The notes beneath the pieces are model-generated. The model did not search any database. It was not told the origin of the DNA and saw nothing but the letters and a program-made list of their open reading frames with translations. A stretch of DNA of 64,000 nucleotides from a bacterium. GTDB lineage: Bacteria; Hinthialibacterota; Hinthialibacteria; OLB16. Of this stretch, positions 1 to 64,000 are shown piece by piece (the first letter of the stretch is position 1; each line of letters starts with the position of its first letter). Both the position numbers and the translations under genes were made by a program. The DNA is taken from assembly GCA_022072055.1 (NCBI GenBank), contig JAJVIK010000004.1:1-64000 (forward strand), given 5' to 3'.

Positions 1-2
1 GT

Positions 3-488
3 GGACAGAGCGAGATCGGTTGGGAGAATGGAACCCCCTCGTTTGCGAACTGCATCCTGTGGGGTTCGGGCGATCTCTTTGCTGGAACCGGTCAGCTTGA
101 CATCACCTACAGCGCGGTCCAAGGCGGTTACGCGGGCCTCGGCAACATTTCCGATGATCCCCTCTTTGTCGATCCGGCGGGCGGCAACTTCCATCTTCAA
201 CCCGAATCCCCCTGCATCGACGCGGCGGGGACAAGTGGTCCCAGCGATGATCTCGACGGCAACCCCCGCCCGGTGGATGTGGCCGGACTGGGGCGCGATG
301 GAAGCGGGGATGAGTACGACATGGGGGCGTATGAGTATCAACCGCCGGTTCCAACCCCCACGCCCACCGAAACCCTCCTTCCAACCCCCACCATGAACCC
401 CGCCTCGGACATCAACCAAAGCGGCAAGGTGGACACCGAGGACCTGCTGCTCTTGATCGCGGACTGGGCGCGCGCCGCAAGCCCATAG
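3..488 (+). CDS. Secreted parallel beta-helix protein, C-terminal part, with choice-of-anchor-Q end and dockerin-like module (5' truncated by window)
   Basis: The frame is open from the window edge, with no start in view, to a TAG at 486-488. The translation carries the hallmarks of the end of a right-handed beta-helix surface protein (choice-of-anchor Q type): YSAVQGGYAG, then DDPLFVD, an LQPESPCIDAG-like run, a DLDGNPRPVD run and DMGAYEY. A Pro/Thr linker follows, then DINQSGKVDTEDLLLLIADW, which is a single EF-hand/dockerin-like calcium-binding motif. The protein is probably exported and surface-attached. The N-terminal signal and helix coils lie outside the window, so substrate or ligand cannot be inferred. 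Confidence 0.85.
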   Translation, partial: GQSEIGWENGTPSFANCILWGSGDLFAGTGQLDITYSAVQGGYAGLGNISDDPLFVDPAGGNFHLQPESPCIDAAGTSGPSDDLDGNPRPVDVAGLGRDGSGDEYDMGAYEYQPPVPTPTPTETLLPTPTMNPASDINQSGKVDTEDLLLLIADWARAASP

Positions 489-628
489 TAGAGTCTAAGC
501 CGTGCGGAGCAGGATTCAACGTGGATCAGCGGAAAGGTTTGGGTTGTCTGTCGATTGTGTCTGACAACGAGTGAATTCTTTAGATGTTCATGGGGGTAGT
601 CCGAGCAATGTAGAAGGGAGGGCAAACA

Positions 629-2092
629 ATGGACTGCTTGTTTCCTTTCGCCTCAGAGAAGGCGATTGATATCCTCTTTTCGTACGAGGTGATTCAACCA
701 AACCGCCGTGGCGGCACGACGGATATTGTCGATATGCTCATCCGAAACGTCTCACCGGACCGAAGCGAGATCAGTGACATCTTTTTTCTCCACCCTAGCC
801 GCCTGTTCGGAACGGACCCAGAGGTGACAGCGCGATTCCAGGAGCTTATCACGAATCGTGAGGAAGCAGATCGAAAGGTGCGGCGACAATTTGAGCGGTT
901 TGCCACCCTTCAGACGGACACCTTGCTGCTTGATCCTCCTGATGCCACGACGGAGCATTTACGGATTGATGGATTTATTGAACTGAAAGTGGCGGAGTCT
1001 CAGCAGGTGAAGGTGCGCCTCTACGATCCCGATCCACGGAGGCCGGTTGACTATGTCGGGAAGGTGTGCCACTCCTGGCTCGGAACACCGGTCGGTCTTG
1101 ACAAGGACTGTTGGGAACAATTGCAGCAAATTGGGTACGCGCTCCTCCAGCTGCGGCTTGCCAGCCCGTTGCTATACGGAGAGGCCTGCTGGGTTCGGAT
1201 AGCATTGAGGCCACCGCAGGCAACACTGCTCTCAAAGCCGAAGGGCGTGGTTGACTCGATCTTCCCGAAAGGGAAATACTGCTGGAGCCGCTATCTCAAG
1301 CACCTGTTTCGTGGGTTCGGAGTGGGGGTGACCTACACGGCGTTCGTTGTGGGTCCGTTTGACGTTCGGGAGAAATTCCGGCAAGCCCTGCAGATCGCTC
1401 AGACGCGGCACAAGGAATCATCGAAGGACATGCACTGCCTGCGGCAGATAGAGGAGAAGTTCTGCACTCGGGGAACTCATGATCCCCAAACAAAGGTTGC
1501 CATTCGAGACTGCTGGATCATGGCTCGCCCGCGGAAGGAACTGGCTATCATCGGTGCCACCCCCAACGGGGATATTGTGGAGCACATGCTTCCTCTGGAT
1601 ATGCCTCTCACGCTCGACAGTAGAACCTCGGACAAAGCCATTTTCCAGTGGAAGAGCGGTTTCGTGCACTTCGGTCGGAAAGACCCTCAAGAAGTTGGCA
1701 GGCGAGCTCTTGAGCACTTGCGTCGGTATGCGACGGACCCCTCGAAGGCACGCCCGAAGGAGGTTATCAGTGAAGCCCTTCAGGTTCCAGCACGCCTGTG
1801 CGCCGACGTGATCGATCTCCTGGAGCGAGAAAACTTGGTGGGAAAAACCGTGAATGACCCTCTGCCGGGATACTATTCGATCCACCCAGACCGATCGGCC
1901 GATCACCTTGCGTGGCCGGTCCTTTATTCGCACGAGGACGCGCTGTTGAAGTTCACTGTCCGAATTGGAATGAACCGGGTCCACACCAAGGCCCCGCTGT
2001 GGCGGTTTCTGTACCAGACCTTTGTCCTCCTAGTTGCACTTCTGTCTCTGTTCTTGGCGTACCTCGGATGGTCTTCACGTGCGTCCCCGTAG
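629..2092 (+). CDS. Unrecognised 487-aa protein with C-terminal membrane anchor and possible winged-helix segment
   Basis: The ATG at 629 follows a good ribosome binding site (aagggaggg). I do not recognise the family. The body is soluble. Residues about 385-430 (SEALQVPARLCADVIDLLER onward) read like a winged-helix module, and the last 30 residues hold one hydrophobic helix (WRFLYQTFVLLVALLSLFLA) followed by a short polar tail, as in a tail-anchored inner-membrane protein. Codon use is visibly less GC-rich at third positions than in neighbouring metabolic genes, which suggests recent acquisition. An inverted repeat, GTTGTC (543-548) / GACAAC (563-568), lies 60-85 bp upstream and might be an operator. 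Its downstream neighbour is an independent small gene. Confidence 0.7.
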   Translation: MDCLFPFASEKAIDILFSYEVIQPNRRGGTTDIVDMLIRNVSPDRSEISDIFFLHPSRLFGTDPEVTARFQELITNREEADRKVRRQFERFATLQTDTLLLDPPDATTEHLRIDGFIELKVAESQQVKVRLYDPDPRRPVDYVGKVCHSWLGTPVGLDKDCWEQLQQIGYALLQLRLASPLLYGEACWVRIALRPPQATLLSKPKGVVDSIFPKGKYCWSRYLKHLFRGFGVGVTYTAFVVGPFDVREKFRQALQIAQTRHKESSKDMHCLRQIEEKFCTRGTHDPQTKVAIRDCWIMARPRKELAIIGATPNGDIVEHMLPLDMPLTLDSRTSDKAIFQWKSGFVHFGRKDPQEVGRRALEHLRRYATDPSKARPKEVISEALQVPARLCADVIDLLERENLVGKTVNDPLPGYYSIHPDRSADHLAWPVLYSHEDALLKFTVRIGMNRVHTKAPLWRFLYQTFVLLVALLSLFLAYLGWSSRASP

Positions 2093-2098
2093 GTTCCG

Positions 2099-2127
2099 TT
2101 GACGCCCCGAAGGAAGATTTATATACT
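2099..2127 (+). promoter_or_regulatory. Strong sigma70-type promoter for the 61-aa small gene
   Basis: The -35 box TTGACG (2099-2104, 5 of 6 consensus bases) and the -10 box TATACT (2122-2127, 5 of 6) are separated by exactly 17 bp. The -35 box begins 7 bp after the stop codon of the upstream gene. The predicted transcription start is near 2134, about 27 nt before the small ORF. Confidence 0.7.
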
Positions 2128-2160
2128 ATGTCAAGAATGTAGCACACGGGAGGTGTTGCC

Positions 2161-2346
2161 ATGTGGAAATACATGAAGCATGCAGTCCGATGCCTTTTCA
2201 GAGCCTCTCATCCCAGTTCTTCACACGCTGAGCGTCTCCACAATATTGAACCTCACTTGCCCCGGATCATGGCAGAGGGGTGCTTCATTGCGCCAAGCCA
2301 GGAGTTCTACGACCTTGCTGAACGCAAGAGTCAACAACGCCGATAG
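2161..2346 (+). CDS. Unrecognised 61-aa small protein in its own transcription unit
   Basis: The ATG at 2161 sits 7 nt after a strong Shine-Dalgarno sequence (GGGAGG, 2148-2153), with a consensus promoter upstream and an intrinsic terminator 27 nt past the stop. The product is basic, with two Cys and several His and Arg residues, and no signal peptide or membrane helix. I recognise no family. The complete set of expression signals argues that something here is transcribed. Translation is likely but unproven, and an sRNA is the alternative. It lies between an unrecognised tail-anchored protein and an XRE regulator on the other strand, so it may belong to an accessory island. Confidence 0.55.
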   Translation: MWKYMKHAVRCLFRASHPSSSHAERLHNIEPHLPRIMAEGCFIAPSQEFYDLAERKSQQRR

Positions 2347-2372
2347 CGCAGGTCGAGTTCGCGACGTCCAGT

Positions 2373-2401
2373 CCCCCGATATTCTGTCGGGGGTTTTCTT
2401 T
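2373..2401 (+). terminator. Intrinsic terminator of the small gene
   Basis: A perfect 7-bp stem CCCCCGA (2373-2379) / TCGGGGG (2387-2393) with a 7-nt loop is followed at once by TTTTCTTT. Confidence 0.9.
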
Positions 2402-2482
2402 ATCTCCTATTGAGGGGTGAGAGGGGGAGTGTGCGCGCTGGCGACCTCCCCTTTGCTTGGCCAACCGACTCCCCAGAGGTTC

Positions 2483-2725
2483 TTATCCCTTCCCCTTCTT
2501 TCGGCCCCGCGCGGAGAATTCGCACAAGGCCCCAAGGTCACCCAGACGGCCGTCAGTCGCTTCTCCCACTCGACCCGATCCGAGAAACTCCATGATCCTT
2601 GGAACCATCTTGCGGTACGGCCTCCTCCGGTCGTTCTCCCAGCAGTCAACTGTGTTTTCGCTCACGCCGAGGAGGCGAGCGAGTTTCCGCTGGGATAGTC
2701 CGCGCTCCTTCCGCGCCTTCCTCAA
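2483..2725 (-). CDS. Small XRE-family helix-turn-helix regulator
   Basis: Residues 1-45 form a classical XRE/Cro helix-turn-helix: RKARKERGLSQRKLARLLGV, then SENTVDCWENDRRRP. A hydrophobic helix (VPRIMEFLG) and a basic tail follow. It resembles the very short XRE proteins scattered in bacterial genomes, whose helix 2-turn-helix 3 core is followed by a PRIIxFLG segment. The only usual start is TTG at 2725, but the frame stays open upstream to a TGA at 2906-2908 without ATG or GTG, so the N-terminus is uncertain. The first 80 nt overlap the 3' end of the ABC-2 permease in another frame. It is either a translationally coupled gene or a decayed fragment. No cognate target is visible. Confidence 0.6.
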   Translation of the reverse strand: MRKARKERGLSQRKLARLLGVSENTVDCWENDRRRPYRKMVPRIMEFLGSGRVGEATDGRLGDLGALCEFSARGRKKGKG

Positions 2726-4631
2726 CTCCTGGCAGAGGACACCCCGCAGCTCCCTGTCCCAGAGGGTAAAGGTGTTTTTCCCCCTCAGGACAAGGCGGCA
2801 AAAGGGGAAAGCACCAGGCCCGATGCGTGTCCACTGTTCTGTGAGGAACTCCCAAGAGGTGGTCCCGCCACCAAGCGGGGCTCTGCCTATCGAGAAGCAC
2901 CCAAATCAGTCGTGCAAGCAGCGGCATGGCGATCAGGCTGTTTACCGGCAGGAACACCGCGGAGAACCCCTCGAACAGATTCACTGTGAGCCAAACCGAT
3001 AGGCCGACCGGGAGCAGAAAAAACGCCCACAAGGCCAGGACCGCCACCACTCGTCGCCTCTGATCCTGTTCCAGGCGCGCGCCATGGACCGTTTGAAGGG
3101 TTTCGTGCGCGAGGAAGATCGCGAGGAGCACGAGCGGAATACCCGCCAAGACCGCGAGGTTGGTGAGGAGGCCAAGATAGGCCAACACGATGAGAAGAAC
3201 CTGGGGTCCGGGACGTTTCACAAGAAACCCGACGATCAGGCTCAAGAGGACCGCGAGCGGATGACAGATCGCAAAGGCCGCAAGGCCGGTGTAACAGGTC
3301 CAGGGCCAGTACCCCACCGGTTCTCCCTGTGACCACCGGAACACCGCCAGCGCGAATGCGGGGAGCCATGCAGCGAACTGAAAGATCCCGGCAAGGGCGC
3401 TGTAAAAAACCCATTTCCCGAGCAACAGTTGGCTGTGGCGGATGGGGGTCATGACCAGGAGCGGAGCGGTGGAGTTCCTCACCTCGCGCTGGAAGGAGCC
3501 GAGCGCATCCCGGAGGGAGATCCCCAGCGAAATCAGCATGGCGGCGGCTGAGAGTGGAACAAGCGCGGATTCCCCCACATACCAGCTCGCGCCACAAGCG
3601 GTCAATGCCATGGCCAGAACGGGCAGCGGGTGGAAGAGATCAATCCGGCGGAAATAGCCTCCGCGCTCCCTGACAAAGAACGCGCGCCATCCTTCGGGAT
3701 GAACACCTGAGGGCGCGGCCCCCTTCCGACGCGCGAAGAGGTCCGCGATGGCGCGCTTGCGCTCCGCCGTCGGTTCCCTGAACCGCTTCCAGACCCGCGC
3801 GGAGTCCACCAGCAGGAGAGATTGAAGGAGCAAGAGAATTCCCCAGGCCGTAAGGGCCGGACATGCGCCCACCATGCGAGGGTCCTCTGTAAACAGGAGG
3901 GGCCTGCCCTCCACCGCGAACCAGGAATCGAAAAGCCACACGGGAGAAACAGGGACCAGCAATGAGAACAGGTCTCCCAGCCTTTGGAGAAAACCCACCA
4001 AAACCGGCCAGAGAAAAGCCTCCAAGGCCCAGGTTTTGGAAGCCGAAAGCCAAGCCAGCGCCAGACAGTAAGCCGGAAGGATCAGGCCCAGCCAGACTAT
4101 CGCGGTCGCGGTTCTCGTGGCGGCGCTCCGCACGCTCCCGCAGCGCGCAGAGGAGTGAATCCCGATGGCAATACAGGTGTTGAGCCAGATGAGGAGGTTT
4201 AGCCCTTGGTATGCCAACTCGGACAGACTGATTCCCCCGAGGAAGAACAGCAGCGAGAGAAAAGGCAGCATTCCAGAAAGGAACAGCGCTTGCAGAAGCA
4301 TCGGCGCCAGCCATTTCTCCAGGACCACGAGAGTCGCGGAGCGCGGAGCGGTTCGCAGGAGATCCTCGGTCCCCCCTTCCCTTTCACCCGCCAGGCTCGC
4401 GGCGGCCAGGAGCGCCTCATCAAACGAGAGTCCAAGGGCCGAGCCGAGAAGCAGGGAGTAAAAAACCAGCCGGGCCATCACCTCATGCGGGATGGTCGGA
4501 TTGGAGGTGATCAAACCCCACACAAGAGTGACCGCGAAGACCGAGGCGCCGTAGGCCAATCCGGCCACCACAAACGCCTTGGGACGTCTGAGCGCGAGCG
4601 AGAGCTCCTTTGCGAGCACGGGAAGGTTCAT
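2646..4631 (-). CDS. ABC-2-type multi-span permease (duplicated), possible altered C-terminus
   Basis: Two ABC-2-permease-like halves are visible. The first (residues 1-270) contains about six hydrophobic segments, starting with an N-terminal amphipathic stretch (LAKELSLALRRPKAF) and a first helix near residue 20. A cytoplasmic linker (KRFREPTAERKRAIADLFARRK) leads to a second set of about six helices up to residue 580. The last 70-80 residues are polar, Pro/Arg-rich and not membrane-like, and they overlap the XRE reading frame. This suggests that the original C-terminus was lost through a frameshift or rearrangement. No ATPase gene is adjacent, so the transported substrate is unknown. Confidence 0.75.
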   Translation of the reverse strand: MNLPVLAKELSLALRRPKAFVVAGLAYGASVFAVTLVWGLITSNPTIPHEVMARLVFYSLLLGSALGLSFDEALLAAASLAGEREGGTEDLLRTAPRSATLVVLEKWLAPMLLQALFLSGMLPFLSLLFFLGGISLSELAYQGLNLLIWLNTCIAIGIHSSARCGSVRSAATRTATAIVWLGLILPAYCLALAWLSASKTWALEAFLWPVLVGFLQRLGDLFSLLVPVSPVWLFDSWFAVEGRPLLFTEDPRMVGACPALTAWGILLLLQSLLLVDSARVWKRFREPTAERKRAIADLFARRKGAAPSGVHPEGWRAFFVRERGGYFRRIDLFHPLPVLAMALTACGASWYVGESALVPLSAAAMLISLGISLRDALGSFQREVRNSTAPLLVMTPIRHSQLLLGKWVFYSALAGIFQFAAWLPAFALAVFRWSQGEPVGYWPWTCYTGLAAFAICHPLAVLLSLIVGFLVKRPGPQVLLIVLAYLGLLTNLAVLAGIPLVLLAIFLAHETLQTVHGARLEQDQRRRVVAVLALWAFFLLPVGLSVWLTVNLFEGFSAVFLPVNSLIAMPLLARLIWVLLDRQSPAWWRDHLLGVPHRTVDTHRAWCFPLLPPCPEGEKHLYPLGQGAAGCPLPGVEEGAEGARTIPAETRSPPRRERKHS

Positions 4632-4718
4632 GGGGCAAGGATAGAGGAACGCCCGGACCGGGGTGAGTCCCAGTTGTTGTCAGGGGTCAAAAGGTCCGGG
4701 CGAAACCCCCATGCCCTT

Positions 4719-5174
4719 TCAGCTTCCTCGCAGCCGTTCAAAGAAGGAGGAAAGGATCGCCCCGCACTCCTCGGCCATGACTCCCCCGGTCACCTCGCAG
4801 CGGTGGTTGAGTCTTGGGTCGGAGAGCAGCTGGAAGAGACTCTTCACCGCGCCCGCCTTCGGGTCCTCGGCCCCGTACACCACCCGAGGCGCGCGCGCAA
4901 GGAGGATCGCCCCGCAGCATTGAACACAGGGTTCGAGGGTGACATACAGGGTGCAATCAGTGAGACGCCAGTTTCCAAGGGTCCGCGCGGCCTCGCGGAT
5001 GGCGATCATCTCGGCGTGCGCGGTGGGATCCGTTTCGGATTCGCGTCGGTTCCAGCCCTCCCCCACGATCACATTGTTGCGGGTGATCAGCGCGCCAACC
5101 GGGACCTCGCCCTCGGCATCGGCCATCCGCGCGAGGGCGAGGGCTTGTTTCATCCAGCGCTCAGGCCCGCTCAC
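4719..5174 (-). CDS. tadA: tRNA-specific adenosine deaminase TadA
   Basis: This zinc deaminase converts adenosine-34 to inosine in tRNA-Arg(ACG). In the 151-aa product, the HAE motif is at H53/E55 and the PCVQC zinc ligands are C83 and C86, giving the full cytidine-deaminase-fold active site. I chose GTG at 5174 because it gives the usual TadA N-terminus (ERWMKQALALARMA) and overlaps the upstream Rieske gene stop by 14 nt, indicating translational coupling. A longer open frame extends to 5351 but is unlike TadA and overlaps Rieske coding sequence. Confidence 0.93.
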   Translation of the reverse strand: MSGPERWMKQALALARMADAEGEVPVGALITRNNVIVGEGWNRRESETDPTAHAEMIAIREAARTLGNWRLTDCTLYVTLEPCVQCCGAILLARAPRVVYGAEDPKAGAVKSLFQLLSDPRLNHRCEVTGGVMAEECGAILSSFFERLRGS

Positions 5175-5547
5175 GGGTGACCCCTTCCTCGGAAACCAGG
5201 GAACGGCCATCGCGGCGGACCTCGGCTTCCACTGGTATAAGGAAAAGCCCTTGGCACGGGCCGGCCACACAGAGTCCGTCGCTCGGACGAAACAAGGCGC
5301 CATGGTTCCGGCATTGGAGGAGCTTGCCGCTCTCATCCAGAACCTCCCCATCGCCCCAATCCAGAGTGATGGGGAGGTGGCGGCAGCGGTTCAGGTAGAC
5401 CCTCGGCCCCGCCGGAGAGTGAACAAGAATGACTTCCGCGATTCGGTCTTCGATCCTCGCCTCGACCACCCGCGCCTCTCCCGGCGGGAGCTCCGCAGCG
5501 AGCGGGTGAAGGTCTTCGGGATTGAAGGGAGTATCCCCTTGGCTCAT
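5161..5547 (-). CDS. Rieske [2Fe-2S] domain protein
   Basis: This 128-aa single-domain ferredoxin-like protein has the Rieske cluster signature: C55-x-H57 (NRCRHLP) and C79-x2-H82 (QCRNHGALF), 21 residues apart. It has no signal peptide or membrane anchor, so it is a soluble electron-transfer or assembly-type Rieske ferredoxin, not a bc1 subunit. It overlaps tadA by 14 nt and is divergently arranged with nagB, leaving only 49 bp for both promoters. The electron partner is unknown. Confidence 0.88.
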   Translation of the reverse strand: MSQGDTPFNPEDLHPLAAELPPGEARVVEARIEDRIAEVILVHSPAGPRVYLNRCRHLPITLDWGDGEVLDESGKLLQCRNHGALFRPSDGLCVAGPCQGLFLIPVEAEVRRDGRSLVSEEGVTRERA

Positions 5548-5596
5548 AGTAGCCCCATCGTAGTCGGGAACAACTCAAACACAAGGGAATGCCTCC

Positions 5597-6412
5597 ATGA
5601 GGGTGATCTTTCAGCCGACCGCCGAGATGGTCGGGACATGGGCCGCGCGCTATGCGGCGCGCCGAATCCGGGATGCCAAGCCGACCGCCAAGAGACCTTT
5701 TGTTCTAGGGCTTCCGACCGGGTCTTCACCGCTGGGGATGTACAAGGAACTGATCCGCCTCAATAAGCGCGGGAAGATCTCCTTTGCGAACGTGGTCACC
5801 TTCAACATGGATGAGTATGTCGGCCTTGATCCGGATCATCCCCAGAGTTACCACCGGTTCATGTGGGACAACTTTTTCGGGCACATCGATATCAAGGCGG
5901 GCAATGTCAACATCTTGAACGGGCTTGCGAAGGACCTGGAGCGGGAGTGCGAGCGCTACGAGGAGAAGATGCGGGATCGGGGGGGGATCGACCTGTTCGT
6001 AGGCGGCATCGGCGAGGATGGGCATTTGGCGTTCAACGAACCGGGCTCCTCCCTCCAATCACGGACTCGTCTCAAGACCCTGACCGAGGACACCCGTAAG
6101 GTCAACGCGCGGTTCTTCGGGGGAGACATCGAGAAGGTTCCCAAGCTCGCGCTCACGGTCGGCGTGGGGACTGTCATGGATTCGGATGAGGTCCTCATCC
6201 TGGTGATGGGGTACCACAAGTCGCGCGCGCTTCAGAAGCTGGTGGAGGAGGGGGTCAACCACATGTGGACCTCCTCAATCCTCCAACTGCACCGCCACGC
6301 GATCATTGTCGCGGACATGGAATCGGCGCACGAACTGAAGGTGGGGACATACAATTACTTCCGCTCGGTGGAAAGCGCCCACTTCGATCCGGACACGATT
6401 CTCAAGGGGTGA
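5597..6412 (+). CDS. nagB: Glucosamine-6-phosphate deaminase
   Basis: NagB converts glucosamine-6-phosphate to fructose-6-phosphate plus ammonia in amino-sugar catabolism. The 271-aa product has the usual length, the sugar-phosphate loop [13 protein letters not shown] near residue 37, the NMDEYVGL motif with the catalytic Asp, and [17 protein letters not shown] carrying the catalytic dyad region. The ATG at 5597 directly follows a short divergent intergenic region. The next gene starts 22 nt downstream and is probably co-transcribed, which links amino-sugar turnover with a hexapeptide-repeat protein. Confidence 0.95.
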
Positions 6413-6434
6413 GCGAGAGGAGACCCTGAGCGCA

Positions 6435-8285
6435 GTGGTTGGGACCATCGATCCGCTCAAATCCTCGACTTTCCTCTCGTCGCTGCGCGCCGCCCGCCGC
6501 CTCACGTTTCCGGTTCGCGCGCTTACCGAACGGGAAATCCAGGTTCTCATCGGACAGGGTTGTCTCTGCGACGACTGGAGTTTGGTGAAGGTGGCCGAGC
6601 GTTTCAGCCCCGAACGGGTCCGCGAGACTCGATTTCGGGGGAAGGTCATCCTCGGAAGGCAATACGGCTGGGTGAACCTTGAGGGGAGCCGTGAACCGGC
6701 CGGGATTGAGCGAACTACCCTCGAGGACGCCTGGGTCGAGGATGGAGCGGTGATCCGGGACACAACGCTCGTTTCCCGGATGCGTGTCGGGCATGGGGTG
6801 GCCATCCTTGGCTGCGGGCGGATCACGCACCGGCCCGGGTCTCACTTCGGGGTGGGAACCCCCATCGCGCTGATCGAAACGGGAGGGAGGGTGACGCGGT
6901 TCTTTCCCGAGATGACTCTCGACCAGGCCGCCGGCAGCGCGCGCCCCGGTGGAAATGTCCGCGCCCTGGCCGCTTATCTCCGCAAGGTGGAAGCATACCT
7001 CGCCCGGTCGCGCTCGGATCATGGAGTCATTCAAGCCCACTCCCGGATTCTGGACACGCCGCGCCTGGAGAACGTCTTCGTTGGGGCCTCCGCGCGGATC
7101 GAGGGAGCCACCCGGGTCTCCGATTCCGTCATCCTGAGCGATTCGGAACACCCCACCGTGATCGAGGATGGGGCCTTGGTCAGCGAGTCCGGGGTGCAGT
7201 GGGGCTGCCGTGTCTCCTCGCTTTCGGTGGTGGAGAGATCGCTCCTCTGCGAGCACAGCCGGGTGGAGCGCCATGGAAAAGTCCTCCAGTCGATTATCGG
7301 ACCCAACACCACCATCGCCGAGGGCGAAGTGAGCTCTTCGCTGATTGGCCCATTTGTCGGTTTCCACCATCAGGCGCTCTTGATCGGGGTGGTCTGGCCG
7401 GAGGGCAAGGGAAATGTCGGGCATGGCTGCAACTGCGGGTCGAACCACACCGGCAAGGCCCCGGACCAGGAATTCTGGCCGGGCGAGGGGATGTTTCTCG
7501 GCTTGGGAGTAAACGTGAAGTTTCCCGGCTGTTTCACCGAGGCGCCTTACACCTTCATCGCCACCGGAACGAACCTCGCGCCCCAGCGCGTGGCGTTTCC
7601 CTTTTCGTTGATCGCGCCGCCCAGCCGGTATCCGCGCCACGTTCGGCCGGGGTTGAATGAGATCATCCCCGGCTGGGTCCTGGATCGCAACCTCTTTGCA
7701 CTCCTGCGCGGCGAACAGAAGTTCGCCGAGCGGGACCGTTCGTTTCGATCTCAGCTGGAGCGCCGAGTCTTTCGCCGCGAGATTATCGAAAGGATGCTTG
7801 CGGCGCGCGCGCGCCTCGCGGAGATCGAGGGGGAAGAGGTGTACACGGAATCCGAGGCGGAGGGTCTCGGAGAAAACTTCCTGACTGAAAAGTCCCGGCT
7901 CCGCGCGATGGAGGTCTACTCCTTCCACATTCAACTGTTCGCGCTTGAGGGACTGTTCCTCAGGTGCGCGGACAGGGGGAAGGTCTCCTCCACCCTCATC
8001 CGCAGACCTTCCGCCGACCCGGAGTGGGAGTTCCGGAGAACCCTGATCTTGAGCGAAGGATTGGGCTCTTCACCGAGCGAGCTCCTCCGCCTCTATGTGG
8101 AGCGGATGAAAACCGTGGCGCTCCGGATCGAGGAATCGAAGAGTCGGGATGATCAACGCGGCGCGCGAATCATCCCCGACTACGCGGACCACCACCTCCT
8201 CGCCGCCGAAAACCGGTTTGTCCGTGATTTCCGGGACAAGGTCGCCGCCGTCGAAGACCAGGTCCTCGATCTTGTGGAAGGATGA
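6435..8285 (+). CDS. DUF4954-type left-handed beta-helix (hexapeptide-repeat) protein
   Basis: This 616-aa protein has irregular hexapeptide repeats through residues 90-330, forming a left-handed beta-helix as in sugar-nucleotide acyltransferases and pyrophosphorylases. A conserved block, GHGCNCGSNHTGKAPDQE, followed by GEGMFLGLGVNVKFPG, matches my recollection of the DUF4954 family in Bacteroidota and related phyla. The C-terminal third is helical. The start is GTG at 6435, with GAGAGGAGA about 12 nt upstream. It lies between nagB and a large membrane protein that follows after one base, so the three are probably one operon. The enzymatic activity is not established. A role in amino-sugar nucleotide or phosphate metabolism is inferred only from the fold and from nagB. 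Confidence 0.7.
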   Translation: MVGTIDPLKSSTFLSSLRAARRLTFPVRALTEREIQVLIGQGCLCDDWSLVKVAERFSPERVRETRFRGKVILGRQYGWVNLEGSREPAGIERTTLEDAWVEDGAVIRDTTLVSRMRVGHGVAILGCGRITHRPGSHFGVGTPIALIETGGRVTRFFPEMTLDQAAGSARPGGNVRALAAYLRKVEAYLARSRSDHGVIQAHSRILDTPRLENVFVGASARIEGATRVSDSVILSDSEHPTVIEDGALVSESGVQWGCRVSSLSVVERSLLCEHSRVERHGKVLQSIIGPNTTIAEGEVSSSLIGPFVGFHHQALLIGVVWPEGKGNVGHGCNCGSNHTGKAPDQEFWPGEGMFLGLGVNVKFPGCFTEAPYTFIATGTNLAPQRVAFPFSLIAPPSRYPRHVRPGLNEIIPGWVLDRNLFALLRGEQKFAERDRSFRSQLERRVFRREIIERMLAARARLAEIEGEEVYTESEAEGLGENFLTEKSRLRAMEVYSFHIQLFALEGLFLRCADRGKVSSTLIRRPSADPEWEFRRTLILSEGLGSSPSELLRLYVERMKTVALRIEESKSRDDQRGARIIPDYADHHLLAAENRFVRDFRDKVAAVEDQVLDLVEG

Positions 8286-8286
8286 C

Positions 8287-10602
8287 ATGGAACGGAACCG
8301 GGAGATCGGAGGGCATGGAGGCGGTCGCTTCGCCAACCCGCTCTTCTACGGCTGCCTGGCGCTGCTCGCCCTGGCGCTCCGAATCCCCCAGATCTCACCG
8401 CTGGCGGTGATTGGCCCGGACGCCTCAGAGTACATCTACTGCATCGAGCGACGCGCCCTCCCTCACTCCCCGTACCTGTTTTTCCTCTGGATTGGGTATC
8501 TTATTCAACCCTTCATCCGCCTGGACTGGGGTTTGGTGGGCGTGTCGATGGCCGCTTCACTGGGATCCGTTGTTCTTTTCGGCCTGGCCCTGGAGCGCTG
8601 GTCGGGATCGCGTTTCGCGGGCTGGGTAGGGGCGGCGAGCCTGTCGCTCTTCCCGGTTTCGATCCGCTTCGCCGGGGTGCAGGAGGTGTACATGCCCCAG
8701 ATGTTCTGGCTCACCCTTGCCTGGTGGTGCGCGTGCGGGGCGGGAAGCCCACTTGCGTGCGGGCTTACCTTTGGGATCGCGGTGGGAACCCACACCGGAA
8801 GTCTGTTCGCGCTCCCCGCCACCCTGTTTCTCCTCGCGCGGTCTTCGCCCGCGCGAGTGGACGCCCCACGTTCATCCCTTTCCGACCCGGGAACCGCCGA
8901 ACCACCCGAACCTCGTCCGGTAAGCCTGCTGGCGCGGCTTGAGGCATGGCTTGAGGATTTCACGCGGGCTCTCCCGGCAAGGAAGCCCAAGTCATTGAAA
9001 GAGCGACTGAATTCCCTTGAGCAGCTCTTGAAACCCGACCTTGGGGTCCCTCACGCCTGGTTTCCATTCTCCCTTGGAGTGCTCATTCCCCTTGGGGTCG
9101 CTCTGGCTTGGATCGGGGCGATTTGGCTGGTGGTGTATGGCGTCTCCGGGCTTCCCCTTCTGCCGCTGTTTCTTCGGGGAGCCGCGCCGCCTCCTCAATG
9201 GGGCAGCCTGCTGGGGGCGGGAGCGGGTTCACACTGGTGGGAGCAGATCTGGCGGACTTGGGGTGAGTTTGTCGATCCCGAGGTCTTCGGTTTTTGGCCC
9301 TTTGTCCTCGGGGGTGGTCTGCTGCTCCTCGCGCCATTCGCTAAGGCCGCGCCCTGGTGGCTGCTCATGGGCCCGTTCCTCCTCTATGAGGGGGCTGTGG
9401 GACTGACATTGGATCGCGGCATCTACGCCGTGTTTGTGGCCCCGGCGCTGGCGGTCGGGATAGGTCTTTCGGCGCGTTGGGTCGGATCCGATCGGAAGGG
9501 AGTCGTGTTGCCGACAAAAGGTCCCGATCCGGGGCTGTTCGGTTATCCGCTTGGAATCCTCTGTCTGGCGGTCCTGATCGCCCAAATCCAGCTCCTCCCT
9601 TTTTTCGCGGAGACCGCGAGGGTCCGAAAGCTCTTCCCCTGGCACCGTGAGGATGGAGAGCAGATGGCGCTCGCGAAATGGGTCCGCGCCAACTCACCGC
9701 CGGAAACCTTGGTGGTTCAGCCCTCCGCTTGGGCTTACGGTGGGCTGGCTAGCGCCTTGTACACCCAGAGGATCCCGATATGGATCGCCCCGGTCGCGGG
9801 GATCCTGATTCCGGGTCCTTGGAAACCCCTCTTTGTGGATGACGCTTTCCAGCATGCCCGGGAGGTCACCGAAACGGACCTTGAGGGATGGATCGACCAG
9901 GACCAACCGCTGGTGGCCTTTGACGCCGACCCGTTTCGGTCATGGCTCGCGCTCTGGCCCAAGGTGAATATCGAGCGCTTTGAAACCCGCCCGATCCTCT
10001 GGTTGGACCAAAACCAGACAGGGACCAGCAGGTACTGGGAGGGATGCACCCCCCTGGCGTCCGTGGACATCGGGAATCCAACCGAGGAGGCGCGTTTCCA
10101 GGTGGAGCATGTCCACAACCCCCAATGGGCCTCGCTGGACCTCCCCTTGTTCCGCCCGACCCTTTACCGGATCGCGCGAAAGACGGATCCTCCCCTCGAC
10201 CCACCCTGGGTTGAAGACCTTCGCCGCCAAGTCCCCATCGGGCAGCGCGGGGCGCCTCCGCGCTTGGCGGAAAACGGAGTCACGATTCCGAAGGACTCCG
10301 GGGGACTGACCCTTCGCCTTCCGACCCAGGTTGGGAAGGAGCATGTCTTGCGGCTGGTGATGCAATCGGAGGGGTATGACTATATTGTCGAATGCCTGGT
10401 GTTCAGTGGGGGACGTTGGGTGTCGGTGGGGATGGACATGGAGCGGATCACGGTAGAGCCTAGAATGCGCTTCACCGAGCTCTATTTCAGGGTCCCCGGC
10501 CGGTGGATTCCGCCGGAGTTCTTGCGGATTCGCCTCGAACCCGGGATGGACCTACCGTACTTCAACGCGTTTCGCGTGGACTGGGGTGTCCGGCCCCAAT
10601 AG
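8287..10602 (+). CDS. Large multi-span GT-C-like membrane protein (DUF2723/GT39-like) with C-terminal periplasmic domain
   Basis: The ATG at 8287 lies one base after the previous stop. An upstream in-frame extension to 8149 overlaps DUF4954 coding sequence and is rejected. The first helix (FYGCLALLALALRIPQIS) is followed by GPDASEYIY, an acidic loop typical of lipid-sugar-dependent GT-C transferases. A QEVYMPQMFW block then recalls DUF2723. About ten hydrophobic segments span residues 15-440, interrupted by a charged loop around residues 195-255. The last 250 residues are soluble and contain a beta-rich domain. It is probably a protein or lipid glycosyltransferase acting at the outer face of the inner membrane. 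The donor and acceptor are unknown. Confidence 0.65.
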   Translation: MERNREIGGHGGGRFANPLFYGCLALLALALRIPQISPLAVIGPDASEYIYCIERRALPHSPYLFFLWIGYLIQPFIRLDWGLVGVSMAASLGSVVLFGLALERWSGSRFAGWVGAASLSLFPVSIRFAGVQEVYMPQMFWLTLAWWCACGAGSPLACGLTFGIAVGTHTGSLFALPATLFLLARSSPARVDAPRSSLSDPGTAEPPEPRPVSLLARLEAWLEDFTRALPARKPKSLKERLNSLEQLLKPDLGVPHAWFPFSLGVLIPLGVALAWIGAIWLVVYGVSGLPLLPLFLRGAAPPPQWGSLLGAGAGSHWWEQIWRTWGEFVDPEVFGFWPFVLGGGLLLLAPFAKAAPWWLLMGPFLLYEGAVGLTLDRGIYAVFVAPALAVGIGLSARWVGSDRKGVVLPTKGPDPGLFGYPLGILCLAVLIAQIQLLPFFAETARVRKLFPWHREDGEQMALAKWVRANSPPETLVVQPSAWAYGGLASALYTQRIPIWIAPVAGILIPGPWKPLFVDDAFQHAREVTETDLEGWIDQDQPLVAFDADPFRSWLALWPKVNIERFETRPILWLDQNQTGTSRYWEGCTPLASVDIGNPTEEARFQVEHVHNPQWASLDLPLFRPTLYRIARKTDPPLDPPWVEDLRRQVPIGQRGAPPRLAENGVTIPKDSGGLTLRLPTQVGKEHVLRLVMQSEGYDYIVECLVFSGGRWVSVGMDMERITVEPRMRFTELYFRVPGRWIPPEFLRIRLEPGMDLPYFNAFRVDWGVRPQ

Positions 10603-10630
10603 GACCCGCTGGACGGGAAGAAGCAGGCGC

Positions 10631-10659
10631 TTGCCGAGATACGGCCGGGAAAGTAATAT
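10631..10659 (+). promoter_or_regulatory. Candidate promoter for the rhaI-MBL-lipoprotein operon
   Basis: TTGCCG (10631-10636) and TAATAT (10654-10659), spaced by 17 bp, lie 120 bp upstream of rhaI. Each box matches the sigma70 consensus at 4 of 6 positions. The remaining 10603-10778 gap shows nothing else convincing. Confidence 0.4.
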
Positions 10660-10778
10660 CGGGGGCCTGCGGTCACGCAAGGGTGTCAGTCTGTTGTCGG
10701 GAGGCTATCATTTCAAACTGGGGAAGGCGCAGGTTCCAGGCTTCGCTGTGAAGCTCACATCTCGGGAGGCGGCGGAAG

Positions 10779-11993
10779 ATGGTTTTGGCTCTCGATTCAA
10801 GGCGCGCCTATGAGGTCCTGGCTGAGACACTGGAGGCGAGGGGCATCGATCTCGAGTGGGTTAAGTCCGAGCTGAAAGCGCAGGAAGTGGAAACCCCTTC
10901 GTGGGGATATGCTGATTCCGGAACCCGGTTCGGAGTGTTCAAGCAACCGGGGGTCCCCCGGAATGTCTTCGAGAAATTCGAGGATGCCGCCCATGTCCAC
11001 CGGATGACCGGGGTCTGTCCCTCGGTGGCCATCCATATCCCCTGGGACTATCTCACCGATTGGAGGGAGCTCAAGGAGTTCGCCGACGACAAGGGGGTTC
11101 GCATCGGCGCGGTGAACCCCAATGTTTTCGAGGAGCAGATCTACAAGCTCGGCTCCTTCGGCAATGAAGACCCCGCGATCCGTCAAGCGGCCTTGGAGCG
11201 GCATTTCGAGTGCATCCAGGTCATGCGGGACACAGGAAGCAAATCGCTCTCCTGCTGGTACGCGGATGGGACCAATTATCCCGGACAAGCCTCTTTCGTG
11301 CGTCGAAAGCGCTCCTTCGAGGAGTGTCTCGGCCAGGTATACGCCCGCCTTGCCGGTGACGAGCGGATGTTCATCGAGTACAAACTCTTCGAGCCGGCTT
11401 TCTATCACACCGATATCGCGGATTGGGGAATGGCGACCGGGTTTTGCCGGAAGCTCGGCGAGCGCGCCAAGGTCCTGGTGGACCTCGGACATCACGCCCA
11501 AGGGGTCAACATCGAGCACCTGGTCGCCTGGATGCTCGACGAGGGAACTCTTGGCGGCTTCCATTTCAACAACCGCAAGTACGCCGATGACGACCTGACC
11601 GTGTCCTCGATCAACCCCTATGAGGTGTTTCTGATCTACAGCGAGCTGGTGGAGGGCAAGATCCGCCTCGGGAGTGGGTTCCAGGTGGATTATCTGATCG
11701 ATCAGTCTCACAACATCAAACCCAAGATTGAGGCGATGATCCAGACTCTTATGAATCTCCAGACCGCTTTCGCCAAAGCGCTGATCGTGAACCGGACACG
11801 GCTCGCCGAGGCCCGCGAGGGGCAGGACGTGGTGGAGGCGGAGCGAACCCTGGTCGAGGCCTTCAACGCCGATGTGGAACCCCTGCTGCGCCAGGTTCGG
11901 ATCGAAATGGACCGACCGGAAGATCCCCTGGCGGCTCATCGCAGGAGCGGTTACTTGGAAAAAGCGATCGCGGAGAGGTCCAAGCGCTCATGA
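10779..11993 (+). CDS. rhaI: L-rhamnose/sugar isomerase, RhaI (Pseudomonas/rhizobial) type
   Basis: This TIM-barrel metal isomerase interconverts L-rhamnose and L-rhamnulose (or related aldoses/ketoses) in the cytoplasm. The 404-aa product aligns in pattern with the P. stutzeri-type isomerases: a GVFKQPGVPRNVFEKFEDAA N-terminal block, SCWYADGTNYPGQ, the metal-site strands IEYKLFEPAFYHTD and VLVDLGHHAQGVN, and GGFHFNNRKYADDDL. The ATG at 10779 follows GGGAGGCGGCGGAAG. Its stop overlaps the start of the MBL gene by 4 nt (ATGA). No rhamnulokinase or aldolase is adjacent, so the substrate is assigned by family only. Confidence 0.88.
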   Translation: MVLALDSRRAYEVLAETLEARGIDLEWVKSELKAQEVETPSWGYADSGTRFGVFKQPGVPRNVFEKFEDAAHVHRMTGVCPSVAIHIPWDYLTDWRELKEFADDKGVRIGAVNPNVFEEQIYKLGSFGNEDPAIRQAALERHFECIQVMRDTGSKSLSCWYADGTNYPGQASFVRRKRSFEECLGQVYARLAGDERMFIEYKLFEPAFYHTDIADWGMATGFCRKLGERAKVLVDLGHHAQGVNIEHLVAWMLDEGTLGGFHFNNRKYADDDLTVSSINPYEVFLIYSELVEGKIRLGSGFQVDYLIDQSHNIKPKIEAMIQTLMNLQTAFAKALIVNRTRLAEAREGQDVVEAERTLVEAFNADVEPLLRQVRIEMDRPEDPLAAHRRSGYLEKAIAERSKRS

Positions 11994-12910
11994 AAGTCCG
12001 AATTTGGGGGGTGCGAGGTTCAATTCCGACCCCGGGGGCGACAACCCTTGGGTACGGCGGCAACACCCCCTGTGTTCAAGTTGAGCTTTCGAGCTCGGGC
12101 ATGCGGCAGGGTTCTTATCTGATCTTCGATGCCGGAACCGGCATCCGTCTGTTGGGCAACCATATCACCGCCGGGGTCCCGGAGGATGCCCCGATGGACA
12201 TCAACTTGCTCTTGTCACATCTTCATTGGGACCATATCCAGGGTCTGCCGTTCTTCAAGCCGCTCTATCGCAGCGGCTGCCATCTCCATGTGCATGGACC
12301 CACCGGACATGGGCTGGATCGAGTGCTGCGGGATCAGATGTACCCGAACTATTTCCCGATCACCATGGACCATGTGGATGTGCGGGCGACTCTCGAGTTC
12401 CGCCCCCTCGAAAAAGGAAGCGTGATCCGGGTGGGCGAGGCAAGCGTCCGTCACATGTTTGTCAATCACGCGGGAGAGGGGGGCGCGGTCGGTTACCGGG
12501 TGGATGCCGAGGGGACCTCGTTCGTGTATATCCCGGATGTCGAGCCGTTTGATTTCCCTTACTCCCCGACAAAGTCCGGGGTGGCTCCGAACCACCGCCC
12601 CGATCAGAACTTGATCGAGTTCATCCAGGGGGCGGACTTGATGCTCTTCGACACCACCTACACGGCGGAGGAATATGAACGCTTCCGGGGGTGGGGACAC
12701 AGCCCGATCGATTACGCCCTGGATGTGGCCGCGCGAGGGGCCGTGAGGAAGCTGGGACTCTTTCACCATGATCCCATGCGCACGGACGTGGAGCTCGACA
12801 AGATTGTGGACCGCACGCGCGGCCTTGCCTCGCCGCTGGGCGTTGAGGTGTTCGGGTCCGCCGAGGGAATGACGGTGGACCTTGGCTCGAAGGAAGGAAC
12901 CCGTGGGTAA
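11990..12910 (+). CDS. MBL-fold metallo-hydrolase
   Basis: This metallo-beta-lactamase-fold enzyme of 306 aa starts with VRIWGVRGSIPTPG, typical of the PhnP/RNase-Z-like hydrolase branch. The zinc motif is SHLHWDH near residue 79. Further ligands are expected in the NHAGEGGAVGYR, YIPDVE and GHSPIDYALD segments. ATGA overlap with rhaI and an 8-nt overlap with the following lipoprotein gene indicate a tight operon. The substrate is unknown. Members of this branch cleave phosphodiester or lactone bonds. Confidence 0.88.
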   Translation: MKVRIWGVRGSIPTPGATTLGYGGNTPCVQVELSSSGMRQGSYLIFDAGTGIRLLGNHITAGVPEDAPMDINLLLSHLHWDHIQGLPFFKPLYRSGCHLHVHGPTGHGLDRVLRDQMYPNYFPITMDHVDVRATLEFRPLEKGSVIRVGEASVRHMFVNHAGEGGAVGYRVDAEGTSFVYIPDVEPFDFPYSPTKSGVAPNHRPDQNLIEFIQGADLMLFDTTYTAEEYERFRGWGHSPIDYALDVAARGAVRKLGLFHHDPMRTDVELDKIVDRTRGLASPLGVEVFGSAEGMTVDLGSKEGTRG

Positions 12911-13187
12911 GCGGTCGCTTGGCCTAAGCGCCCTCTTGGTCACTGTTTTTGCCCTAGCGGGTTGCGCCCGTGGGGCGGTCAAGGGGCCGGTGGGACAGGA
13001 TCAAAAAGGGGTCGGCCTGAAGGTTCCGATCCTCGACCTTTTCAAGCGCGACACCTACGATCCTGATCAGTTCACTCCGGACAACATCAGCGAAAAAGAG
13101 ATCAATCCGTTTCGTCCCAATCAAGACACATCTCCCGAAAGCCAGGAGCCTTTTTCGCGCTACGACGAAAGGTCGGAAAGCTTCTAG
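12903..13187 (+). CDS. Small lipoprotein
   Basis: GTG at 12903, preceded by AAGGAAGGA, gives a 94-aa product that begins with a lipoprotein signal peptide (KRSLGLSALLVTVFALAGC). The lipobox is LAGC, and Gly/Ala residues after the Cys suggest sorting to the outer membrane or surface. The mature part is short, acidic and Pro/Asn-rich with no recognisable domain. An alternative TTG at 12882 adds seven charged residues and has a worse ribosome binding site. It overlaps the MBL gene end by 8 nt. Confidence 0.7.
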   Translation: MGKRSLGLSALLVTVFALAGCARGAVKGPVGQDQKGVGLKVPILDLFKRDTYDPDQFTPDNISEKEINPFRPNQDTSPESQEPFSRYDERSESF

Positions 13188-13235
13188 AAAGTCCCTGGGC
13201 ATCCGCTCTCCGTGTTCGCTACACTTTCCTTTGTC

Positions 13236-14405
13236 ATGATGAAATTGCGCCACACCCTCCTACCGGCATGCATGGCATGCCTCTGCTTTGAAGCTCAAGG
13301 AGAGATTTCAGCGCCGGTCCTGGTCTCCCCACAGAATGGCGAGGTGGTTCAGCTCTCCGCCCCGCCCAACGAGATCACCCTGCTATGGGGGAATGTGGCC
13401 GGGGCCACCGGCTATCTCATCCTGATCACCGGCCCGGAGGAGTTCGGAGAGCCGCTCGAGATCGAGGTCGCGCAAAGCGCCCAGAACCCGATTTCACGCG
13501 GGCTGAACAACCTCGTGACAGGAACTTACACCTGGAAGGTCACCGCGTTTGGCGAAGGGGGGTCCGCCGAAAGTTCGACTTCCTTCTTCACCATTCAGAC
13601 CGGCTCCGGCGGGGGCGGGAATCTCCCTGCTCCGGCGCCGTTGCTGCCGCCCGACTTGGTCATTCTCCGCGGCGACAGCGGCCTGATTCGGTTTCAGTGG
13701 ACCCGCGTGGAAGGGGCATCGAGCTACCGTCTCAACATCTCCCCCCCCGCCGGGTTCTTTGTTTCGGTCTCGCAGCCACCCTCGGGAACCAAGGTCACAA
13801 CCTCCCGGCCCTTCACTCAAGCTCAGGCGGGTTCCTACAAGTGGAGCGTGGCCGCGGTGGACAACCAGATGCGGGTCAGCCCGGCCAGCCCGGAGCGGCA
13901 GTTTGTCTTCACGTCCCTCGCTAGCGCGGGTTGGGACCTGGATGAATCCGGGGGGCCGACCCCGGAGGACTTTTTCGGTTTTCAGGCCAACTGGCAGCGC
14001 GACTTCACCCTCTCTGATCTCAATCTGGACGGGGAGACGAATGGGGATGACGCCGCCCTGATGATCCAGTCCCAAGCCCCGCCAGGACTCCCCACTCCAA
14101 CTCCGATCCCGGGGTTCTTCGCCCCCACGCCAATCCAGCCGCTCGCGAACAGTCAGGTCCCGCAGACTGGGATTGATTTCACCTGGCAAACCGTGATCGG
14201 AGCCTTGGGGTATGAATTCAATCTGTTGGATGACAACCCCAATTCCAACATTGTGCGAGTCATCGAGCAATCGACCACATCCACGGTCTCCACACAATTC
14301 ACCTCGCTCCCGATTCGGCCCCTGCGCTGGAGAGTCCGGGCCTTTTTCGGCGCGGGGGTGGTCGGGCCTTACTCCACTGAAATCCCATTCACCGTCGTGG
14401 AGTGA
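13236..14405 (+). CDS. Secreted protein with three fibronectin-III-like repeats and a dockerin-like insert
   Basis: The start ATG ATG at 13236/13239 gives a Sec signal peptide (KLRHTLLPACMACLCFEAQG). Three beta-sandwich, FN3-like units recur, each with a W-x-x-V-x-G-A-x-x-Y core: LLWGNVAGATGYLILI, FQWTRVEGASSYRLNI and FTWQTVIGALGYEFNL. Between units 2 and 3 lies GWDLDESGGPTPEDFFGFQ followed by DLNLDGETNGDDAALM, a two-helix EF-hand/dockerin-like module, and a Thr/Pro linker. It is probably extracellular and involved in adhesion or carbohydrate binding. A longer open frame starts at 13212, but the signal peptide begins at 13236. Confidence 0.75.
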   Translation: MMKLRHTLLPACMACLCFEAQGEISAPVLVSPQNGEVVQLSAPPNEITLLWGNVAGATGYLILITGPEEFGEPLEIEVAQSAQNPISRGLNNLVTGTYTWKVTAFGEGGSAESSTSFFTIQTGSGGGGNLPAPAPLLPPDLVILRGDSGLIRFQWTRVEGASSYRLNISPPAGFFVSVSQPPSGTKVTTSRPFTQAQAGSYKWSVAAVDNQMRVSPASPERQFVFTSLASAGWDLDESGGPTPEDFFGFQANWQRDFTLSDLNLDGETNGDDAALMIQSQAPPGLPTPTPIPGFFAPTPIQPLANSQVPQTGIDFTWQTVIGALGYEFNLLDDNPNSNIVRVIEQSTTSTVSTQFTSLPIRPLRWRVRAFFGAGVVGPYSTEIPFTVVE

Positions 14406-14432
14406 GCGGGGCCTCCATCGAGGCCGCGCGGG

Positions 14433-16127
14433 TCAAGGTCGCAAGGCCCCCAGGAAGTCAAACGCCCCCCGCGCCTTGGCTTGAAAGGTCTTCAGGGTAT
14501 CGCTCGGATCGATGGGAATCCGCGGGATTGCGAGCCGATGGGTTTCGCGGTTTACCGCGCCATGGATCGCGGAGAACGCGGTCTCCACTCCCAAGTTCTC
14601 AAGCACATGCATGTCCCGGACCCCGAAGTCCCGCGCTCGCCCGTAGGGGTACGCGAACAGGGTGGTGGGGGTCCCGATCTCCCGCGCGATGCCTCGCAGG
14701 CTCCCATCGATGCACTCTCGCGCGTCCATCTCGGAGAGCGCGGAAAGGCGCTGGTGCCGGGTTGTGTGAGCGGCGATGGTCATCCCCGCGGCTTTCATTT
14801 CCCGCGCTTGGTCCCAGGTGAGGATGTGGTAGTTGGGGGGTCCCAACTTACGAACCCAACCGAACTCGCCGAGACCCCCAATGCGGTCGGTCACCAGGAA
14901 AAAGCAGGCGTCCGCGCCATGTTTGAGAAGGCGAGGAAGCGCTTCGGTAAAGTTGTCGGCGTAACCGTCGTCGAAGGTGATCGCCACCGAATCCCGTTCA
15001 AGCGCCCGAGCTCCGTCAAGAACTCGGATCGCCTGCTCAAACGGGATGAGGAGTCTTTCCGCGGCGAGCCAGTCCAATTGGCGCTCGAACTCGGTCGGCG
15101 AGACACACAGCGGGAAGCCGGGAAGATCGGCAATCCGATGGTAGGTCAGGAAGCGCAACGCGGGCCGCTGCTCCTTTCGGGCCTGGAGCATGCCACCGAG
15201 AGCCCGCAGGAACGGCTTCGCGGCTCGCTTGAGAACCAGCTTGTTGCGCTGTGTGTCCAAGACTGTTCCAGCGCCCCACCCCGCTCCATAAGCGACCTCG
15301 TAGGCGATGCGGAGGAACTTCCCCTCACGGACCGCCCGTGCGGACCTTCCCAGGTAACCGACTCCCCGCTCCAAGATCGAGCGCGAGTCCCCCGCTTGCG
15401 CGAGATGATCCGAGGCGGTCGGAAGGGAGTAGTCCGGAAAGTGGCGCGCAACCTGGGCCGACCCATAACCGTTCCGATACGCGGTCCGCACAAGCGCTTT
15501 CATTTCCGTGGGTGGCGGATGGCCGATCGAGCAGTGGGGAACGAGCAGAATCGTGCGTCCGATTCTCCGAAGGCGCGCCCGGAGGTCGGGATCGGTGCCG
15601 CGCGGAAGGTGTTCATGCTCGCCGCCGACCTCGCGATAGGTTTCGAGCGCCATCGCAAGACAGGCATGGGTGACCATGTCGCTCTCGATCGGCGTATCCA
15701 CCTCCGGCGCATGCACTCGCTCCAGCTCGCGCGCGCAGCGCCGCTGAAAGGGATTGGCGTTCGACGGAAGCGTCTGAGAAGGCCCCACCGCCCCAATCCC
15801 ACCCGGCGCGCTCTCCAGGAGCTCGAAGATCTTTTTCAGGAGGTCCCGATCATGAACCTCCACGTCATCATCGAGAAACACCACATACTTCCCTGAAACC
15901 CTCTCCGCGCCCCGATTCCGAGCGCGGCCGTTCGGGCGCACTCCGATGACAATCAGGACCTCAAGGGGAACATGGCTCTGCGACCGGAGGGTCTCAATCA
16001 GGCGCGAAACATTCCCTCCACGGCTCCCGTCGGCGCTTGGGATAACAACGGATGCGTGGGGGTTCGCGGGGCCCTCGAAGAACTGATGGTCAAACCGAGG
16101 CTCATCGGGGTCTTGCGGAGGCGTCAT
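14433..16127 (-). CDS. Fusion of GT2 glycosyltransferase and NodB-type polysaccharide deacetylase
   Basis: Residues 20-230 are a family-2 glycosyltransferase: SVVIPSADGSRGGN, RARNRGAERVSGKYVVFLDD (DDD motif) and the acceptor region around THACLAMALETYREVGG. Residues about 335-555 are a NodB/CE4 deacetylase: FLTYHRIAD, the first Asp motif TFDDGYADNF, the metal-site HTTRHQRLS, and TLFAYPYGR. The two modules are joined by a short helical linker. One polypeptide would transfer a sugar and deacetylate an N-acetyl sugar, presumably in exopolysaccharide synthesis. No transmembrane helices are obvious. It is convergent with the FN3-like gene. Confidence 0.85.
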   Translation of the reverse strand: MTPPQDPDEPRFDHQFFEGPANPHASVVIPSADGSRGGNVSRLIETLRSQSHVPLEVLIVIGVRPNGRARNRGAERVSGKYVVFLDDDVEVHDRDLLKKIFELLESAPGGIGAVGPSQTLPSNANPFQRRCARELERVHAPEVDTPIESDMVTHACLAMALETYREVGGEHEHLPRGTDPDLRARLRRIGRTILLVPHCSIGHPPPTEMKALVRTAYRNGYGSAQVARHFPDYSLPTASDHLAQAGDSRSILERGVGYLGRSARAVREGKFLRIAYEVAYGAGWGAGTVLDTQRNKLVLKRAAKPFLRALGGMLQARKEQRPALRFLTYHRIADLPGFPLCVSPTEFERQLDWLAAERLLIPFEQAIRVLDGARALERDSVAITFDDGYADNFTEALPRLLKHGADACFFLVTDRIGGLGEFGWVRKLGPPNYHILTWDQAREMKAAGMTIAAHTTRHQRLSALSEMDARECIDGSLRGIAREIGTPTTLFAYPYGRARDFGVRDMHVLENLGVETAFSAIHGAVNRETHRLAIPRIPIDPSDTLKTFQAKARGAFDFLGALRP

Positions 16128-16267
16128 CGAAGATCAAAGTATATCCGCCCCCCCAGAGGCCGTCGAGCCACCCCCGGCTGCTTCCCCGGTTTCCGAGGAG
16201 AGCGGCTGATGTTCCCTGCCCTGCGTCTTCCGGTGTATCGTAAGCATCATTCCCCAAGGAGAGCCCC

Positions 16268-17338
16268 ATGTCCGCACGCCTGTTCTTGACCCTAATCGCT
16301 TGTTTGTCGGTCGCGCTCGCCGAGGCTCGGGAGTTCAAGATCGAGCGCATCTTCGGCCCGGAGGTCCCCACCGGACCCTACAAGCACCCAGCGTCCTTTG
16401 ATGAACTCGACAACGGGGATTTCTACCTCTGCTACTACGGCGGCGAGGGGGAGTACAAGGGCGACACGGCGGTCTTCGGCGCGCGTCTCAAGAAGGGCGA
16501 GACAAAATGGTCCGATCCGAAACCCATCGCCGACACCCCTTGGCTCTCGGAAGGGAACGGCGTGATCTGGCAAGCCCCGGACGGCTTGGTTTGGTTGTTC
16601 TATCTGAACCGTTACGGCGACACTTGGTCCACCTCGCGGATCAAGGCCAAGATCTCCAGGGACCAAGCCGGGACCTGGTCGGATTCGATGATGCTCTCCT
16701 TCGAGGAGGGGATGATGGTGCGCGGGCAGCCGATTGTGCTGCACAACGGCGATTATCTTCTCCCGATCTACCACGAAACAGGCCATGACACCGAATCGGT
16801 CGGCCCGGACAGCACCTCACGGTTCCTGATTCACAACCCGACAAACCGCACCTGGAAGGAAGCGGGCGCGATCCGCTCGAAGAACGGAAACATTCAGCCG
16901 GCGGTGGCGGAGCTGGAGCCGAACCATCTGATCGCCTATTGTCGCCGAGGGGGAAACTACGAGCCGACCACGGAGGGCTGGACCATTCGCGCGGAATCGT
17001 TTGACGGCGGCCTGACCTGGACCGAGGGGGTGAACTCCCAATTCCCAAATCCCAACGCGGCGGTGGATTTCATCAAACTCAAGAACGGCCACCTTGTCCT
17101 GGCCTATAACGACAACATGAACGACCGCAGCCCGCTCACCGTGGCGATCTCGACCGATGGGGACAAGACCTGGCCGTACAAGGTCAACATCGCCACCCGC
17201 CCGGACGGCGATTACGCTTACCCGGTCCTTGTTCAGGCCAAGGACGAGAAGATCCACCTCGTTTTCACCTCGGATGGCCGAACCGTGGTCAACCGCGTGG
17301 TGTTTGAGGAGAAAGATATTCTTGAGGGGGGGAAGTAG
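16268..17338 (+). CDS. Secreted sialidase-like (BNR/Asp-box) protein
   Basis: The ATG at 16268 has CAAGGAGAG upstream and a Sec signal peptide (ARLFLTLIACLSVALAEA). The mature part is a six-bladed propeller of the exo-sialidase type, with Asp-boxes visible as SRDQAGTWSD, SFDGGLTWTEG and STDGDKTWPYK, and a RGQPIVLHNGDYLLPIYHE segment that is characteristic of the family. This family includes GH33 and neuraminidase-like proteins of unproven activity. A catalytic Tyr/Glu pair could not be assigned with certainty. It may release sialic acid, which fits with neuB, nagB and a NAL-family gene elsewhere in the window. Confidence 0.8.
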   Translation: MSARLFLTLIACLSVALAEAREFKIERIFGPEVPTGPYKHPASFDELDNGDFYLCYYGGEGEYKGDTAVFGARLKKGETKWSDPKPIADTPWLSEGNGVIWQAPDGLVWLFYLNRYGDTWSTSRIKAKISRDQAGTWSDSMMLSFEEGMMVRGQPIVLHNGDYLLPIYHETGHDTESVGPDSTSRFLIHNPTNRTWKEAGAIRSKNGNIQPAVAELEPNHLIAYCRRGGNYEPTTEGWTIRAESFDGGLTWTEGVNSQFPNPNAAVDFIKLKNGHLVLAYNDNMNDRSPLTVAISTDGDKTWPYKVNIATRPDGDYAYPVLVQAKDEKIHLVFTSDGRTVVNRVVFEEKDILEGGK

Positions 17339-17356
17339 CTCCCCCCCTTTTCTTTT
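17326..17356 (+). terminator. Intrinsic terminator overlapping the sialidase stop codon
   Basis: Seven Gs (17326-17332) pair with seven Cs (17341-17347) across an 8-nt loop that contains the TAG stop, followed by TTTTCTTTT. Translation termination occurs inside the hairpin. Confidence 0.88.
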
Positions 17357-17358
17357 CA

Positions 17359-19692
17359 TCAGTACAAATCCCAACCTTCCACGTCGGTCACCACATCCGT
17401 CGCGGTTGGAGAAGGCGCCACCGTGGCCGTTCGGGTGGATGTCGGCGTGGAGGTCTTGGTGGACGAGAGAGTGGGTGTGTCGGCAAACGTGGAGGTGGTC
17501 GAGGGGGTCGCGCTTGCTGTTTCGGTGGGCACGGGGGTGTTCGTGCTTGTGCTCGCTTGAGTGTGGGTCAAAGTGGGAGTGTCAGCCACTGTTGGGGTTT
17601 CGGTGGCCGTCGCCGCGGAGGTTAGGGTTTGAGTCGGCGTTTCGGTGATCGTGGGGGTGGCGGTCCCGGACTGTGTCGGGGTTTGAGTGATCGTCGCGGT
17701 GCGGGTCCCCGTTTGAGTCGCCGTTTCGGTGATCGTGGGGGTGGCGGTCCCGGACTGTGTCGGGGTTTGAGTGATCGTCGCGGTGCGGGTCCCCGTTTGA
17801 GTCGGCGTTTCGGTGATCGTGGGGGTGGCGGTCCCGGACTGTGTCGGGGTTTGAGTGATCGTCGCGGTGCGGGTCCCCGTTTGAGTCGGCGTTTCGGTGA
17901 TCGTGGGGGTGGCGGTCCCGGACTGTGTTGGGGTTTGAGTGATCGTCGCGGTGCGGGTCCCCGTGTGAGTCGGCGTTTCGGTAATAGTTGGAGTGTGGGT
18001 TCCCGTGCGTGACGGGGTGCTCGTGGGAGAGCTGCTCGTGGCGCCCATCTTCACGATCCTTGTTCCCCAGCGCGAGTCGTTTCCCGACACTCTGGCGGTC
18101 TGAACAACCTCATGCGCGCCCCAGAAGGTCTTGTCGTCGTCCGGGTCAATCACGCAGGCCGAATAGTCTCCCCAACGCTCGGGATTGGTCGTGGAGAAGT
18201 CGTCGTATTCCCCAGCGCTGGTGGCAATCACGACAGGGGACTGGAAAGTCCCCCCGGTATCCACAGGATTCCGAGAGACAACCCGCATGTCCACAAACTG
18301 AGTGGAGGAGCTCTGGCTGTAGCAGATCATGGCGTCGCCATCGGAGTTCGCGGATATGGAGGGGAGGAAAGTCCAAGCCCCCGAGTCGCTCCCATCAAGG
18401 GAGCCGGACTGCACCATTGTCGGAGTGGTGGCGGAGCCGGCGGTCGTACTGTTTGTCGAATTGGGATCGATCTCAAACCAGACCACTTCCGTGCGCGAAT
18501 CGCTGTCCGTGTCGGCGCTCAGACTGCACCAGATGCTGTCATTTCTGTAGATCGCATTAATGATCCTGGGAGATAAGGTATCGATGGTGATCCCGGTAAC
18601 GCCCGACTGTGGTGCTCCCGTCGAGATCAAGGTTCCCGCCGTCCACGAGCGCAGGGTGGTGTAGGTCCCGGCCACGAGCGAAGGGCTTCCCGCGGAACCC
18701 GTAAGCTGCCACAAGCGGTAAGCGGTCGAGCCAAAGCGATTGATGAGATAAAAATCCCCATTCAGAGTGGAGCCGAAGGTGTGGCAAGGTTGAACTGTAC
18801 TGGCGCCCGAGGTGGTGACGGTGTCAATATTGAAATCGGTATACGAATAACTTCCGGTAAGAACCGAGGCTTTGTTGAACACTCGGATCTTGCAGCCTCG
18901 GAAGACGCTTCCCGAGTCAAACATGTTTCCGGTAACCACCAGACGACTTGAGTCCGCTCCAATCGAGGGATAATCGAACCAAGTCTCGTAAGTTCCGCCC
19001 GGTCCGGGTCCAAGACCATCCCCCGTGAAGGCCGTGAGCGCGCTTCCCGACAGAAAGGTCCAGTCGCTTCCCGTTGTTGTCCCCGGAGCACTGGAGGTCG
19101 AAACGACGATATGGACATTGCTGGTTCCACCGGAGCCGCCGCTATTCGGAGTCCTTCCAGCCAAAATCACGACGAAGAACCGGCTTGCGTGTTGGTCATA
19201 CAAGACTTTGGGGTCAAACGAATTGTTGGAGGACCCGATGGACCCGAGACTAAGAAAGGCGTCCAAGTCGGTCGAACCTGCCACTGTTGCCCCGGTCTTG
19301 TCGTAGATGGTGATCCCACTATTGGTGACCAAAACCACCCGTCCGGCTGAACCGGTTCCCGGTCCCACGGCCAAGTGGGTGTCCGGGGGTTTGTAGATGA
19401 ATCCCCCGTCAATACTCGGAGATTGGGATTGGCCGCTAAAGGTGAGAGCCGCCGAGGGAGTCTGGGGATTTTCGCCCTGATCCGGTGCAACCGTGCGAAT
19501 TAAGGGAGCTTCCGTCTGCTCGACTTCGGCCAAAGCAACGCCTCCGCCACTCAAGACACGTGGGTAGCCTGACCCTCCTGAAGGGTAGATCGGGTCAAAA
19601 TCCACTGGAACGGGCTCCCCGACAGCGGCACATATTCCGGCAAGGACGAGTAGCGCGCCCCGAATCGCGAGGGGAAGGATATGAAACCTCAT
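17359..19692 (-). CDS. Secreted beta-propeller-like protein with long Thr/Pro repeat stalk
   Basis: The 777-aa product begins with a signal peptide ([21 protein letters not shown]). Residues about 70-545 form a globular, Ser/Thr/Gly-rich domain whose repeating motifs ([29 protein letters not shown]) suggest a beta-propeller. From residue about 550 a low-complexity stalk of the type (TxT)PT follows, with four perfect-period 28-residue units, then degenerate TPT repeats and a terminal GWDLY. The stalk would project the domain from the cell and is a likely O-glycosylation target. Function is not recognised. The 276-bp gap upstream of its start holds no other gene. Confidence 0.75.
17641..17976. 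repeat. Four tandem copies of an 84-bp repeat (28 codons) in the stalk of the secreted protein
   Basis: The string ttcggtgatc begins at 17641, 17725, 17809 and 17893 and recurs as ttcggtaata at 17977, an exact 84-bp period. Copies are nearly identical (single substitutions such as gtcggc/gtcgcc and gtgtcg/gtgttg). The period is a multiple of three, so copy-number change keeps the frame. Degenerate, older repeat material flanks both sides (about 17450-18020). Confidence 0.95.
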
Positions 19693-19872
19693 TTGGGTAT
19701 TCCTCCGATCCTGGCAGCAGTTCAGCTCCCGGGATTATCTCTCTTTACGGAGGCTCAGGGAAAAAGGTTACAGAATGGAAAGAAAAAGAAATTCACTCGT
19801 ACTGCGTGTATGGAACAAGAACTTCGGGCATAGCTGGAGAGGAGGCAAGGCCGGCGGGTCGCCGCAGGGAAC

Positions 19873-19898
19873 GAAAGGCCAGCCCCGTCGCCTTTCGC
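19873..19898 (-). terminator. Possible terminator hairpin after the thrC-like gene
   Basis: CGAAAGGC (19873-19880) and GCCTTTCG (19891-19898) form a perfect 8-bp stem with a 10-nt loop, 71 nt past the stop. The T-tract is poor (TTCC), so intrinsic termination is uncertain. The rest of 19693-19968 carries the 5' region of the secreted-repeat gene and nothing else I can identify. Confidence 0.35.
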
Positions 19899-19968
19899 GT
19901 GAGTAGTTGGAACCCCTGGCCACGTCTCAGACTGGCCGCGCGCGGAACCCCTGTCGGTCCGCCTGCCC

Positions 19969-21249
19969 TCACACCCCAGCCAACGCCCCCAGACACACTT
20001 CCTCGAAGCTCGCCAAGTTCGGCTGAATCCGGACCGGCGCGCCGATGTGGTCCGCCACCGCCTCCTGGGTCTTCATCCCATTCCCGGTGATGCTGACCAC
20101 AATCGATTCATCGCGCGGGAGGACTCCCTGTTCGATGAGCTTCTTCGCCACCGCCAGGGTGGTCCCTCCGGCGGTCTCGGTGAAGATGCCCTCAGTCTCC
20201 GCGAGGAGCTTGATGGCATCAATGATCTCCTCATCCGTGGCCTCCTCTCCCCAGCCGCCGGTCTTACGGACAATATCCATCACCTCGTAGCCGTCCGCCG
20301 GGTTTCCGATGGCAATGGATTTGGCGATGGTGTTGGGCTTGACCGGGCGGAAAACCTCGCTGCGCTCCTTGATGGCGGTGACAATTGGGGAGCATCCGGC
20401 GGCCTGCGCGGCGTGGAATCGGGGCTTCGTGTCTTCGACCAGCCCGAGAGTCACGAACTCGCGGAAGGCGCGGTAGACCCTCGGGAGGATGGTCCCACCC
20501 GCGACCGGAACCACGATGTGTTGGGGGAGCCTCCAGCCGAGCTGCTCGGCCACCTCGAAGCCATAAGTCTTCGCCCCTTCGGTGTAATAGGGGCGCAGGT
20601 TGATGTTCACAAAGGCCCAGCGGTATTTCTCCCCAAGTTCGCTGCAGAATCGGTTCACGTCATCATAGTTCCCCTCCACCTCGACGAGCGTCGGATGGTA
20701 AACAAGCGAACCGACAATCTTGCCGATCTCCAGTCCGGCGGGGACGAAGATGTAGGTCTCGAATCCCGCGCGGGCGGCATGGGCGGAGACTGAATTGCCC
20801 AGGTTTCCGGTCGAGGCGCAGGAGACTGTCTTGTAACCGAACTCCTTGGCCTTGGAGAGCGCCACCGAGACCACCCGGTCTTTGTATGAAAAAGTCGGAT
20901 GGTTGCAGGAGTCGTCCTTGATGTAGAGCTCCTCTACTCCGAGGCGCTTGGCGAGACGATCGGCGTGCACCAGCGGCGTGCATCCGGAGTAAAGCCCGAT
21001 TTCAGGCTCGGACTCAACCGGAAGCAGCTCGCGATAGCGCCACAAGTTCTTGGGGCGCGATTCGATCACCTCTCGTGTCAGCTTTCCCCTGAGGAGCTCG
21101 TAGTCGTACACCACCTCCAGAGGCCCGAAATCGAATTCGCAGACATAGATCGGGCTTTTCTCGTAGAAGTGACCGCACTCCTTGCAGCGCAGGCCCTTGA
21201 TGACCCGGGAGGGATCGACCACCGGAGGAATGGGGCGGTGAGGGTGCAT
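19969..21249 (-). CDS. thrC: Threonine-synthase-family PLP enzyme under SAM-riboswitch control
   Basis: This fold-type II PLP enzyme of 426 aa has an N-terminal zinc-ribbon-like segment (C22, C25, C37), a PLP-lysine motif PTFSYKDR (K123), the phosphate/PLP loop SCASTGNLGNSVSAH and a C-terminal VSITGNGMKTQEA. Threonine synthase converts O-phosphohomoserine to threonine. The PLP-lysine context differs from the usual TGSFKDRG. The gene is second in a two-gene operon behind a TusA-like sulfur carrier, and the leader is a SAM-I riboswitch. That context points to methionine/homocysteine synthesis, so the true reaction could be sulfhydrylation of an activated homoserine. The family assignment is firm, the activity open. 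RBS AAAGGA precedes the ATG. Confidence 0.85.
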   Translation of the reverse strand: MHPHRPIPPVVDPSRVIKGLRCKECGHFYEKSPIYVCEFDFGPLEVVYDYELLRGKLTREVIESRPKNLWRYRELLPVESEPEIGLYSGCTPLVHADRLAKRLGVEELYIKDDSCNHPTFSYKDRVVSVALSKAKEFGYKTVSCASTGNLGNSVSAHAARAGFETYIFVPAGLEIGKIVGSLVYHPTLVEVEGNYDDVNRFCSELGEKYRWAFVNINLRPYYTEGAKTYGFEVAEQLGWRLPQHIVVPVAGGTILPRVYRAFREFVTLGLVEDTKPRFHAAQAAGCSPIVTAIKERSEVFRPVKPNTIAKSIAIGNPADGYEVMDIVRKTGGWGEEATDEEIIDAIKLLAETEGIFTETAGGTTLAVAKKLIEQGVLPRDESIVVSITGNGMKTQEAVADHIGAPVRIQPNLASFEEVCLGALAGV

Positions 21250-21279
21250 GATCTTGGTCCTTTCTCTCCGTTTTCTCGG

Positions 21280-21543
21280 TCACGCCTTCCGGATCCACAG
21301 CGCGGCTTGAGCGCCAAGGTCCTCGGCGTGAACGATCTTGTGCCCTTCGGCCTTGACACTCCGGGGGACATTTTTGAGCGGCTCGCCCTTGTCGAGAATG
21401 ACATGCAGAATCTCACCGGCCTGCATGAGCTCCAGGCGCAGCTTGGTCTTCACAAAGTTCATCGGGCAAACCACGCCGGTGAGATTCAGGGCCGCGTGCG
21501 CGGCCGGGGCTGAAACGGGGGGGGCAAGGGTCTCCTGGGACAT
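21280..21543 (-). CDS. TusA-family sulfur carrier protein
   Basis: The ATG at 21543 gives an 87-aa protein. After a 17-residue Ala/Pro leader comes the TusA fold with the persulfide Cys in GVVCPMNFVKTKL (C26-P27), then GEILHVILDKGEPLKNVPRS and EGHKIVH. The CPxNFVKTK variant distinguishes this subgroup from classical tRNA-thiolation TusA. It lies 30 nt upstream of the ThrC-like gene in the same riboswitch-controlled transcript and is probably the sulfur donor for that enzyme, by analogy with CysO/CysM. A longer frame to 21648 runs into the riboswitch terminator and is rejected. Confidence 0.9.
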   Translation of the reverse strand: MSQETLAPPVSAPAAHAALNLTGVVCPMNFVKTKLRLELMQAGEILHVILDKGEPLKNVPRSVKAEGHKIVHAEDLGAQAALWIRKA

Positions 21544-21592
21544 GATACGGACTCCTTGGGCGGTTGCTCTCTCCCCCGGGAAAGGTCTAAAT

Positions 21593-21625
21593 GGAAAAGC
21601 CCTTCTCAGGGTAAGAGAAGGGCTT
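21593..21625 (-). terminator. Riboswitch expression-platform terminator
   Basis: A perfect 11-bp stem, AAGCCCTTCTC / GAGAAGGGCTT on the minus strand, with a 7-nt loop is followed by TTTTCC. It lies between the SAM aptamer and the tusA-like start codon, 50 nt before it, as expected for transcriptional OFF control at high SAM. Confidence 0.92.
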
Positions 21626-21666
21626 CGGAGGGTCCGTGGATACAACAAGACAACCCGACGCGCCTC

Positions 21667-21866
21667 CTCTCATCTCCCGAAAGTTACACGCCCGCTGGGG
21701 TCTCCCCCGGGGCGATCGGAATCCTCGTTGCATCAGGCCGCTGTCTGGTGGGCGACCTGCGAGAACTCCCCTTCGCAGGAATTGGCACCTTCCGGATGGC
21801 CAAGCCATCCGTGGGTTGCCGTGGTTTCTAAGGGCCAGCCCCTCCACCACTCTCGATAAGAGAGAG
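21667..21866 (-). promoter_or_regulatory. SAM-I (S-box) riboswitch aptamer
   Basis: The minus strand carries the S-box core in order: P1 5' strand CTCTTATC, AGAG, GGTGGAGG, the kink-turn/P2 segment CTGGCCC, GAAACCACGGCAACCC, the P3 stem GGATGGC/GCCATCC, the conserved GGTGCCAATTCCTGC, the P4 hairpin CCTGCGA/TCGCAGG, and the P1 3' strand GATGAGAG (21674-21667), which pairs with the 5' strand over 8 bp. About 80 nt of GC-rich sequence is inserted between P4 and the P1 3' strand, making the aptamer about 200 nt. It binds S-adenosylmethionine and should shut off the downstream tusA-thrC transcript. Confidence 0.93.
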
Positions 21867-21881
21867 CTTATCTTGATGATT

Positions 21882-21910
21882 ACGGTACAAACGAAAGGGG
21901 CGGATGTCAA
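21882..21910 (-). promoter_or_regulatory. Promoter of the SAM-riboswitch operon
   Basis: A perfect -35 TTGACA (21910-21905) and TACCGT (21887-21882) are separated by 17 bp. The predicted start near 21875 falls just upstream of aptamer helix P1. Confidence 0.65.
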
Positions 21911-21972
21911 TGGCGGATGCGCCCACGCTCCGAAGCGGGCATGCCGCGTTTCCTCCCCTGGCGCGCGCGCCC

Positions 21973-22827
21973 TTAGACCTCCGTTCTGGGGGCGGAAAGG
22001 GCATCCCCAAGCAGGTTGAACGAGAGCACCGAAAGCACAATCGCGGCGGAGGGGAAGAATGCCTGCCACCAGGCGAACTGGATGCGAGTGTAACCATCGA
22101 GAATCATGTTGCCCCAGGAGGGATTGGGCGGCTGGACCCCCAGTCCGAGGAATGAAAGCGCCGCCTCGGCGATGATCGCGGTCGCGAGTCCCAGGGAGGT
22201 CACCACGACAAGGCTTGGTAGCAGGTTTGGGAACAGGTGACGGACCATGATCCTCGCGGGGGATAGTCCCAGGCAGCGGGCCGCCTCGATGAACTCCCGC
22301 TCTCCCAGGGAGAGCACCTCGCCGCGAACAATCCGCGCCACCGACACCCATCCGGTCAACCCGATCGCGAGAAAGATGTTCTCCTCACGATTCCCCAGGG
22401 CAAACTGGATTGCCAGAACCAGGAGCAGATATGGAAACGCCCAGACCACGTTCACCAGCCACATCACCAGGGTGTCCACCCACCCGCGCAGGTACCCGGC
22501 GGCCAATCCGAGCGCGACGCCGATCCCGACCGCGACCCCCTGGGCAATGATTCCCACCGCGAGCGACACCCGCGCGCCATACAGCACGCGCGAGTAGATG
22601 TCGCGCCCCAAACGGTCGGTCCCCATCCAATGCTCGCGGCTGGGCGGCAGATCGCGCGCCGAAAGGTTCTGCCGGGTGGGGTCCGACAAGGCCAGCTGAG
22701 GAGCAAACACCGCCACGAACACCAGCAGGGTCACAAACCCCAGCCCAAACGCGGCGAAGGGGTTGCCCTGGACCGCGCGGAGCAGGGCGCGGCCCACATG
22801 GCTTGGAAGTCTTGGAATAAGCTGCAT
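21973..22827 (-). CDS. Dipeptide/oligopeptide ABC transporter permease, OppC/DppC type
   Basis: This inner-membrane subunit of a peptide/nickel-class ABC importer is 284 aa with an N-terminal helix (GLGFVTLLVFVAVFAPQLAL), the diagnostic HWMGTDRLGRDIYSRVLYGAR block and the EAA loop EFIEAARCLGLSPARIMVRH that contacts the ATPase. Five further helices follow. No oppA, B, D or F gene lies in the neighbourhood, so the partner subunits must be encoded elsewhere or the gene is the end of an operon broken by rearrangement. It is divergent from the K+ channel with a 38-bp gap. Confidence 0.92.
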   Translation of the reverse strand: MQLIPRLPSHVGRALLRAVQGNPFAAFGLGFVTLLVFVAVFAPQLALSDPTRQNLSARDLPPSREHWMGTDRLGRDIYSRVLYGARVSLAVGIIAQGVAVGIGVALGLAAGYLRGWVDTLVMWLVNVVWAFPYLLLVLAIQFALGNREENIFLAIGLTGWVSVARIVRGEVLSLGEREFIEAARCLGLSPARIMVRHLFPNLLPSLVVVTSLGLATAIIAEAALSFLGLGVQPPNPSWGNMILDGYTRIQFAWWQAFFPSAAIVLSVLSFNLLGDALSAPRTEV

Positions 22828-22865
22828 TGTGATCGTGTCTTGGGGCCGTTACACTCGCCGCGCGC

Positions 22866-23867
22866 ATGATAGCCGTCGACGCCGCCTCCCGCAAATGGTT
22901 GTTCCTGCTCCCGCTTCCCATCATCCTTGTCGGGATGGTCGGCTTCCGGATCATTGAGGGCTGGCCTTGGGTGGACTGTTTCTTCATGACCGTGACCACG
23001 GTTTCCACGGTCGGCTATGGCTGGATCGGGGAGCCGGACACGGCTGGGAAGGTCTTCGCCTCGTTTTTGATTCTCACCGGAGTGGGCACATTCTCCTTCA
23101 TGATTTCCCTCGGACTCCAGAACATGCTGGAGCAGACTGTCGACCAAGATCGGGTGGCGAGGAAAAAGGTGGAAAAGATCCGAGATCACTTCATCATTTG
23201 TGGGGCGGGGCGAGTGGGTTTGGAGGTCGCCGCGGCCCTTCGGAAACGGGGACGTTTGATTGTGGCGGTGGACCGCGATACTCGCGCGGTAGAATCGATC
23301 CGGCACGAGGGGATGCTCGCTATCGAGGGCGACGCCACCAACGAGGAGAGCCTGGCCGAGGCCGGGATCGAGCGCGCCAAGGGCGTGGCCTGCGTGCTGG
23401 AGCATGACGCGGACAACATCTTTGTGTGTCTGGCTGCGCGGGAAAAGAACCCCACGATCTTCATCGTGGCGCGCGCCTCGAATCAGTCGGCGGTCAACAA
23501 GATGCTCAAGGCGGGGGCCAATAAGGTGATCAATCCCTTCACCACCACCGCCACTCGGATCGCGTACACCTTGATGAAGCCCACCGTGGTGGATTTCCTG
23601 GAAGTGGCCTCCAGCGACCTGCACCTGGACCTGAGGATGGAGGAAATCCTGATTCAACCCGGCTCGGTCCTGGTTGGCTGCCATGTGGCCGAGGCGGAGT
23701 TCCGCGAGAGGGAGAATGTCATCGCCGCCGCGATTCAGAAAAAGGGGGGACTCATGATCTTCAACCCGCCCGCGGCGGAAATCCTTGATGAGCGGGATGT
23801 GCTCATTGCCCTGGGTTCGCAGGAGTCGCTCACGTCCTTGGCGGAGAAGGCGCGTGGGCGAGGATGA
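22866..23867 (+). CDS. Potassium channel with RCK (TrkA-N/TrkA-C) domains
   Basis: This 333-aa two-helix K+ channel has helix 1 (FLLPLPIILVGMVGF), a pore helix with the selectivity filter TVGYG at about residues 45-50 (TTVSTVGYGW) and helix 2 (FLILTGVGTFSFMISLGL). A Rossmann RCK domain follows (HFIICGAGRVGLEVAAALRK) with the acidic nucleotide-binding position in VAVDRD, and a TrkA-C domain lies near residues 255-325. It resembles MthK-type channels and probably controls K+ efflux or uptake in response to nucleotide or Ca2+. It is convergent with the TIM-barrel gene. Confidence 0.93.
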   Translation: MIAVDAASRKWLFLLPLPIILVGMVGFRIIEGWPWVDCFFMTVTTVSTVGYGWIGEPDTAGKVFASFLILTGVGTFSFMISLGLQNMLEQTVDQDRVARKKVEKIRDHFIICGAGRVGLEVAAALRKRGRLIVAVDRDTRAVESIRHEGMLAIEGDATNEESLAEAGIERAKGVACVLEHDADNIFVCLAAREKNPTIFIVARASNQSAVNKMLKAGANKVINPFTTTATRIAYTLMKPTVVDFLEVASSDLHLDLRMEEILIQPGSVLVGCHVAEAEFRERENVIAAAIQKKGGLMIFNPPAAEILDERDVLIALGSQESLTSLAEKARGRG

Positions 23868-23877
23868 GCGATGACGA

Positions 23878-24837
23878 TTACTTCCCCCGAGCCGCCGATG
23901 AGAGGAACATCTCAACCGCTTGTTTCCCCTTGCGGCAGGCCTTGTAAGGATCCGGGGTTTCCCACGAGTCGACCATGATCCAACCGGAAAAGCCGCCGCT
24001 CCAAAGAGTTTCGAAGGAGGCTGGCAGGTCCACATGTCCCTCCCCACACGGAAGATGCTTCGAGGTCCCTCCGTCGCGCAGGGCGCCGTCGGTGTCGGTG
24101 AGGTGCAGGTACCCGATGTTCGACACCCCCACCCGCCGGAGCGGTTCATGCGGCCTTCCGGTGGAGCCGTTCATGAGATCGAAGTGGCTGGGGTCATAGA
24201 TGACTTTGAGGTTCGGGTGGTTCGCGCCCTTGAGGATTCGGATCAGGTGATCCTCGCTGTTGAAGACAAAGGGAGGCTCGATCTCAAAGGAGGCCACGAG
24301 CCGGCGCGCGGCGGCGATTTCACCGACGCGCTGGAATGACTTGCACAGGTTCTCAAGAGCCTGGTCGAAGTTCTGGCCGCGCAAATCCCCGTGCGGCCAA
24401 AGGCCGATACACTCGCCGCCGAGGGCGCGGGCGAGGTCGCAGCGGTCCGCGAAGGTTTCCAAGTAACGTTCACGTTCCTCCAACCGCGGAGAAAACGCGT
24501 CAGCCGCGCCGGTCTGAATGGAAAAGACTTGGAGACCGAATGAGTCATGGAGATTTCGCAGCTTCCCGACACGGTTCGAGTCCTCCGCCTTGGGATACCC
24601 GCCCTCCGGCCAGCCATCCACGAGCTCAACCCCCTCGAATCCCTCCTCTTGGGCAAAGTCAAGCACTTCCTGGAGCGGGTAATCGATCCCATATTTCGAC
24701 TTGGCCGAGGCGAAGCCGTTGAGACCGATGGCCATGCGCCAGTGGGGTTGCGCGGGACTCGCGGAGGTGTCGGAAACAAGCGACCCCAACCAGGCCCCGC
24801 TCAGAGTCTTGAGGAAGCCGCGACGTCGCGCGCGCAT
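23878..24837 (-). CDS. Tat-exported sugar phosphate isomerase/epimerase-like TIM barrel
   Basis: The 319-aa product starts with a twin-arginine signal (RARRRGFLKTLSGAWLGSLV). The body is the xylose-isomerase-like AP-endonuclease-2 TIM-barrel: EEGFEGVELVDGWPEGG, GGECIGLWPHGD, ASFEIEPPFVFNSEDH, VIYDPSHFD and YLHLTDTDGALRDGG, with His, Glu and Asp positions suited to a divalent metal site. Exported members of this family are abundant in Planctomycetota-like genomes and generally lack an assigned substrate. Confidence 0.85.
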   Translation of the reverse strand: MRARRRGFLKTLSGAWLGSLVSDTSASPAQPHWRMAIGLNGFASAKSKYGIDYPLQEVLDFAQEEGFEGVELVDGWPEGGYPKAEDSNRVGKLRNLHDSFGLQVFSIQTGAADAFSPRLEERERYLETFADRCDLARALGGECIGLWPHGDLRGQNFDQALENLCKSFQRVGEIAAARRLVASFEIEPPFVFNSEDHLIRILKGANHPNLKVIYDPSHFDLMNGSTGRPHEPLRRVGVSNIGYLHLTDTDGALRDGGTSKHLPCGEGHVDLPASFETLWSGGFSGWIMVDSWETPDPYKACRKGKQAVEMFLSSAARGK

Positions 24838-24846
24838 GGCCGGCCC

Positions 24847-25638
24847 TTACCGGATCGGGTTGGACCCGGAGGACCGTCCGGGAGTGGTGGGCGGAGACTG
24901 GGGAACGTAAGTGGGCGGGGAATAGTTCGCCGGTTGCGGTCCCGGCCAATAGCGGTTCGCGTGGTCGGGAACCTGGGTCGGGTTGGTGATTGTTCGGTAC
25001 ACAAAGTTGGTTCCCTTTTGGACCTCATCCGCCAAGGTGGTCGCGAGCTTGCGCACCGGCAAGGCCACGCCCCAGAGTGTTTTCGGGATCACATCCACCA
25101 CGTTGTACACGCTCGGGGCCGGTTCGGTGAGGCTTGAGAGCCAACGAATCGGAACCAGAATCAGTCCGCCCGGCACCACCGGAACATAAACATCCGTGTA
25201 GAAGTGAGTGAAGCTGTCGAAAATCCCGTTCACGCCCACCATGGCGGCGTTGGGAACTCCGGTGATCAGGTCCTGGGCGATTTGTCCGCCGCTTTCACTT
25301 TCGCTCCAGGTGTCGTAGTAGTCGTCTTTGAGGTTGACCCCCATGTTGATCGGAGTGTCCCAGATCAGATGCTTCGGGAGGGACCAGAGGTCATGGACCA
25401 CCTGGGGAACCTGGGGGCGTTCGGCATCCACGCGATCCCAGTACGGGTTCGGGTCATTGGGGTGATAGAACGGCGAGAAATGATGTTCGGCGAAGGTTGT
25501 GCCCTCGCGCCAGGGGTGGTACATCTCGGTTTCCACTGTCCCGCGCTCATAGTTGTCCTCCAAAGCGGCGACCGGCGGCCCCACAAGGGTCGTAAAGACA
25601 GCCAGCAGTCGGAGAACCGCGCGACGGAACTGAGACAT
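24847..25638 (-). CDS. Secreted protein of unknown function
   Basis: This 263-aa protein has a Sec signal peptide (RAVLRLLAVFTTLVGPPVAA). The mature part is rich in aromatic, Asp and Pro residues, with weak hydrophobic stretches around residues 150-200 (VPVVPGGLILVPIRWLSSL) and a Pro/Ser/Thr-rich tail. I recognise no domain. It is sandwiched between the Tat TIM barrel and the VCBS-repeat protein on the same strand with 9-bp gaps, so the three are probably co-expressed envelope proteins. Confidence 0.65.
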   Translation of the reverse strand: MSQFRRAVLRLLAVFTTLVGPPVAALEDNYERGTVETEMYHPWREGTTFAEHHFSPFYHPNDPNPYWDRVDAERPQVPQVVHDLWSLPKHLIWDTPINMGVNLKDDYYDTWSESESGGQIAQDLITGVPNAAMVGVNGIFDSFTHFYTDVYVPVVPGGLILVPIRWLSSLTEPAPSVYNVVDVIPKTLWGVALPVRKLATTLADEVQKGTNFVYRTITNPTQVPDHANRYWPGPQPANYSPPTYVPQSPPTTPGRSSGSNPIR

Positions 25639-25647
25639 TGAAAGACC

Positions 25648-26787
25648 TTAGAGCTCCCCTTTGTTCTTGAACAGGTACAAGCCTTCTTTCCCAGGGGCCA
25701 AGATGTCCTTCCACCCGTTCCCGTCGAGGTCCTCGACCCACAGGTAAATCCCCACCCCGCTGGCCCGCTCAGGTGAACCGTAGTCGAGCGTGATTCGCTC
25801 GAAGGCGCCGCCATCGATGTTGTAGTAATAGACTCCAACCGGGTCATTCAGACCGGGATCGCCCGCCGGATGAGCGCGCCAACGTTTGCCGGTGATCAGT
25901 TCGGGCTTTCCATCGTTATCGATGTCCGCCAAGGCCATGTCATGGTATTGCGAACGATCCGGGTCGATGTCGTGTCGGGTCCAGGTCCTCTTCCCCTCGG
26001 CATCGGCGCCCTGCTCCCACCAGCAGAGACCGTAGGAGTGTCCATACCCCGCGATCAGATCGGCCTTGCCATCCTCGTTCACATCCTGGACAAGGACCGG
26101 CACGCTCACCACGCCAAGATCAAACTCCGGGTGCCAGGGCCAAGGCTCCTCAAGGGGTTTTTCCGGCGCCTCCAGCCAGCCCTCGGGAATCACGAAGTCC
26201 CCCCGGCCATCCCCATTGATGTCCCCAAAACCGAGTCCATGCCCACAGCCCCCCTGTTTCACCAGGGTCTTTCGGAAGGTCACCCCTTCCTTGTCCCCCC
26301 CGCTTGGAATCCGCTTGTAAAAGCTCACATTCCCCCCGGCATTCGGGCAGATCTCCACCACTCCATCCCCATCCACATCCCAGAACCGGATGGTTTCCAC
26401 ATTCCCGGTTTCGTCAATGTCGTGGGTGGCCCATAGACCGGCTTTGCCCTTGGGGTTTTCGCGCCAGCGCACGGTCTTTCCCCACCAGCCGCCGGTGATG
26501 ATGTCCACCCAGCCATCGCCGTTCACATCCAGGGGGTAATTGGAGAAGTCATCAAAGTAATCCCCCTGGCGCTCGACCTCCGCCATCTTGATCGAACGCG
26601 AGTAATCCGGGCCGGGAAACCAGTAAGCGCCGGAGACAATGTCCAGGGTCCCATCGCGGTTGATGTCGCAAGCGGAGGCCGCCTCATAAGTCCGGTCCCC
26701 GATGCGGAGCCTCTCGAACTGAAGCAGGGGGCCGCCGCTTGCCGGCGCGGCAAGGAGGACTAACGCTGATAGAAGCGCTTTCAGCAT
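25648..26787 (-). CDS. Secreted FG-GAP/VCBS-repeat beta-propeller protein
   Basis: ATG at 26787 gives a signal peptide (KALLSALVLLAAPASG) and a 379-aa protein. Calcium-binding FG-GAP/VCBS loops of the DxNxDGxxDI form recur: DINRDGTLDIVSG, DVNGDGWVDIITG, DVDGDGVVEI, DINGDGRGDFVIP, DVNEDGKADLIAG, DIDNDGKPELITG and DLDGNGWKDILAP. These are seven blades of a propeller, as in integrin-like or lectin-like extracellular proteins. The frame is open further upstream to 27141 but overlaps the glycosyltransferase gene and lacks a signal, so the shorter start is preferred. Confidence 0.88.
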   Translation of the reverse strand: MLKALLSALVLLAAPASGGPLLQFERLRIGDRTYEAASACDINRDGTLDIVSGAYWFPGPDYSRSIKMAEVERQGDYFDDFSNYPLDVNGDGWVDIITGGWWGKTVRWRENPKGKAGLWATHDIDETGNVETIRFWDVDGDGVVEICPNAGGNVSFYKRIPSGGDKEGVTFRKTLVKQGGCGHGLGFGDINGDGRGDFVIPEGWLEAPEKPLEEPWPWHPEFDLGVVSVPVLVQDVNEDGKADLIAGYGHSYGLCWWEQGADAEGKRTWTRHDIDPDRSQYHDMALADIDNDGKPELITGKRWRAHPAGDPGLNDPVGVYYYNIDGGAFERITLDYGSPERASGVGIYLWVEDLDGNGWKDILAPGKEGLYLFKNKGEL

Positions 26788-26860
26788 GGCGATAGGCCTC
26801 TCCAGGGGTTGAGGTTCGGGTGCAAACGCGCGGGTAGGATTGGGGAAGGAGGTCGGAGTG

Positions 26861-27985
26861 TCAATCAGTTCCCCGGACAATCCGCTCGGCGATGAACTCG
26901 GCTCCATCCACACCACCCCGCCAGGGTCTGGGAGGCGACGCCAAAACCTTTTCGAGGGCCTCCCCAAGATCCAGCTCCTCGACCTTTCTCGATTCCAGAA
27001 CCGCGACCTGGGGGTAGTTCGCGACCACTCGTTTGACCACCTCGAATTCCCGGAAATCCTCCCTTGAGTCGAGAAGAATCGGAGTGGCGGTGGCCATGCA
27101 CTCCGAGAGGATTCCATACCCCGGCTTGGTAACCACGCCATCGGCGGCGAGGACCAGGTCGGGGTGGTAGAGATCCGGGGCGTGGAGGATCCAGAAGTTC
27201 CGCGCCAAGGGATGCCGGATCAACTCCTTTTTCGCCAGTCCCGGGGAGAGCTCGACCGGGCGCGCCACGCGCACAAACTGGAGCGGTTCAAAATCCTTCA
27301 GCCGCGGGAGGTTGGGAATCTCGCGCTCGATCCCACCGAAAGTCACCACAAAGTAACGAACATCCGCCTCAAAACCATACTCCTCGCGGGCCGCTTCACG
27401 GGGTTTCCGAGGGTGGCGGACCAGCAGGGGGGATTCCACTGAACCGAACGGAAAAGTTCCGGGATCGGAAAAGGGCAAGCGGAAGTTGGCGGTGGCCTCC
27501 CCCATCATCTCGCGCAGGGTTTGGACAACCCCATCGGGGCCGAAGCCCACAAACAGCGGCTCGAAGATCCAGTCCCAGGTGAAATTGCTGACACCATAGG
27601 CTGGAAGTCCGGCCCGCCGGGCCGCCGCGATGGCGAGCGGCGAGATGTCCGACAAGACCAAGTCCACCCCCTCCTCCCGGAGCCAATCCGCCTCGCTCGC
27701 GAGGAGGTTGTCGGCCTCAGCGACTTTCCTGGCGGCGGCGTGGCGCGTGGCCGCCGGATCGATCCGATACCCGGTGGAGTGCTTGGGGTGGATGTCGAGC
27801 GGGGACGGGAATTGCTTGTGGGGACGATGGAGTTCCTTCTCGAACAACCAGTCCGGGGCGTTTGAGCGCAGGAGGAAGTCCCAATCCGGAGGGAAGGCCT
27901 CGATCAAGGCCATGGAGCGAGTGGAGTGCCCAAAGCCGTGCGAGTCGATATAGAAGGCCGCGCGCGCCACCCCGCGGGGCCTCAT
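26861..27985 (-). CDS. GT-B-fold glycosyltransferase (MurG/GT28-like)
   Basis: This cytoplasmic 374-aa protein has an N-terminal glycine loop, YIDSHGFGHSTRSMAL, resembling the acceptor-side loop of MurG and the N-terminal half of arabinokinases. The C-terminal donor-binding motif is DGVVTKPGYGILSECMATATPILLD. It overlaps the homoserine dehydrogenase gene by 4 nt (ATGA), so it is the last gene of the lipoyl-PfkB-hom operon. Donor and acceptor are unknown. It is an odd companion for an amino-acid biosynthesis gene. Confidence 0.75.
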   Translation of the reverse strand: MRPRGVARAAFYIDSHGFGHSTRSMALIEAFPPDWDFLLRSNAPDWLFEKELHRPHKQFPSPLDIHPKHSTGYRIDPAATRHAAARKVAEADNLLASEADWLREEGVDLVLSDISPLAIAAARRAGLPAYGVSNFTWDWIFEPLFVGFGPDGVVQTLREMMGEATANFRLPFSDPGTFPFGSVESPLLVRHPRKPREAAREEYGFEADVRYFVVTFGGIEREIPNLPRLKDFEPLQFVRVARPVELSPGLAKKELIRHPLARNFWILHAPDLYHPDLVLAADGVVTKPGYGILSECMATATPILLDSREDFREFEVVKRVVANYPQVAVLESRKVEELDLGEALEKVLASPPRPWRGGVDGAEFIAERIVRGTD

Positions 27986-29283
27986 TCAAAGTCTTCGATC
28001 CGAATCGAGTACGGCAGATCGGCCATGAATTCCATCTCTCCGATCTTCTCCAGCGCGCGAGCCATGGCCGAGTGCGGGGATTCATGCGTGGTGATAACCA
28101 CCGGAACCCCTTGGTGCGATTCGTGACGTTCCTTCTGGATGATCGAGGCGATGCTGATTGACTGCTCGGCCAGGGCGGTTGCCACGCTGGCAATCACGCC
28201 TGGGCGATCTTCCACCACCAGGCGCAGATAGTGCGCGCAGACACTGTCATCTATCGACTTCACCCGGATTTCCTGGTGGTCGAAGGTGTAGAAATTCTTT
28301 CGGTCGGGGCCGCGTTGAATCTGACGAGCGGCCTCCATCAGGTCAGCCGCCACCGCCGCGCCGGTGGCATCCCCACCCGCACCTTGACCGAAGAACATCA
28401 CCGGCCCCAAGGGATTGCCCACGATCAAGACCGCGTTGTAGACCCCGGACACCGCCGCCAGTTGGGACTGGAGCGGAATCAGGACCGGATGGCAGCGAAC
28501 CTCCAGGCGGTCGCCTTCCTTCTTGGCTATCGCGAGCAACTTGATGCGGTACCCCAGCTCGCGCGCGGTTGAGAGGTCAAAGGCGGTGAGTCGAGTGATC
28601 CCTTCGCGGTGGACCTCCTCGAATCGGATCTTGCAGTCATAGGCGAGCTGGCTGAGGAGGACCAGCTTGTGAGTGGTGTCGTGCCCCTCGATGTCGTAGG
28701 TCGGGTCCGCCTCGGCATAACCCTTGGCCTTGGCCTCGATCAGGGCGCGCTCGAAATCGAGATTCGACTCCTCCATGCGTGTGAGGATGTAATTGGCCGT
28801 CCCGTTGAGGATGCCGTAAATGCGCTCAATCTCCGTGGAGCAAACCCCGGTCCGCATGGCCTGGATGATCGGGATCCCGCCTCCCACCGCCGCCTCGAAC
28901 AGGAGCAGGCGCTTCTTCTCGGCGGCGAGATCAAAGAGCTCATGGCCCCGCAGGGCCAGGAGCGCCTTGTTGGCGGTCACCACATCTTTCCCCGCGCGCA
29001 GCGACCGGCTGATCAGATCGTGCGCGAAGCCGGTTCCGCCGACCAGTTCGACCACGATGTCGATCTCCGGGTCCTCCAGGATTTCCCTGGCGTCGGTCAC
29101 CATACGGATGCCCGTGGTGTCGGCGTTTCTTGGCGTGGTGATGTCCAGGTCGGCGATGGTTTTAATCCGGATCGGGATTCCGGCGCGGGCCTCGATCTGA
29201 CGGCGATTGCGCTTGAGGCACTGGACCAGGCCGGTCCCCACCACCCCAAACCCCACAAGACCCACATGGACCACGGACGACAT
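27982..29283 (-). CDS. hom: Homoserine dehydrogenase
   Basis: Hom reduces aspartate-4-semialdehyde to homoserine, the branch-point precursor of threonine and methionine. The 433-aa product has an NAD(P) Rossmann loop (VGLVGFGVVGTGL), the catalytic block TANKALLALRGHELF, GGGIPIIQAMR, the ILNGTANYILTRM signature and a C-terminal ACT domain (LRLVVEDRPGVIASVATALAE) that normally mediates threonine feedback. It follows the PfkB gene by 12 bp and overlaps the glycosyltransferase start. Homoserine kinase (GHMP ThrB) is not seen nearby. Confidence 0.95.
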   Translation of the reverse strand: MSSVVHVGLVGFGVVGTGLVQCLKRNRRQIEARAGIPIRIKTIADLDITTPRNADTTGIRMVTDAREILEDPEIDIVVELVGGTGFAHDLISRSLRAGKDVVTANKALLALRGHELFDLAAEKKRLLLFEAAVGGGIPIIQAMRTGVCSTEIERIYGILNGTANYILTRMEESNLDFERALIEAKAKGYAEADPTYDIEGHDTTHKLVLLSQLAYDCKIRFEEVHREGITRLTAFDLSTARELGYRIKLLAIAKKEGDRLEVRCHPVLIPLQSQLAAVSGVYNAVLIVGNPLGPVMFFGQGAGGDATGAAVAADLMEAARQIQRGPDRKNFYTFDHQEIRVKSIDDSVCAHYLRLVVEDRPGVIASVATALAEQSISIASIIQKERHESHQGVPVVITTHESPHSAMARALEKIGEMEFMADLPYSIRIEDFE

Positions 29284-29295
29284 CGACGCGGCTCC

Positions 29296-30207
29296 TCAGA
29301 AAGCGATCTCGGCCACTCGCGAGAGTGAATTCAACACGGAAACCCTCTCCTCGAGGTCTCCTTGCCCGGCGGAACAGAGGCGCTCCACACCGAACGATTC
29401 CACGGTGAAGGAGGCCAGACAGGACCCGATCTGAATCCCCTGCTTGATCGATTCTGCGGTGGCGCCGCCCGAGCGCGCGACCCACCCGACCAGGCCGCCG
29501 AGGAAAGTGTCCCCCGCGCCGGTTGTGTCGGCCACCTTGTGGAGCGGGAACGCGCAGGAGGAGAACAAGGAGCTCCCATTGTGGAGCGAGGCGCCATGCT
29601 CCCCGCGCTTGATGATCACCGCCGAGGGCCCTTTGGCGAGCAGATCGGCGGCGGCGGCGTTCAAGCTGATCTGGCCGGTGAGTTGGCGCGCCTCCTCGTC
29701 GTTCACCACGATGGCGTCCACACGCCCCAGCAGGCGCTCCAGGGAGTCGCGAGCGATGTCGATCCAGAGTTTCATCGTGTCCGCGACCACCCAGCTCGGC
29801 TTCTCCATCTGGTCAAGGACATGATGTTGGAGATCCGGATGGATGTTCCCAAGGGCCACATAGGGGGCGCGCCGAAAGCTCTCGGGCACGCTCGGGCTGA
29901 AGGTCTCGAACACGCCCAGCTCGGTGAAGAGCGTGTCGCGGTGGATCATGTCCGAGTGGTAGCGCCCCCCCCACCGGAAGGTTCGGCCCGGGACCACCTC
30001 CAGACCCGCGGTGTCCACCCCCCAGTCGGAGAAAAGACGACGGTATCGCTCGGGGAAATCCTCCCCGACAATCCCGACCAGTCCGACCGGCGCCAGCTTC
30101 GCGGCGGCGGCGCAGATGAAGGTTGCGCTCCCGCCGAGCACGTCCTCGGCCCGCTCGTGGGGCGTTTCGATGGAATCCAGGGCGATCGAGCCGACCACCA
30201 GGATCAC
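29296..30207 (-). CDS. PfkB/ribokinase-family kinase
   Basis: This 303-aa ribokinase-fold kinase has the N-terminal SIALDSIETP and GGSATF motifs and the C-terminal catalytic DTTGAGDTF (residues 227-235) with its Asp base. The substrate-lid segment (GKTFRW-like GRTFRWGGRYHSD) and VADTMKLWI resemble a widely distributed but biochemically unassigned PfkB subfamily. It is embedded between a free lipoyl domain (4-nt overlap) and hom (12-bp gap). Substrate is unknown. Phosphorylation of homoserine or a nucleoside/sugar can be imagined but is not supported by residues I can identify. Confidence 0.85.
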   Translation of the reverse strand: MILVVGSIALDSIETPHERAEDVLGGSATFICAAAAKLAPVGLVGIVGEDFPERYRRLFSDWGVDTAGLEVVPGRTFRWGGRYHSDMIHRDTLFTELGVFETFSPSVPESFRRAPYVALGNIHPDLQHHVLDQMEKPSWVVADTMKLWIDIARDSLERLLGRVDAIVVNDEEARQLTGQISLNAAAADLLAKGPSAVIIKRGEHGASLHNGSSLFSSCAFPLHKVADTTGAGDTFLGGLVGWVARSGGATAESIKQGIQIGSCLASFTVESFGVERLCSAGQGDLEERVSVLNSLSRVAEIAF

Positions 30208-30449
30208 GACGCGGCCTCAATCTCGCACAAGAGGTCCCCCACTTTCACCTGAGAATTCTCGGCGGCGTGAATCTTGGCGACCTTGCCGGAGCATGGCGAA
30301 GGGACATTGAAATTGGCCTTGTCGGTCAGCATCTCGACCAGGTCATCCCCTTCGCTCACCTCGTCCCCCTCCTGCGCGATCCAGTAGGACACGGTGGCTT
30401 CATCGCCGGCTTCGGCCCCCAGCTCGGGAAGTTTAACTTCGATTGCCAT
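30204..30449 (-). CDS. Free-standing lipoyl/biotinyl-binding domain protein
   Basis: This 81-aa protein is a single lipoyl domain of the 2-oxoacid dehydrogenase E2 type. Modification Lys44 sits in the EMLTDKANFNVPSP turn, with the usual GDEVSEGDDLVE and GKVAKIHAAENSQVKVGDLL flanks. It has no E3-binding or acyltransferase domain and no E1, E2 or E3 gene nearby. It overlaps the PfkB kinase by 4 nt and heads the operon, which is unusual. It may act as a swinging-arm carrier for an enzyme encoded elsewhere or for an operon partner. Confidence 0.88.
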   Translation of the reverse strand: MAIEVKLPELGAEAGDEATVSYWIAQEGDEVSEGDDLVEMLTDKANFNVPSPCSGKVAKIHAAENSQVKVGDLLCEIEAAS

Positions 30450-30508
30450 GATGGCTCTCCTTTGTTCGGGCGGTCAAATGAATGGCCCGGATGGTAGCAA
30501 AGGGGGGG

Positions 30509-30538
30509 AGATTACGGGAGGCGGCCCGTGATCGTCAA
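30509..30538 (-). promoter_or_regulatory. Candidate promoter of the lipoyl-PfkB-hom operon
   Basis: TTGACG (30538-30533, 5 of 6) and TAATCT (30514-30509) are separated by 18 bp, 60 nt upstream of the lipoyl-domain ATG, which has its own AAAGGAGAG ribosome binding site. Confidence 0.45.
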
Positions 30539-30726
30539 TCAAGACCAAGCGTTCGGGAGAAGATGCGGAAGCTCAAAATACCGTCGGTTCTAGGTTGACA
30601 CTCCATACGAACCTGACCACTATTGAAAGAAAATGAAGGATTTGGGAGGGCCTTGGTCATGCCAAGAGTGGCGATAACTGAAAGGGAGAAGTTCCTCTGC
30701 CAGCCGCAGTCCGGAAGCGCCACCAC

Positions 30727-31065
30727 TTGGAGCCGGGCGCACGAGTCGTGCTGACCGAACGCGACCACGATAACGTATTGAGCCCCGACCCGCATCAGGC
30801 CATTGATAGGGCGATTGGATGCTTAATGAAAGGCAGCTTCAAGAGTTGGGACTTGACCAAACAGGAGTTGGAGCAGCTCCCAATCGAGGTTGTTTCGACG
30901 GATAAAGCACTTGCGGAACAGGCCGGGCTGTTCAAAGCGCGGGGTGGTGTTTCCCTCGCTGACCGCTTTGCCGCGGCGCTTGCCCAAAGAGAGGGGACTT
31001 TTCTCTGGACCGGAGATCCAGAATTCAAACGACTCGAGAAAGACATCCGGATCAAATGGATTTAG
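30727..31065 (+). pseudogene. Remnant of a VapC-type PIN-domain toxin (C-terminal half only)
   Basis: From about codon 35 onward the frame reads like the second half of a PIN ribonuclease: QLPIEVVSTDKALAEQAG, then ARGGVSLADRFAAALA with the conserved LADxFxxALA helix, and the final LWTGDPEFKRLE with the catalytic TGDPEF Asp. The N-terminal half, including the first catalytic Asp (normally YxLDTSxL), is absent. The preceding codons do not resemble a PIN domain and no antitoxin gene precedes it. It is therefore probably a non-functional remnant, ending 7 bp before the DUF1501 gene. The 30450-30726 gap otherwise holds only the divergent promoter region. Confidence 0.6.
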
Positions 31066-31072
31066 CCGCCCC

Positions 31073-32560
31073 ATGAAACCAGGCCACCCCCACCTCATCG
31101 CGCAACCTTCCCCGCTTTACGCCAGTCGTCGGGAATTCCTGCGCCTCACCGGCCAAGGCTTTGGGTCGGTTGCGCTCGCCGGATTGCTCAGCCAGGAGGG
31201 ATTCCTCCCAACCGCCCATGCCGCCGCCCGTGGATCGAATCCATTGGAGCCCCATCCCCCCCACTTCGCGGCCAAAGCCAAGTCGGCGATCTGGCTGTTC
31301 ATGAACGGCGGTCCCAGCCAGGTGGACACCTTTGATTACAAGCCGGAACTCGAGAAACGGGATGGGGTCCGACTCGAAGGGTTTGATAAGGAAACCGGTT
31401 TCTTTGTCGATCAGGTCGGCCCACTCATGAAGTCGCCGTTCGCCTTCAAGCAGCATGGCCAATCCGGAACCTGGGTCTCGGAGCTCTTTCCATCGATCGC
31501 CCAACATGTGGATGACATTGCCTTCATCCACTCCTGCCACACCGAGACCAACAATCACTCCCCCGCCCTCTTTCAGATCAACACGGGCATGAACCGGATG
31601 GGCTTCCCCAGCGTGGGGGCATGGGTGACCTATGGGCTTGGGACGGTCAACCAAAACCTCCCAGCCTTCATCGTGATGTATGACACACTCGGGCGCGGAC
31701 TTCCGAAGGGATACTCTCAGAACTGGGGCGCGGGATTCCTGCCCGGCATCTTCCAGGGCACCGCCCTTAACGCTCAAGGCGCGCCGATCAACGACTTGGA
31801 TCGTCCGCCTGAACTCACCGATGAGCGCCAGCGCCGTCAGCTTGACCTGCTCGGCTTGCTCAACAAACGTCAGCTCGCCTCCCTGGGGGAGGATCCCGAA
31901 CTGGCCGCGCGGATTGAGAGTTTCGAACTCGCCTATCGGATGCAGATGGAGGCGCCCGAGGCCCTGGATGTCGAGGCGGAGCCGGAGAGTATCCGGAAGC
32001 TCTATGGGCTGGAAAACGACAAGTGCAAACACTTCGGCAAGCAGTGCCTGATGGCGCGCCGACTCGTGGAGCGCGGAGTTCGCTTTGTCCAGATTTACAG
32101 CGGCGGCGAGGAAAACGAAAAGAGCTGGGATGGCCACACCAACATCGAGGACAACCACCGGGGGTTCGCCGCCGAAACCGACATCCCCATCGGCGGGCTG
32201 CTGGCCGACCTCAAGCAGCGCGGTCTGCTCGAATCCACCCTCGTGGTTTGGGGCGGGGAATTCGGCAGGCTTCCGGTGGTCCAGCGCGCGGAGGGCACCG
32301 CGCAATCTGGGCGCGACCACAACCCGCACGCCTTCACCACCTGGTTCGCGGGGGGTGGGGTCAAGGGCGGAACCCACCATGGGGAAACCGATGAAATCGG
32401 CTTCAAGGCCGCGGTCGACCCGGTGAGCGTGAACGACCTTCACGCCACCCTCCTCCACCTGCTGGGTCTCGACCACTTGCGGCTGACCTACCCCTACAAC
32501 GGGCGCGACTTCCGGCTAACGGATGTGGCCGGAAACGTGGTTTCGGGAATCCTGGCTTGA
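31073..32560 (+). CDS. Tat-exported DUF1501 (sulfatase-like fold) protein, first copy
   Basis: ATG at 31073 gives a 495-aa protein with a twin-arginine signal (SRREFLRLTGQGFGSVALAG). DUF1501 has an alkaline-phosphatase/sulfatase-like fold. Motifs visible are WLFMNGGPSQVDTFDYKP at the start, IHSCHTETNNHSPA, RRLVERGVRFVQIYSGG, a WDGHTNIEDNH metal-like site, and the end FRLTDVAGNVVSGILA. It is paired with the following PSD1 cytochrome protein, the usual arrangement in Planctomycetota and Verrucomicrobiota. Function is unknown, and a periplasmic role is inferred from the signal. A longer frame to 30890 overlaps the PIN remnant and is rejected. Confidence 0.92.
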   Translation: MKPGHPHLIAQPSPLYASRREFLRLTGQGFGSVALAGLLSQEGFLPTAHAAARGSNPLEPHPPHFAAKAKSAIWLFMNGGPSQVDTFDYKPELEKRDGVRLEGFDKETGFFVDQVGPLMKSPFAFKQHGQSGTWVSELFPSIAQHVDDIAFIHSCHTETNNHSPALFQINTGMNRMGFPSVGAWVTYGLGTVNQNLPAFIVMYDTLGRGLPKGYSQNWGAGFLPGIFQGTALNAQGAPINDLDRPPELTDERQRRQLDLLGLLNKRQLASLGEDPELAARIESFELAYRMQMEAPEALDVEAEPESIRKLYGLENDKCKHFGKQCLMARRLVERGVRFVQIYSGGEENEKSWDGHTNIEDNHRGFAAETDIPIGGLLADLKQRGLLESTLVVWGGEFGRLPVVQRAEGTAQSGRDHNPHAFTTWFAGGGVKGGTHHGETDEIGFKAAVDPVSVNDLHATLLHLLGLDHLRLTYPYNGRDFRLTDVAGNVVSGILA

Positions 32561-32686
32561 GAGAGAAATCCCATCTGGGGAAGTCGCTGGAATCAGCTCG
32601 ACAGGGCCTCCATTTTTCGTGCTAGAATTCGGACATGGGATAAAAACCGCCCATTATAGTCAGCTTTTCGGGAGGGATTCAGGAGC

Positions 32687-35600
32687 ATGGTTCGGTGCCT
32701 GAGAGGTCCTTTCCTCGCGCTTGCGGGGCTTATTCTTCTGGGAAGCGGCGCCGCGCGCGCCGAAGACCTTGCCCAAGCGGTGTCCGAGGATGCCCGCCGG
32801 CAAGCCCTGTCCTCCATCGCGGAGTCTCTGGAAAAGCTAAAGGACGATCCCGCCGCCAGGGCTCGGGTGGTGGAGCAGATCGACGCACGGGAATCGACCG
32901 CGCGCGGGGAACTCAACGCCACGGAGGCGAATCTGGCGGAACTTCGCGCCGCCCTTGAGCAAGCGGAGAGGACGCTCGAGGAACTCAAGCGAAAGCAAGA
33001 GTCCCTCCAGGTCGGGCGCGCCCTGCTGGGGCTGCCGCAGGCCCCTCCCAGCGCCACTCTCGCCGGCGCCTCCTCCGGGGAGATCGATTTCAACCGAGAC
33101 ATCCGACCGCTGCTCTCCAACAACTGCTTCAACTGCCATGGCCCCGATGATCGCACCCGCAAGGCGGGACTGCGCTTTGATGATGGAGAAGGGGGGTACA
33201 AGCCGCTTGCCTCAGGGAGTGTGGCGATTGTCCCCGGTGACCGGAACCGCAGCGAGCTCTACAAGCGTCTCATTGCGGAGGACGACTCCGAGCGCATGCC
33301 CCCCTCGGCCAGCGGCAAGTCCCTGACCCCGGAACAGATCGAGTTGATCGGCAAGTGGATCGACTCGGGAGCAGTCTGGAAGAAGCACTGGTCGCTGGTT
33401 AAACCGGAGTGCCCCAACCCGCCGGAGGTCGCCCACGCCTCCTGGCCGAGGAACGCCATCGACCAGTTCATCCTGGCTCGCATGGAAAGGGAGGGGCTTA
33501 CCCCCTCGCCCGAGGCCGACAAGCGCGCCCTGATCCGGCGCGTGACTTTCGCCCTCACCGGCCTACCGCCCACAATGGATGAAATCGACGCTTTCCTTCG
33601 GGATGAGAGCTCGGATGCCTATGAGAAGGTGGTGGATCGTCTGCTCGCCAGCCCCGCCTACGCCGAGCACATGACCCGCTTCTGGCTCGACACCGCCCGA
33701 TACGCGGACACCAACGGCTACCATATCGACAATGAGCGCTTCATGTGGCGTTGGCGGGATTGGGTGATCGAGGCTTTCCGGAGCAACATGCCCTTTGACC
33801 AATTCGCGGTCGAGCAGCTCGCGGGAGACCTGCTCCCCAAGCCCACGCTCTCGCAGCTGATCGCCACCGGATTCTGTCGCAACCACATGATCACCTTCGA
33901 GGGAGGAACCATTCCGGAGGAGTATCGCATCCAGTATGTCATCGACCGCCTCAACACCACGGGCACGGTGTTCCTCGGAATGACCATCGGATGCGCGCAG
34001 TGTCACGAGCACAAGTTCGACCCCATCAGCCAGCACGAGTATTACCAATTGTTTGCCTTCTTCAACACCATTCCCGAGCAGGGGATTGACGGCACCCAGG
34101 GGAACTCGGTCCCGAGCATCAAGGCGCCCCTTCCCGAGCAGGAGCGGAAACTCGCCGAACTGCGCGCCCAGGTGGTCGAGTTGGAACGGAAACTGGCGGC
34201 CCCCATGCCGGAGGTCGATGCCGCGCAGACCGAGTGGGAAAAGGAATGGGCGGCCAAATCCGCCGCCCGTTGGGTGGCCCTTGACCCCCGCTCCACCACC
34301 GCCACCGGGGGAGTCGCCCTCCGGAAGCTCGAGGACGGATCCTTCCTCGCCGAGGGCGCGAACCCGGACACCTGTGTCTATGAGTTCGAGGCTCACACCA
34401 CGACGGCGGGGATCACCGCAATCCGGCTGGAGGCGCTCGCCGACGAGTCTATGGCCAATAAGGGCGCGGGACGCTCGGAGAACTCCAATTTCGCGCTCTC
34501 CGAGTTCGAGGCCGAATACACCGGGTCCATTGAACCGAACAAGAGCGAGCGCCTTCGCTTCCTGATCGCCAACGCCGACCATTCCCAGAACGATTTCGAC
34601 ATCCGCAAGGCCATCGACGGCAATCCCGCGAGCGGTTGGGCCGTGGAGGGTTTCAACAAACCGGAAAGCCGCGCGGCGATCTTTGTCCCGGAGAGGCCCT
34701 TCGGATTCTCGGATGGCGGGGTCCTGCGCATCCGACTCCGGTTTGAGACCCAATTCGCGCGCCACTCCATCGGGCGCCCACGCCTTTCGATCTCCACGGA
34801 TGAGGCCCTGTCCGCCTCGACCCTCGGCAATTGGAGCTTCAACGGACCCTACAAGGCCCCGGACGGACAGACCGCTTATGACACCGACTACGGTCCAGAG
34901 GCTAAGTTGGACCTCGCTGAAACCTACCCCGACGGTCGCCACAAGTGGTTCGAGCGCCCGGACCTTGAGGATGGAAAGCCGAACAATCTGGCGGGGGAAT
35001 CCGCCGCGACTTACCTCCACCGTGTGATCAACTCCCCAAGCCCGAGGACCATGACCCTCGCCACGGGCAGTAACGACGCGATCAAGGTGTGGGCTAATGG
35101 GCATGTGGTCCTGGACAAAAATGTGAAGCGCGGACTCAAAGAGAACGAGGACACTTTCACTGTCCCGCTCGAGAGGGGGGAAAACAACCTCCTGATGAAA
35201 GTTGTCAACTACGGGGGAATGTACAGCTTCTTCTTCCGACGCGTGGATGAACAGGTGGGCGATGTTCCGATGAGGATCGAGCGCATTCTGGCGAGCGCTC
35301 CCGGCTCTCGGAGCGAGCCGGATGCCCTGGAGCTGCGGGGATATTATCGTCGCCTCAATTCCCCCGAATGGAAAGCGCTGGATGAGGAGCGCCTCAAGGC
35401 GGTCGAGGCCGAGAAGGCCTTTGAGGCCACGATCCCCACCACAATGGTCATGCGGGAGATGGAGGAGCCGCGCGAAACCTTTGTCCTCAACCGAGGCCAG
35501 TATGATCAACCGGGAGACAAGGTGTTGGCCGCGCTACCATCGGCCTTCCCTCCCCTTCCAGAGGGCGCGCCGAGTAACCGTCTTGGTCTTGCTAAGTGGT

Positions 35601-36529
35601 TGGTCGATCCCGCGAACCCGCTTACGGCGCGGGTTACAGTCAACCGCTTCTGGCAGCAGCAGTTCGGTGTCGGGATCGTGGAGACCGCGGAGGACTTCGG
35701 AACCCAAGGAACCCTGCCCAGCCATCCCGAGCTTCTGGATTGGCTGGCCACCGAATTTGTGCGCACGGGCTGGGATGTGAAGGCGCTGCACCGTCTCATG
35801 GTGACCTCCGCCGCCTTCCGGCAATCCTCCAAGCTCACGCCATTGATGAAGGAGAAGGATCCGGGCAACCGATTGCTGGCGCGCGGGCCACGCTATCGGA
35901 TGGACGCCGAGGTGCTCCGTGACACGGCCCTTGCGCTCGGGGGCATCCTTGTGCGAACCCTGGGCGGGCCGAGCGTGAGACCTTACCAGCCGCCGGGACT
36001 CTGGGAGGAGATGGCCTATGGGGATGGATACTCGGCGCAGATCTTTGTTCAGGACCACGGCGAGTCGCTATATCGGCGAAGCATGTACACCTTTTGGAAG
36101 CGCCAGGTCCCGCCCCCGAACATGCAGATTTTCGACGCTCCCAGCCGCGAGGTCTGCCAAATGCGCCGTCCCCGAACCAACACCCCGCTACAGGCCCTGG
36201 CGCTCTTGAACGATCCGCAGGTTGTCGAGGCCGCGCGACATTTCGCGGCGCGGATGATGACCGAAACCGGAGGGGATCCGATGTCCCGCGCGGCCTATGG
36301 CTTCACGCTCGCCACCGCGCGCACTCCCAGCGCAAAGGAGCTCGCGGTTCTGGTCAAGGTCTATGAAGCCCAACTCGCGGAGTACAAGGCCAACGCCGAG
36401 GCGGCCACGAAGCTGCTCACGGTCGGCGAATCGCCCCGCAACGATTCCCTCGATCCCGCCGAGCACGCCGCTTGGACAGTCATCGCGAGCCTGCTGATGA
36501 ACCTGGATGAGACGGTGACGTTGGGGTGA
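32687..36529 (+). CDS. Giant PSCyt1-DUF1549-DUF1553 secreted c-type cytochrome protein (PSD1 family)
   Basis: The 1280-aa product has a signal peptide (residues 1-25), a coiled coil (about 40-110; [20 protein letters not shown]), a PSCyt1 domain with haem site C147-F-N-C-H151, DUF1549 (about 255-460) with a second CxxCH at C436-A-Q-C-H440, a beta-sandwich carbohydrate-binding-like region (about 540-860), and DUF1553 (about 960-1250; [22 protein letters not shown]). It is co-directional with DUF1501 genes on both sides (13-bp gap downstream). It is presumably periplasmic. An oxidative or carbohydrate-related role is conjecture; the family is uncharacterised. Confidence 0.93.
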
Positions 36530-36542
36530 GGAGGAAATTTAC

Positions 36543-37994
36543 ATGGACCCGGTAACTCGATTTCAACAATTCCTGACCCGCCGCCGGTTTTTCGGACTGG
36601 CCGGCAAGGGCATCGGCGCGGCGGCGCTGGCTTCGCTACTCGGCAAAGACAACCCCGCGACTGCCGCCGGAGTGCCCGGGGTGATGAAGGAGCTTCATCA
36701 CCTCCCCAAGGCCAAGCGGGTCATTTACCTCGCCATGGCGGGCGGCCCCTCCCACATCGATCTCTATGACCACAAGCCCAAGCTCAAGGAGCTCCATGGA
36801 ACCGAGCTGCCGGCCTCGGTGCGCATGAACCAGCGGCTGACCGGCATGACCTCCGGACAGTCCACCTTCCCGGTGGTGTCCCCCTTCTTCTCCTTCGCCC
36901 AGCACGGGAATTCGGGGCAGTGGATCAGCGAACTCTTGCCGCACATTTCCACCATCGCCGATGAGATGTGCATTCTCAAGTCGCTCAACACCGAGGCGAT
37001 CAATCACGATCCCGCGCACACCTATATCCAGACCGGAAGCCAGCAGCCGGGCCGACCGAGCATCGGCTCCTGGGTGAGCTATGGCCTTGGAACCGACAAC
37101 GAAAGCCTCCCCGCCTATCTGGTGCTCATCTCCAAGGGCAGCCCCTTCGTGAACATGCAGCCGCTTTTCGACCGGCTGTGGGGTCCCGGTTTCCTCCCTT
37201 CGCAACACCAAGGGGTCAAATTCCGCGCGGGGGCGGACCCGGTTCTGTACCTCTCGAACCCGCCCGGGGTGAGTCGCGAAGGGCGGCGCGCCATGCTTGA
37301 TGGACTGGCTGAACTGAACAAGATGCAGCATGAGGCCTTCGGCGATCCGGAAATTGAGACCCGGATCGCGCAATATGAGATGGCCTTTCGCATGCAGACA
37401 TCGGTTCCGGAACTGGTCGATGTTTCCGACGAGCCGGAGCATGTCTTCGAGCTTTACGGCGAGGACGCGCGCAGGCCGGGAACCTTCGCGGCCAACTGCC
37501 TTCTCGCGCGGCGACTGGCCGAGCGCGGGGTGCGTTTCATCCAGCTTTTCCATCGCGGTTGGGATCAACACAACAACCTGATGCGCGATATCCGCTCCCA
37601 GTCCAAGGATGTCGACCAGGGAACCGCCGCGCTGGTCAAGGACCTCAAGCAACGCGGAATGCTGGAGGACACGCTCCTCATCTGGGGTGGCGAGTTTGGG
37701 AGAACGGTGTATTCCCAAGGGGCGCTCAACCTCGACACCTTTGGACGCGACCACCATGGGCGCTGCTTCACCATGTGGCTGGCGGGCGCGGGGGTCAAAC
37801 ACGGAATCTCTTACGGCGCGACGGATGACTACTGTTATAACGTCGTGGAAAACCCCGTGCACATCCACGACCTGAACGCCACCATCTTGCATATCCTTGG
37901 AATCAACCATGAGCACCTCACATACAAGTTCCAAGGGCGCGACTTCCGCTTGACCGATGTGCATGGGCGCGTGGTCCATGACATTCTGGCTTGA
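36543..37994 (+). CDS. Tat-exported DUF1501 protein, second copy
   Basis: This 483-aa paralogue of the DUF1501 protein at 31073 begins with a Tat signal ([22 protein letters not shown]) and an identical architecture: [67 protein letters not shown] and the terminal [16 protein letters not shown]. It lies 13 bp after the PSD1 gene with AGGAGGAAA upstream. The order DUF1501-PSD1-DUF1501 means one cytochrome is served by two different DUF1501 partners. Confidence 0.92.
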
Positions 37995-38012
37995 TTGAGC
38001 GATCCTTTCGTC

Positions 38013-38978
38013 ATGGAGGGGCTTGAGACGGCGCGGCCGTTCCGCGAGGGAGCGGCGTTGGTCACGGATGTTGATTTCGGGATCTTCTCGATCACCGGCA
38101 AGGACGCCGCAAGCTTTCTGCACCGTCAGCTCAGCAACGAGATCCGCAACCTGGAGGTCGATCAAGGAGTTCCCACCTGCTTCCTCAACCGGGAGGGGCG
38201 AATCCTTCTGTATTTCACGCTTTGGAGGACGCCGGAGGGCTACCGCGCGCTCCTTGCGGGGAAACAGAAGGGCGACTTCATTCCGCTGCTGGATCGTGTC
38301 CTGTTCGCGGAGGATGTGCGGATCCAGGGTCTCTCGGAGAGTTTGACCGCGCTTATCCTGGGAGGACCGAATGCCGGTTCAACTTTGAGCCGTGCATCTG
38401 GCGGCGTCGGGCTTGAGCTCGCCCCCCACCGCGTCTATTCGCTCAACTTGGGGGGAGCAAGCGTGGACGTGTACTCGGTGGATTGGCTCGCATGTCCGAC
38501 CTATGTCCTGGCGCCACCCACAGGGGCTTTCGAGCAGGTGGTGGACTCACTGCTGTCCGCGGGCGCGACTCGCTCCACCCTGGAAGCCTTTCATGTTCTC
38601 CGGATTGAGAAGGGGTCGCCTTGGCCCGAATTCGAGGTGGATGAAAGCATGATCCCCTTCGAGTGCGGGCTTGGAGAGGTAGCCTCGGTGACCAAGGGGT
38701 GCTATGTGGGTCAGGAGATCATTTCGCGGATGCACCATCTCGGGAAGCCACCCCGGCTACTGGTGGGACTGGTGATCGAGGGCCAAGCGGTTCCCGAACG
38801 GGGTGCGCCGGTCCTGGCGGGGACAACAGAGGTCGGGAAGGTCCTCTCCGCCGCGTTTTCGGACCACATCGACAGAGTCCTAGCCACTACCTCGATCCGA
38901 CGCAAATTCGCCCAGCCCGGAACCGAACTCCAGGTCGGTGAAATGAAGGCTCTTGTCCAACCGTTCCCGTTGGCTTAG
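38013..38978 (+). CDS. ygfZ: Folate-binding protein YgfZ (Fe-S cluster assembly/repair)
   Basis: This GcvT-like protein has the YgfZ signature KGCYVGQE near residue 235, preceded by the folate-site [21 protein letters not shown]. The N-terminal domain has [21 protein letters not shown]. YgfZ uses tetrahydrofolate to help maintain certain Fe-S enzymes such as MiaB. I prefer ATG at 38013. TTG at 37995, directly abutting the DUF1501 stop, would add six residues and cannot be excluded. Confidence 0.9.
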
Positions 38979-39006
38979 GGCGGCCAATCCTCCACAATTC
39001 CCTTCC

Positions 39007-40446
39007 ATGAAATCCTACGGTCCCTGCGATCCCCCTCTTGGCGGCTACAAGAAGCTGAGCATTGTCATCCCGGTTTACAACGAGGAGGAGACCGTGCTGT
39101 CGATTCTCGACCGTGTCCGCGCGGTTGAGGTTTCCCTGGAGAAGGAAATCCTGATTGTGAATGACGGCAGCACCGACGGCACTCGTCACCAGCTCATGCA
39201 GGTGGAGGGCGCCGAGGGAATCCGAGTCCTCCACCAGGACTCCAATCAGGGAAAGGGGGCCGCCCTGCGACGGGGTTTTCAGGAAGCCACCGGCGAAATT
39301 GTGTTGGTCCAGGACGCCGACTTGGAGTATGACCCCTCGGAGTACCCGCGCCTGCTCCAGCCGATTCTGGAGGGGCACGCAGATGTCGTGTACGGCTCCC
39401 GCTTCATGTCCGGTCCGCGCCGGGTCCTGTTCTTCTGGCACGCGGTCGGGAACCGCCTGCTCACCCTGCTCTCGAATGTGTTCACCAACCTCAACCTGAC
39501 CGACATGGAGACCTGCTACAAGGTTTTCCGCCGCGAGGTCCTGAACAGCTTCGAGCTGCGCTCGAACCGCTTCGGCATCGAACCCGAGATCACCGCTCGG
39601 ATTGCCCAGCGCCACTGGCGCACCTACGAAATCCCGATCTCCTATCACGGGCGCGGGTATGAAGAGGGAAAGAAGATCGGCTGGCGGGATGGAGTGGCGG
39701 CGCTTTGGACCATCCTGCGTTGCGCGTTCACCGACGCCGGGGGGAATCCCGATATCGGCTTTGTGACTCTTTTGCGCATGCAGCGGCTCTCACGCTACGC
39801 CGCCTGGCAGGCTGATCTGATGCGCCCCCATTTCGGGAAACGGATTTTCGAGCTGGGCGCGGGAACCGGCGCCATGAGCCGTCACTACACCGGCGCCGAC
39901 CGTCTCTGGCTCGGCGAAATCTCCGAAACCTACCGCGCCATCCTCGAGGATCGTTTCAAGCATCTGCCCCATGTGAGGGTGGTTCCCGTCGATCTGGAGT
40001 CTCCGGAACGTCCCGCGGCGCTGGATGAAGACCCGGACACGATAGTCTCGACCAATGTTCTGGAGCACATCAAGAATCAGGAGGAGGCGCTTCGCTTCGC
40101 CTGGGAGACCCTCGAACCCGGCGGAAGGTTGATCCTACTGGTTCCCGCGATGCAGTCGCTGTTTTGCCAGTTTGACGAGGGCCTGGAGCACCAACGTCGC
40201 TATGACGCCGTGGGGCTGGCGGGCCTGCTTGAGAAGACTGGTTTCATCGTGGAAAGCACCCGCTACATGAATGTCCTCGGAGCGCTGGGTTGGTGGTTCA
40301 ACGGCAAGGTCCTCAAGCGCAAGATTCTCCCCACCAACCAGCTCCGCCTGATGGACATGCTTCTTCCCATCGTGCGATTGGAGTATGGTTTGAAGCTGCC
40401 CTTCGGCCTTTCGTTGCTCGCGGTGGCGCGCAAGCCGAGAAGGTGA
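39007..40446 (+). CDS. Fusion of dolichyl-phosphate-mannose-synthase-like GT2 and class I SAM methyltransferase
   Basis: Residues 15-240 are a GT2 of the DPM1 type: [43 protein letters not shown] and [14 protein letters not shown]. Residues 270-479 are a Rossmann methyltransferase: [16 protein letters not shown] (motif I), [15 protein letters not shown] (post-motif) and [19 protein letters not shown]. No C-terminal transmembrane helices follow, in contrast with many DPM1 homologues. The two activities would modify the same lipid-linked glycan or glycan precursor. The in-frame extension to 38953 overlaps ygfZ, so the ATG at 39007 is chosen. Confidence 0.88.
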
Positions 40447-40467
40447 ACTTCCGCAAGGAGGCCCCCG

Positions 40468-41469
40468 ATGCAACCCCGAATCAAGACCACGGTTGTCGGC
40501 AGTTATCCGGTCCCGGACTGGCTCGCGGCCTATCCCACCGAGCAGGCGCTGATCGACGCCACGATGGTGGTGTTCAAGATTCAGGAGAACGCCGGGATCG
40601 ACCTGGTCGCCGATGGCGAACTGTATCGTTTCGACATCAACCATCCCGACACCAACGGGATGATCGAGTACTTTGTCCGTCCCTTGGAGAATGTCCGCTC
40701 CTCCCTCTCCCGTTCGGAGCTGCTCCATTTCCAGGAGCTGGAGGGGATGAGCTTCCGGAGCAAGCCCAGCGCGCTGGTGGAGGGGGAAATCGGGGAGGGG
40801 ACCCTCAACCTGGGAGCGGACTATCGCCGGGCGCGCGCGCTTACCTCGCGCCCGATGAAGTTCACTGTCACAGGGCCGCACATGCTCTGCAAGACTCTCC
40901 TCGATCTGCACTATGGCTCCAAGCGCGATCTGTGCATGGCGCTCGCCGAGGTGCTGGCCGACCAGGCGGCCGAGATCGACGCCGAGGTGGTGCAGATTGA
41001 CGAAGCCAACATCACCGGCCATCCGGACGAGGCCGAATGGGCGTTGGAGTGCATCAATGTGGTTCTGGACGCTGTCCCCACCATCCCGGCGGTGCATCTC
41101 TGCTTCGGAAACTATGGCGGACAGACCATCCAGAAGGGGGGCTGGGATGCCCTGATCGGCTTCCTGAGCGGGCTGCACGCCGACCATGTGTTGTTGGAGG
41201 TCGCGCACCGCGGGAGCTGGGAGCTTGAGTTCCTGGCTCGGATCAACCCGGAGGTTGGAATCGGCCTGGGGGTGGTGGACATCAAAAGCAACACGGTCGA
41301 GACCCCCGAGGAGATCGCGCGACGGATCGAAGAGGCGGCGCGCGTGATCGGGGTGGACCGGATTCGATGCGTGAACCCCGACTGCGGGTTCTGGATGCTA
41401 AAGCGCAGCGTGGCCGACCGGAAAATCCGCGCCCTGGTGAACGGGAGGGACCTCTTTGAAGGGCGATAG
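40468..41469 (+). CDS. Core-type (short) cobalamin-independent methionine synthase family protein
   Basis: This 333-aa protein corresponds to the C-terminal catalytic half of Met[11 protein letters not shown] at the N-terminus, zinc ligands H210/C212 in HLCFGNYGG and C306 in [10 protein letters not shown], and [16 protein letters not shown] in the barrel. The N-terminal MetE domain is absent. Short, core MetE proteins are known to make methionine from homocysteine, in characterised cases with a corrinoid-bound methyl donor. GGAGG precedes the ATG. Its 3' end overlaps galT by 14 nt. Together with hom and the SAM-riboswitch operon it points to an active methionine pathway. Confidence 0.85.
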
Positions 41470-42511
41470 GCCCCACCGTCGTTTCAATCCGCTCTCCGGC
41501 GATTGGGTGCTGGTTTCCCCCCAGCGGACCGAACGTCCGTGGCTTGGGAAGGTGGAGTCCCCGCCCCCAGAGAACCTCCCACGTTTTGATCCCGACTGCT
41601 ACCTCTGCCCGGGGAACGCGCGCGCGGGCGGGGTGAAGAACCCCGACTACGACACGACCTTTGTGTTCACCAACGATTTCAGCGCCCTGCTCCCGGAGGA
41701 TCCCTCTTCCTCAGGTCTGGTCGATCCTCTCCTCCACTCGGAGCCGGCCAGGGGAACTTGCCGAGTCATCTGTTTCTCGCCACGGCATGATCTCACCCTC
41801 GCTCGCATGGAAGCGGACGAGATTCGCCAAGTCGTGGAGGTCTGGGCGGAGCAGACGGCTGAATTGGGAAGAAAGTATCGGTGGGTGCAAGTTTTCGAGA
41901 ACAAGGGGGAGTTGATGGGTTGCTCGAACCCGCATCCCCACTGTCAGGTCTGGGCTGTGGACTCGCTTCCAACCGAGCCCGCCAAGGAGGACCGCGCACA
42001 GCGGGAGTACTTCGCTCGTCACCAGGGGCTCCTGCTCTTGGATTACCTGGAGCGCGAGCGCAAGGAGGGGGAGCGCGTGGTCCTTGAATCCGAGGCGTGG
42101 CTGGCGCTGGTTCCGTATTGGGCCGTGTGGCCCTTTGAGACCCTACTGCTCCCCAAGCGGGATGTGAAACAGCTTCCCGACCTTGCGGACTCGGAGCGAG
42201 CGGACCTCGCAGTTGCGCTCAAACGACTTCTCACCGCTTACGACCGCCTCTTCGGGGTGTCATTCCCGTATTCGATGGGATGGCATGGGGCGCCTTTCCG
42301 CACGGAAAAGGTCCTCGACTATTGGCAGCTCCACGCGCATTTCTATCCTCCGCTATTGCGGAGCGCCACGGTCAAGAAGTTCATGGTGGGCTATGAGTTG
42401 CTCGCCGAGCCTCAGCGCGACATCACCCCCGAGGCGGCGGCGGAACGGTTGCGGAACCTTGCGCGGGGCGGCGAATCCGGGACTCGCCGCCCCGCGGGAT
42501 CAAACCTTTGA
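41456..42511 (+). CDS. galT: Galactose-1-phosphate uridylyltransferase family protein
   Basis: This HIT-superfamily enzyme of 351 aa has a [18 protein letters not shown] opening, a Zn-type CYLCPGN (C-x-x-C), the active-site NPHPHCQVW with the nucleophilic His, and later HAHFYPP. GalT exchanges UMP between UDP-glucose and galactose-1-phosphate. The only usable start in range is TTG at 41456, inside the upstream MetE-like gene. The 14-nt overlap suggests translational coupling. The last 20 codons are shaped by a perfect hairpin shared with the sodA 3' region. Confidence 0.9.
42462..42496. repeat. Perfect 13-bp inverted repeat between convergent galT and sodA
   Basis: CGCGGGGCGGCGA (42462-42474) and TCGCCGCCCCGCG (42484-42496) are exact complements around a 9-nt loop. 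The hairpin lies in the last codons of galT and 16 nt past the sodA stop on the other strand, with no T-tract on either side. A bidirectional mRNA 3'-end stabiliser or factor-assisted terminator is likely. Confidence 0.85.
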
Positions 42512-42512
42512 A

Positions 42513-43118
42513 TCAAGCCTTGAAGCGCCGCGCGACCTCATCCCAGTTGACCACGTTCCAGAAGGCGGAGACATATTCCGGGCGACGGTTCTGGTACTTG
42601 AGGTAGTAGGCGTGCTCCCACACATCCAGACCCAGGATCGGGGTCAGGCCGTTCATCAGCGGGGAATCCTGGTTGGCCGTGCTGAGAATCTCCAGCTTCC
42701 CTTCCCCGTTCTTGGCAAGCCACGCCCAGCCGCTGCCGAAGCGGGTCTTGGCGGCGGTCTCAAATTTCTCCTTGAAGGCATCGAAACCGCCGAAGGCCCC
42801 GTTGATCGCCGAGGCGAGGTCACCGCCCGGTTGCCCGCCGCCCTTGGGGCTCAGGACCTGCCAGAACAGGGTGTGGTTCGAGTGCCCGCCGCCGTGGTTG
42901 ATGACCGCCTGACGTTTGGCCTCGGGAACCTCGCCGATCCCGCGCAGGAGATCATCCACCGCCTTGGCCGCGAGGGCATCCAACCCCTCCAGGGCGGTGT
43001 TCAACCCCGCGACATAGGCGGCATGATGCTTGTCGTGGTGAATCTCCATGGTCTTGGCGTCGATATGCGGCTCTAGCGCGTCAAATGGATAGGGTAAATC
43101 CGGCAAGCTGTGCGGCAT
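42513..43118 (-). CDS. sodA: Manganese-type superoxide dismutase
   Basis: This 201-aa cytoplasmic SOD disproportionates superoxide. Metal ligands are H27 (MEIHHDKHH), the His in [11 protein letters not shown] and the Asp and His of [17 protein letters not shown] together with ANQDSPLM (a Gln in the second half) is the MnSOD-type pattern, so Mn is favoured over Fe, although cambialism cannot be excluded. GAGGAGG precedes the ATG. A candidate promoter lies upstream. Confidence 0.94.
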
Positions 43119-43178
43119 GATGAGAATCCTCCTCGTTGTGTCTTCGTTTGAATAACCAAGTCTGTCGTCCTGGCGTTC

Positions 43179-43207
43179 ACTCTAGGGAAAAGGGGGCTGG
43201 GAGACAA
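43179..43207 (-). promoter_or_regulatory. Candidate sodA promoter
   Basis: TTGTCT (43207-43202) and TAGAGT (43184-43179), each 4 of 6 to consensus, are spaced by 17 bp, 61 nt upstream of the sodA start. Confidence 0.45.
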
Positions 43208-43254
43208 TCCCAAGCGCGAGGGAGTCGAGCGGGGGAATGCCGCGGAGAGCGATG

Positions 43255-44412
43255 TTAACGAGCGATTTGTTCCCACTCCACGAGCATGGCCGCCTCGGTG
43301 CGGTCGGCGACCTTGTCCCAAGTGTACCCCACCGCCGTGGCGCGTCCTTCCTCGCCCAATGACCGCGCCAGATCAGGGTTTCCCAGTATGGCTCCGATGG
43401 ACTCGGCCAGGCCGTGTGTGTCTCCAGGTTGGATCAGCAGACAGTTCTTGCCGTCGCGAACATACTGAAGCGAACCCTCCGTGGGGGTGGTCACCACCGC
43501 GCACCCTCGCGCCATCGCCTCAAGGGGCGGGAGGCCAAAACCCTCGGACCAACTCGGAAAGGCGAACACGGAACAGGCATCCATCAACGAGATCAATTCC
43601 GCGGGGGTCACCACCCCCCGGTAATCGACCGCCGAAAGAACCCCCAATCGCTCGGCAAGCCCGCGATAGAATTGCTCCCAAGAACCCCGGCCGGTGAGGA
43701 CCAAACGGAGGCCCGGGAACCGGTCGCGAAGACGGGCGAACGCCTCCAGCAAGGTGTCGATTCCCTTCCGTCGACTGATCGCGCCGGAATAAAGAACAAA
43801 ACCGGGGAATTGGCGGCGAGCGCCCGCTGGGGGTGTTTCCAGGAAGATCGGATCGACCCCATTGCGGACATTCGTGACCGGAACGCCATAGCGTGAAAGT
43901 CGCTCCTTGAGCGGCTCGCACACGGTCAGGATATGGTCCGCCTTGCGAGGCGAGTCCTTGAAGAGCCAAGCGTACCGCTTTCGGTAGGACTCGACCAGAA
44001 AGGTCTCGGGATCCATGTGCATTCCCTCGAGGATTCGCCCCCGCCACCAGCCCTTCTTCCGCGCGAGATGAGCCGCTTCGGTGTTGGGGTGGAAGCCGGA
44101 GTGGATAATTTCGGTGTCCGGGGGAATCTGACGCGCGATGTTTCGGATCCCCCAGGTAAGGTCCCGAAACCCACGCAGAAACGCGAGGGGGGCTCCCTCC
44201 GACGGCAGGGTGTAGAGGTTTGAGGTGACCTTCCGAAGCGGAATCACGCGAACCGAGTCGGGGAGCTCCGGCAGCATTCCGAGATCCTCGATCCGGGGGG
44301 CCTGGATAGTGACCAAGTGCCCCTTCCGGGCAAGCCGCTTGGCCACCTGGAAGAAGTGGACCACTCCTCCGCACATCACGATTGCCGGAAGGGAATAGAG
44401 GATTCGCATCAT
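43255..44412 (-). CDS. GT4-family glycosyltransferase
   Basis: This retaining GT-B enzyme is 385 aa. The N-terminal domain has YSLPAIVMCGGVVHFFQVAK, and the C-terminal donor domain has VLYSGAISRRKGIDTLLEA, VDYRGVVTPAEL and the E-x7-E signature SEGFGLPPLEAMARGCAV, with TPTEGSLQYV contacting the nucleotide sugar. It lies 18 bp from the first PIG-V-like gene on the same strand, consistent with a surface-glycan operon running 46.9 to 43.3 kb. Confidence 0.92.
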   Translation of the reverse strand: MMRILYSLPAIVMCGGVVHFFQVAKRLARKGHLVTIQAPRIEDLGMLPELPDSVRVIPLRKVTSNLYTLPSEGAPLAFLRGFRDLTWGIRNIARQIPPDTEIIHSGFHPNTEAAHLARKKGWWRGRILEGMHMDPETFLVESYRKRYAWLFKDSPRKADHILTVCEPLKERLSRYGVPVTNVRNGVDPIFLETPPAGARRQFPGFVLYSGAISRRKGIDTLLEAFARLRDRFPGLRLVLTGRGSWEQFYRGLAERLGVLSAVDYRGVVTPAELISLMDACSVFAFPSWSEGFGLPPLEAMARGCAVVTTPTEGSLQYVRDGKNCLLIQPGDTHGLAESIGAILGNPDLARSLGEEGRATAVGYTWDKVADRTEAAMLVEWEQIAR

Positions 44413-44430
44413 CGGATCCGCAAGGTTAAC

Positions 44431-45654
44431 TCAACCTGCCCAATGGAAATTGACATGACGAATGAGGAGACAAACCTGGACAATGTAGAACATCCCGGCG
44501 ATTACCCCCAGCCACACCTTTCGCTCTTCCCTTGAAAACCAGACCCCCCACGCCAGAAACATGGGGAAGACCATTTCGACATAGCGGGTGAACGCCATAA
44601 ATGACACAGTCATCGCGGGAACCACCGCGAGGGGAAGCGCGTACCAGAACCAGACGGGACCGAGTTTCCGGATTCCCGGCAGGCTGAGCAGAAACAGAAT
44701 AAACCAGAGGCGATCCAGGAGCGAACCCAGGATCCCGTGAAGGTCCTGAACGGTCACCAGCTCGGCGAGGAATCCCTTGAAATCCACGAGCTTTCCCACG
44801 GTCGAATTGGCGATGAAAAGGCGCTGGGCCTTGAAGCCTTCGAACGGATCGCCGGTGGATGCCCAGAAGACCGTGAAGTAAAAGGCGTACCCGATGAAGA
44901 CCGCGAAGACCGGGAGCCACGCGACAGAACGGATTCTCTCCTTGTTCCTCCAGGAGCAGGTGAGCCAGGCCAAGTATGGAACAAGCACGAAGATCCCCAC
45001 CGAGCGCGTAAGCGGCAGCAGAAACGCGACCCATGCCGTGGCGGCGTGTTTGCCTTCAAGCACGAAAAGGAAGAAGAGGACGGAAAGGAGAAAGAACAGC
45101 GACTCGCTGTAGACAAAAGAGAAGAACAAAGCTCCCGGAAAGGCCAGCAGGAGCAGGGTCGCCGCGCGCGCGGTCTCCGCGCCACGCCACAGAAACGCCA
45201 GATAGTGAAACCCGAGAATCCCCACCAGCGAAAACAGATTGGAGAGGACTAACCCGGAAACCAGGTGATTTCCCCCGAAAAGCCCGGCGCCGACTCGGAT
45301 GCAGAAGGGCCAAAGGGGGTAGAACGCGGAGGCCATCATCCCCGCGCGATACCCGTGTTCGCTCAAGAAGAGGTACTGCTCGCCATCCCAGGTCCGAAAG
45401 ACCGAGGTCCGGTTTGGGACCCCATCCGGCGGCCAATGAAAGTTTCCGTGGTAACCCGCCTTGCTGAAGATCGGTGGGAGGAACTCGACCGAAAGGAACA
45501 CAAAGAGCAAGACAAAGACCTTGTACATCGCAAGGGGAAGAACCAGTCGCAAGGTGGCGTTTCGGGCCTCTTCCCTCAGGCCTTGATCGATCTCCGAGGT
45601 CGGCTGAGACAAGGCATCCCCTCCACGGGCCAAGCGGTTCTCACGCATCCTCAT
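44431..45654 (-). CDS. PIG-V-like polytopic mannosyltransferase-type protein, copy A
   Basis: ATG at 45654 overlaps the stop of copy B (ATGA) and gives 407 aa. After a short cytoplasmic lead the first helix (LVLPLAMYKVFVLLFVFLSV) precedes FRTWDGEQYLFLSEHGY, the loop motif of PIG-V/GT-C mannosyltransferases in which Asp is catalytic. About ten helices follow, ending LLIRHVNFHWAG. It is predicted to transfer a sugar from a polyprenyl-phosphate donor at the outer face of the membrane. The frame is open to 45891 but enters copy B. Confidence 0.8.
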   Translation of the reverse strand: MRMRENRLARGGDALSQPTSEIDQGLREEARNATLRLVLPLAMYKVFVLLFVFLSVEFLPPIFSKAGYHGNFHWPPDGVPNRTSVFRTWDGEQYLFLSEHGYRAGMMASAFYPLWPFCIRVGAGLFGGNHLVSGLVLSNLFSLVGILGFHYLAFLWRGAETARAATLLLLAFPGALFFSFVYSESLFFLLSVLFFLFVLEGKHAATAWVAFLLPLTRSVGIFVLVPYLAWLTCSWRNKERIRSVAWLPVFAVFIGYAFYFTVFWASTGDPFEGFKAQRLFIANSTVGKLVDFKGFLAELVTVQDLHGILGSLLDRLWFILFLLSLPGIRKLGPVWFWYALPLAVVPAMTVSFMAFTRYVEMVFPMFLAWGVWFSREERKVWLGVIAGMFYIVQVCLLIRHVNFHWAG

Positions 45655-46853
45655 CCCGCCCACAAGAAGTTGACATGCCGGATCAGAAGCAGGAGCTGGA
45701 CCGCCGCCAGGCACGCGGCAGTCAGAACGCGCCAGGCAAAACGACTCTGCCCGGAAAGCCAGTCTCCCCAGAGGACAAAAATCGGAAAGGCGAGCGCGAG
45801 GTGACGGGTGAAGGAAACAAAGCCGGATGAAATGACCGGGACCACTCCCAGCGGAAGGGCATACAGGAAGAAGCGACGGTCCCTCCGCCACAGGAACGGC
45901 AACGAGGCAAGGAACAAGAGAAACAGCGCCCGATCCAAGAGTGAACCATGCGGTTCATGGAGGGATTTCCAGCCGAGCAGGGCCCTCACAAACGCGCCGG
46001 GATCGAGCGGCGGTGCAACCCCTGCCTCGGACAGGATTTTCGCTTGGGCGCGTAGGCCCGCGAAGGCATCCCCCGTGGCGTGGTGCATCCACAAGAAATA
46101 CGCCGCAAGGCCCGCAATCGGCGCGCCCATCAGAGCCGCATCGCGCCAGTCAAGCCGTTCGCCCTTGCCGCGCCGCTCCCAGAGAAAATGCGCAATGGGG
46201 AGCACGATGAAAATCCCCGCCTCGCGGGCAAGCGGCAGCAGAAACGCGCACACCGCGGCGCCGAGCCGGAATTGCCGCTCCTGCAGGAGAAAGAAGACCA
46301 CCGCGATGAATAGGAACAGCGACTCGCCATACGGGAACAGATAGAACAGCGACCCAGGGAAGGCGATCAAGACCAGCAGCGCCGCCGAGGCGCGCTCCTC
46401 GCTTTCCCGCGCCCGGATCAGATGGTAAAGGGCAACAAACGCGAGCAGGGAAAGAAGGTTCGCCAGAACCAACGCGGAATGGAAATGATTTCCCCCAAAG
46501 AAGAAGGACCCCACGCGGATGCACAGCGGCCACAGAGGAAAGCGCGCGACAGACGGCTCCCCGGCGTGATAGCCCTCTTCGCTCAGATAGATGAAGTGCT
46601 CGGAGTCCCAGGTGCGGTACATCCGGGAAGGTTCCGAGGGAGCGCTTACCGGCCAATGGAAATTCGCGCGGTAGTTCTCCTCCGAGAAAATGAGGGGGAA
46701 TAAGCGGAGGGAATAAATCACCAAGACGAGAAGGAATATCTTGAGAACAGCCAATGGAGCAAGGACCCGGAGGCAGACCCGAATGGCTTCATGCCGGAAA
46801 CCTTCCCTGTAACCCTCGCTCGCGCCGGAATGGGGGATGGGATGAGCTTCCAT
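45651..46853 (-). CDS. PIG-V-like polytopic mannosyltransferase-type protein, copy B
   Basis: This 400-aa tandem paralogue of copy A has the same helix order, the loop motif YRTWDSEHFIYLSEEGY with its Asp, GGNHFHSALVL, the acidic YGESLFLFI and the shared end LLIRHVNFLWAG. ATG at 46853 is used because 46886 lies inside the upstream gene. Together with copy A it looks like a gene duplication giving two sequential sugar additions. Confidence 0.8.
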   Translation of the reverse strand: MEAHPIPHSGASEGYREGFRHEAIRVCLRVLAPLAVLKIFLLVLVIYSLRLFPLIFSEENYRANFHWPVSAPSEPSRMYRTWDSEHFIYLSEEGYHAGEPSVARFPLWPLCIRVGSFFFGGNHFHSALVLANLLSLLAFVALYHLIRARESEERASAALLVLIAFPGSLFYLFPYGESLFLFIAVVFFLLQERQFRLGAAVCAFLLPLAREAGIFIVLPIAHFLWERRGKGERLDWRDAALMGAPIAGLAAYFLWMHHATGDAFAGLRAQAKILSEAGVAPPLDPGAFVRALLGWKSLHEPHGSLLDRALFLLFLASLPFLWRRDRRFFLYALPLGVVPVISSGFVSFTRHLALAFPIFVLWGDWLSGQSRFAWRVLTAACLAAVQLLLLIRHVNFLWAG

Positions 46854-46870
46854 CGGCGCGCCGCCCCAAC

Positions 46871-47950
46871 CTAATCCGAGAGCCACTCGTCCAGGTGTGA
46901 CTTGACAAAAGCGTCATCGGCGAGGCGCGGATAGGCCCGATACACGCGGTCGATCTCCGCCGATTGGCCGGGGGAAAGGGTTTCCTTCGGGTTCAAGCAC
47001 CAGGTCCCTTCAAGCAGGCCTTGTCTGCGCAAGACTTCATGAATCCCCGCGATGCACCCCGCGAAACGGTTGGCGGAGTCGAAGAAGGCTGAGTTTGAGT
47101 CGGTCACCTCCACCGCGAGGGAGAGCATCGAGGCGGGGATGTCAGCCCCCTGATCTCGGAGGGAGTGAATCGATTCGAGCATCTCAACCGCGCCGCGAGT
47201 CCACACCGCCCAGTGTCCGAGCAGCCCCCCCACAATCCGCGCGGCGCTCACTCCCGCGCTCGTTCGGATGCGGTATTCGGTGAGCAGATCGATCACAATG
47301 TTGTCATCATTGCCGGTGTAAAGGGCGATCTCGCCGGCGCGGCCAGCCTCGCAGACCGCGCGGACCACATCGAGGGTCTGGTAGCGATTGAAGGGGGCGA
47401 TCTTGATCGCCAGCACGTTTTCGATCTCGGCGAATTCACGCCAGAACGAGTGCGGCAGGACTCGCCCTCCAACCGCCGGTTGGAGGTAAAAGCCAAAGAT
47501 CGGCAGGATCGAGGCGATTTCGTGGCAATGATCGAGCATCTCCTCAATGGGGGATTCGGCAAACGCGGAAAGGCTGACCATGCCACAGTGGTACCCGGCC
47601 GCGAGCGCGAAGGCGGCCTCGCGCGCTGCTTGCTGGGTTTTCCCGCAGATCCCCGCCACCTTGAGCAACTCGCGCCCACGCTTCGCGCCGTAATCGTCGA
47701 GGGTCTCGGAGGCCAGTTCCAGCACTGGGCCGAAGAGTCCCACCTTTGGGTCGCGGATTTCAAACTGAGTGGTGTGCACGCCAACCGCGAGCCCACCCGC
47801 GCCCGAGTCGATGTAATAGCGGGTGAGGGCGCGCTGATGTCGCTCATCGAAATGGCGGTGCGAGTCAAGCGCGAGGGGATGGGCTGGGATCACCATCCCT
47901 TTCCGCGCGCGCTCCACAAGGTCCGGGGGAAGGTCGGCGATGCGTGTCAT
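46871..47950 (-). CDS. DapA/N-acetylneuraminate-lyase family aldolase
   Basis: This 359-aa class I TIM-barrel lyase/aldolase has the expected features: a GMVIPAHPLALD opening, the Schiff-base Lys in NVLAIKIAPFN, an upstream Tyr in IFGFYLQPAV, and a terminal helical extension. The family spans dihydrodipicolinate synthase, N-acetylneuraminate lyase and 2-keto-3-deoxy-sugar aldolases, and the substrate cannot be chosen from sequence. It overlaps the epimerase-like gene by one base (TGATG), so the two act together, perhaps on a sugar acid. Confidence 0.8.
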   Translation of the reverse strand: MTRIADLPPDLVERARKGMVIPAHPLALDSHRHFDERHQRALTRYYIDSGAGGLAVGVHTTQFEIRDPKVGLFGPVLELASETLDDYGAKRGRELLKVAGICGKTQQAAREAAFALAAGYHCGMVSLSAFAESPIEEMLDHCHEIASILPIFGFYLQPAVGGRVLPHSFWREFAEIENVLAIKIAPFNRYQTLDVVRAVCEAGRAGEIALYTGNDDNIVIDLLTEYRIRTSAGVSAARIVGGLLGHWAVWTRGAVEMLESIHSLRDQGADIPASMLSLAVEVTDSNSAFFDSANRFAGCIAGIHEVLRRQGLLEGTWCLNPKETLSPGQSAEIDRVYRAYPRLADDAFVKSHLDEWLSD

Positions 47951-48987
47951 CAGTATTTTCCATCCCGCACCTCGTAGTGGGTGGGTTTATTGAGGGAGCA
48001 CCCTCCCCGCGAGACCCAGTCCGCGGTCCACTCGATCAGGCGCTCCACGGGAATGCGAGGATATCCGAACAGTCCGGCGGCCAGGGAGGCATTGTTCAAA
48101 TAAGCGGTCTCCTCCTCCCTCCCGAGCACAATCGGGTCGCGGTCCAGGAGCTCCCCGAACCGCCGGACCACTTGTCGGACCGAAAGGATCTCCGGCCCGG
48201 TGACATTGAGCGGTTTCGCGGGCGAGGCGCACAAGTCCAGCGCGCGCAATGCCCAGTCGTTGGCGTCCCCTTGCCAGATACAGTTGAACCAGCCCATCGA
48301 GAGTTCAATCGGGTCACCGCGCCAAACCTTGGCGGCGAGGTCATGGAGGACCCCATAGCGCATGTCGATGGCGTAGTTCAGGCGGATCAGACAGACCGGC
48401 GTGCCATGAAGCAAGCATGCATGGCCGAAGGCGCGCTCACGCCCCAAGCAGGACTGCGCGTATTCGCCGATGGGCGCGGGAGGTTCATCCTCGCCGCAGC
48501 CGCCCGTGAGCGGGGAGACAAAGGGATACACGCAGCCGGTGGAGAAGGCCACGATCCTTGCGCGGGCGTAACGTTCCGCGACCTGCGCGGGCATCAGGAC
48601 ATTGAGCGCCCAGGTCTGTTCGAGCGAGCCTTCCGCGCCGAACTTCTTTCCGGCCATAAAGATCACATTGGGAGCGTCAGGAAGAGCTTCGACCTCGGCG
48701 CGATTCAGGAGGTCACAGGGGATGGTTTCGACCCCCGCCTTCAAAAGTTCGGCCTTGGCCTTCGGATCCGTGAAGCGCGCAACACCGATCACACGGCGGG
48801 GCGGCCCCGCGGCATCCGCCGCGCGGCGCGCCATTCGCGCGAGGGTCACCCCCATTTTCCCGGCCACTCCAAGCACCAGGATATCGCCCGCGAGGCGACC
48901 GAAGAGTTCTATCAGCCCCTGCGAGGGGGTGGAAAGGAGGTCGTCGAGATGAGATTCATCTTCGATGCGGTTTGGAATCGGGAGCAT
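47950..48987 (-). CDS. Extended SDR (NAD-dependent epimerase/dehydratase) homologue without the catalytic Lys
   Basis: This 345-aa Rossmann protein has the dinucleotide loop DILVLGVAGKMGVTLAR (about residues 35-51), NVIFMAGKK, the Ser/Thr region VAFSTGCVYPF and the putative catalytic EYAQSCLGRER. The usual Y-x3-K is Y-A-Q-S-C here, so the Lys is missing. Activity may be changed, or a different register used. It is coupled to the aldolase gene. Confidence 0.8.
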   Translation of the reverse strand: MLPIPNRIEDESHLDDLLSTPSQGLIELFGRLAGDILVLGVAGKMGVTLARMARRAADAAGPPRRVIGVARFTDPKAKAELLKAGVETIPCDLLNRAEVEALPDAPNVIFMAGKKFGAEGSLEQTWALNVLMPAQVAERYARARIVAFSTGCVYPFVSPLTGGCGEDEPPAPIGEYAQSCLGRERAFGHACLLHGTPVCLIRLNYAIDMRYGVLHDLAAKVWRGDPIELSMGWFNCIWQGDANDWALRALDLCASPAKPLNVTGPEILSVRQVVRRFGELLDRDPIVLGREEETAYLNNASLAAGLFGYPRIPVERLIEWTADWVSRGGCSLNKPTHYEVRDGKY

Positions 48988-49072
48988 CGCCGGTGACTGG
49001 TCTCCTCATCGGGATCATGGGGGCAGACTGTCAAACCTTGTCGCAGGGGAGGGGTGGAGTCAAGCGGGAATA

Positions 49073-49120
49073 TTAGGGCCGCGTGGCCTCTGATAGGACT
49101 TTTGCATCCACAAGGAACAT
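49073..49120 (-). pseudogene. Fifteen-codon stub of a VapC-type toxin gene
   Basis: An ATG at 49120 overlaps the antitoxin stop (TGATG), exactly where a VapC gene should begin, and encodes MFLVDAKVLSEATRP before TAA. This matches the usual N-terminus of AbrB-linked VapC toxins (MxLxDTNVLSE), with the first catalytic Asp at position 5, but the rest of the PIN domain is gone. It is best read as the residue of a deleted toxin gene. Confidence 0.75.
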
Positions 49121-49350
49121 CACAGTGAATCCGTGGACTCTGAATCAATTCCCACGAAGAAACCCTTCTCCGGGCAGTCATGGAGCCATTTCGCCAAACC
49201 CTCGTTTGGGATCGGACCGCGGCGAACCAAGCGGTATTCCCCTCGGTCAAGCCGTTCGACCTCGAATTGCTGTCCCGGCTCAATCCCGTCCTGCCTTCTC
49301 AACTCAGCCGGTAAAACAATCTGGCCCTTGGATGAAACCGTTGTGGTCAT
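49120..49350 (-). CDS. AbrB/SpoVT-family antitoxin (VapB-type)
   Basis: The 76-aa product begins MTTTVSSKGQIVLPAELR, the swapped-hairpin AbrB DNA-binding fold, followed by a DGIEPGQQFEVE segment. Its C-terminal tail would normally bind the toxin. A good promoter with an overlapping inverted repeat precedes it, suggesting autoregulation. The partner toxin is reduced to 15 codons, so this is a solitary antitoxin, perhaps retained for protection against related plasmid-borne toxins. Confidence 0.88.
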   Translation of the reverse strand: MTTTVSSKGQIVLPAELRRQDGIEPGQQFEVERLDRGEYRLVRRGPIPNEGLAKWLHDCPEKGFFVGIDSESTDSL

Positions 49351-49355
49351 ATTAA

Positions 49356-49386
49356 GTAAGATATTGCCTTACCCGCCGCCGGTCAA
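49356..49386 (-). promoter_or_regulatory. Antitoxin promoter with overlapping operator-like inverted repeat
   Basis: TTGACC (49386-49381, 5 of 6) and TATCTT (49363-49358) are spaced by 17 bp. An inverted repeat, GTAAG (49356-49360) / CTTAC (49368-49372), covers the -10 box, as expected for antitoxin autoregulation. The start codon follows within 8 bp, so the transcript is nearly leaderless. Confidence 0.6.
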
Positions 49387-50129
49387 CAAGGCCTTGCGCC
49401 GGAAACCTCCACCAGCACAAGTGAAATGTTGTCGCGGCCGCCGGAGGACAGCGCGCGCTCCAGCAGCTCCCGGCAACACTGTTCGAGCGAATGGGTTCGA
49501 TCTTGTAGGGCGATGCGAATCAGTCCATCTTCAACCTCGCTCCACAGCCCATCGCTGCACAGGAGGAAGCGATCTCCGGGGCGGATATCGATATCCAGAA
49601 ACTCAAATTCCGGGTCCGGCTGGGTCCCGAGGGCGCGCGTGAGGAAATTCCGTTGCGGGGAGAACTCGGCCTCCTCCGCGCTCATCAGCCCCGCGCGGAC
49701 CCGTTCCGCCACAATGGAATGGTCTAGGGTGAGCTGGCGCCAATCCGGTTCACGAAGCCGGTAGATCCGAGAATCCCCCACATGCGCAATCCATGCCTCG
49801 CGCTCCCCGATGAGGAGCGCGGAGAGGGTGGTGCCCATGCCGCGTCGGAGTTTGGAGCGCTCGGATTCGGCAAGGACCGCCTCGTGCGCCGCGCGCGCCG
49901 CGCGGCGCAGAACGGCGGAGCCTTCCGCGTTCCCCTGAGAGCCGACGATGGAGTGCAAGAGAGTCTCGATGGCGATCCGGCTTGCCACCTCGCCGCCATA
50001 GTGCCCACCCATACCATCCGCAACCGCAAAGAGGGAAAGCTCATCCCGGCGGAGGATTGTGTCCTCGTTCTTCGCGCGGACATTTCCGCGGTTTGAAAGC
50101 CCGAAGCTGGACAGGAGTGGCGCGGTCAT
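49383..50129 (-). CDS. PP2C-family serine/threonine protein phosphatase
   Basis: This 248-aa Stp/PrpC-like phosphatase carries the metal-site signatures RAKNEDT, LFAVADGMGGHYGGE, IAHVGDSRIYRL, FLLCSDGLWSEVED and GGRDNISLVLVE. It reverses Hanks-type Ser/Thr kinase phosphorylation, and the partner kinase is not in this window. The gene stop overlaps the antitoxin promoter -35 box. Confidence 0.93.
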   Translation of the reverse strand: MTAPLLSSFGLSNRGNVRAKNEDTILRRDELSLFAVADGMGGHYGGEVASRIAIETLLHSIVGSQGNAEGSAVLRRAARAAHEAVLAESERSKLRRGMGTTLSALLIGEREAWIAHVGDSRIYRLREPDWRQLTLDHSIVAERVRAGLMSAEEAEFSPQRNFLTRALGTQPDPEFEFLDIDIRPGDRFLLCSDGLWSEVEDGLIRIALQDRTHSLEQCCRELLERALSSGGRDNISLVLVEVSGARPC

Positions 50130-50160
50130 TCGGAAGGGACGAAATGGAACCTTGGGATCA

Positions 50161-50198
50161 CGAAAACGGGCCGATGGAGAACCCTCCCCATCGGCCCG
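50161..50198 (-). terminator. Intrinsic terminator of rpsU
   Basis: On the minus strand CGGGCCGATGG (50198-50188) pairs perfectly with CCATCGGCCCG (50177-50167) over a 10-nt loop, followed by TTTTCG. It is 27 nt past the rpsU stop. Confidence 0.9.
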
Positions 50199-50225
50199 GT
50201 GGTTTCAATTTGGTGATTAACCGGC

Positions 50226-50426
50226 TCAGCCCTGCCGACGCATGCGGCGACGGGCGTTCCGACGCGCCTGCTCCATCTTTCGCTTGGCCTTCACGCTCGG
50301 CTTTTCGTAATACTCATGGCGACGCATTTCCGCTTTGAGTCCCGACTGCTCACAACGACGCTTGAACCGACGCAGAACCTGATCAATCGACTCATCTGCC
50401 CCAACCACGACTTCAATCCCGGTCAT
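50226..50426 (-). CDS. rpsU: 30S ribosomal protein S21
   Basis: ATG at 50426 gives 66 aa: an N-terminal strand (IEVVVGADESID), a helix (LRRFKRRCEQSGLKAEMRR), HEYYEKPSVKAKRK and a very basic tail (ARRNARRRMRRQ). bS21 contacts the anti-Shine-Dalgarno region and supports initiation. A strong GGAAAGGGGG sequence precedes the start. The longer frame to 50615 has no S21 character. It has its own promoter and terminator. Confidence 0.95.
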   Translation of the reverse strand: MTGIEVVVGADESIDQVLRRFKRRCEQSGLKAEMRRHEYYEKPSVKAKRKMEQARRNARRRMRRQG

Positions 50427-50498
50427 ATGGAACACCCCCTTTCCTCCCCTATTCCTTTGAGAACAGGTTCCTTCGGGCCTCACCTGCCATCTGAAATG

Positions 50499-50527
50499 AA
50501 CGTACCACACGCCTCCCGGCGTGTCAA
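50499..50527 (-). promoter_or_regulatory. rpsU promoter
   Basis: A perfect TTGACA (50527-50522) and TACGTT (50504-50499) are spaced by 17 bp, about 70 nt upstream of the rpsU start. Confidence 0.6.
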
Positions 50528-50747
50528 CGAATGATTTTAACATATTGAATTCATTCAGGTTATACTTACAGCCCGAGGGGATACAACGGTGGGCAGGCAC
50601 CGCCCTATAATACACCGCACAGGTTTTTCACAGGATTTCACAACGGGTCAACAATATGGTAGGCATGCAGGCCTAACGCATCGCTCCTCCGCCATGCACC
50701 TTCCGCTTCCGCCGACAGGGCTGTTGGGAGACAAACGGTCCCGCGCC

Positions 50748-50777
50748 TTGATTCGATTGCGCCATGAACGATACGAT
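50748..50777 (+). promoter_or_regulatory. Candidate promoter of the zinc-ribbon/DUF1080/neuB operon
   Basis: TTGATT (50748-50753) and TACGAT (50772-50777) are spaced by 18 bp, 60 nt upstream of the chosen start at 50837. Confidence 0.4.
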
Positions 50778-50836
50778 GCGGCTCGCTCTCCCCGATGGGA
50801 GAGCCGATGGAAAACCACACCGGGAGTTTGCCGCCC

Positions 50837-51160
50837 ATGACTGATCACCCCCTTGAGAACACGCTGGCCGCGGGCGAGGAGGAGTATTTCTTTGAGCACA
50901 ATCGCGCCCTGATTGAGAGGAAACGGAAGGAACTGGAGGCGCAACGAGCCCGGCTCGAGGCGGAGCACCGGAAAAATACGCATTGGATGAAGTGCCCAAA
51001 ATGCGGACACGACCTCAAAGAGATCGAACTGCTCGGAATTCTCGTGGATCAGTGCACCTCCTGCTCAGGAGTTTACTTCGACCGCCCGGAAATCGAGATC
51101 CTGATCGAGAGCCAGGGACCGAAGGGATTCCTTTCCGGTCTCTCGCGCCTCTTCACATAG
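50837..51160 (+). CDS. zf-TFIIB-type zinc-ribbon protein
   Basis: This 107-aa protein has a charged coiled coil (residues 20-50; ALIERKRKELEAQRARLEAE) and a four-Cys zinc ribbon, KCPKCGHDL and DQCTSCSGVYFD. It belongs to the uncharacterised bacterial zf-TFIIB domain family, which often has a ribbon after a helix. ATG at 50837 follows GGGAG. An ATG at 50807 would add ten residues and cannot be ruled out. It is first in a run of four genes on the plus strand. Confidence 0.8.
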   Translation: MTDHPLENTLAAGEEEYFFEHNRALIERKRKELEAQRARLEAEHRKNTHWMKCPKCGHDLKEIELLGILVDQCTSCSGVYFDRPEIEILIESQGPKGFLSGLSRLFT

Positions 51161-51188
51161 GACGACCTCGGATGGAAAGGAGCCCTTC

Positions 51189-51830
51189 ATGCGCGCACTT
51201 CGACCCACAATCCTTCTGATTTCCCTCTCTCTGACCGGAACGCCCTTGGCTCTTGCCGAAGAGGACAAGGCCATCCTCCTCTTCAACGGCAAGGATCTTT
51301 CAGGCTGGAAGCGGGTCTCGGCGGATCCCGCGAACAATCCGGAATCCACCTGGACTGTCCGGGATGGGATCCTGCACTGCACCGGAAGCCCGGTCGGGTA
51401 TATCCGGACCGAGAAGGCGCACTCCAATTACCGGCTCCACCTGGAATGGCGCTGGGTGGAGAAGGGGGATAACAGCGGGGTCTTGATCCATGCCACCGGC
51501 CCGGACAAGGTCTGGCCCAAGGCCATCGAGCCTCAAATCCAGAAGGGGCGGAGCGGGGACCTTTGGCTCATTGATGGGTTCGAGGTTCGCGAGCACGTGA
51601 ACAAGGAGGACCGACGGATCGCCAAACCCGCCGAGGATAGCGAGAAGCCCCTTGGGGAATGGAACGAGATGGAGGTGGTGTGCCGAGGAAGCTCCCTGCA
51701 GGTCTTTGTGAATGGGGTCCTTCAGAACGATGTCCATGATTGCTCCGTGACCGAGGGCTTCATCGGCCTACAGAGCGAGGCCCATCCCATCCAGTTTCGC
51801 GATATCCGTCTCACGCCGGCATCCGACTGA
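51189..51830 (+). CDS. Secreted DUF1080 (3-keto-disaccharide-hydrolase-like) protein
   Basis: The signal peptide (PTILLISLSLTGTPLALA) precedes a concanavalin-like jelly roll with the family signatures LFNGKDLSGWKRV, WTVRDGILHC, NYRLHLEWRW, NSGVLIHA and WNEMEVVCRGSSLQVFVNG. DUF1080 proteins are abundant in Planctomycetota-like bacteria and some bind or hydrolyse 3-keto-glycosides. At 213 aa this is a single-domain version. GGAAAGGAG precedes the ATG. Confidence 0.92.
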   Translation: MRALRPTILLISLSLTGTPLALAEEDKAILLFNGKDLSGWKRVSADPANNPESTWTVRDGILHCTGSPVGYIRTEKAHSNYRLHLEWRWVEKGDNSGVLIHATGPDKVWPKAIEPQIQKGRSGDLWLIDGFEVREHVNKEDRRIAKPAEDSEKPLGEWNEMEVVCRGSSLQVFVNGVLQNDVHDCSVTEGFIGLQSEAHPIQFRDIRLTPASD

Positions 51831-51858
51831 ATACTTTCGGAATCCCAAGACCTCTCGA

Positions 51859-52953
51859 ATGCGAATCGGCAAGAAAGACATCCGAGTTGACACCCTCGAT
51901 CCGCTGATCATCGCGGAGGTCGGGGTGAACTATTACGACATCGCCGCCAAGGAGGGGGTTCCCCTGATGGAGGCGGCCAAACGAATGCTCCGCGAGGCGC
52001 ACCTGGGCGGCGCGGACGCGGTCAAATTCCAAACCTACAAGAGCGCGAAAATCGCGGCCCGCGATTCCCCCGCCTATTGGGACACAACCAAGGAAACCAC
52101 CCGCTCGCAGTTCGAACTGTTCCAAAAGTTCGATCATTTCGGCGAGGCGGAGTACCGCGAGCTGGCGGAATACGCGGCCGGCATCGGCGCCACCTTCTTC
52201 TCCACTCCCTTTGACCTGGAGGCGGTGGACTTTCTGGACCCCTTGGTGCCCGCCTTCAAGGTCGCCTCGGCGGACATCACCAACCTTCCGCTCCTTGAAC
52301 GGGTCGCCGCGAAGCGAAAGCCGATTCTGCTGGCGGTTGGGGCGAGCTCCCTTGAGGAGATTCGGCGCGCCTTGGGAGTCATCCGCGGGGGGAGCCCGGA
52401 GGCGGAGGTGATCCTCCTCCACTGCATCCTGAACTACCCGACGCTTCCTCCCAACGCGAATCTGGGAATGATTCAGGGACTTCGGGAGGAGTTCCCGGAT
52501 CTCCCCATCGGCTATTCCGACCATGTGGAGCCATCCGCGGACATGCTGGAAGTGACCATGGCGGTCCTCTTGGGCGCCTGCGTGATCGAGAAGCATTTCA
52601 CCTTGGACAAATCTCTCCCCGGCAACGACCACTATCACGCGATGGACCCCGTCGATCTTCGGAAGCTGAAGGGCCAGATCGAGCGCTGCCGTGTCCTCTA
52701 TGGTCGCCGTGACAAGGTGGTGATCGAGACCGAGGCCCCAGCCACCCGCTTCGCGCGCAGGAGCATTGTGCTGGCGCGCGCGATTCGCGCCGGGGAAGCC
52801 CTTCGGGCCGAGGATCTGATCATGAAACGACCCGCGACCGGGATTCCTCCGACCGAGCTCGATCGGGTCATCGGCAGGCGGATAGTCCGCGATCTCCCGG
52901 AGGATGAAATCCTCCAGTGGGAGCACCTCGCCCCTGAAGGGGCGGGCGGCTGA
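51859..52953 (+). CDS. neuB: NeuB-family nonulosonic acid synthase
   Basis: This 364-aa sialic-acid-synthase-type enzyme condenses PEP with an N-acetyl-hexosamine derivative. The TIM barrel has LIIAEVGVNYYDI, ADAVKFQTYK, FFSTPFDLEAVDF, VASADITNLPLL, IGYSDHVEP and EKHFTLDKSLPGNDHYHAMDP. The C-terminal SAF/antifreeze-like domain is at residues about 295-355 (RRSIVLARAIRAGEALRAED). Substrate stereochemistry (Neu5Ac, legionaminic or pseudaminic acid) cannot be decided. The pyruvyltransferase-family gene follows after 21 bp, consistent with surface glycan synthesis. Confidence 0.9.
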   Translation: MRIGKKDIRVDTLDPLIIAEVGVNYYDIAAKEGVPLMEAAKRMLREAHLGGADAVKFQTYKSAKIAARDSPAYWDTTKETTRSQFELFQKFDHFGEAEYRELAEYAAGIGATFFSTPFDLEAVDFLDPLVPAFKVASADITNLPLLERVAAKRKPILLAVGASSLEEIRRALGVIRGGSPEAEVILLHCILNYPTLPPNANLGMIQGLREEFPDLPIGYSDHVEPSADMLEVTMAVLLGACVIEKHFTLDKSLPGNDHYHAMDPVDLRKLKGQIERCRVLYGRRDKVVIETEAPATRFARRSIVLARAIRAGEALRAEDLIMKRPATGIPPTELDRVIGRRIVRDLPEDEILQWEHLAPEGAGG

Positions 52954-52974
52954 AGGCGCGGGGAGAGGTTTGAT

Positions 52975-54105
52975 GTGTACATCCTCCTGACCGGCGCGAA
53001 GAAGAACGCCGGGGATTTTCTGATCGCGCACTCGGCCAAGCGCCTCTTCGAGCGCTTCGCCCCGGACCGAACCTTCCAGGAACTCCCCTCTTGGCTGCCT
53101 GTCACCGAACACCTCGACCTCATCAACTCCGCGAAGGCGCTGATCCTTTGTGGGGGACCCGCCTATCAATCCGGCCTGGGGACACGGATCTACCCGATTC
53201 TGGAAGACCTGGATCGAATCCGAGTCCCGATCGTCTCGTTCGGCCTCGGATGGAAGTCCTTTCCAGGCGATGATTTCGACCTTAAGACCTTTGCCTTCGA
53301 TTTCTCTTCCGAGCCGCTCCTCGCGCGGATTCGGAACGATTTCAAGTACGCCGGTTGCCGGGATTACCTGACACTGCGTCTCCTCGAGAGGCTCCATTTC
53401 AAGAACGCCTGGATGACCGGTTGTCCGGCCTGGTATGACCCGGACTGTTTCGGCCTTCCGCCGGCGCCTCCGGAAAAGGTCGAAAGGATCCTCTTTACAC
53501 CGGCCGAAACCCCACGATTCAAAACTCAGAGTCTCGCCGTGCTGCGCCTGCTGCGCGATCTCTTTCCCAAGGCAGGGGGAGTCTGTTCCTTCCATCGCGG
53601 ATGGACGGTGGACGAGCATACTACCGAGCCGCACGCCGCCAATGCGGCGGCCATCAAGGAGGCGGCGGAGCGAATGGGCTTCGAGGCCTGGGACGCATCC
53701 GGAACCGTGGAGGTGATGCGGCGTTATCGGGAATTTGATTTCCATGTCGGATATCGAGTGCATGCGCATTTCAGATTCCTATCCCTCCGGAAGCTCTCGT
53801 TCCTGATCGCCGAGGACGGAAGAGGTCGCGGCGCGCTGGATGCCACCGGGCCGCTGGGAGTTCTGGGATGGAGGCCGAGCCATGCCGCGCGGTTCGCTAC
53901 GATGTTCCAATCATCAGAAGGATGGGCGCGGGGCGTCCGTCGCGTCCTCGGATCCTTCCGGATGGACCCCGCGACGGTTCAGAACCTGCGCCGACTGATC
54001 CTGTCTGAGTTTGAGATGGGCAACCCGAACCTGCGGGCAACCTTGGACCAAATCGATTCGACCTGGCCAAGGATGCGGGAGATGTTGACCTCGCTGCCGA
54101 AGTGA
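52975..54105 (+). CDS. Polysaccharide pyruvyltransferase family protein
   Basis: The start is GTG at 52975, with GGAGAGG upstream. The 376-aa product has LLTGAKKNAGDFLI at the N-terminus, the LILCGGPAYQSGLG and CRDYLTLRLL motifs of the CsaB-like GT-B fold, and HVGYRVHAHFRFLSL near the end. CsaB-type enzymes add a pyruvate ketal from PEP to surface polysaccharides. Here it probably modifies a glycan carrying the NeuB product. Confidence 0.8.
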   Translation: MYILLTGAKKNAGDFLIAHSAKRLFERFAPDRTFQELPSWLPVTEHLDLINSAKALILCGGPAYQSGLGTRIYPILEDLDRIRVPIVSFGLGWKSFPGDDFDLKTFAFDFSSEPLLARIRNDFKYAGCRDYLTLRLLERLHFKNAWMTGCPAWYDPDCFGLPPAPPEKVERILFTPAETPRFKTQSLAVLRLLRDLFPKAGGVCSFHRGWTVDEHTTEPHAANAAAIKEAAERMGFEAWDASGTVEVMRRYREFDFHVGYRVHAHFRFLSLRKLSFLIAEDGRGRGALDATGPLGVLGWRPSHAARFATMFQSSEGWARGVRRVLGSFRMDPATVQNLRRLILSEFEMGNPNLRATLDQIDSTWPRMREMLTSLPK

Positions 54106-54236
54106 CTCAGATTCTCATGTTCTTTGGTTCAACCTCGGAGCGGACATGTCGATAATCGCCAAAAAATCCTCGGCAAGAGCGCCCGATAGGTATTGTCATT
54201 TATACTTCTATCCTTTGATGGAAATGGATTTCCTGA

Positions 54237-55622
54237 ATGCCTGATTATGACATGATAGTCATCGGCGCCGGGCCGGCCGGGCAGAAGGCGGCGGTCCAGG
54301 CAGCCAAGCTCAATAAACGAGTGGCGGTCATCGAGCGGGAGCGAGAGGTGGGTGGGGCCTGTGTGACCACCGGCACTCTTCCCAGCAAGACCCTCCGTGA
54401 AACGGTCCAGTTCCTCGCGGGATTTCGCAAGCGCCACCTTCAATTTGGGGATGGTCCCCAGCGCAAGAAGGCGACCATGGCGCAGCTGCTGGAGCGCAAG
54501 AGCAGTGTGGTCAAGCACGAAATCGAGATCTGGAGAGATCAACTCGAACGCAACCAAGTGGAGATCCTCCTGGGCGAGGGGAGCTTCATCGATCACGACA
54601 CGGTTCAGGTCATGAACCGCGCCGGGAAGACCACCCGCTACACCGCGGCCTGCTTTGTCATCGCCACCGGATCGCGCCCGGCAAACCTGGAGGGAATGCC
54701 GGAATTCGACCCGCGCGTGATCAACAGCGACACGGTCCTGGACCTGGAAAACATCCCCGCGACACTCGCCGTGCTTGGCGGCGGGGTAATCGGTTGCGAG
54801 TACGCCTGCATCTTCGCGCGCCTCGGCTCCAAGGTGACCTTGGTGGACCGAAGGGAGCGCTTGTTGCGGTTCATGGATGATGAAATCACCGACACGCTGG
54901 TCTACCACATGCGGGAGATGGACATCACCCTCCGGCTCGGCGAGCAGTTCGAAGCGCTGGACACGAATCCCACTGAAAAGATGGAGCTGCGCCTCGCCAG
55001 CGGAAAGGTGATCAAGTGCGACCGGGTGATGTGCGCGATGGGGCGCACATCGAATGTCGAAACCCTCAATCTCGACCGCGTGGGCATCCCCACCGAGGGG
55101 AGGACCAACCTGATCAAGGTCAACGAGAACTATCAAACCGCGTGTTCCCACATCTATGCGGTCGGAGATGTGATCGGGTTTCCCGCTCTGGCCTCCACCT
55201 CCATGGAGCAGGGAAGGCTCGCGAGTTGCCACGCCTTCGGGATCACCGCGCTGTCCTACCCGGAATCCTTTCCCTACGGAATCTACACCATCCCGGAGAT
55301 CTCTTACGCCGGCCAGAACGAACAGGAACTCACCGCGAAGAAGATTCCCTATGAAATCGGGCGCGCGGAATTCGGCGAGACCGCTCGCGGCCAGATTCAG
55401 GGAGACAACACCGGAATGCTCAAGCTCCTGTTCCATCGCGAGAGCCTGGAGCTGCTCGGGGTCCATATCATCGGAGAGGGGGCCACCGAACTGGTCCACA
55501 TCGGGCAAGCGGTGATGGCTCACCATGGCAAGGTGACCTACTTCATCGACAATGTCTTCAATTACCCGACTCTGGCGGAGTGCTACAAGGTGGCCGCTCT
55601 GAACGGGATCAATCGACTTTAA
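54237..55622 (+). CDS. sthA: Soluble pyridine nucleotide transhydrogenase (Si-specific)
   Basis: This 461-aa FAD flavoprotein has the FAD loop DMIVIGAGPAGQKAAVQAAK, the NAD loop LAVLGGGVIGCEYACIF and the dimerisation domain with LVHIGQAVMAHHG. The usual redox disulfide CxxxxC is CVTTGT here, so the second Cys is missing, as in SthA and unlike dihydrolipoamide dehydrogenase. It equilibrates NADPH with NAD+. It is followed after 9 bp by a STAS protein. Confidence 0.93.
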   Translation: MPDYDMIVIGAGPAGQKAAVQAAKLNKRVAVIEREREVGGACVTTGTLPSKTLRETVQFLAGFRKRHLQFGDGPQRKKATMAQLLERKSSVVKHEIEIWRDQLERNQVEILLGEGSFIDHDTVQVMNRAGKTTRYTAACFVIATGSRPANLEGMPEFDPRVINSDTVLDLENIPATLAVLGGGVIGCEYACIFARLGSKVTLVDRRERLLRFMDDEITDTLVYHMREMDITLRLGEQFEALDTNPTEKMELRLASGKVIKCDRVMCAMGRTSNVETLNLDRVGIPTEGRTNLIKVNENYQTACSHIYAVGDVIGFPALASTSMEQGRLASCHAFGITALSYPESFPYGIYTIPEISYAGQNEQELTAKKIPYEIGRAEFGETARGQIQGDNTGMLKLLFHRESLELLGVHIIGEGATELVHIGQAVMAHHGKVTYFIDNVFNYPTLAECYKVAALNGINRL

Positions 55623-55631
55623 GGACCTATC

Positions 55632-56138
55632 ATGGATCAACTGCTGAAGATCGTTGTCGTGGATCAAGCCGGTGAATGCCGGGTGAGGCTCGCGGGGCAA
55701 CTCGCGAAACTGGAGGTGTATCGGTTTCGGTCGGCCCTCGATTGCCTGATCGAGGATGGTCACAGGAGCGTGATCGTGGACATGCGCGAGGTGACCTTCA
55801 TCGACAGCGCGGGCATTGGCGCGCTTGTGAAGGCGCGCGGAGCTGCTGTGAAGGTGGGTGGGAGCGTGAAGGTCATCCCACCGACCGACCCGACCGCCCG
55901 CAAGGTCCTGGAAATGGCCTCGATTGGAAAGATCATCCCGATTCTTGAGCCGGTGGGAACGGAATCCGCGGTCCCGGATCGCGCGCCGACACCTCAGGTC
56001 CTCTCGATTGGCGGATCCGGGGGCTTTGATCCGCAGCGGCTACTGATCCAAATTCAGGACCTGACCACGCGGATTGAGAGTTTGGAGAATCGCCTCGCGG
56101 CGATCGAGGATCAGGACAGAGGCCGGGCTTGGGGGTGA
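55632..56138 (+). CDS. STAS-domain (anti-sigma-factor antagonist-like) protein
   Basis: This 168-aa protein has an N-terminal STAS domain (residues 5-105) with the phosphorylatable Ser59 in TFIDSAGIGALVKARG, as in SpoIIAA. The C-terminal 40 residues contain a short coiled coil (QIQDLTTRIESLENRLAAIE). It is probably a regulatory switch under Ser kinase/PP2C control, and the PP2C-type phosphatase at 49.4-50.1 kb is a possible partner. No anti-sigma kinase gene is adjacent. Confidence 0.85.
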   Translation: MDQLLKIVVVDQAGECRVRLAGQLAKLEVYRFRSALDCLIEDGHRSVIVDMREVTFIDSAGIGALVKARGAAVKVGGSVKVIPPTDPTARKVLEMASIGKIIPILEPVGTESAVPDRAPTPQVLSIGGSGGFDPQRLLIQIQDLTTRIESLENRLAAIEDQDRGRAWG

Positions 56139-56154
56139 GGCTCGGCGCCTTCCA

Positions 56155-56184
56155 TTGACCCCCCGCCCGAACCCCCGCTAGACT
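56155..56184 (+). promoter_or_regulatory. Candidate promoter of the moxR gene
   Basis: TTGACC (56155-56160, 5 of 6) and TAGACT (56179-56184, 4 of 6) are spaced by 18 bp, 26 nt upstream of the ATG, which has its own GGAGGG. Confidence 0.5.
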
Positions 56185-56209
56185 ATCCGCATCTCCCCCG
56201 GAGGGTTCC

Positions 56210-57235
56210 ATGACCGAAACTGTCCTCACCCAGGCCAGCGGCGATGATGTCGCTCTGGTCCGGGATCTGAAGTCAAAAACCGAAAGCCTCAAGCTGGAAA
56301 TCGGAAAAGCGATCATCGGGCAGGATGAGATTGTCGAAAGCCTGCTGATCTGCCTGCTCTCGGGGGGCCACTGCCTTCTGATCGGGGTGCCCGGGTTGGC
56401 CAAGACGCTGCTTGTCCGGACCTTTTCGGAGGCGCTGAGGATCGCCTTCAAGCGCATTCAGTTCACCCCCGATCTGATGCCCTCGGACATCACCGGGACC
56501 GAAATCATCGAGGAAAACCAGGCCACAGGACGGCGCAGCTATCGATTTGTCAGGGGACCCATCTTCGCCAACGTGGTCCTGGCGGATGAAATCAACCGAA
56601 CTCCTCCCAAGACCCAGGCGGCGCTGCTTGAGGCCATGCAGGAATACCAAGTGACCGCCTCCGGGGAGGACCACCCCCTGCCGCTGCCGTTCTTTGTGCT
56701 CGCCACCCAGAACCCGATCGAACAGGAAGGGACTTATCCGCTGCCCGAGGCGCAGCTCGACCGGTTCATGTTCAGTCTGCGCGTGGATTACCCGTCCCGC
56801 TCCGAGGAGATCGAGATTGTGAAGCGCAATACCTCGGCGTTCACGCCCAAGATCGAGCCGGTTCTGGGCGGGGATGAGGTGCTCACCCTGCAGCGCCTGG
56901 TCAGACGGGTCCCGGTTTCCGAGGACTTGGTCGAATATGCGGTCACATTGGCCACGGCCACTCGCCCCTCCAAGGATCGCAACGGGGACCTGGGGGACTT
57001 CATCGGAAAATATGTCTCCTGGGGCGCGGGGCCTCGGGCCTCGTTCTACCTGGTATTGGCCGCCAAGGCGCGGGCGATTCTTCATGGGCACTACGCGGTC
57101 TCGCGGGAGGATATCCGCTCAATCGCCCCCCAGGTGCTGCGTCACCGGATTGTCGCGACCTTCCGGGCCGAGGCGGATGGGGTCACGCCGGACACCATTG
57201 TGGAGCGTGTTCTCGAGATTCATTCCGAAAGCTGA
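56210..57235 (+). CDS. MoxR-family AAA+ ATPase
   Basis: This 341-aa chaperone-like ATPase has Walker A GVPGLAKT, Walker B VVLADEINRTPPKTQ, sensor 1 LATQNPIEQEG with an EAQLDRFM arginine-finger region, and a C-terminal lid. MoxR ATPases mature periplasmic or membrane metal enzymes and normally sit before DUF58/VWA genes, none of which is present here. It is followed after 60 bp by bshC. Confidence 0.93.
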   Translation: MTETVLTQASGDDVALVRDLKSKTESLKLEIGKAIIGQDEIVESLLICLLSGGHCLLIGVPGLAKTLLVRTFSEALRIAFKRIQFTPDLMPSDITGTEIIEENQATGRRSYRFVRGPIFANVVLADEINRTPPKTQAALLEAMQEYQVTASGEDHPLPLPFFVLATQNPIEQEGTYPLPEAQLDRFMFSLRVDYPSRSEEIEIVKRNTSAFTPKIEPVLGGDEVLTLQRLVRRVPVSEDLVEYAVTLATATRPSKDRNGDLGDFIGKYVSWGAGPRASFYLVLAAKARAILHGHYAVSREDIRSIAPQVLRHRIVATFRAEADGVTPDTIVERVLEIHSES

Positions 57236-57295
57236 TCTCGCGCGGCCCGGGACTGTCTTGGTGCTCAAGGTTCATACGAGAGGCGGCCCGCTTTC

Positions 57296-58957
57296 ATGAA
57301 GCCCGTTCGGGTGGATGCCGTTCCGTTTGAAGACCTGGGGCCCAAGGGGGCTTATTGGCGCGCGGCCTTTTCCCAGCCCTCTCCGCTGCATTCCCTGTTG
57401 CCGATTGTCCCACCCCACTCGATTCCCTTCCCCTACCATCGCGCCGAGTTCTGGCGCGAGCGGAGGAGTGAGAGGAAGGCGCTTGTCGAATTGCTTTCCG
57501 AGTCTTCCCCTCCCTGTTCTTTCCCGCAGAAGCGGGCGTTGACACGCCTCGCGGACCCCAAGGCCCTGGCGGTGGCGACCGGCCAGCAGCCTGGGGCGCT
57601 AGGCGGCCCGCTCTTCACCTTCGCCAAGGTCCTCACGACCGTGATTCTCGCGGAACGGTTGGAGAAGGAATGGAGCGTTCCGGTGATTCCGATTCTGTGG
57701 GATGGCGGCGACGACAGCGATCTCGAGGAGATTGATGATTTCGCCTGGCCTGGGCCTGAGGGACCGACGCCTCGTCATTCATTCGGTCTGTCCGAGGCGC
57801 GGGAAGGGACCCCCGGGCATTCCGTTCGACTCTCATCTTCGTGGTGGGACTCTCTCCGCGATTTTGTGGGCGCGCATCACCCGCCCACCGAATTCAGGGA
57901 GCGGACTCTGTCCTTCCTTGAATCGCTCTGGCGCGAGAGTCAAACCTGGGCGGATTTCTTCGACCGATTCTGGACCCGGGTTTTTGAGCATCATCCTCTC
58001 CTGGTGGTTCGTCCCTGGGAGCCGGGATTGCGTCGCGCGGCCGTACCGATCCTGGAACGGGAGGTTTCAGAACCTGAAGCGACCCTGGGGGAGCTCCGCC
58101 AGGTGTCGGAGGAGTTGACCGCGCGTGGGTTTCATCCGCATGTCCATAAGCGCGAGGGGGTCTGCTCGTTCTTCCTCCATGAAGGGGGTCTTCGACGCCC
58201 GCTCACCTGGGAATCCGGGAGGTTCCGAATTGCCGGAGCGGAGGAAAGCCTTTCCCGCGAAGCGCTTGTGAGCCATTTGCGCAACCAGCCGGAAGACTTC
58301 TCTCCGAACGCCCTGCTTCGTCCGATCGTCCAGGATTTCATTCTGCCCACCGCGGTTTCCGTTCTCGGCCCCTCGGAGCTGGCCTATCACGCCCAGATTG
58401 GGCCGATGTACGCCCGACACAATCTTCCGCGCCCCACGGTGACCCCACGGTTTTCGATGACACTGGCCGCGGATCATCAGGCCTCTCGCTTGGAGGAGAT
58501 GCGGATTTCCTGGTCGGATCTGCGTCGGGACACGCGCGAGCTGGCCAAGGTCCGCTCCACCTCGCGCACCCTTGAGAAAGCACTGCGGAGCCTGGATGAT
58601 TTAGCCGGTAAGATCGCGGGCACCGAAGAGTCGCTCCGAAACCTCTTCCGGGCTGATCGCCCGGGGCTGGTGGATCCGACCGAAGCGCAACTCGGGCGCG
58701 CCGCGAAGGTGATCGAGCAGCTCCGCGACCTCTATCGCCGCGAGGAGGCCCGTCGCGACAGCACGTTGATGGCGCGCTTGTCCGACCTCAAGGGGCAGTT
58801 TCTCCCGGACGGAGAGCTTCAGGAGCGGGCCTTTGGGCTTGTTCCGTTCATGTGCCGGTTCGGCCTTGATTGGATCGAACCGCTGATCGAGCAGGCGGCA
58901 ACCTGGAAAGGGGACACTCACATGGTGGTGGTGATCGGAGCCGAGGGCCATGATTGA
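57296..58957 (+). CDS. bshC: Bacillithiol biosynthesis cysteine-adding enzyme
   Basis: BshC adds Cys to GlcN-malate as the last step of bacillithiol synthesis. The 553-aa product matches the family: VATGQQPGALGGPLFTFAKVLT, VPVIPILWDGGDDSDLEEID, a central coiled coil (about 395-440) and an FSMTLAADHQASRLEEM region. bshA and bshB are not visible here. Its 3' end overlaps a GHMP kinase gene by 8 nt. Bacillithiol is the low-molecular-weight thiol in several non-Firmicute phyla, so the finding fits. Confidence 0.9.
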   Translation: MKPVRVDAVPFEDLGPKGAYWRAAFSQPSPLHSLLPIVPPHSIPFPYHRAEFWRERRSERKALVELLSESSPPCSFPQKRALTRLADPKALAVATGQQPGALGGPLFTFAKVLTTVILAERLEKEWSVPVIPILWDGGDDSDLEEIDDFAWPGPEGPTPRHSFGLSEAREGTPGHSVRLSSSWWDSLRDFVGAHHPPTEFRERTLSFLESLWRESQTWADFFDRFWTRVFEHHPLLVVRPWEPGLRRAAVPILEREVSEPEATLGELRQVSEELTARGFHPHVHKREGVCSFFLHEGGLRRPLTWESGRFRIAGAEESLSREALVSHLRNQPEDFSPNALLRPIVQDFILPTAVSVLGPSELAYHAQIGPMYARHNLPRPTVTPRFSMTLAADHQASRLEEMRISWSDLRRDTRELAKVRSTSRTLEKALRSLDDLAGKIAGTEESLRNLFRADRPGLVDPTEAQLGRAAKVIEQLRDLYRREEARRDSTLMARLSDLKGQFLPDGELQERAFGLVPFMCRFGLDWIEPLIEQAATWKGDTHMVVVIGAEGHD

Positions 58958-59942
58958 AGCCAGAGCCTACGCGCGCGCCGGCCTGATCGGCAATCCTTCG
59001 GACGGCTATGGCGGCAAGACCATCAGTTTCACGATGAGGAATTTCTCGGCAAGAGTGGGGCTTGAAGAGAGCGAGCGGATTCAGGTGGCGCCCGGCAAAC
59101 GCGATCCGGTGGATTTCGCCTCACTCGATGATCTGGCCCAGGATGTGAACCTGCATGGGTACTACGGTGGGCTTCGGCTGCTCAAGGCTTCCCTCAAGCG
59201 CTTCCGGGACTACTGCAAGGCGGAGGGGATCGAACTTCCAAGGAAGAACTGCCGTCTCTGGTACGACACGGACATCCCCATGCAGGTGGGACTTGCCGGA
59301 TCCAGCGCGATTGTCACCGCGACCTTCAAGGCGCTCCAGGAGTTCCATGGGGTCACGATTCCCAAGCCGCTCCTGCCCGGGGTGATCCTGGAGGTTGAAA
59401 CCAAGGAACTTGGCATCCCGGCCGGGTATCAGGACCGGGTGATCCAGGTCTACCAAGGGTTGGTTTACATGGATTTCAACCCCGCCTACATGGGCGAGCA
59501 CGGACACGGGCTTTTCGAGGAGCTCGATCCCGGGCTTCTTCCGCCCTTGTATGTCGCCTATCTGGATGACCTTTCCGAGGGGACCGAGGTCTTCCACAGC
59601 GACATTCGCGCGCGCTGGGAACGCGGCGACCCGGTCGTGGTCGAGGCCATGAAGAAGTTCGCGCAGTTCGCCGAGGACGCCAGAAGCGCGCTCCTCAACC
59701 GTGAGTACCATTGGCTGGGGAGGCTGATGGACATGAATTTCGATCTGAGAGCCTCGATCTATCAGCTCAGCCGGAGGAATATCGAGCTGGTCCAGACCGC
59801 GCGCCGTCTGGGCTGCTCCTCGAAATTCGCGGGGAGTGGGGGCGCGGTGGTGGGAATCCTCCCGGATGAGTCGACTTTTCCACGTCTGGAAGCAGCCTAC
59901 GCCGAGATGAGGGCGCGCGTCATCCGACCGGAGATTGTCTAG
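58950..59942 (+). CDS. GHMP-family sugar 1-kinase, glucuronokinase-like
   Basis: This 330-aa GHMP kinase has an RAGLIGNPSDGYGGKTIS N-terminal motif 1, the ATP-binding glycine loop MQVGLAGSSAIVTATF (motif 2) and a C-terminal SKFAGSGGAVVGILPD (motif 3). The PSDGYxGK motif resembles that of plant glucuronokinase, so glucuronic acid or a related uronic or aldose sugar is a plausible substrate. It overlaps bshC by 8 nt. A function in bacillithiol metabolism is not expected, so the coupling is odd. Confidence 0.85.
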   Translation: MIEARAYARAGLIGNPSDGYGGKTISFTMRNFSARVGLEESERIQVAPGKRDPVDFASLDDLAQDVNLHGYYGGLRLLKASLKRFRDYCKAEGIELPRKNCRLWYDTDIPMQVGLAGSSAIVTATFKALQEFHGVTIPKPLLPGVILEVETKELGIPAGYQDRVIQVYQGLVYMDFNPAYMGEHGHGLFEELDPGLLPPLYVAYLDDLSEGTEVFHSDIRARWERGDPVVVEAMKKFAQFAEDARSALLNREYHWLGRLMDMNFDLRASIYQLSRRNIELVQTARRLGCSSKFAGSGGAVVGILPDESTFPRLEAAYAEMRARVIRPEIV

Positions 59943-59980
59943 CTCCTACCCGCTTGGCCGTTCGCGGTCTAGAATGGCTA

Positions 59981-62260
59981 ATGGGGGAAACAACCACAAA
60001 GTCGATGGAGACGGCGACCAGTCCACCTATAACCTCCACTCTGCATGAGGAGTCCGGGTTGATCCTCAAGGACCCGGAACCGGCGGTTCCTCTGTCCGGC
60101 GAGGATTTGAGGGACCTCCACGCGCGTCTTGATGAGATCGTCCGAAAGCTGCCTCCCGAATCCGATCCCGAGATGGAGACCCTTCCCCGGCGCGCGTTCG
60201 AGTTCGCGCTCCAGGCGCACGGGGGGCAGAAACGGGTTTCCGGCGAGCCTTACATCACGCATCCCCTGACTGTCGCCGAGTTGGTTTGCGACCTGATGCC
60301 GGACCGCCCCACGTTGGCCGCCTGTCTGCTGCACGACACGCTCGAGGACACCCTCACCACCCCCGAGACGCTCCGCAGGGAGTTCGGCGAGGAAGTGGCC
60401 TTTCTGGTCGAGGGGGTGACCAATGTAAGCCGCATCCGCTTCGGGCTCCAGCACGAGAAACAGATCGAAAACCTGCGCAGGCTCCTGGTTCACACCGCCA
60501 AGGACCTGCGTGTGATCATCATCAAGCTCTGCGACCGATTGCACAACATGCGGACCCTCGGCTCGCTCCCCTCGGTCAAACGAAGGCGCATCTGCCAATC
60601 CACGCTGGATGTTTTCGCGCCGCTCGCCCACCGTCTCGGCCTCGAGCGAGTCAAGAATGAGCTTGAGGATCTCTGCCTGATGTTCCTTCACCCCTCTGTT
60701 TACAGGGACATCAAGACCAATGTGGATGAACGTCTCGCTTCGCGCCAACTCTACGCGCGGAATGTCCAGAACATCGTGGCGGATGTCCTGGCCACGCACG
60801 GCATCGACGCCACGGTCGAGTGGCGAGTGAAGCACTTCTGGAGCATCTACCAGAAGATGCGCCGGGACAACAAGGACTTTTCCGAAATCTACGATCTCAC
60901 CGGCATCCGCATCCTGGTCCATGGAGTCGATCAGTGCTACGCCGCCCTTGGGATAGTCCACGGGGTCTGGCCGCCGGTGGAGGGACGCTTCAAGGACTAT
61001 GTCTCCAAGCCCAAGGCCAACGACTACCGTTCGCTCCACACCACGGTGCTCGGACCCGAGGGCCGCATGCTCGAGATCCAGATTCGCACCCATCAAATGC
61101 ACCGGGTTTGCGAGGAGGGGGTCGCCGCTCATTGGCGTTACAAGGAGCGCGGCCGCAGCAGCCGTCGTCTCGGGGACGATGCAGCCTGGATTTCCCAGAT
61201 TTCCGGCATCCTCCAGGACACCAACGACCAGGAAGAGTGGAGCACCACCCTCAAGACCGACCTGTTTTCGGATGAAACCTTCTGCTACACGCCGAAGGGG
61301 GACATCATTCGCCTGCCCGCCGGGTCTTGCCCCATCGATTTCGCATACTACATCCACACGGACCTCGGCGATCACTGTCAAGGCGCGGTGGTGAATGGGC
61401 GCTATGCGCCGCTTTCGCATGAGCTCAAGACCGGGGATGTGGTTCAGATCGAGACATCCAAGACCGCTCACCCATCGCCCGACTGGCTGAACATTGTCGG
61501 CAGCTCCCGCGCGCGGTCCAAGATTCGCGCCCACCTGCTCGAGGCCAACCGCGAAAACCTGACCGAGCAGGGGCGGGTTCTGCTATCACGCGAGCTTCAC
61601 CGTTTGGGGAAGAATCCCAACGCGTTCTTCGGCTCCGAGGAGTTTCAGGAAATCCTCGACTCCCTCGCGGTCAAGACCGAGGAGGACCTTTTCGCCCTGA
61701 TCGGATTTGGGCGGATCGCCACCAAGCAGGTCATCGCTCGCATTCTCAAGAATCGCGCCAAGGGGAAGAAAGGCGCGGCTCCCAAGGCGATCGGCGAGAC
61801 CATCAGGATATCCGACATCGACGACATGCTCTATCGCCTCGCGCGCTGCTGCCAGCCGGTTCCCGGAGAGGGAATCGTGGGGTTTGTCACGCGCGGGCGC
61901 GGGGTCACGATTCACCGTTGGGATTGCTCGAACATCCGCAAGTTCCAGGGGGATCAAGCCAGACTGATCCCGATGCGCTGGGATCAGAACGGAGAGATGG
62001 GCTCACTCGTCGAGATTGTGGTTGAGGCCAACGACCGTCACCAGCTCCTCGCCGACATCAGCAACACGATCTCATCCGCTGGAATCGACATTAAGGGTTG
62101 CCACACCCTGAGTTTCGACAACAACCGCGCGACCCTGTCATTCAGCATCGTGATTCGGGACATCTTGCAGCTGGAGCGCCTCGCGGCCCAACTGATCGAT
62201 GTTCAGGGGGTCCTCACCGTCTCGCAGCGCCGGGGGAATCGCACGCGCCCCTTGGCGTGA
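59981..62260 (+). CDS. RelA/SpoT-family bifunctional (p)ppGpp synthetase/hydrolase
   Basis: This 759-aa long Rel protein starts at ATG 59981, with a further ATG at 59999. The HD hydrolase domain (about 60-200) contains LLHDTLEDTLTTPE with an intact HDxxED. The synthetase domain (about 240-400) has SIYQKMRRDNKDFSEIYDLTG and KPKANDYRSLHTT. The TGS domain (about 425-490; TPKGDIIRLPAGSCPIDFAY), the zinc-finger-like LARCCQPVPGE and a C-terminal ACT domain (residues 690-755) follow. Both HD and synthetase motifs are complete, so it can probably make and degrade ppGpp. Confidence 0.94.
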   Translation: MGETTTKSMETATSPPITSTLHEESGLILKDPEPAVPLSGEDLRDLHARLDEIVRKLPPESDPEMETLPRRAFEFALQAHGGQKRVSGEPYITHPLTVAELVCDLMPDRPTLAACLLHDTLEDTLTTPETLRREFGEEVAFLVEGVTNVSRIRFGLQHEKQIENLRRLLVHTAKDLRVIIIKLCDRLHNMRTLGSLPSVKRRRICQSTLDVFAPLAHRLGLERVKNELEDLCLMFLHPSVYRDIKTNVDERLASRQLYARNVQNIVADVLATHGIDATVEWRVKHFWSIYQKMRRDNKDFSEIYDLTGIRILVHGVDQCYAALGIVHGVWPPVEGRFKDYVSKPKANDYRSLHTTVLGPEGRMLEIQIRTHQMHRVCEEGVAAHWRYKERGRSSRRLGDDAAWISQISGILQDTNDQEEWSTTLKTDLFSDETFCYTPKGDIIRLPAGSCPIDFAYYIHTDLGDHCQGAVVNGRYAPLSHELKTGDVVQIETSKTAHPSPDWLNIVGSSRARSKIRAHLLEANRENLTEQGRVLLSRELHRLGKNPNAFFGSEEFQEILDSLAVKTEEDLFALIGFGRIATKQVIARILKNRAKGKKGAAPKAIGETIRISDIDDMLYRLARCCQPVPGEGIVGFVTRGRGVTIHRWDCSNIRKFQGDQARLIPMRWDQNGEMGSLVEIVVEANDRHQLLADISNTISSAGIDIKGCHTLSFDNNRATLSFSIVIRDILQLERLAAQLIDVQGVLTVSQRRGNRTRPLA

Positions 62261-62264
62261 GAGC

Positions 62265-63548
62265 TCATCCGCCGGAAGGCGGAGCAAGCGCCTCCTGGCC
62301 GCCCATGTATCCCCGCAGCGCTTCCGGAATCCGCACGCTCCCATCCTCGCGCTGATTGCACTCGAGGATGGCGATCATGAGCCGGGAAGTGGCGAGCGCC
62401 GAGCCGTTCAGCGTGTGCACAAACTCAGGCTTCGAGGTCGCCGTGGGCCGATAACGGATATTCCCGCGCCGCGCCTGGTAAGCCTCGCAGTTGCTGCAGG
62501 AGCTGACCTCGTAATAGCGGTCCTGACCCGGAAGCCAGACTTCGATGTCGTAGGTCTTGGCCGCGCCCTGACCGAGGTCGCCCGTGACCAGCAGCGTGGT
62601 CCGGAAGTGCAGGCCGAGCTCCTCGACGAGATGCTCCGCTTGTCCGCGAATCCGCTCCAGCTCCTCGTACGAGGTCTCCGGAGTGGTGAGAGAGAAAATC
62701 TCGACCTTGTTAAACTGGTGGGTCCGGACAAGACCCCGCTCCTCGGCGCCGTAGGTCCCCGCCTCTCGCCGAAAGCAGGCGGTGTAAGCCGTGTAGCGCA
62801 GCGGCAGATCCGAGGCTGGGAGGATTTCCTCCCGATGATACCCTCCCAGCGCGATCTCGGCGGTCGGGATAATGAACAGGTCATCCGCCGCGAGGTGGTA
62901 CATCTGCTCTGAGAATTTCGGAATCTGTCCCGAGGTGTAGCCTGTCTCTCGATTCACCAGGTAGGGGAGTCCGATCATCTTGTAGCCCGCGGCGTGGTTG
63001 CGGTCGAGCAAGAAATTGATCAACGCGCGTTCGAGCCGGCACCCATCCCCCACGTACACCGGAAACCCGGAGGCCGCGATCTTGACCCCGCGCTCGAAAT
63101 CGAAAATCCCGAGCGTCTCTCCGATCTCGAGGTGGTTCTTGAACGGAAACCCGAACTCGGGTTTGGCGCCGTGCTCGCGGACCACCACATTATCCCGTTT
63201 GTCGAGGGACCGAGGAACGCTCTCGTGGGGGATGTTCGGCAGTGCGCGAGCAATCTCCTCGAACGTGTCCTCCAGTTCACGTTGATGAGTAAGCGCCGCT
63301 TGCTGTTCTTCCTTGATCCGAGAAAGTTCCGCAAGGAGCGGTTCCACGGACTCTCCGGCCTTCTTGCGAGCCGGGATTTCCTTGCCCAGACGGTTTTGCT
63401 CCGCCTTGAGTCGCTCCGCCTCGGTGATCGCCTCACGGCGTTTCCGGTCGAGGTCCAGGAGCGGGGCGAGATTGATCGATGAATCGCGTGACCGCAAAGC
63501 CTCCTCGGTCTCGGCAGCGTGCTCACGCACCCATTTCATGTCAAGCAT
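62265..63548 (-). CDS. serS: Seryl-tRNA synthetase
   Basis: This class II aaRS of 427 aa has an N-terminal coiled-coil tRNA arm (residues 30-105), motif 1 around GIFDFERGVKIA, motif 2 FRREAGTYGAEERGLVRTHQFNKVE and motif 3 GSALATSRLMIAILE. It is convergent with rel, leaving only 4 bp between stops. ATG at 63548 is preceded by GAGGAG about 24 nt upstream, which is weak, so the true start might be at a nearby codon. Confidence 0.95.
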   Translation of the reverse strand: MLDMKWVREHAAETEEALRSRDSSINLAPLLDLDRKRREAITEAERLKAEQNRLGKEIPARKKAGESVEPLLAELSRIKEEQQAALTHQRELEDTFEEIARALPNIPHESVPRSLDKRDNVVVREHGAKPEFGFPFKNHLEIGETLGIFDFERGVKIAASGFPVYVGDGCRLERALINFLLDRNHAAGYKMIGLPYLVNRETGYTSGQIPKFSEQMYHLAADDLFIIPTAEIALGGYHREEILPASDLPLRYTAYTACFRREAGTYGAEERGLVRTHQFNKVEIFSLTTPETSYEELERIRGQAEHLVEELGLHFRTTLLVTGDLGQGAAKTYDIEVWLPGQDRYYEVSSCSNCEAYQARRGNIRYRPTATSKPEFVHTLNGSALATSRLMIAILECNQREDGSVRIPEALRGYMGGQEALAPPSGG

Positions 63549-63599
63549 GAAAATTCAGCTCCTCTGTTCCATAACCGCCCATGGACGCAACGATCGGGA

Positions 63600-64000
63600 T
63601 CAAAGCGGATCGAATAGATCGCGGTCGGATAGCTCGACCTTCTGGTCGGCTGACCAGTCACGCTTCGGAGGAGGCGCGGGGGGCGCCGTTTCAGTGATTT
63701 CCTCCTGCGCGAAGGAAAGCGGAGCCTCCCCTCCAAGACCCATCCCGATCTCGAGCGGTTCATCCTCATCCAGGCTGATGGCCGGGGCGGGAGCGGGAGC
63801 GGGTGCGGGCTCAGGCGGCTTGGGCGGCGCGGGCGCCGCGAAGGGATCCTCGAAAACCTGGGTCTTGGTGGTGACCGGGGATGCGAAGGGATCATCAAAC
63901 GGCGAGGCCTTTTGCGGTTCCAACCCAAAACCGGGGGAGGCGGGGACCGTGGCCGGACCGAACAGGTCGGCGGACGAGGATTTCGCCGGGGCCGCGGTGG
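63600..64000 (-). CDS. Partial Pro/Ala-rich protein with repeated DPF/DLF motifs (5' end beyond window)
   Basis: The open frame enters from the window end and terminates at 63600. The visible 133 residues are low complexity: an AD-L-F-G motif, FDDPFASP, FEDPFAAP, a Pro/Ala linker (PEPAPAPAPAPAIS), LDEDEPLEIGMGLGGEAPL and a terminal DRDLFDPL. Four acidic (D/E)-(L/P)-F repeats suggest short linear interaction motifs in an unstructured tail. No function is recognised, and the TTG at 63923 is internal. Confidence 0.6.
   Translation of the reverse strand, partial: TAAPAKSSSADLFGPATVPASPGFGLEPQKASPFDDPFASPVTTKTQVFEDPFAAPAPPKPPEPAPAPAPAPAISLDEDEPLEIGMGLGGEAPLSFAQEEITETAPPAPPPKRDWSADQKVELSDRDLFDPL

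Follow-up and report, generated by a model that had tools for sequence, protein, structure and literature searches.

A putative SAM-I riboswitch-controlled tusA-metM operon for carrier-dependent homocysteine synthesis in an uncultured bacterial lineage

A route to homocysteine from O-phosphohomoserine was reportedly described in Streptomyces albulus by Hasebe et al. in 2024. In Mycobacterium tuberculosis, CysM is a fold-type II PLP enzyme that draws sulfur for an O-phosphorylated amino acid from the thiocarboxylate of CysO, a carrier of the ThiS fold, and in Wolinella succinogenes, HcyS/HcyD and MetY (PF01053, fold type I) support a carrier-thiocarboxylate synthesis of homocysteine via O-acetylhomoserine. 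S-boxes, or SAM-I riboswitches, typically control methionine and SAM genes.

Hasebe et al. reported homocysteine synthesis by MetM and MetO of S. albulus in 2024 (as cited in PMC12172450). In the citing paper, MetM of this species is presented as a homocysteine synthase whose gene has a SAM riboswitch upstream, and metO as a sulfur-carrier gene (PMC12172450). The idea of such a homocysteine synthase is therefore not new. A relay of a related kind is known from E. coli, where MoaD, once activated by the likewise rhodanese-less MoeB, receives its sulfur from TusA-SSH (PMC5372717).

The locus described here lies in a stretch of 64,000 nucleotides (positions 1 to 64,000 of contig JAJVIK010000004.1, assembly GCA_022072055.1; hereafter the window). 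Like the S. albulus system, as far as the latter is outlined in the citing paper, it combines a ThrC-family enzyme, a ThiS/MoaD-type carrier and an S-box upstream of metM, with O-phosphohomoserine as the presumed substrate and no canonical homocysteine genes. Unlike the outlined S. albulus system, the host operon is headed by tusA, and metO and the activating-enzyme gene lie elsewhere in the host genome; the host is also an uncultured lineage far from actinomycetes, and its MetM is 52% identical to that of the actinomycete Nonomuraea. The proposed reaction shares with CysM/CysO a fold-type II PLP enzyme, a ThiS-fold carrier thiocarboxylate and an O-phosphorylated amino-acid substrate, whereas CysM/CysO makes cysteine from O-phosphoserine and belongs to another PLP subfamily. 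Dependence of homocysteine synthesis on a carrier thiocarboxylate would be common to the Wolinella HcyS/HcyD and MetY system, but the host genome has no PF01053 enzyme, and a MetY-type HcyS pathway was dropped for that reason. The closest parallel for TusA is the E. coli IscS-TusA-MoeB-MoaD relay, with its TusA, its rhodanese-less MoeB-type E1 and its MoaD-fold carrier ending in GG (PMC5372717); in contrast to that relay, the proposed end acceptor here would be MetM with O-phosphohomoserine rather than molybdopterin synthase, and the relay step is itself a prediction.

The operon and its leader

The features that bear on the analysis are as follows.

21862-21764, minus strand: core of a SAM-I (S-box) aptamer, scored with Rfam model RF00162
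21674-21663, minus strand: GATGAGAGGAGG, taken from duplex energies as the likely 3' strand of P1
21626-21596, minus strand: intrinsic terminator hairpin of 11 bp with a U-rich tail, -19.8 to -20.4 kcal/mol
21543-21280, minus strand: tusA-like sulfur-transfer gene, 87 aa, with CPMNFVKTK (PF01206)
21249-19969, minus strand: metM-type gene, 426 aa, fold-type II PLP enzyme of the ThrC superfamily, assigned from tree, active-site columns and neighbourhoods
27982-29283, minus strand: homoserine dehydrogenase (NF004976, 506 bits), upstream homoserine supply, without an S-box of its own
40468-41469, plus strand: core-MetE-type methionine synthase (PF01717, 79.6 bits), unlinked to the operon
G000:C2:229926-230222 of the host genome: MetO gene (PF02597, 55.7 bits), its product ending in SIVPAIAGG

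The full S-box aptamer proposed in the initial annotation is borne out by an RF00162 score of 58.4 bits (E = 6e-11; gathering score 44.4). It is the sole match in an Rfam search of the window and the only S-box in the whole 5.86 Mb host genome. In the Rfam alignment, P4 carries a long insertion, because of which the model appears to close P1 too early. The true 3' strand of P1 is probably GATGAGAGGAGG, which forms a duplex of -16.3 kcal/mol with the P1 5' strand and a stronger one, of -30.3 kcal/mol, with the 5' arm of the terminator. A GTGTAACTT(T/C)CGGGAGATGAGAG block is found in three of four leaders (the window and two of three relatives). The 11-bp intrinsic terminator was likewise recovered as first described, at about -20 kcal/mol, and a comparable hairpin is present in the leader of the sister genome. 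Competing antiterminator and terminator pairings are predicted downstream of the aptamer, and the predicted sharing of the P1 3' strand with the antiterminator/terminator is the classical SAM-I OFF-switch layout. The consensus promoter claimed in the initial annotation did not hold up: TTGACA at 21910-21905 is a good -35 element, but the -10 element 17 nt further on is TACCGT, which matches at only three of six positions, and a sigma-70-like site was not found in a promoter scan.

These leader elements suggest that the operon is regulated by SAM, the large P4 insertion of the aptamer being a point against. When SAM is low, P1 would stay unformed and its 3' strand would pair with the 5' arm of the terminator, allowing read-through of the operon, whereas high SAM would let the terminator form.

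The two genes behind the leader correspond to those called initially. The ATG of tusA is preceded by AAGGAG. Its product scores 63.7 bits against PF01206 (cut-off 28.6), has a cysteine motif, CPMN, that fits CPx(P/N), and is the only PF01206 match in a search of the host genome. The metM gene starts 30 nt after tusA, and its product scores 230 bits against PF00291 and 284 bits against the thrC model TIGR00260, above the cut-off of the latter; the PLP-lysine motif reads PTFSYKDRV instead of PTGSFKDRG. A core-MetE-like gene is also present at the 40.5 kb position noted initially. Its product reaches no NCBIfam cut-off, the closest being that of PRK04326 methionine synthase (153.6 vs 406 bits), and probably catalyzes the next step of the pathway. 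Beside the operon, positions 17359-19692 encode a large protein that looks secreted and contains long Thr/Pro repeats.

The MetM clade and routes to homocysteine

Eighty close relatives of the window MetM, with 53-82% identity, were obtained in a scan of a contig collection and come from Omnitrophota, Binatota, Nitrospirota, Planctomycetota (Brocadia), Dadabacteria and other groups. The Nonomuraea MetM was added by a plasmid search. Its record, NZ_LT559118.1, is entered in PLSDB as "Nonomuraea plasmid I", is 11.85 Mb long and has a GroEL gene close to metM-metO; given the chromosome-like size and the GroEL gene, it is probably a mislabelled chromosome. In a maximum-likelihood tree of 39 rows, the window protein falls inside a MetM clade of 31 rows that is split from ThrC at a support of 100/99; several branches are long, which makes the order inside the clade less sure. 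The clade takes its name from the context of members such as the S-box- and MetO-linked Nonomuraea protein, not from the S. albulus MetM sequence.

MetM and ThrC proteins share about 33-36% identity. Active-site columns were compared over 84 clade sequences in Thermus ThrC numbering, with the Thermus sequence taken from the alignment. The catalytic residues K61, N87 and T317 are retained, and the clade resembles the canonical threonine synthase of Thermus thermophilus (1UIM) in its fold, its PLP lysine and several catalytic residues. It differs from the canonical enzyme by T88L, S155N, N157R, R160Y and S290G, which are uniform in 84/84 sequences, and by replacement of N188 with S or G across the clade. 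The phosphate-site residues T88/S155/R160/N188 of canonical ThrC are accordingly absent from the window protein, which has L/N/Y/G at these positions. Since T88, S155, R160 and N188, which we take to be substrate contacts in ThrC, are all changed, the alignment points to a concerted remodelling of the substrate pocket in the MetM clade.

The host genome encodes five PALP enzymes, namely CysK, a canonical ThrC, MetM, TrpB and a TrpB2-like protein. The separate ThrC has the motif NPTGSFKDRG and Thermus-like residues at most of the compared sites, and homoserine kinase, ThrB, is found at 257.5 bits. The initial annotation had pointed to metB, metY, metZ and a second thrC as the genes that bear on its reading, and the outcome of that check favors it. 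A second, canonical thrC is present, and the host genome has no PF01053 enzyme (the metB/Y/Z type) at E <= 1e-10, with only weak partial matches, and neither metX nor HcyBio (PF01837), these being the homocysteine families covered. The HcyBio route was dropped, there being no PF01837 protein in the host genome. Judged by the families covered, MetM is the sole visible homocysteine route of the host; genome completeness is 96.6%, and an unseen metX/metY is therefore possible.

Gene content varies among relatives. Two that carry the operon, G002 and the sister genome G012, also have adjacent metX and PF01053 genes, so that the MetM route would be redundant there. Among 33 metM-bearing genomes of other groups, several of them small assemblies or of unstated completeness, PF01053 enzymes at E <= 1e-40 are missing from 26. 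A further relative, G011, which has no metM, metX or PF01053 gene, carries two HcyBio (PF01837) genes (C529:4819-5898 and C823:4553-5632), which suggests that homocysteine is made by at least three different routes within the host phylum.

The score against TIGR00260 would suit an ordinary threonine synthase under unusual SAM control. So would the findings on Microcystis: MetM homologues occur in cyanobacteria, and a Microcystis ThrC with 51.6% identity to the S. albulus MetM forms threonine in vitro, the authors of that study being doubtful that it acts fully as MetM in the cells they examined (PMC12172450). The threonine result counts against a MetM role here. Nevertheless, an ordinary threonine synthase is very improbable, given the separate host ThrC with its canonical motif and Thermus-like residues, the uniformly altered phosphate site of the clade, the association of metM with genes for sulfur carriers and E1 enzymes and with S-boxes (which typically govern methionine and SAM genes) and the lack of PF01053 homocysteine enzymes in most metM carriers.

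The threonine formed by the Microcystis homologue (PMC12172450) and the catalytic residues common to MetM and ThrC would also fit an enzyme with two activities, which turns O-phosphohomoserine into both threonine and homocysteine depending on the supply of sulfur carrier. We consider this quite unlikely, as the dedicated host ThrC makes a threonine role unnecessary and SAM control would tie threonine supply to methionine. Cysteate synthase is a ThrC-family enzyme as well, and its model, TIGR03844, matches the window protein at 68.9 bits, far below both the cut-off of 324.9 and the scores of the thrC models. Cysteate synthase was dropped because of this low score, and with S-box control pointing to methionine, a cysteate-synthase-like or other sulfonucleophile-adding relative of ThrC is extremely improbable.

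We thus favor, with considerable confidence, an O-phosphohomoserine- and carrier-dependent homocysteine synthase as the role of the ThrC-like protein, and this part of the central proposal of the initial annotation stands. In the pathway, with activities assigned from sequence, homoserine dehydrogenase (Hom) and ThrB of the host would make O-phosphohomoserine. MetM would eliminate phosphate from it and then add sulfur rather than water, yielding homocysteine, which the core-MetE-type enzyme would methylate.

Sulfur carriers and the place of TusA

The host MetO is 48% identical to the Nonomuraea MetO, and its gene, on C2, is unlinked to metM. The sister genome also has a MetO gene, the product of which ends in AIAGG like host MetO. 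Neighbors were counted with a seed-only HMM at 84 clade loci, up to 600 bp downstream of metM, and a ThiS/MoaD-fold, MetO-like gene was found at 79 of them. The five exceptions include two loci at contig edges (L036 and L101) and those of the window and its sister (L025), whose MetO lies elsewhere. The gene order is S-box - metM - metO in Nonomuraea; S-box - thiF - metM - metO - cysK-like gene - NIL-type gene in Binatota; and cysK/M - thiF - metM - metO ... thiF - JAMM in Nitrospira moscoviensis. Some of the neighbor names in Binatota and Nitrospira were confirmed with Pfam, and the remaining ones come from reading the sequences. The N. moscoviensis cluster (L091:3145-8236) contains a cysteine synthase gene, metM, metO, two thiF genes and a gene for a JAMM-type metalloprotease, and has the look of a joint locus for carrier-dependent synthesis of cysteine and homocysteine.

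Across all groups, an S-box precedes metM at 21 of the 36 loci scanned, among them all scanned planctomycete loci of Brocadia type and all of Binatota type; none was found at the scanned Nitrospira locus or at the scanned Omnitrophota loci outside the phylum of the window. In the host phylum, the four genomes with metM have one S-box each, always on the tusA-metM operon, and a search of four metM-less relatives found none. The order S-box - tusA - metM occurs in three other genomes of the phylum, a recurrence that, on gene order, is more than chance.

In two of these genomes (G001 and G002), the order extends on one strand to S-box - tusA - metM - metO - thiF. Three metM-less genomes of the same class (G003, G004 and G007) have a CPYNYVK-type tusA directly before a rhodanese-less thiF of the same kind, and in a fourth (G006) the locus is interrupted by a contig edge. 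Because tusA-thiF is retained in the three metM-less genomes, the conserved partner of tusA, as read from gene neighborhoods, is the ThiF/MoeB-type E1. The nearest relative of that E1 in the host is a rhodanese-less thiF (L162:4230-5301; G000:C1:451229-452300), which is followed by a NIL-domain gene. From the arrangement in relatives, we infer that the unlinked host metO and thiF are partners of metM.

NIL-type genes also lie 3' of metO in several relatives. The archaeal route to homocysteine includes NIL-domain proteins, and a link of NIL-domain genes to homocysteine synthesis is possible.

In the reading of the initial annotation, TusA-bound sulfur goes straight to the ThrC-family enzyme; homocysteine would then be made from a persulfide carrier, with no need of MetO or a thiocarboxylate. 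This would agree with the place of tusA, which shares the S-box with metM and precedes it by 30 nt, with its being the only tusA of the genome, and with metO being unlinked in the window genome and in the examined fragment of the sister. However, host and sister both retain a MetO ending in AIAGG, G001 and G002 carry tusA and metO together with metM, and tusA pairs with thiF in the metM-less relatives, which makes the E1 its conserved partner. With MetO adjoining metM in 79/84 relatives, present elsewhere in the host, and with an E1 as the neighbor of tusA, direct donation by TusA is unlikely, and this part of the initial proposal is not upheld.

Delivery of sulfur through MetO is the reading that we prefer. 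Sulfur would probably pass from the TusA persulfide to MetO~AMP on ThiF, as it does from TusA to MoaD/MoeB in E. coli, and ThiF would make the MetO thiocarboxylate (MetO-COSH) that feeds MetM. On balance we lean toward this TusA to E1/MetO step, and regard as probable the model as a whole, that of a SAM-repressed S-box - tusA - metM methionine operon in which MetM is fed from TusA via MetO. TusA is not required in general, because most metM loci have no tusA alongside. At an Omnitrophota locus (L038:191-466), a TusA-family protein encoded upstream of metM lacks the cysteine (GAVSPDGYRK vs GxxCPxN); its sequence is incompatible with a persulfide role, which counts against a relay there. In the literature collection that we searched, there was no known link of TusA to ThrC or to homocysteine, and nothing addressing the homocysteine route of Nitrospira and Brocadia.

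The apparent novelty lies in an operon headed by tusA, in the evidence tying TusA to the E1, and in a wider range for the pathway, which now takes in several uncultured phyla. By sequence criteria, the MetM pathway would extend to Nitrospira, anammox Brocadia, Binatota and Omnitrophota, which suggests that methionine is made in these bacteria without the textbook homocysteine enzymes. The "threonine synthase" annotations of metM in these groups are probably wrong, and such labels can mislead predictions of auxotrophy. TusA, ThiF, MetO and MetM together form a candidate four-protein module that would link the TusA persulfide relay to amino-acid biosynthesis.
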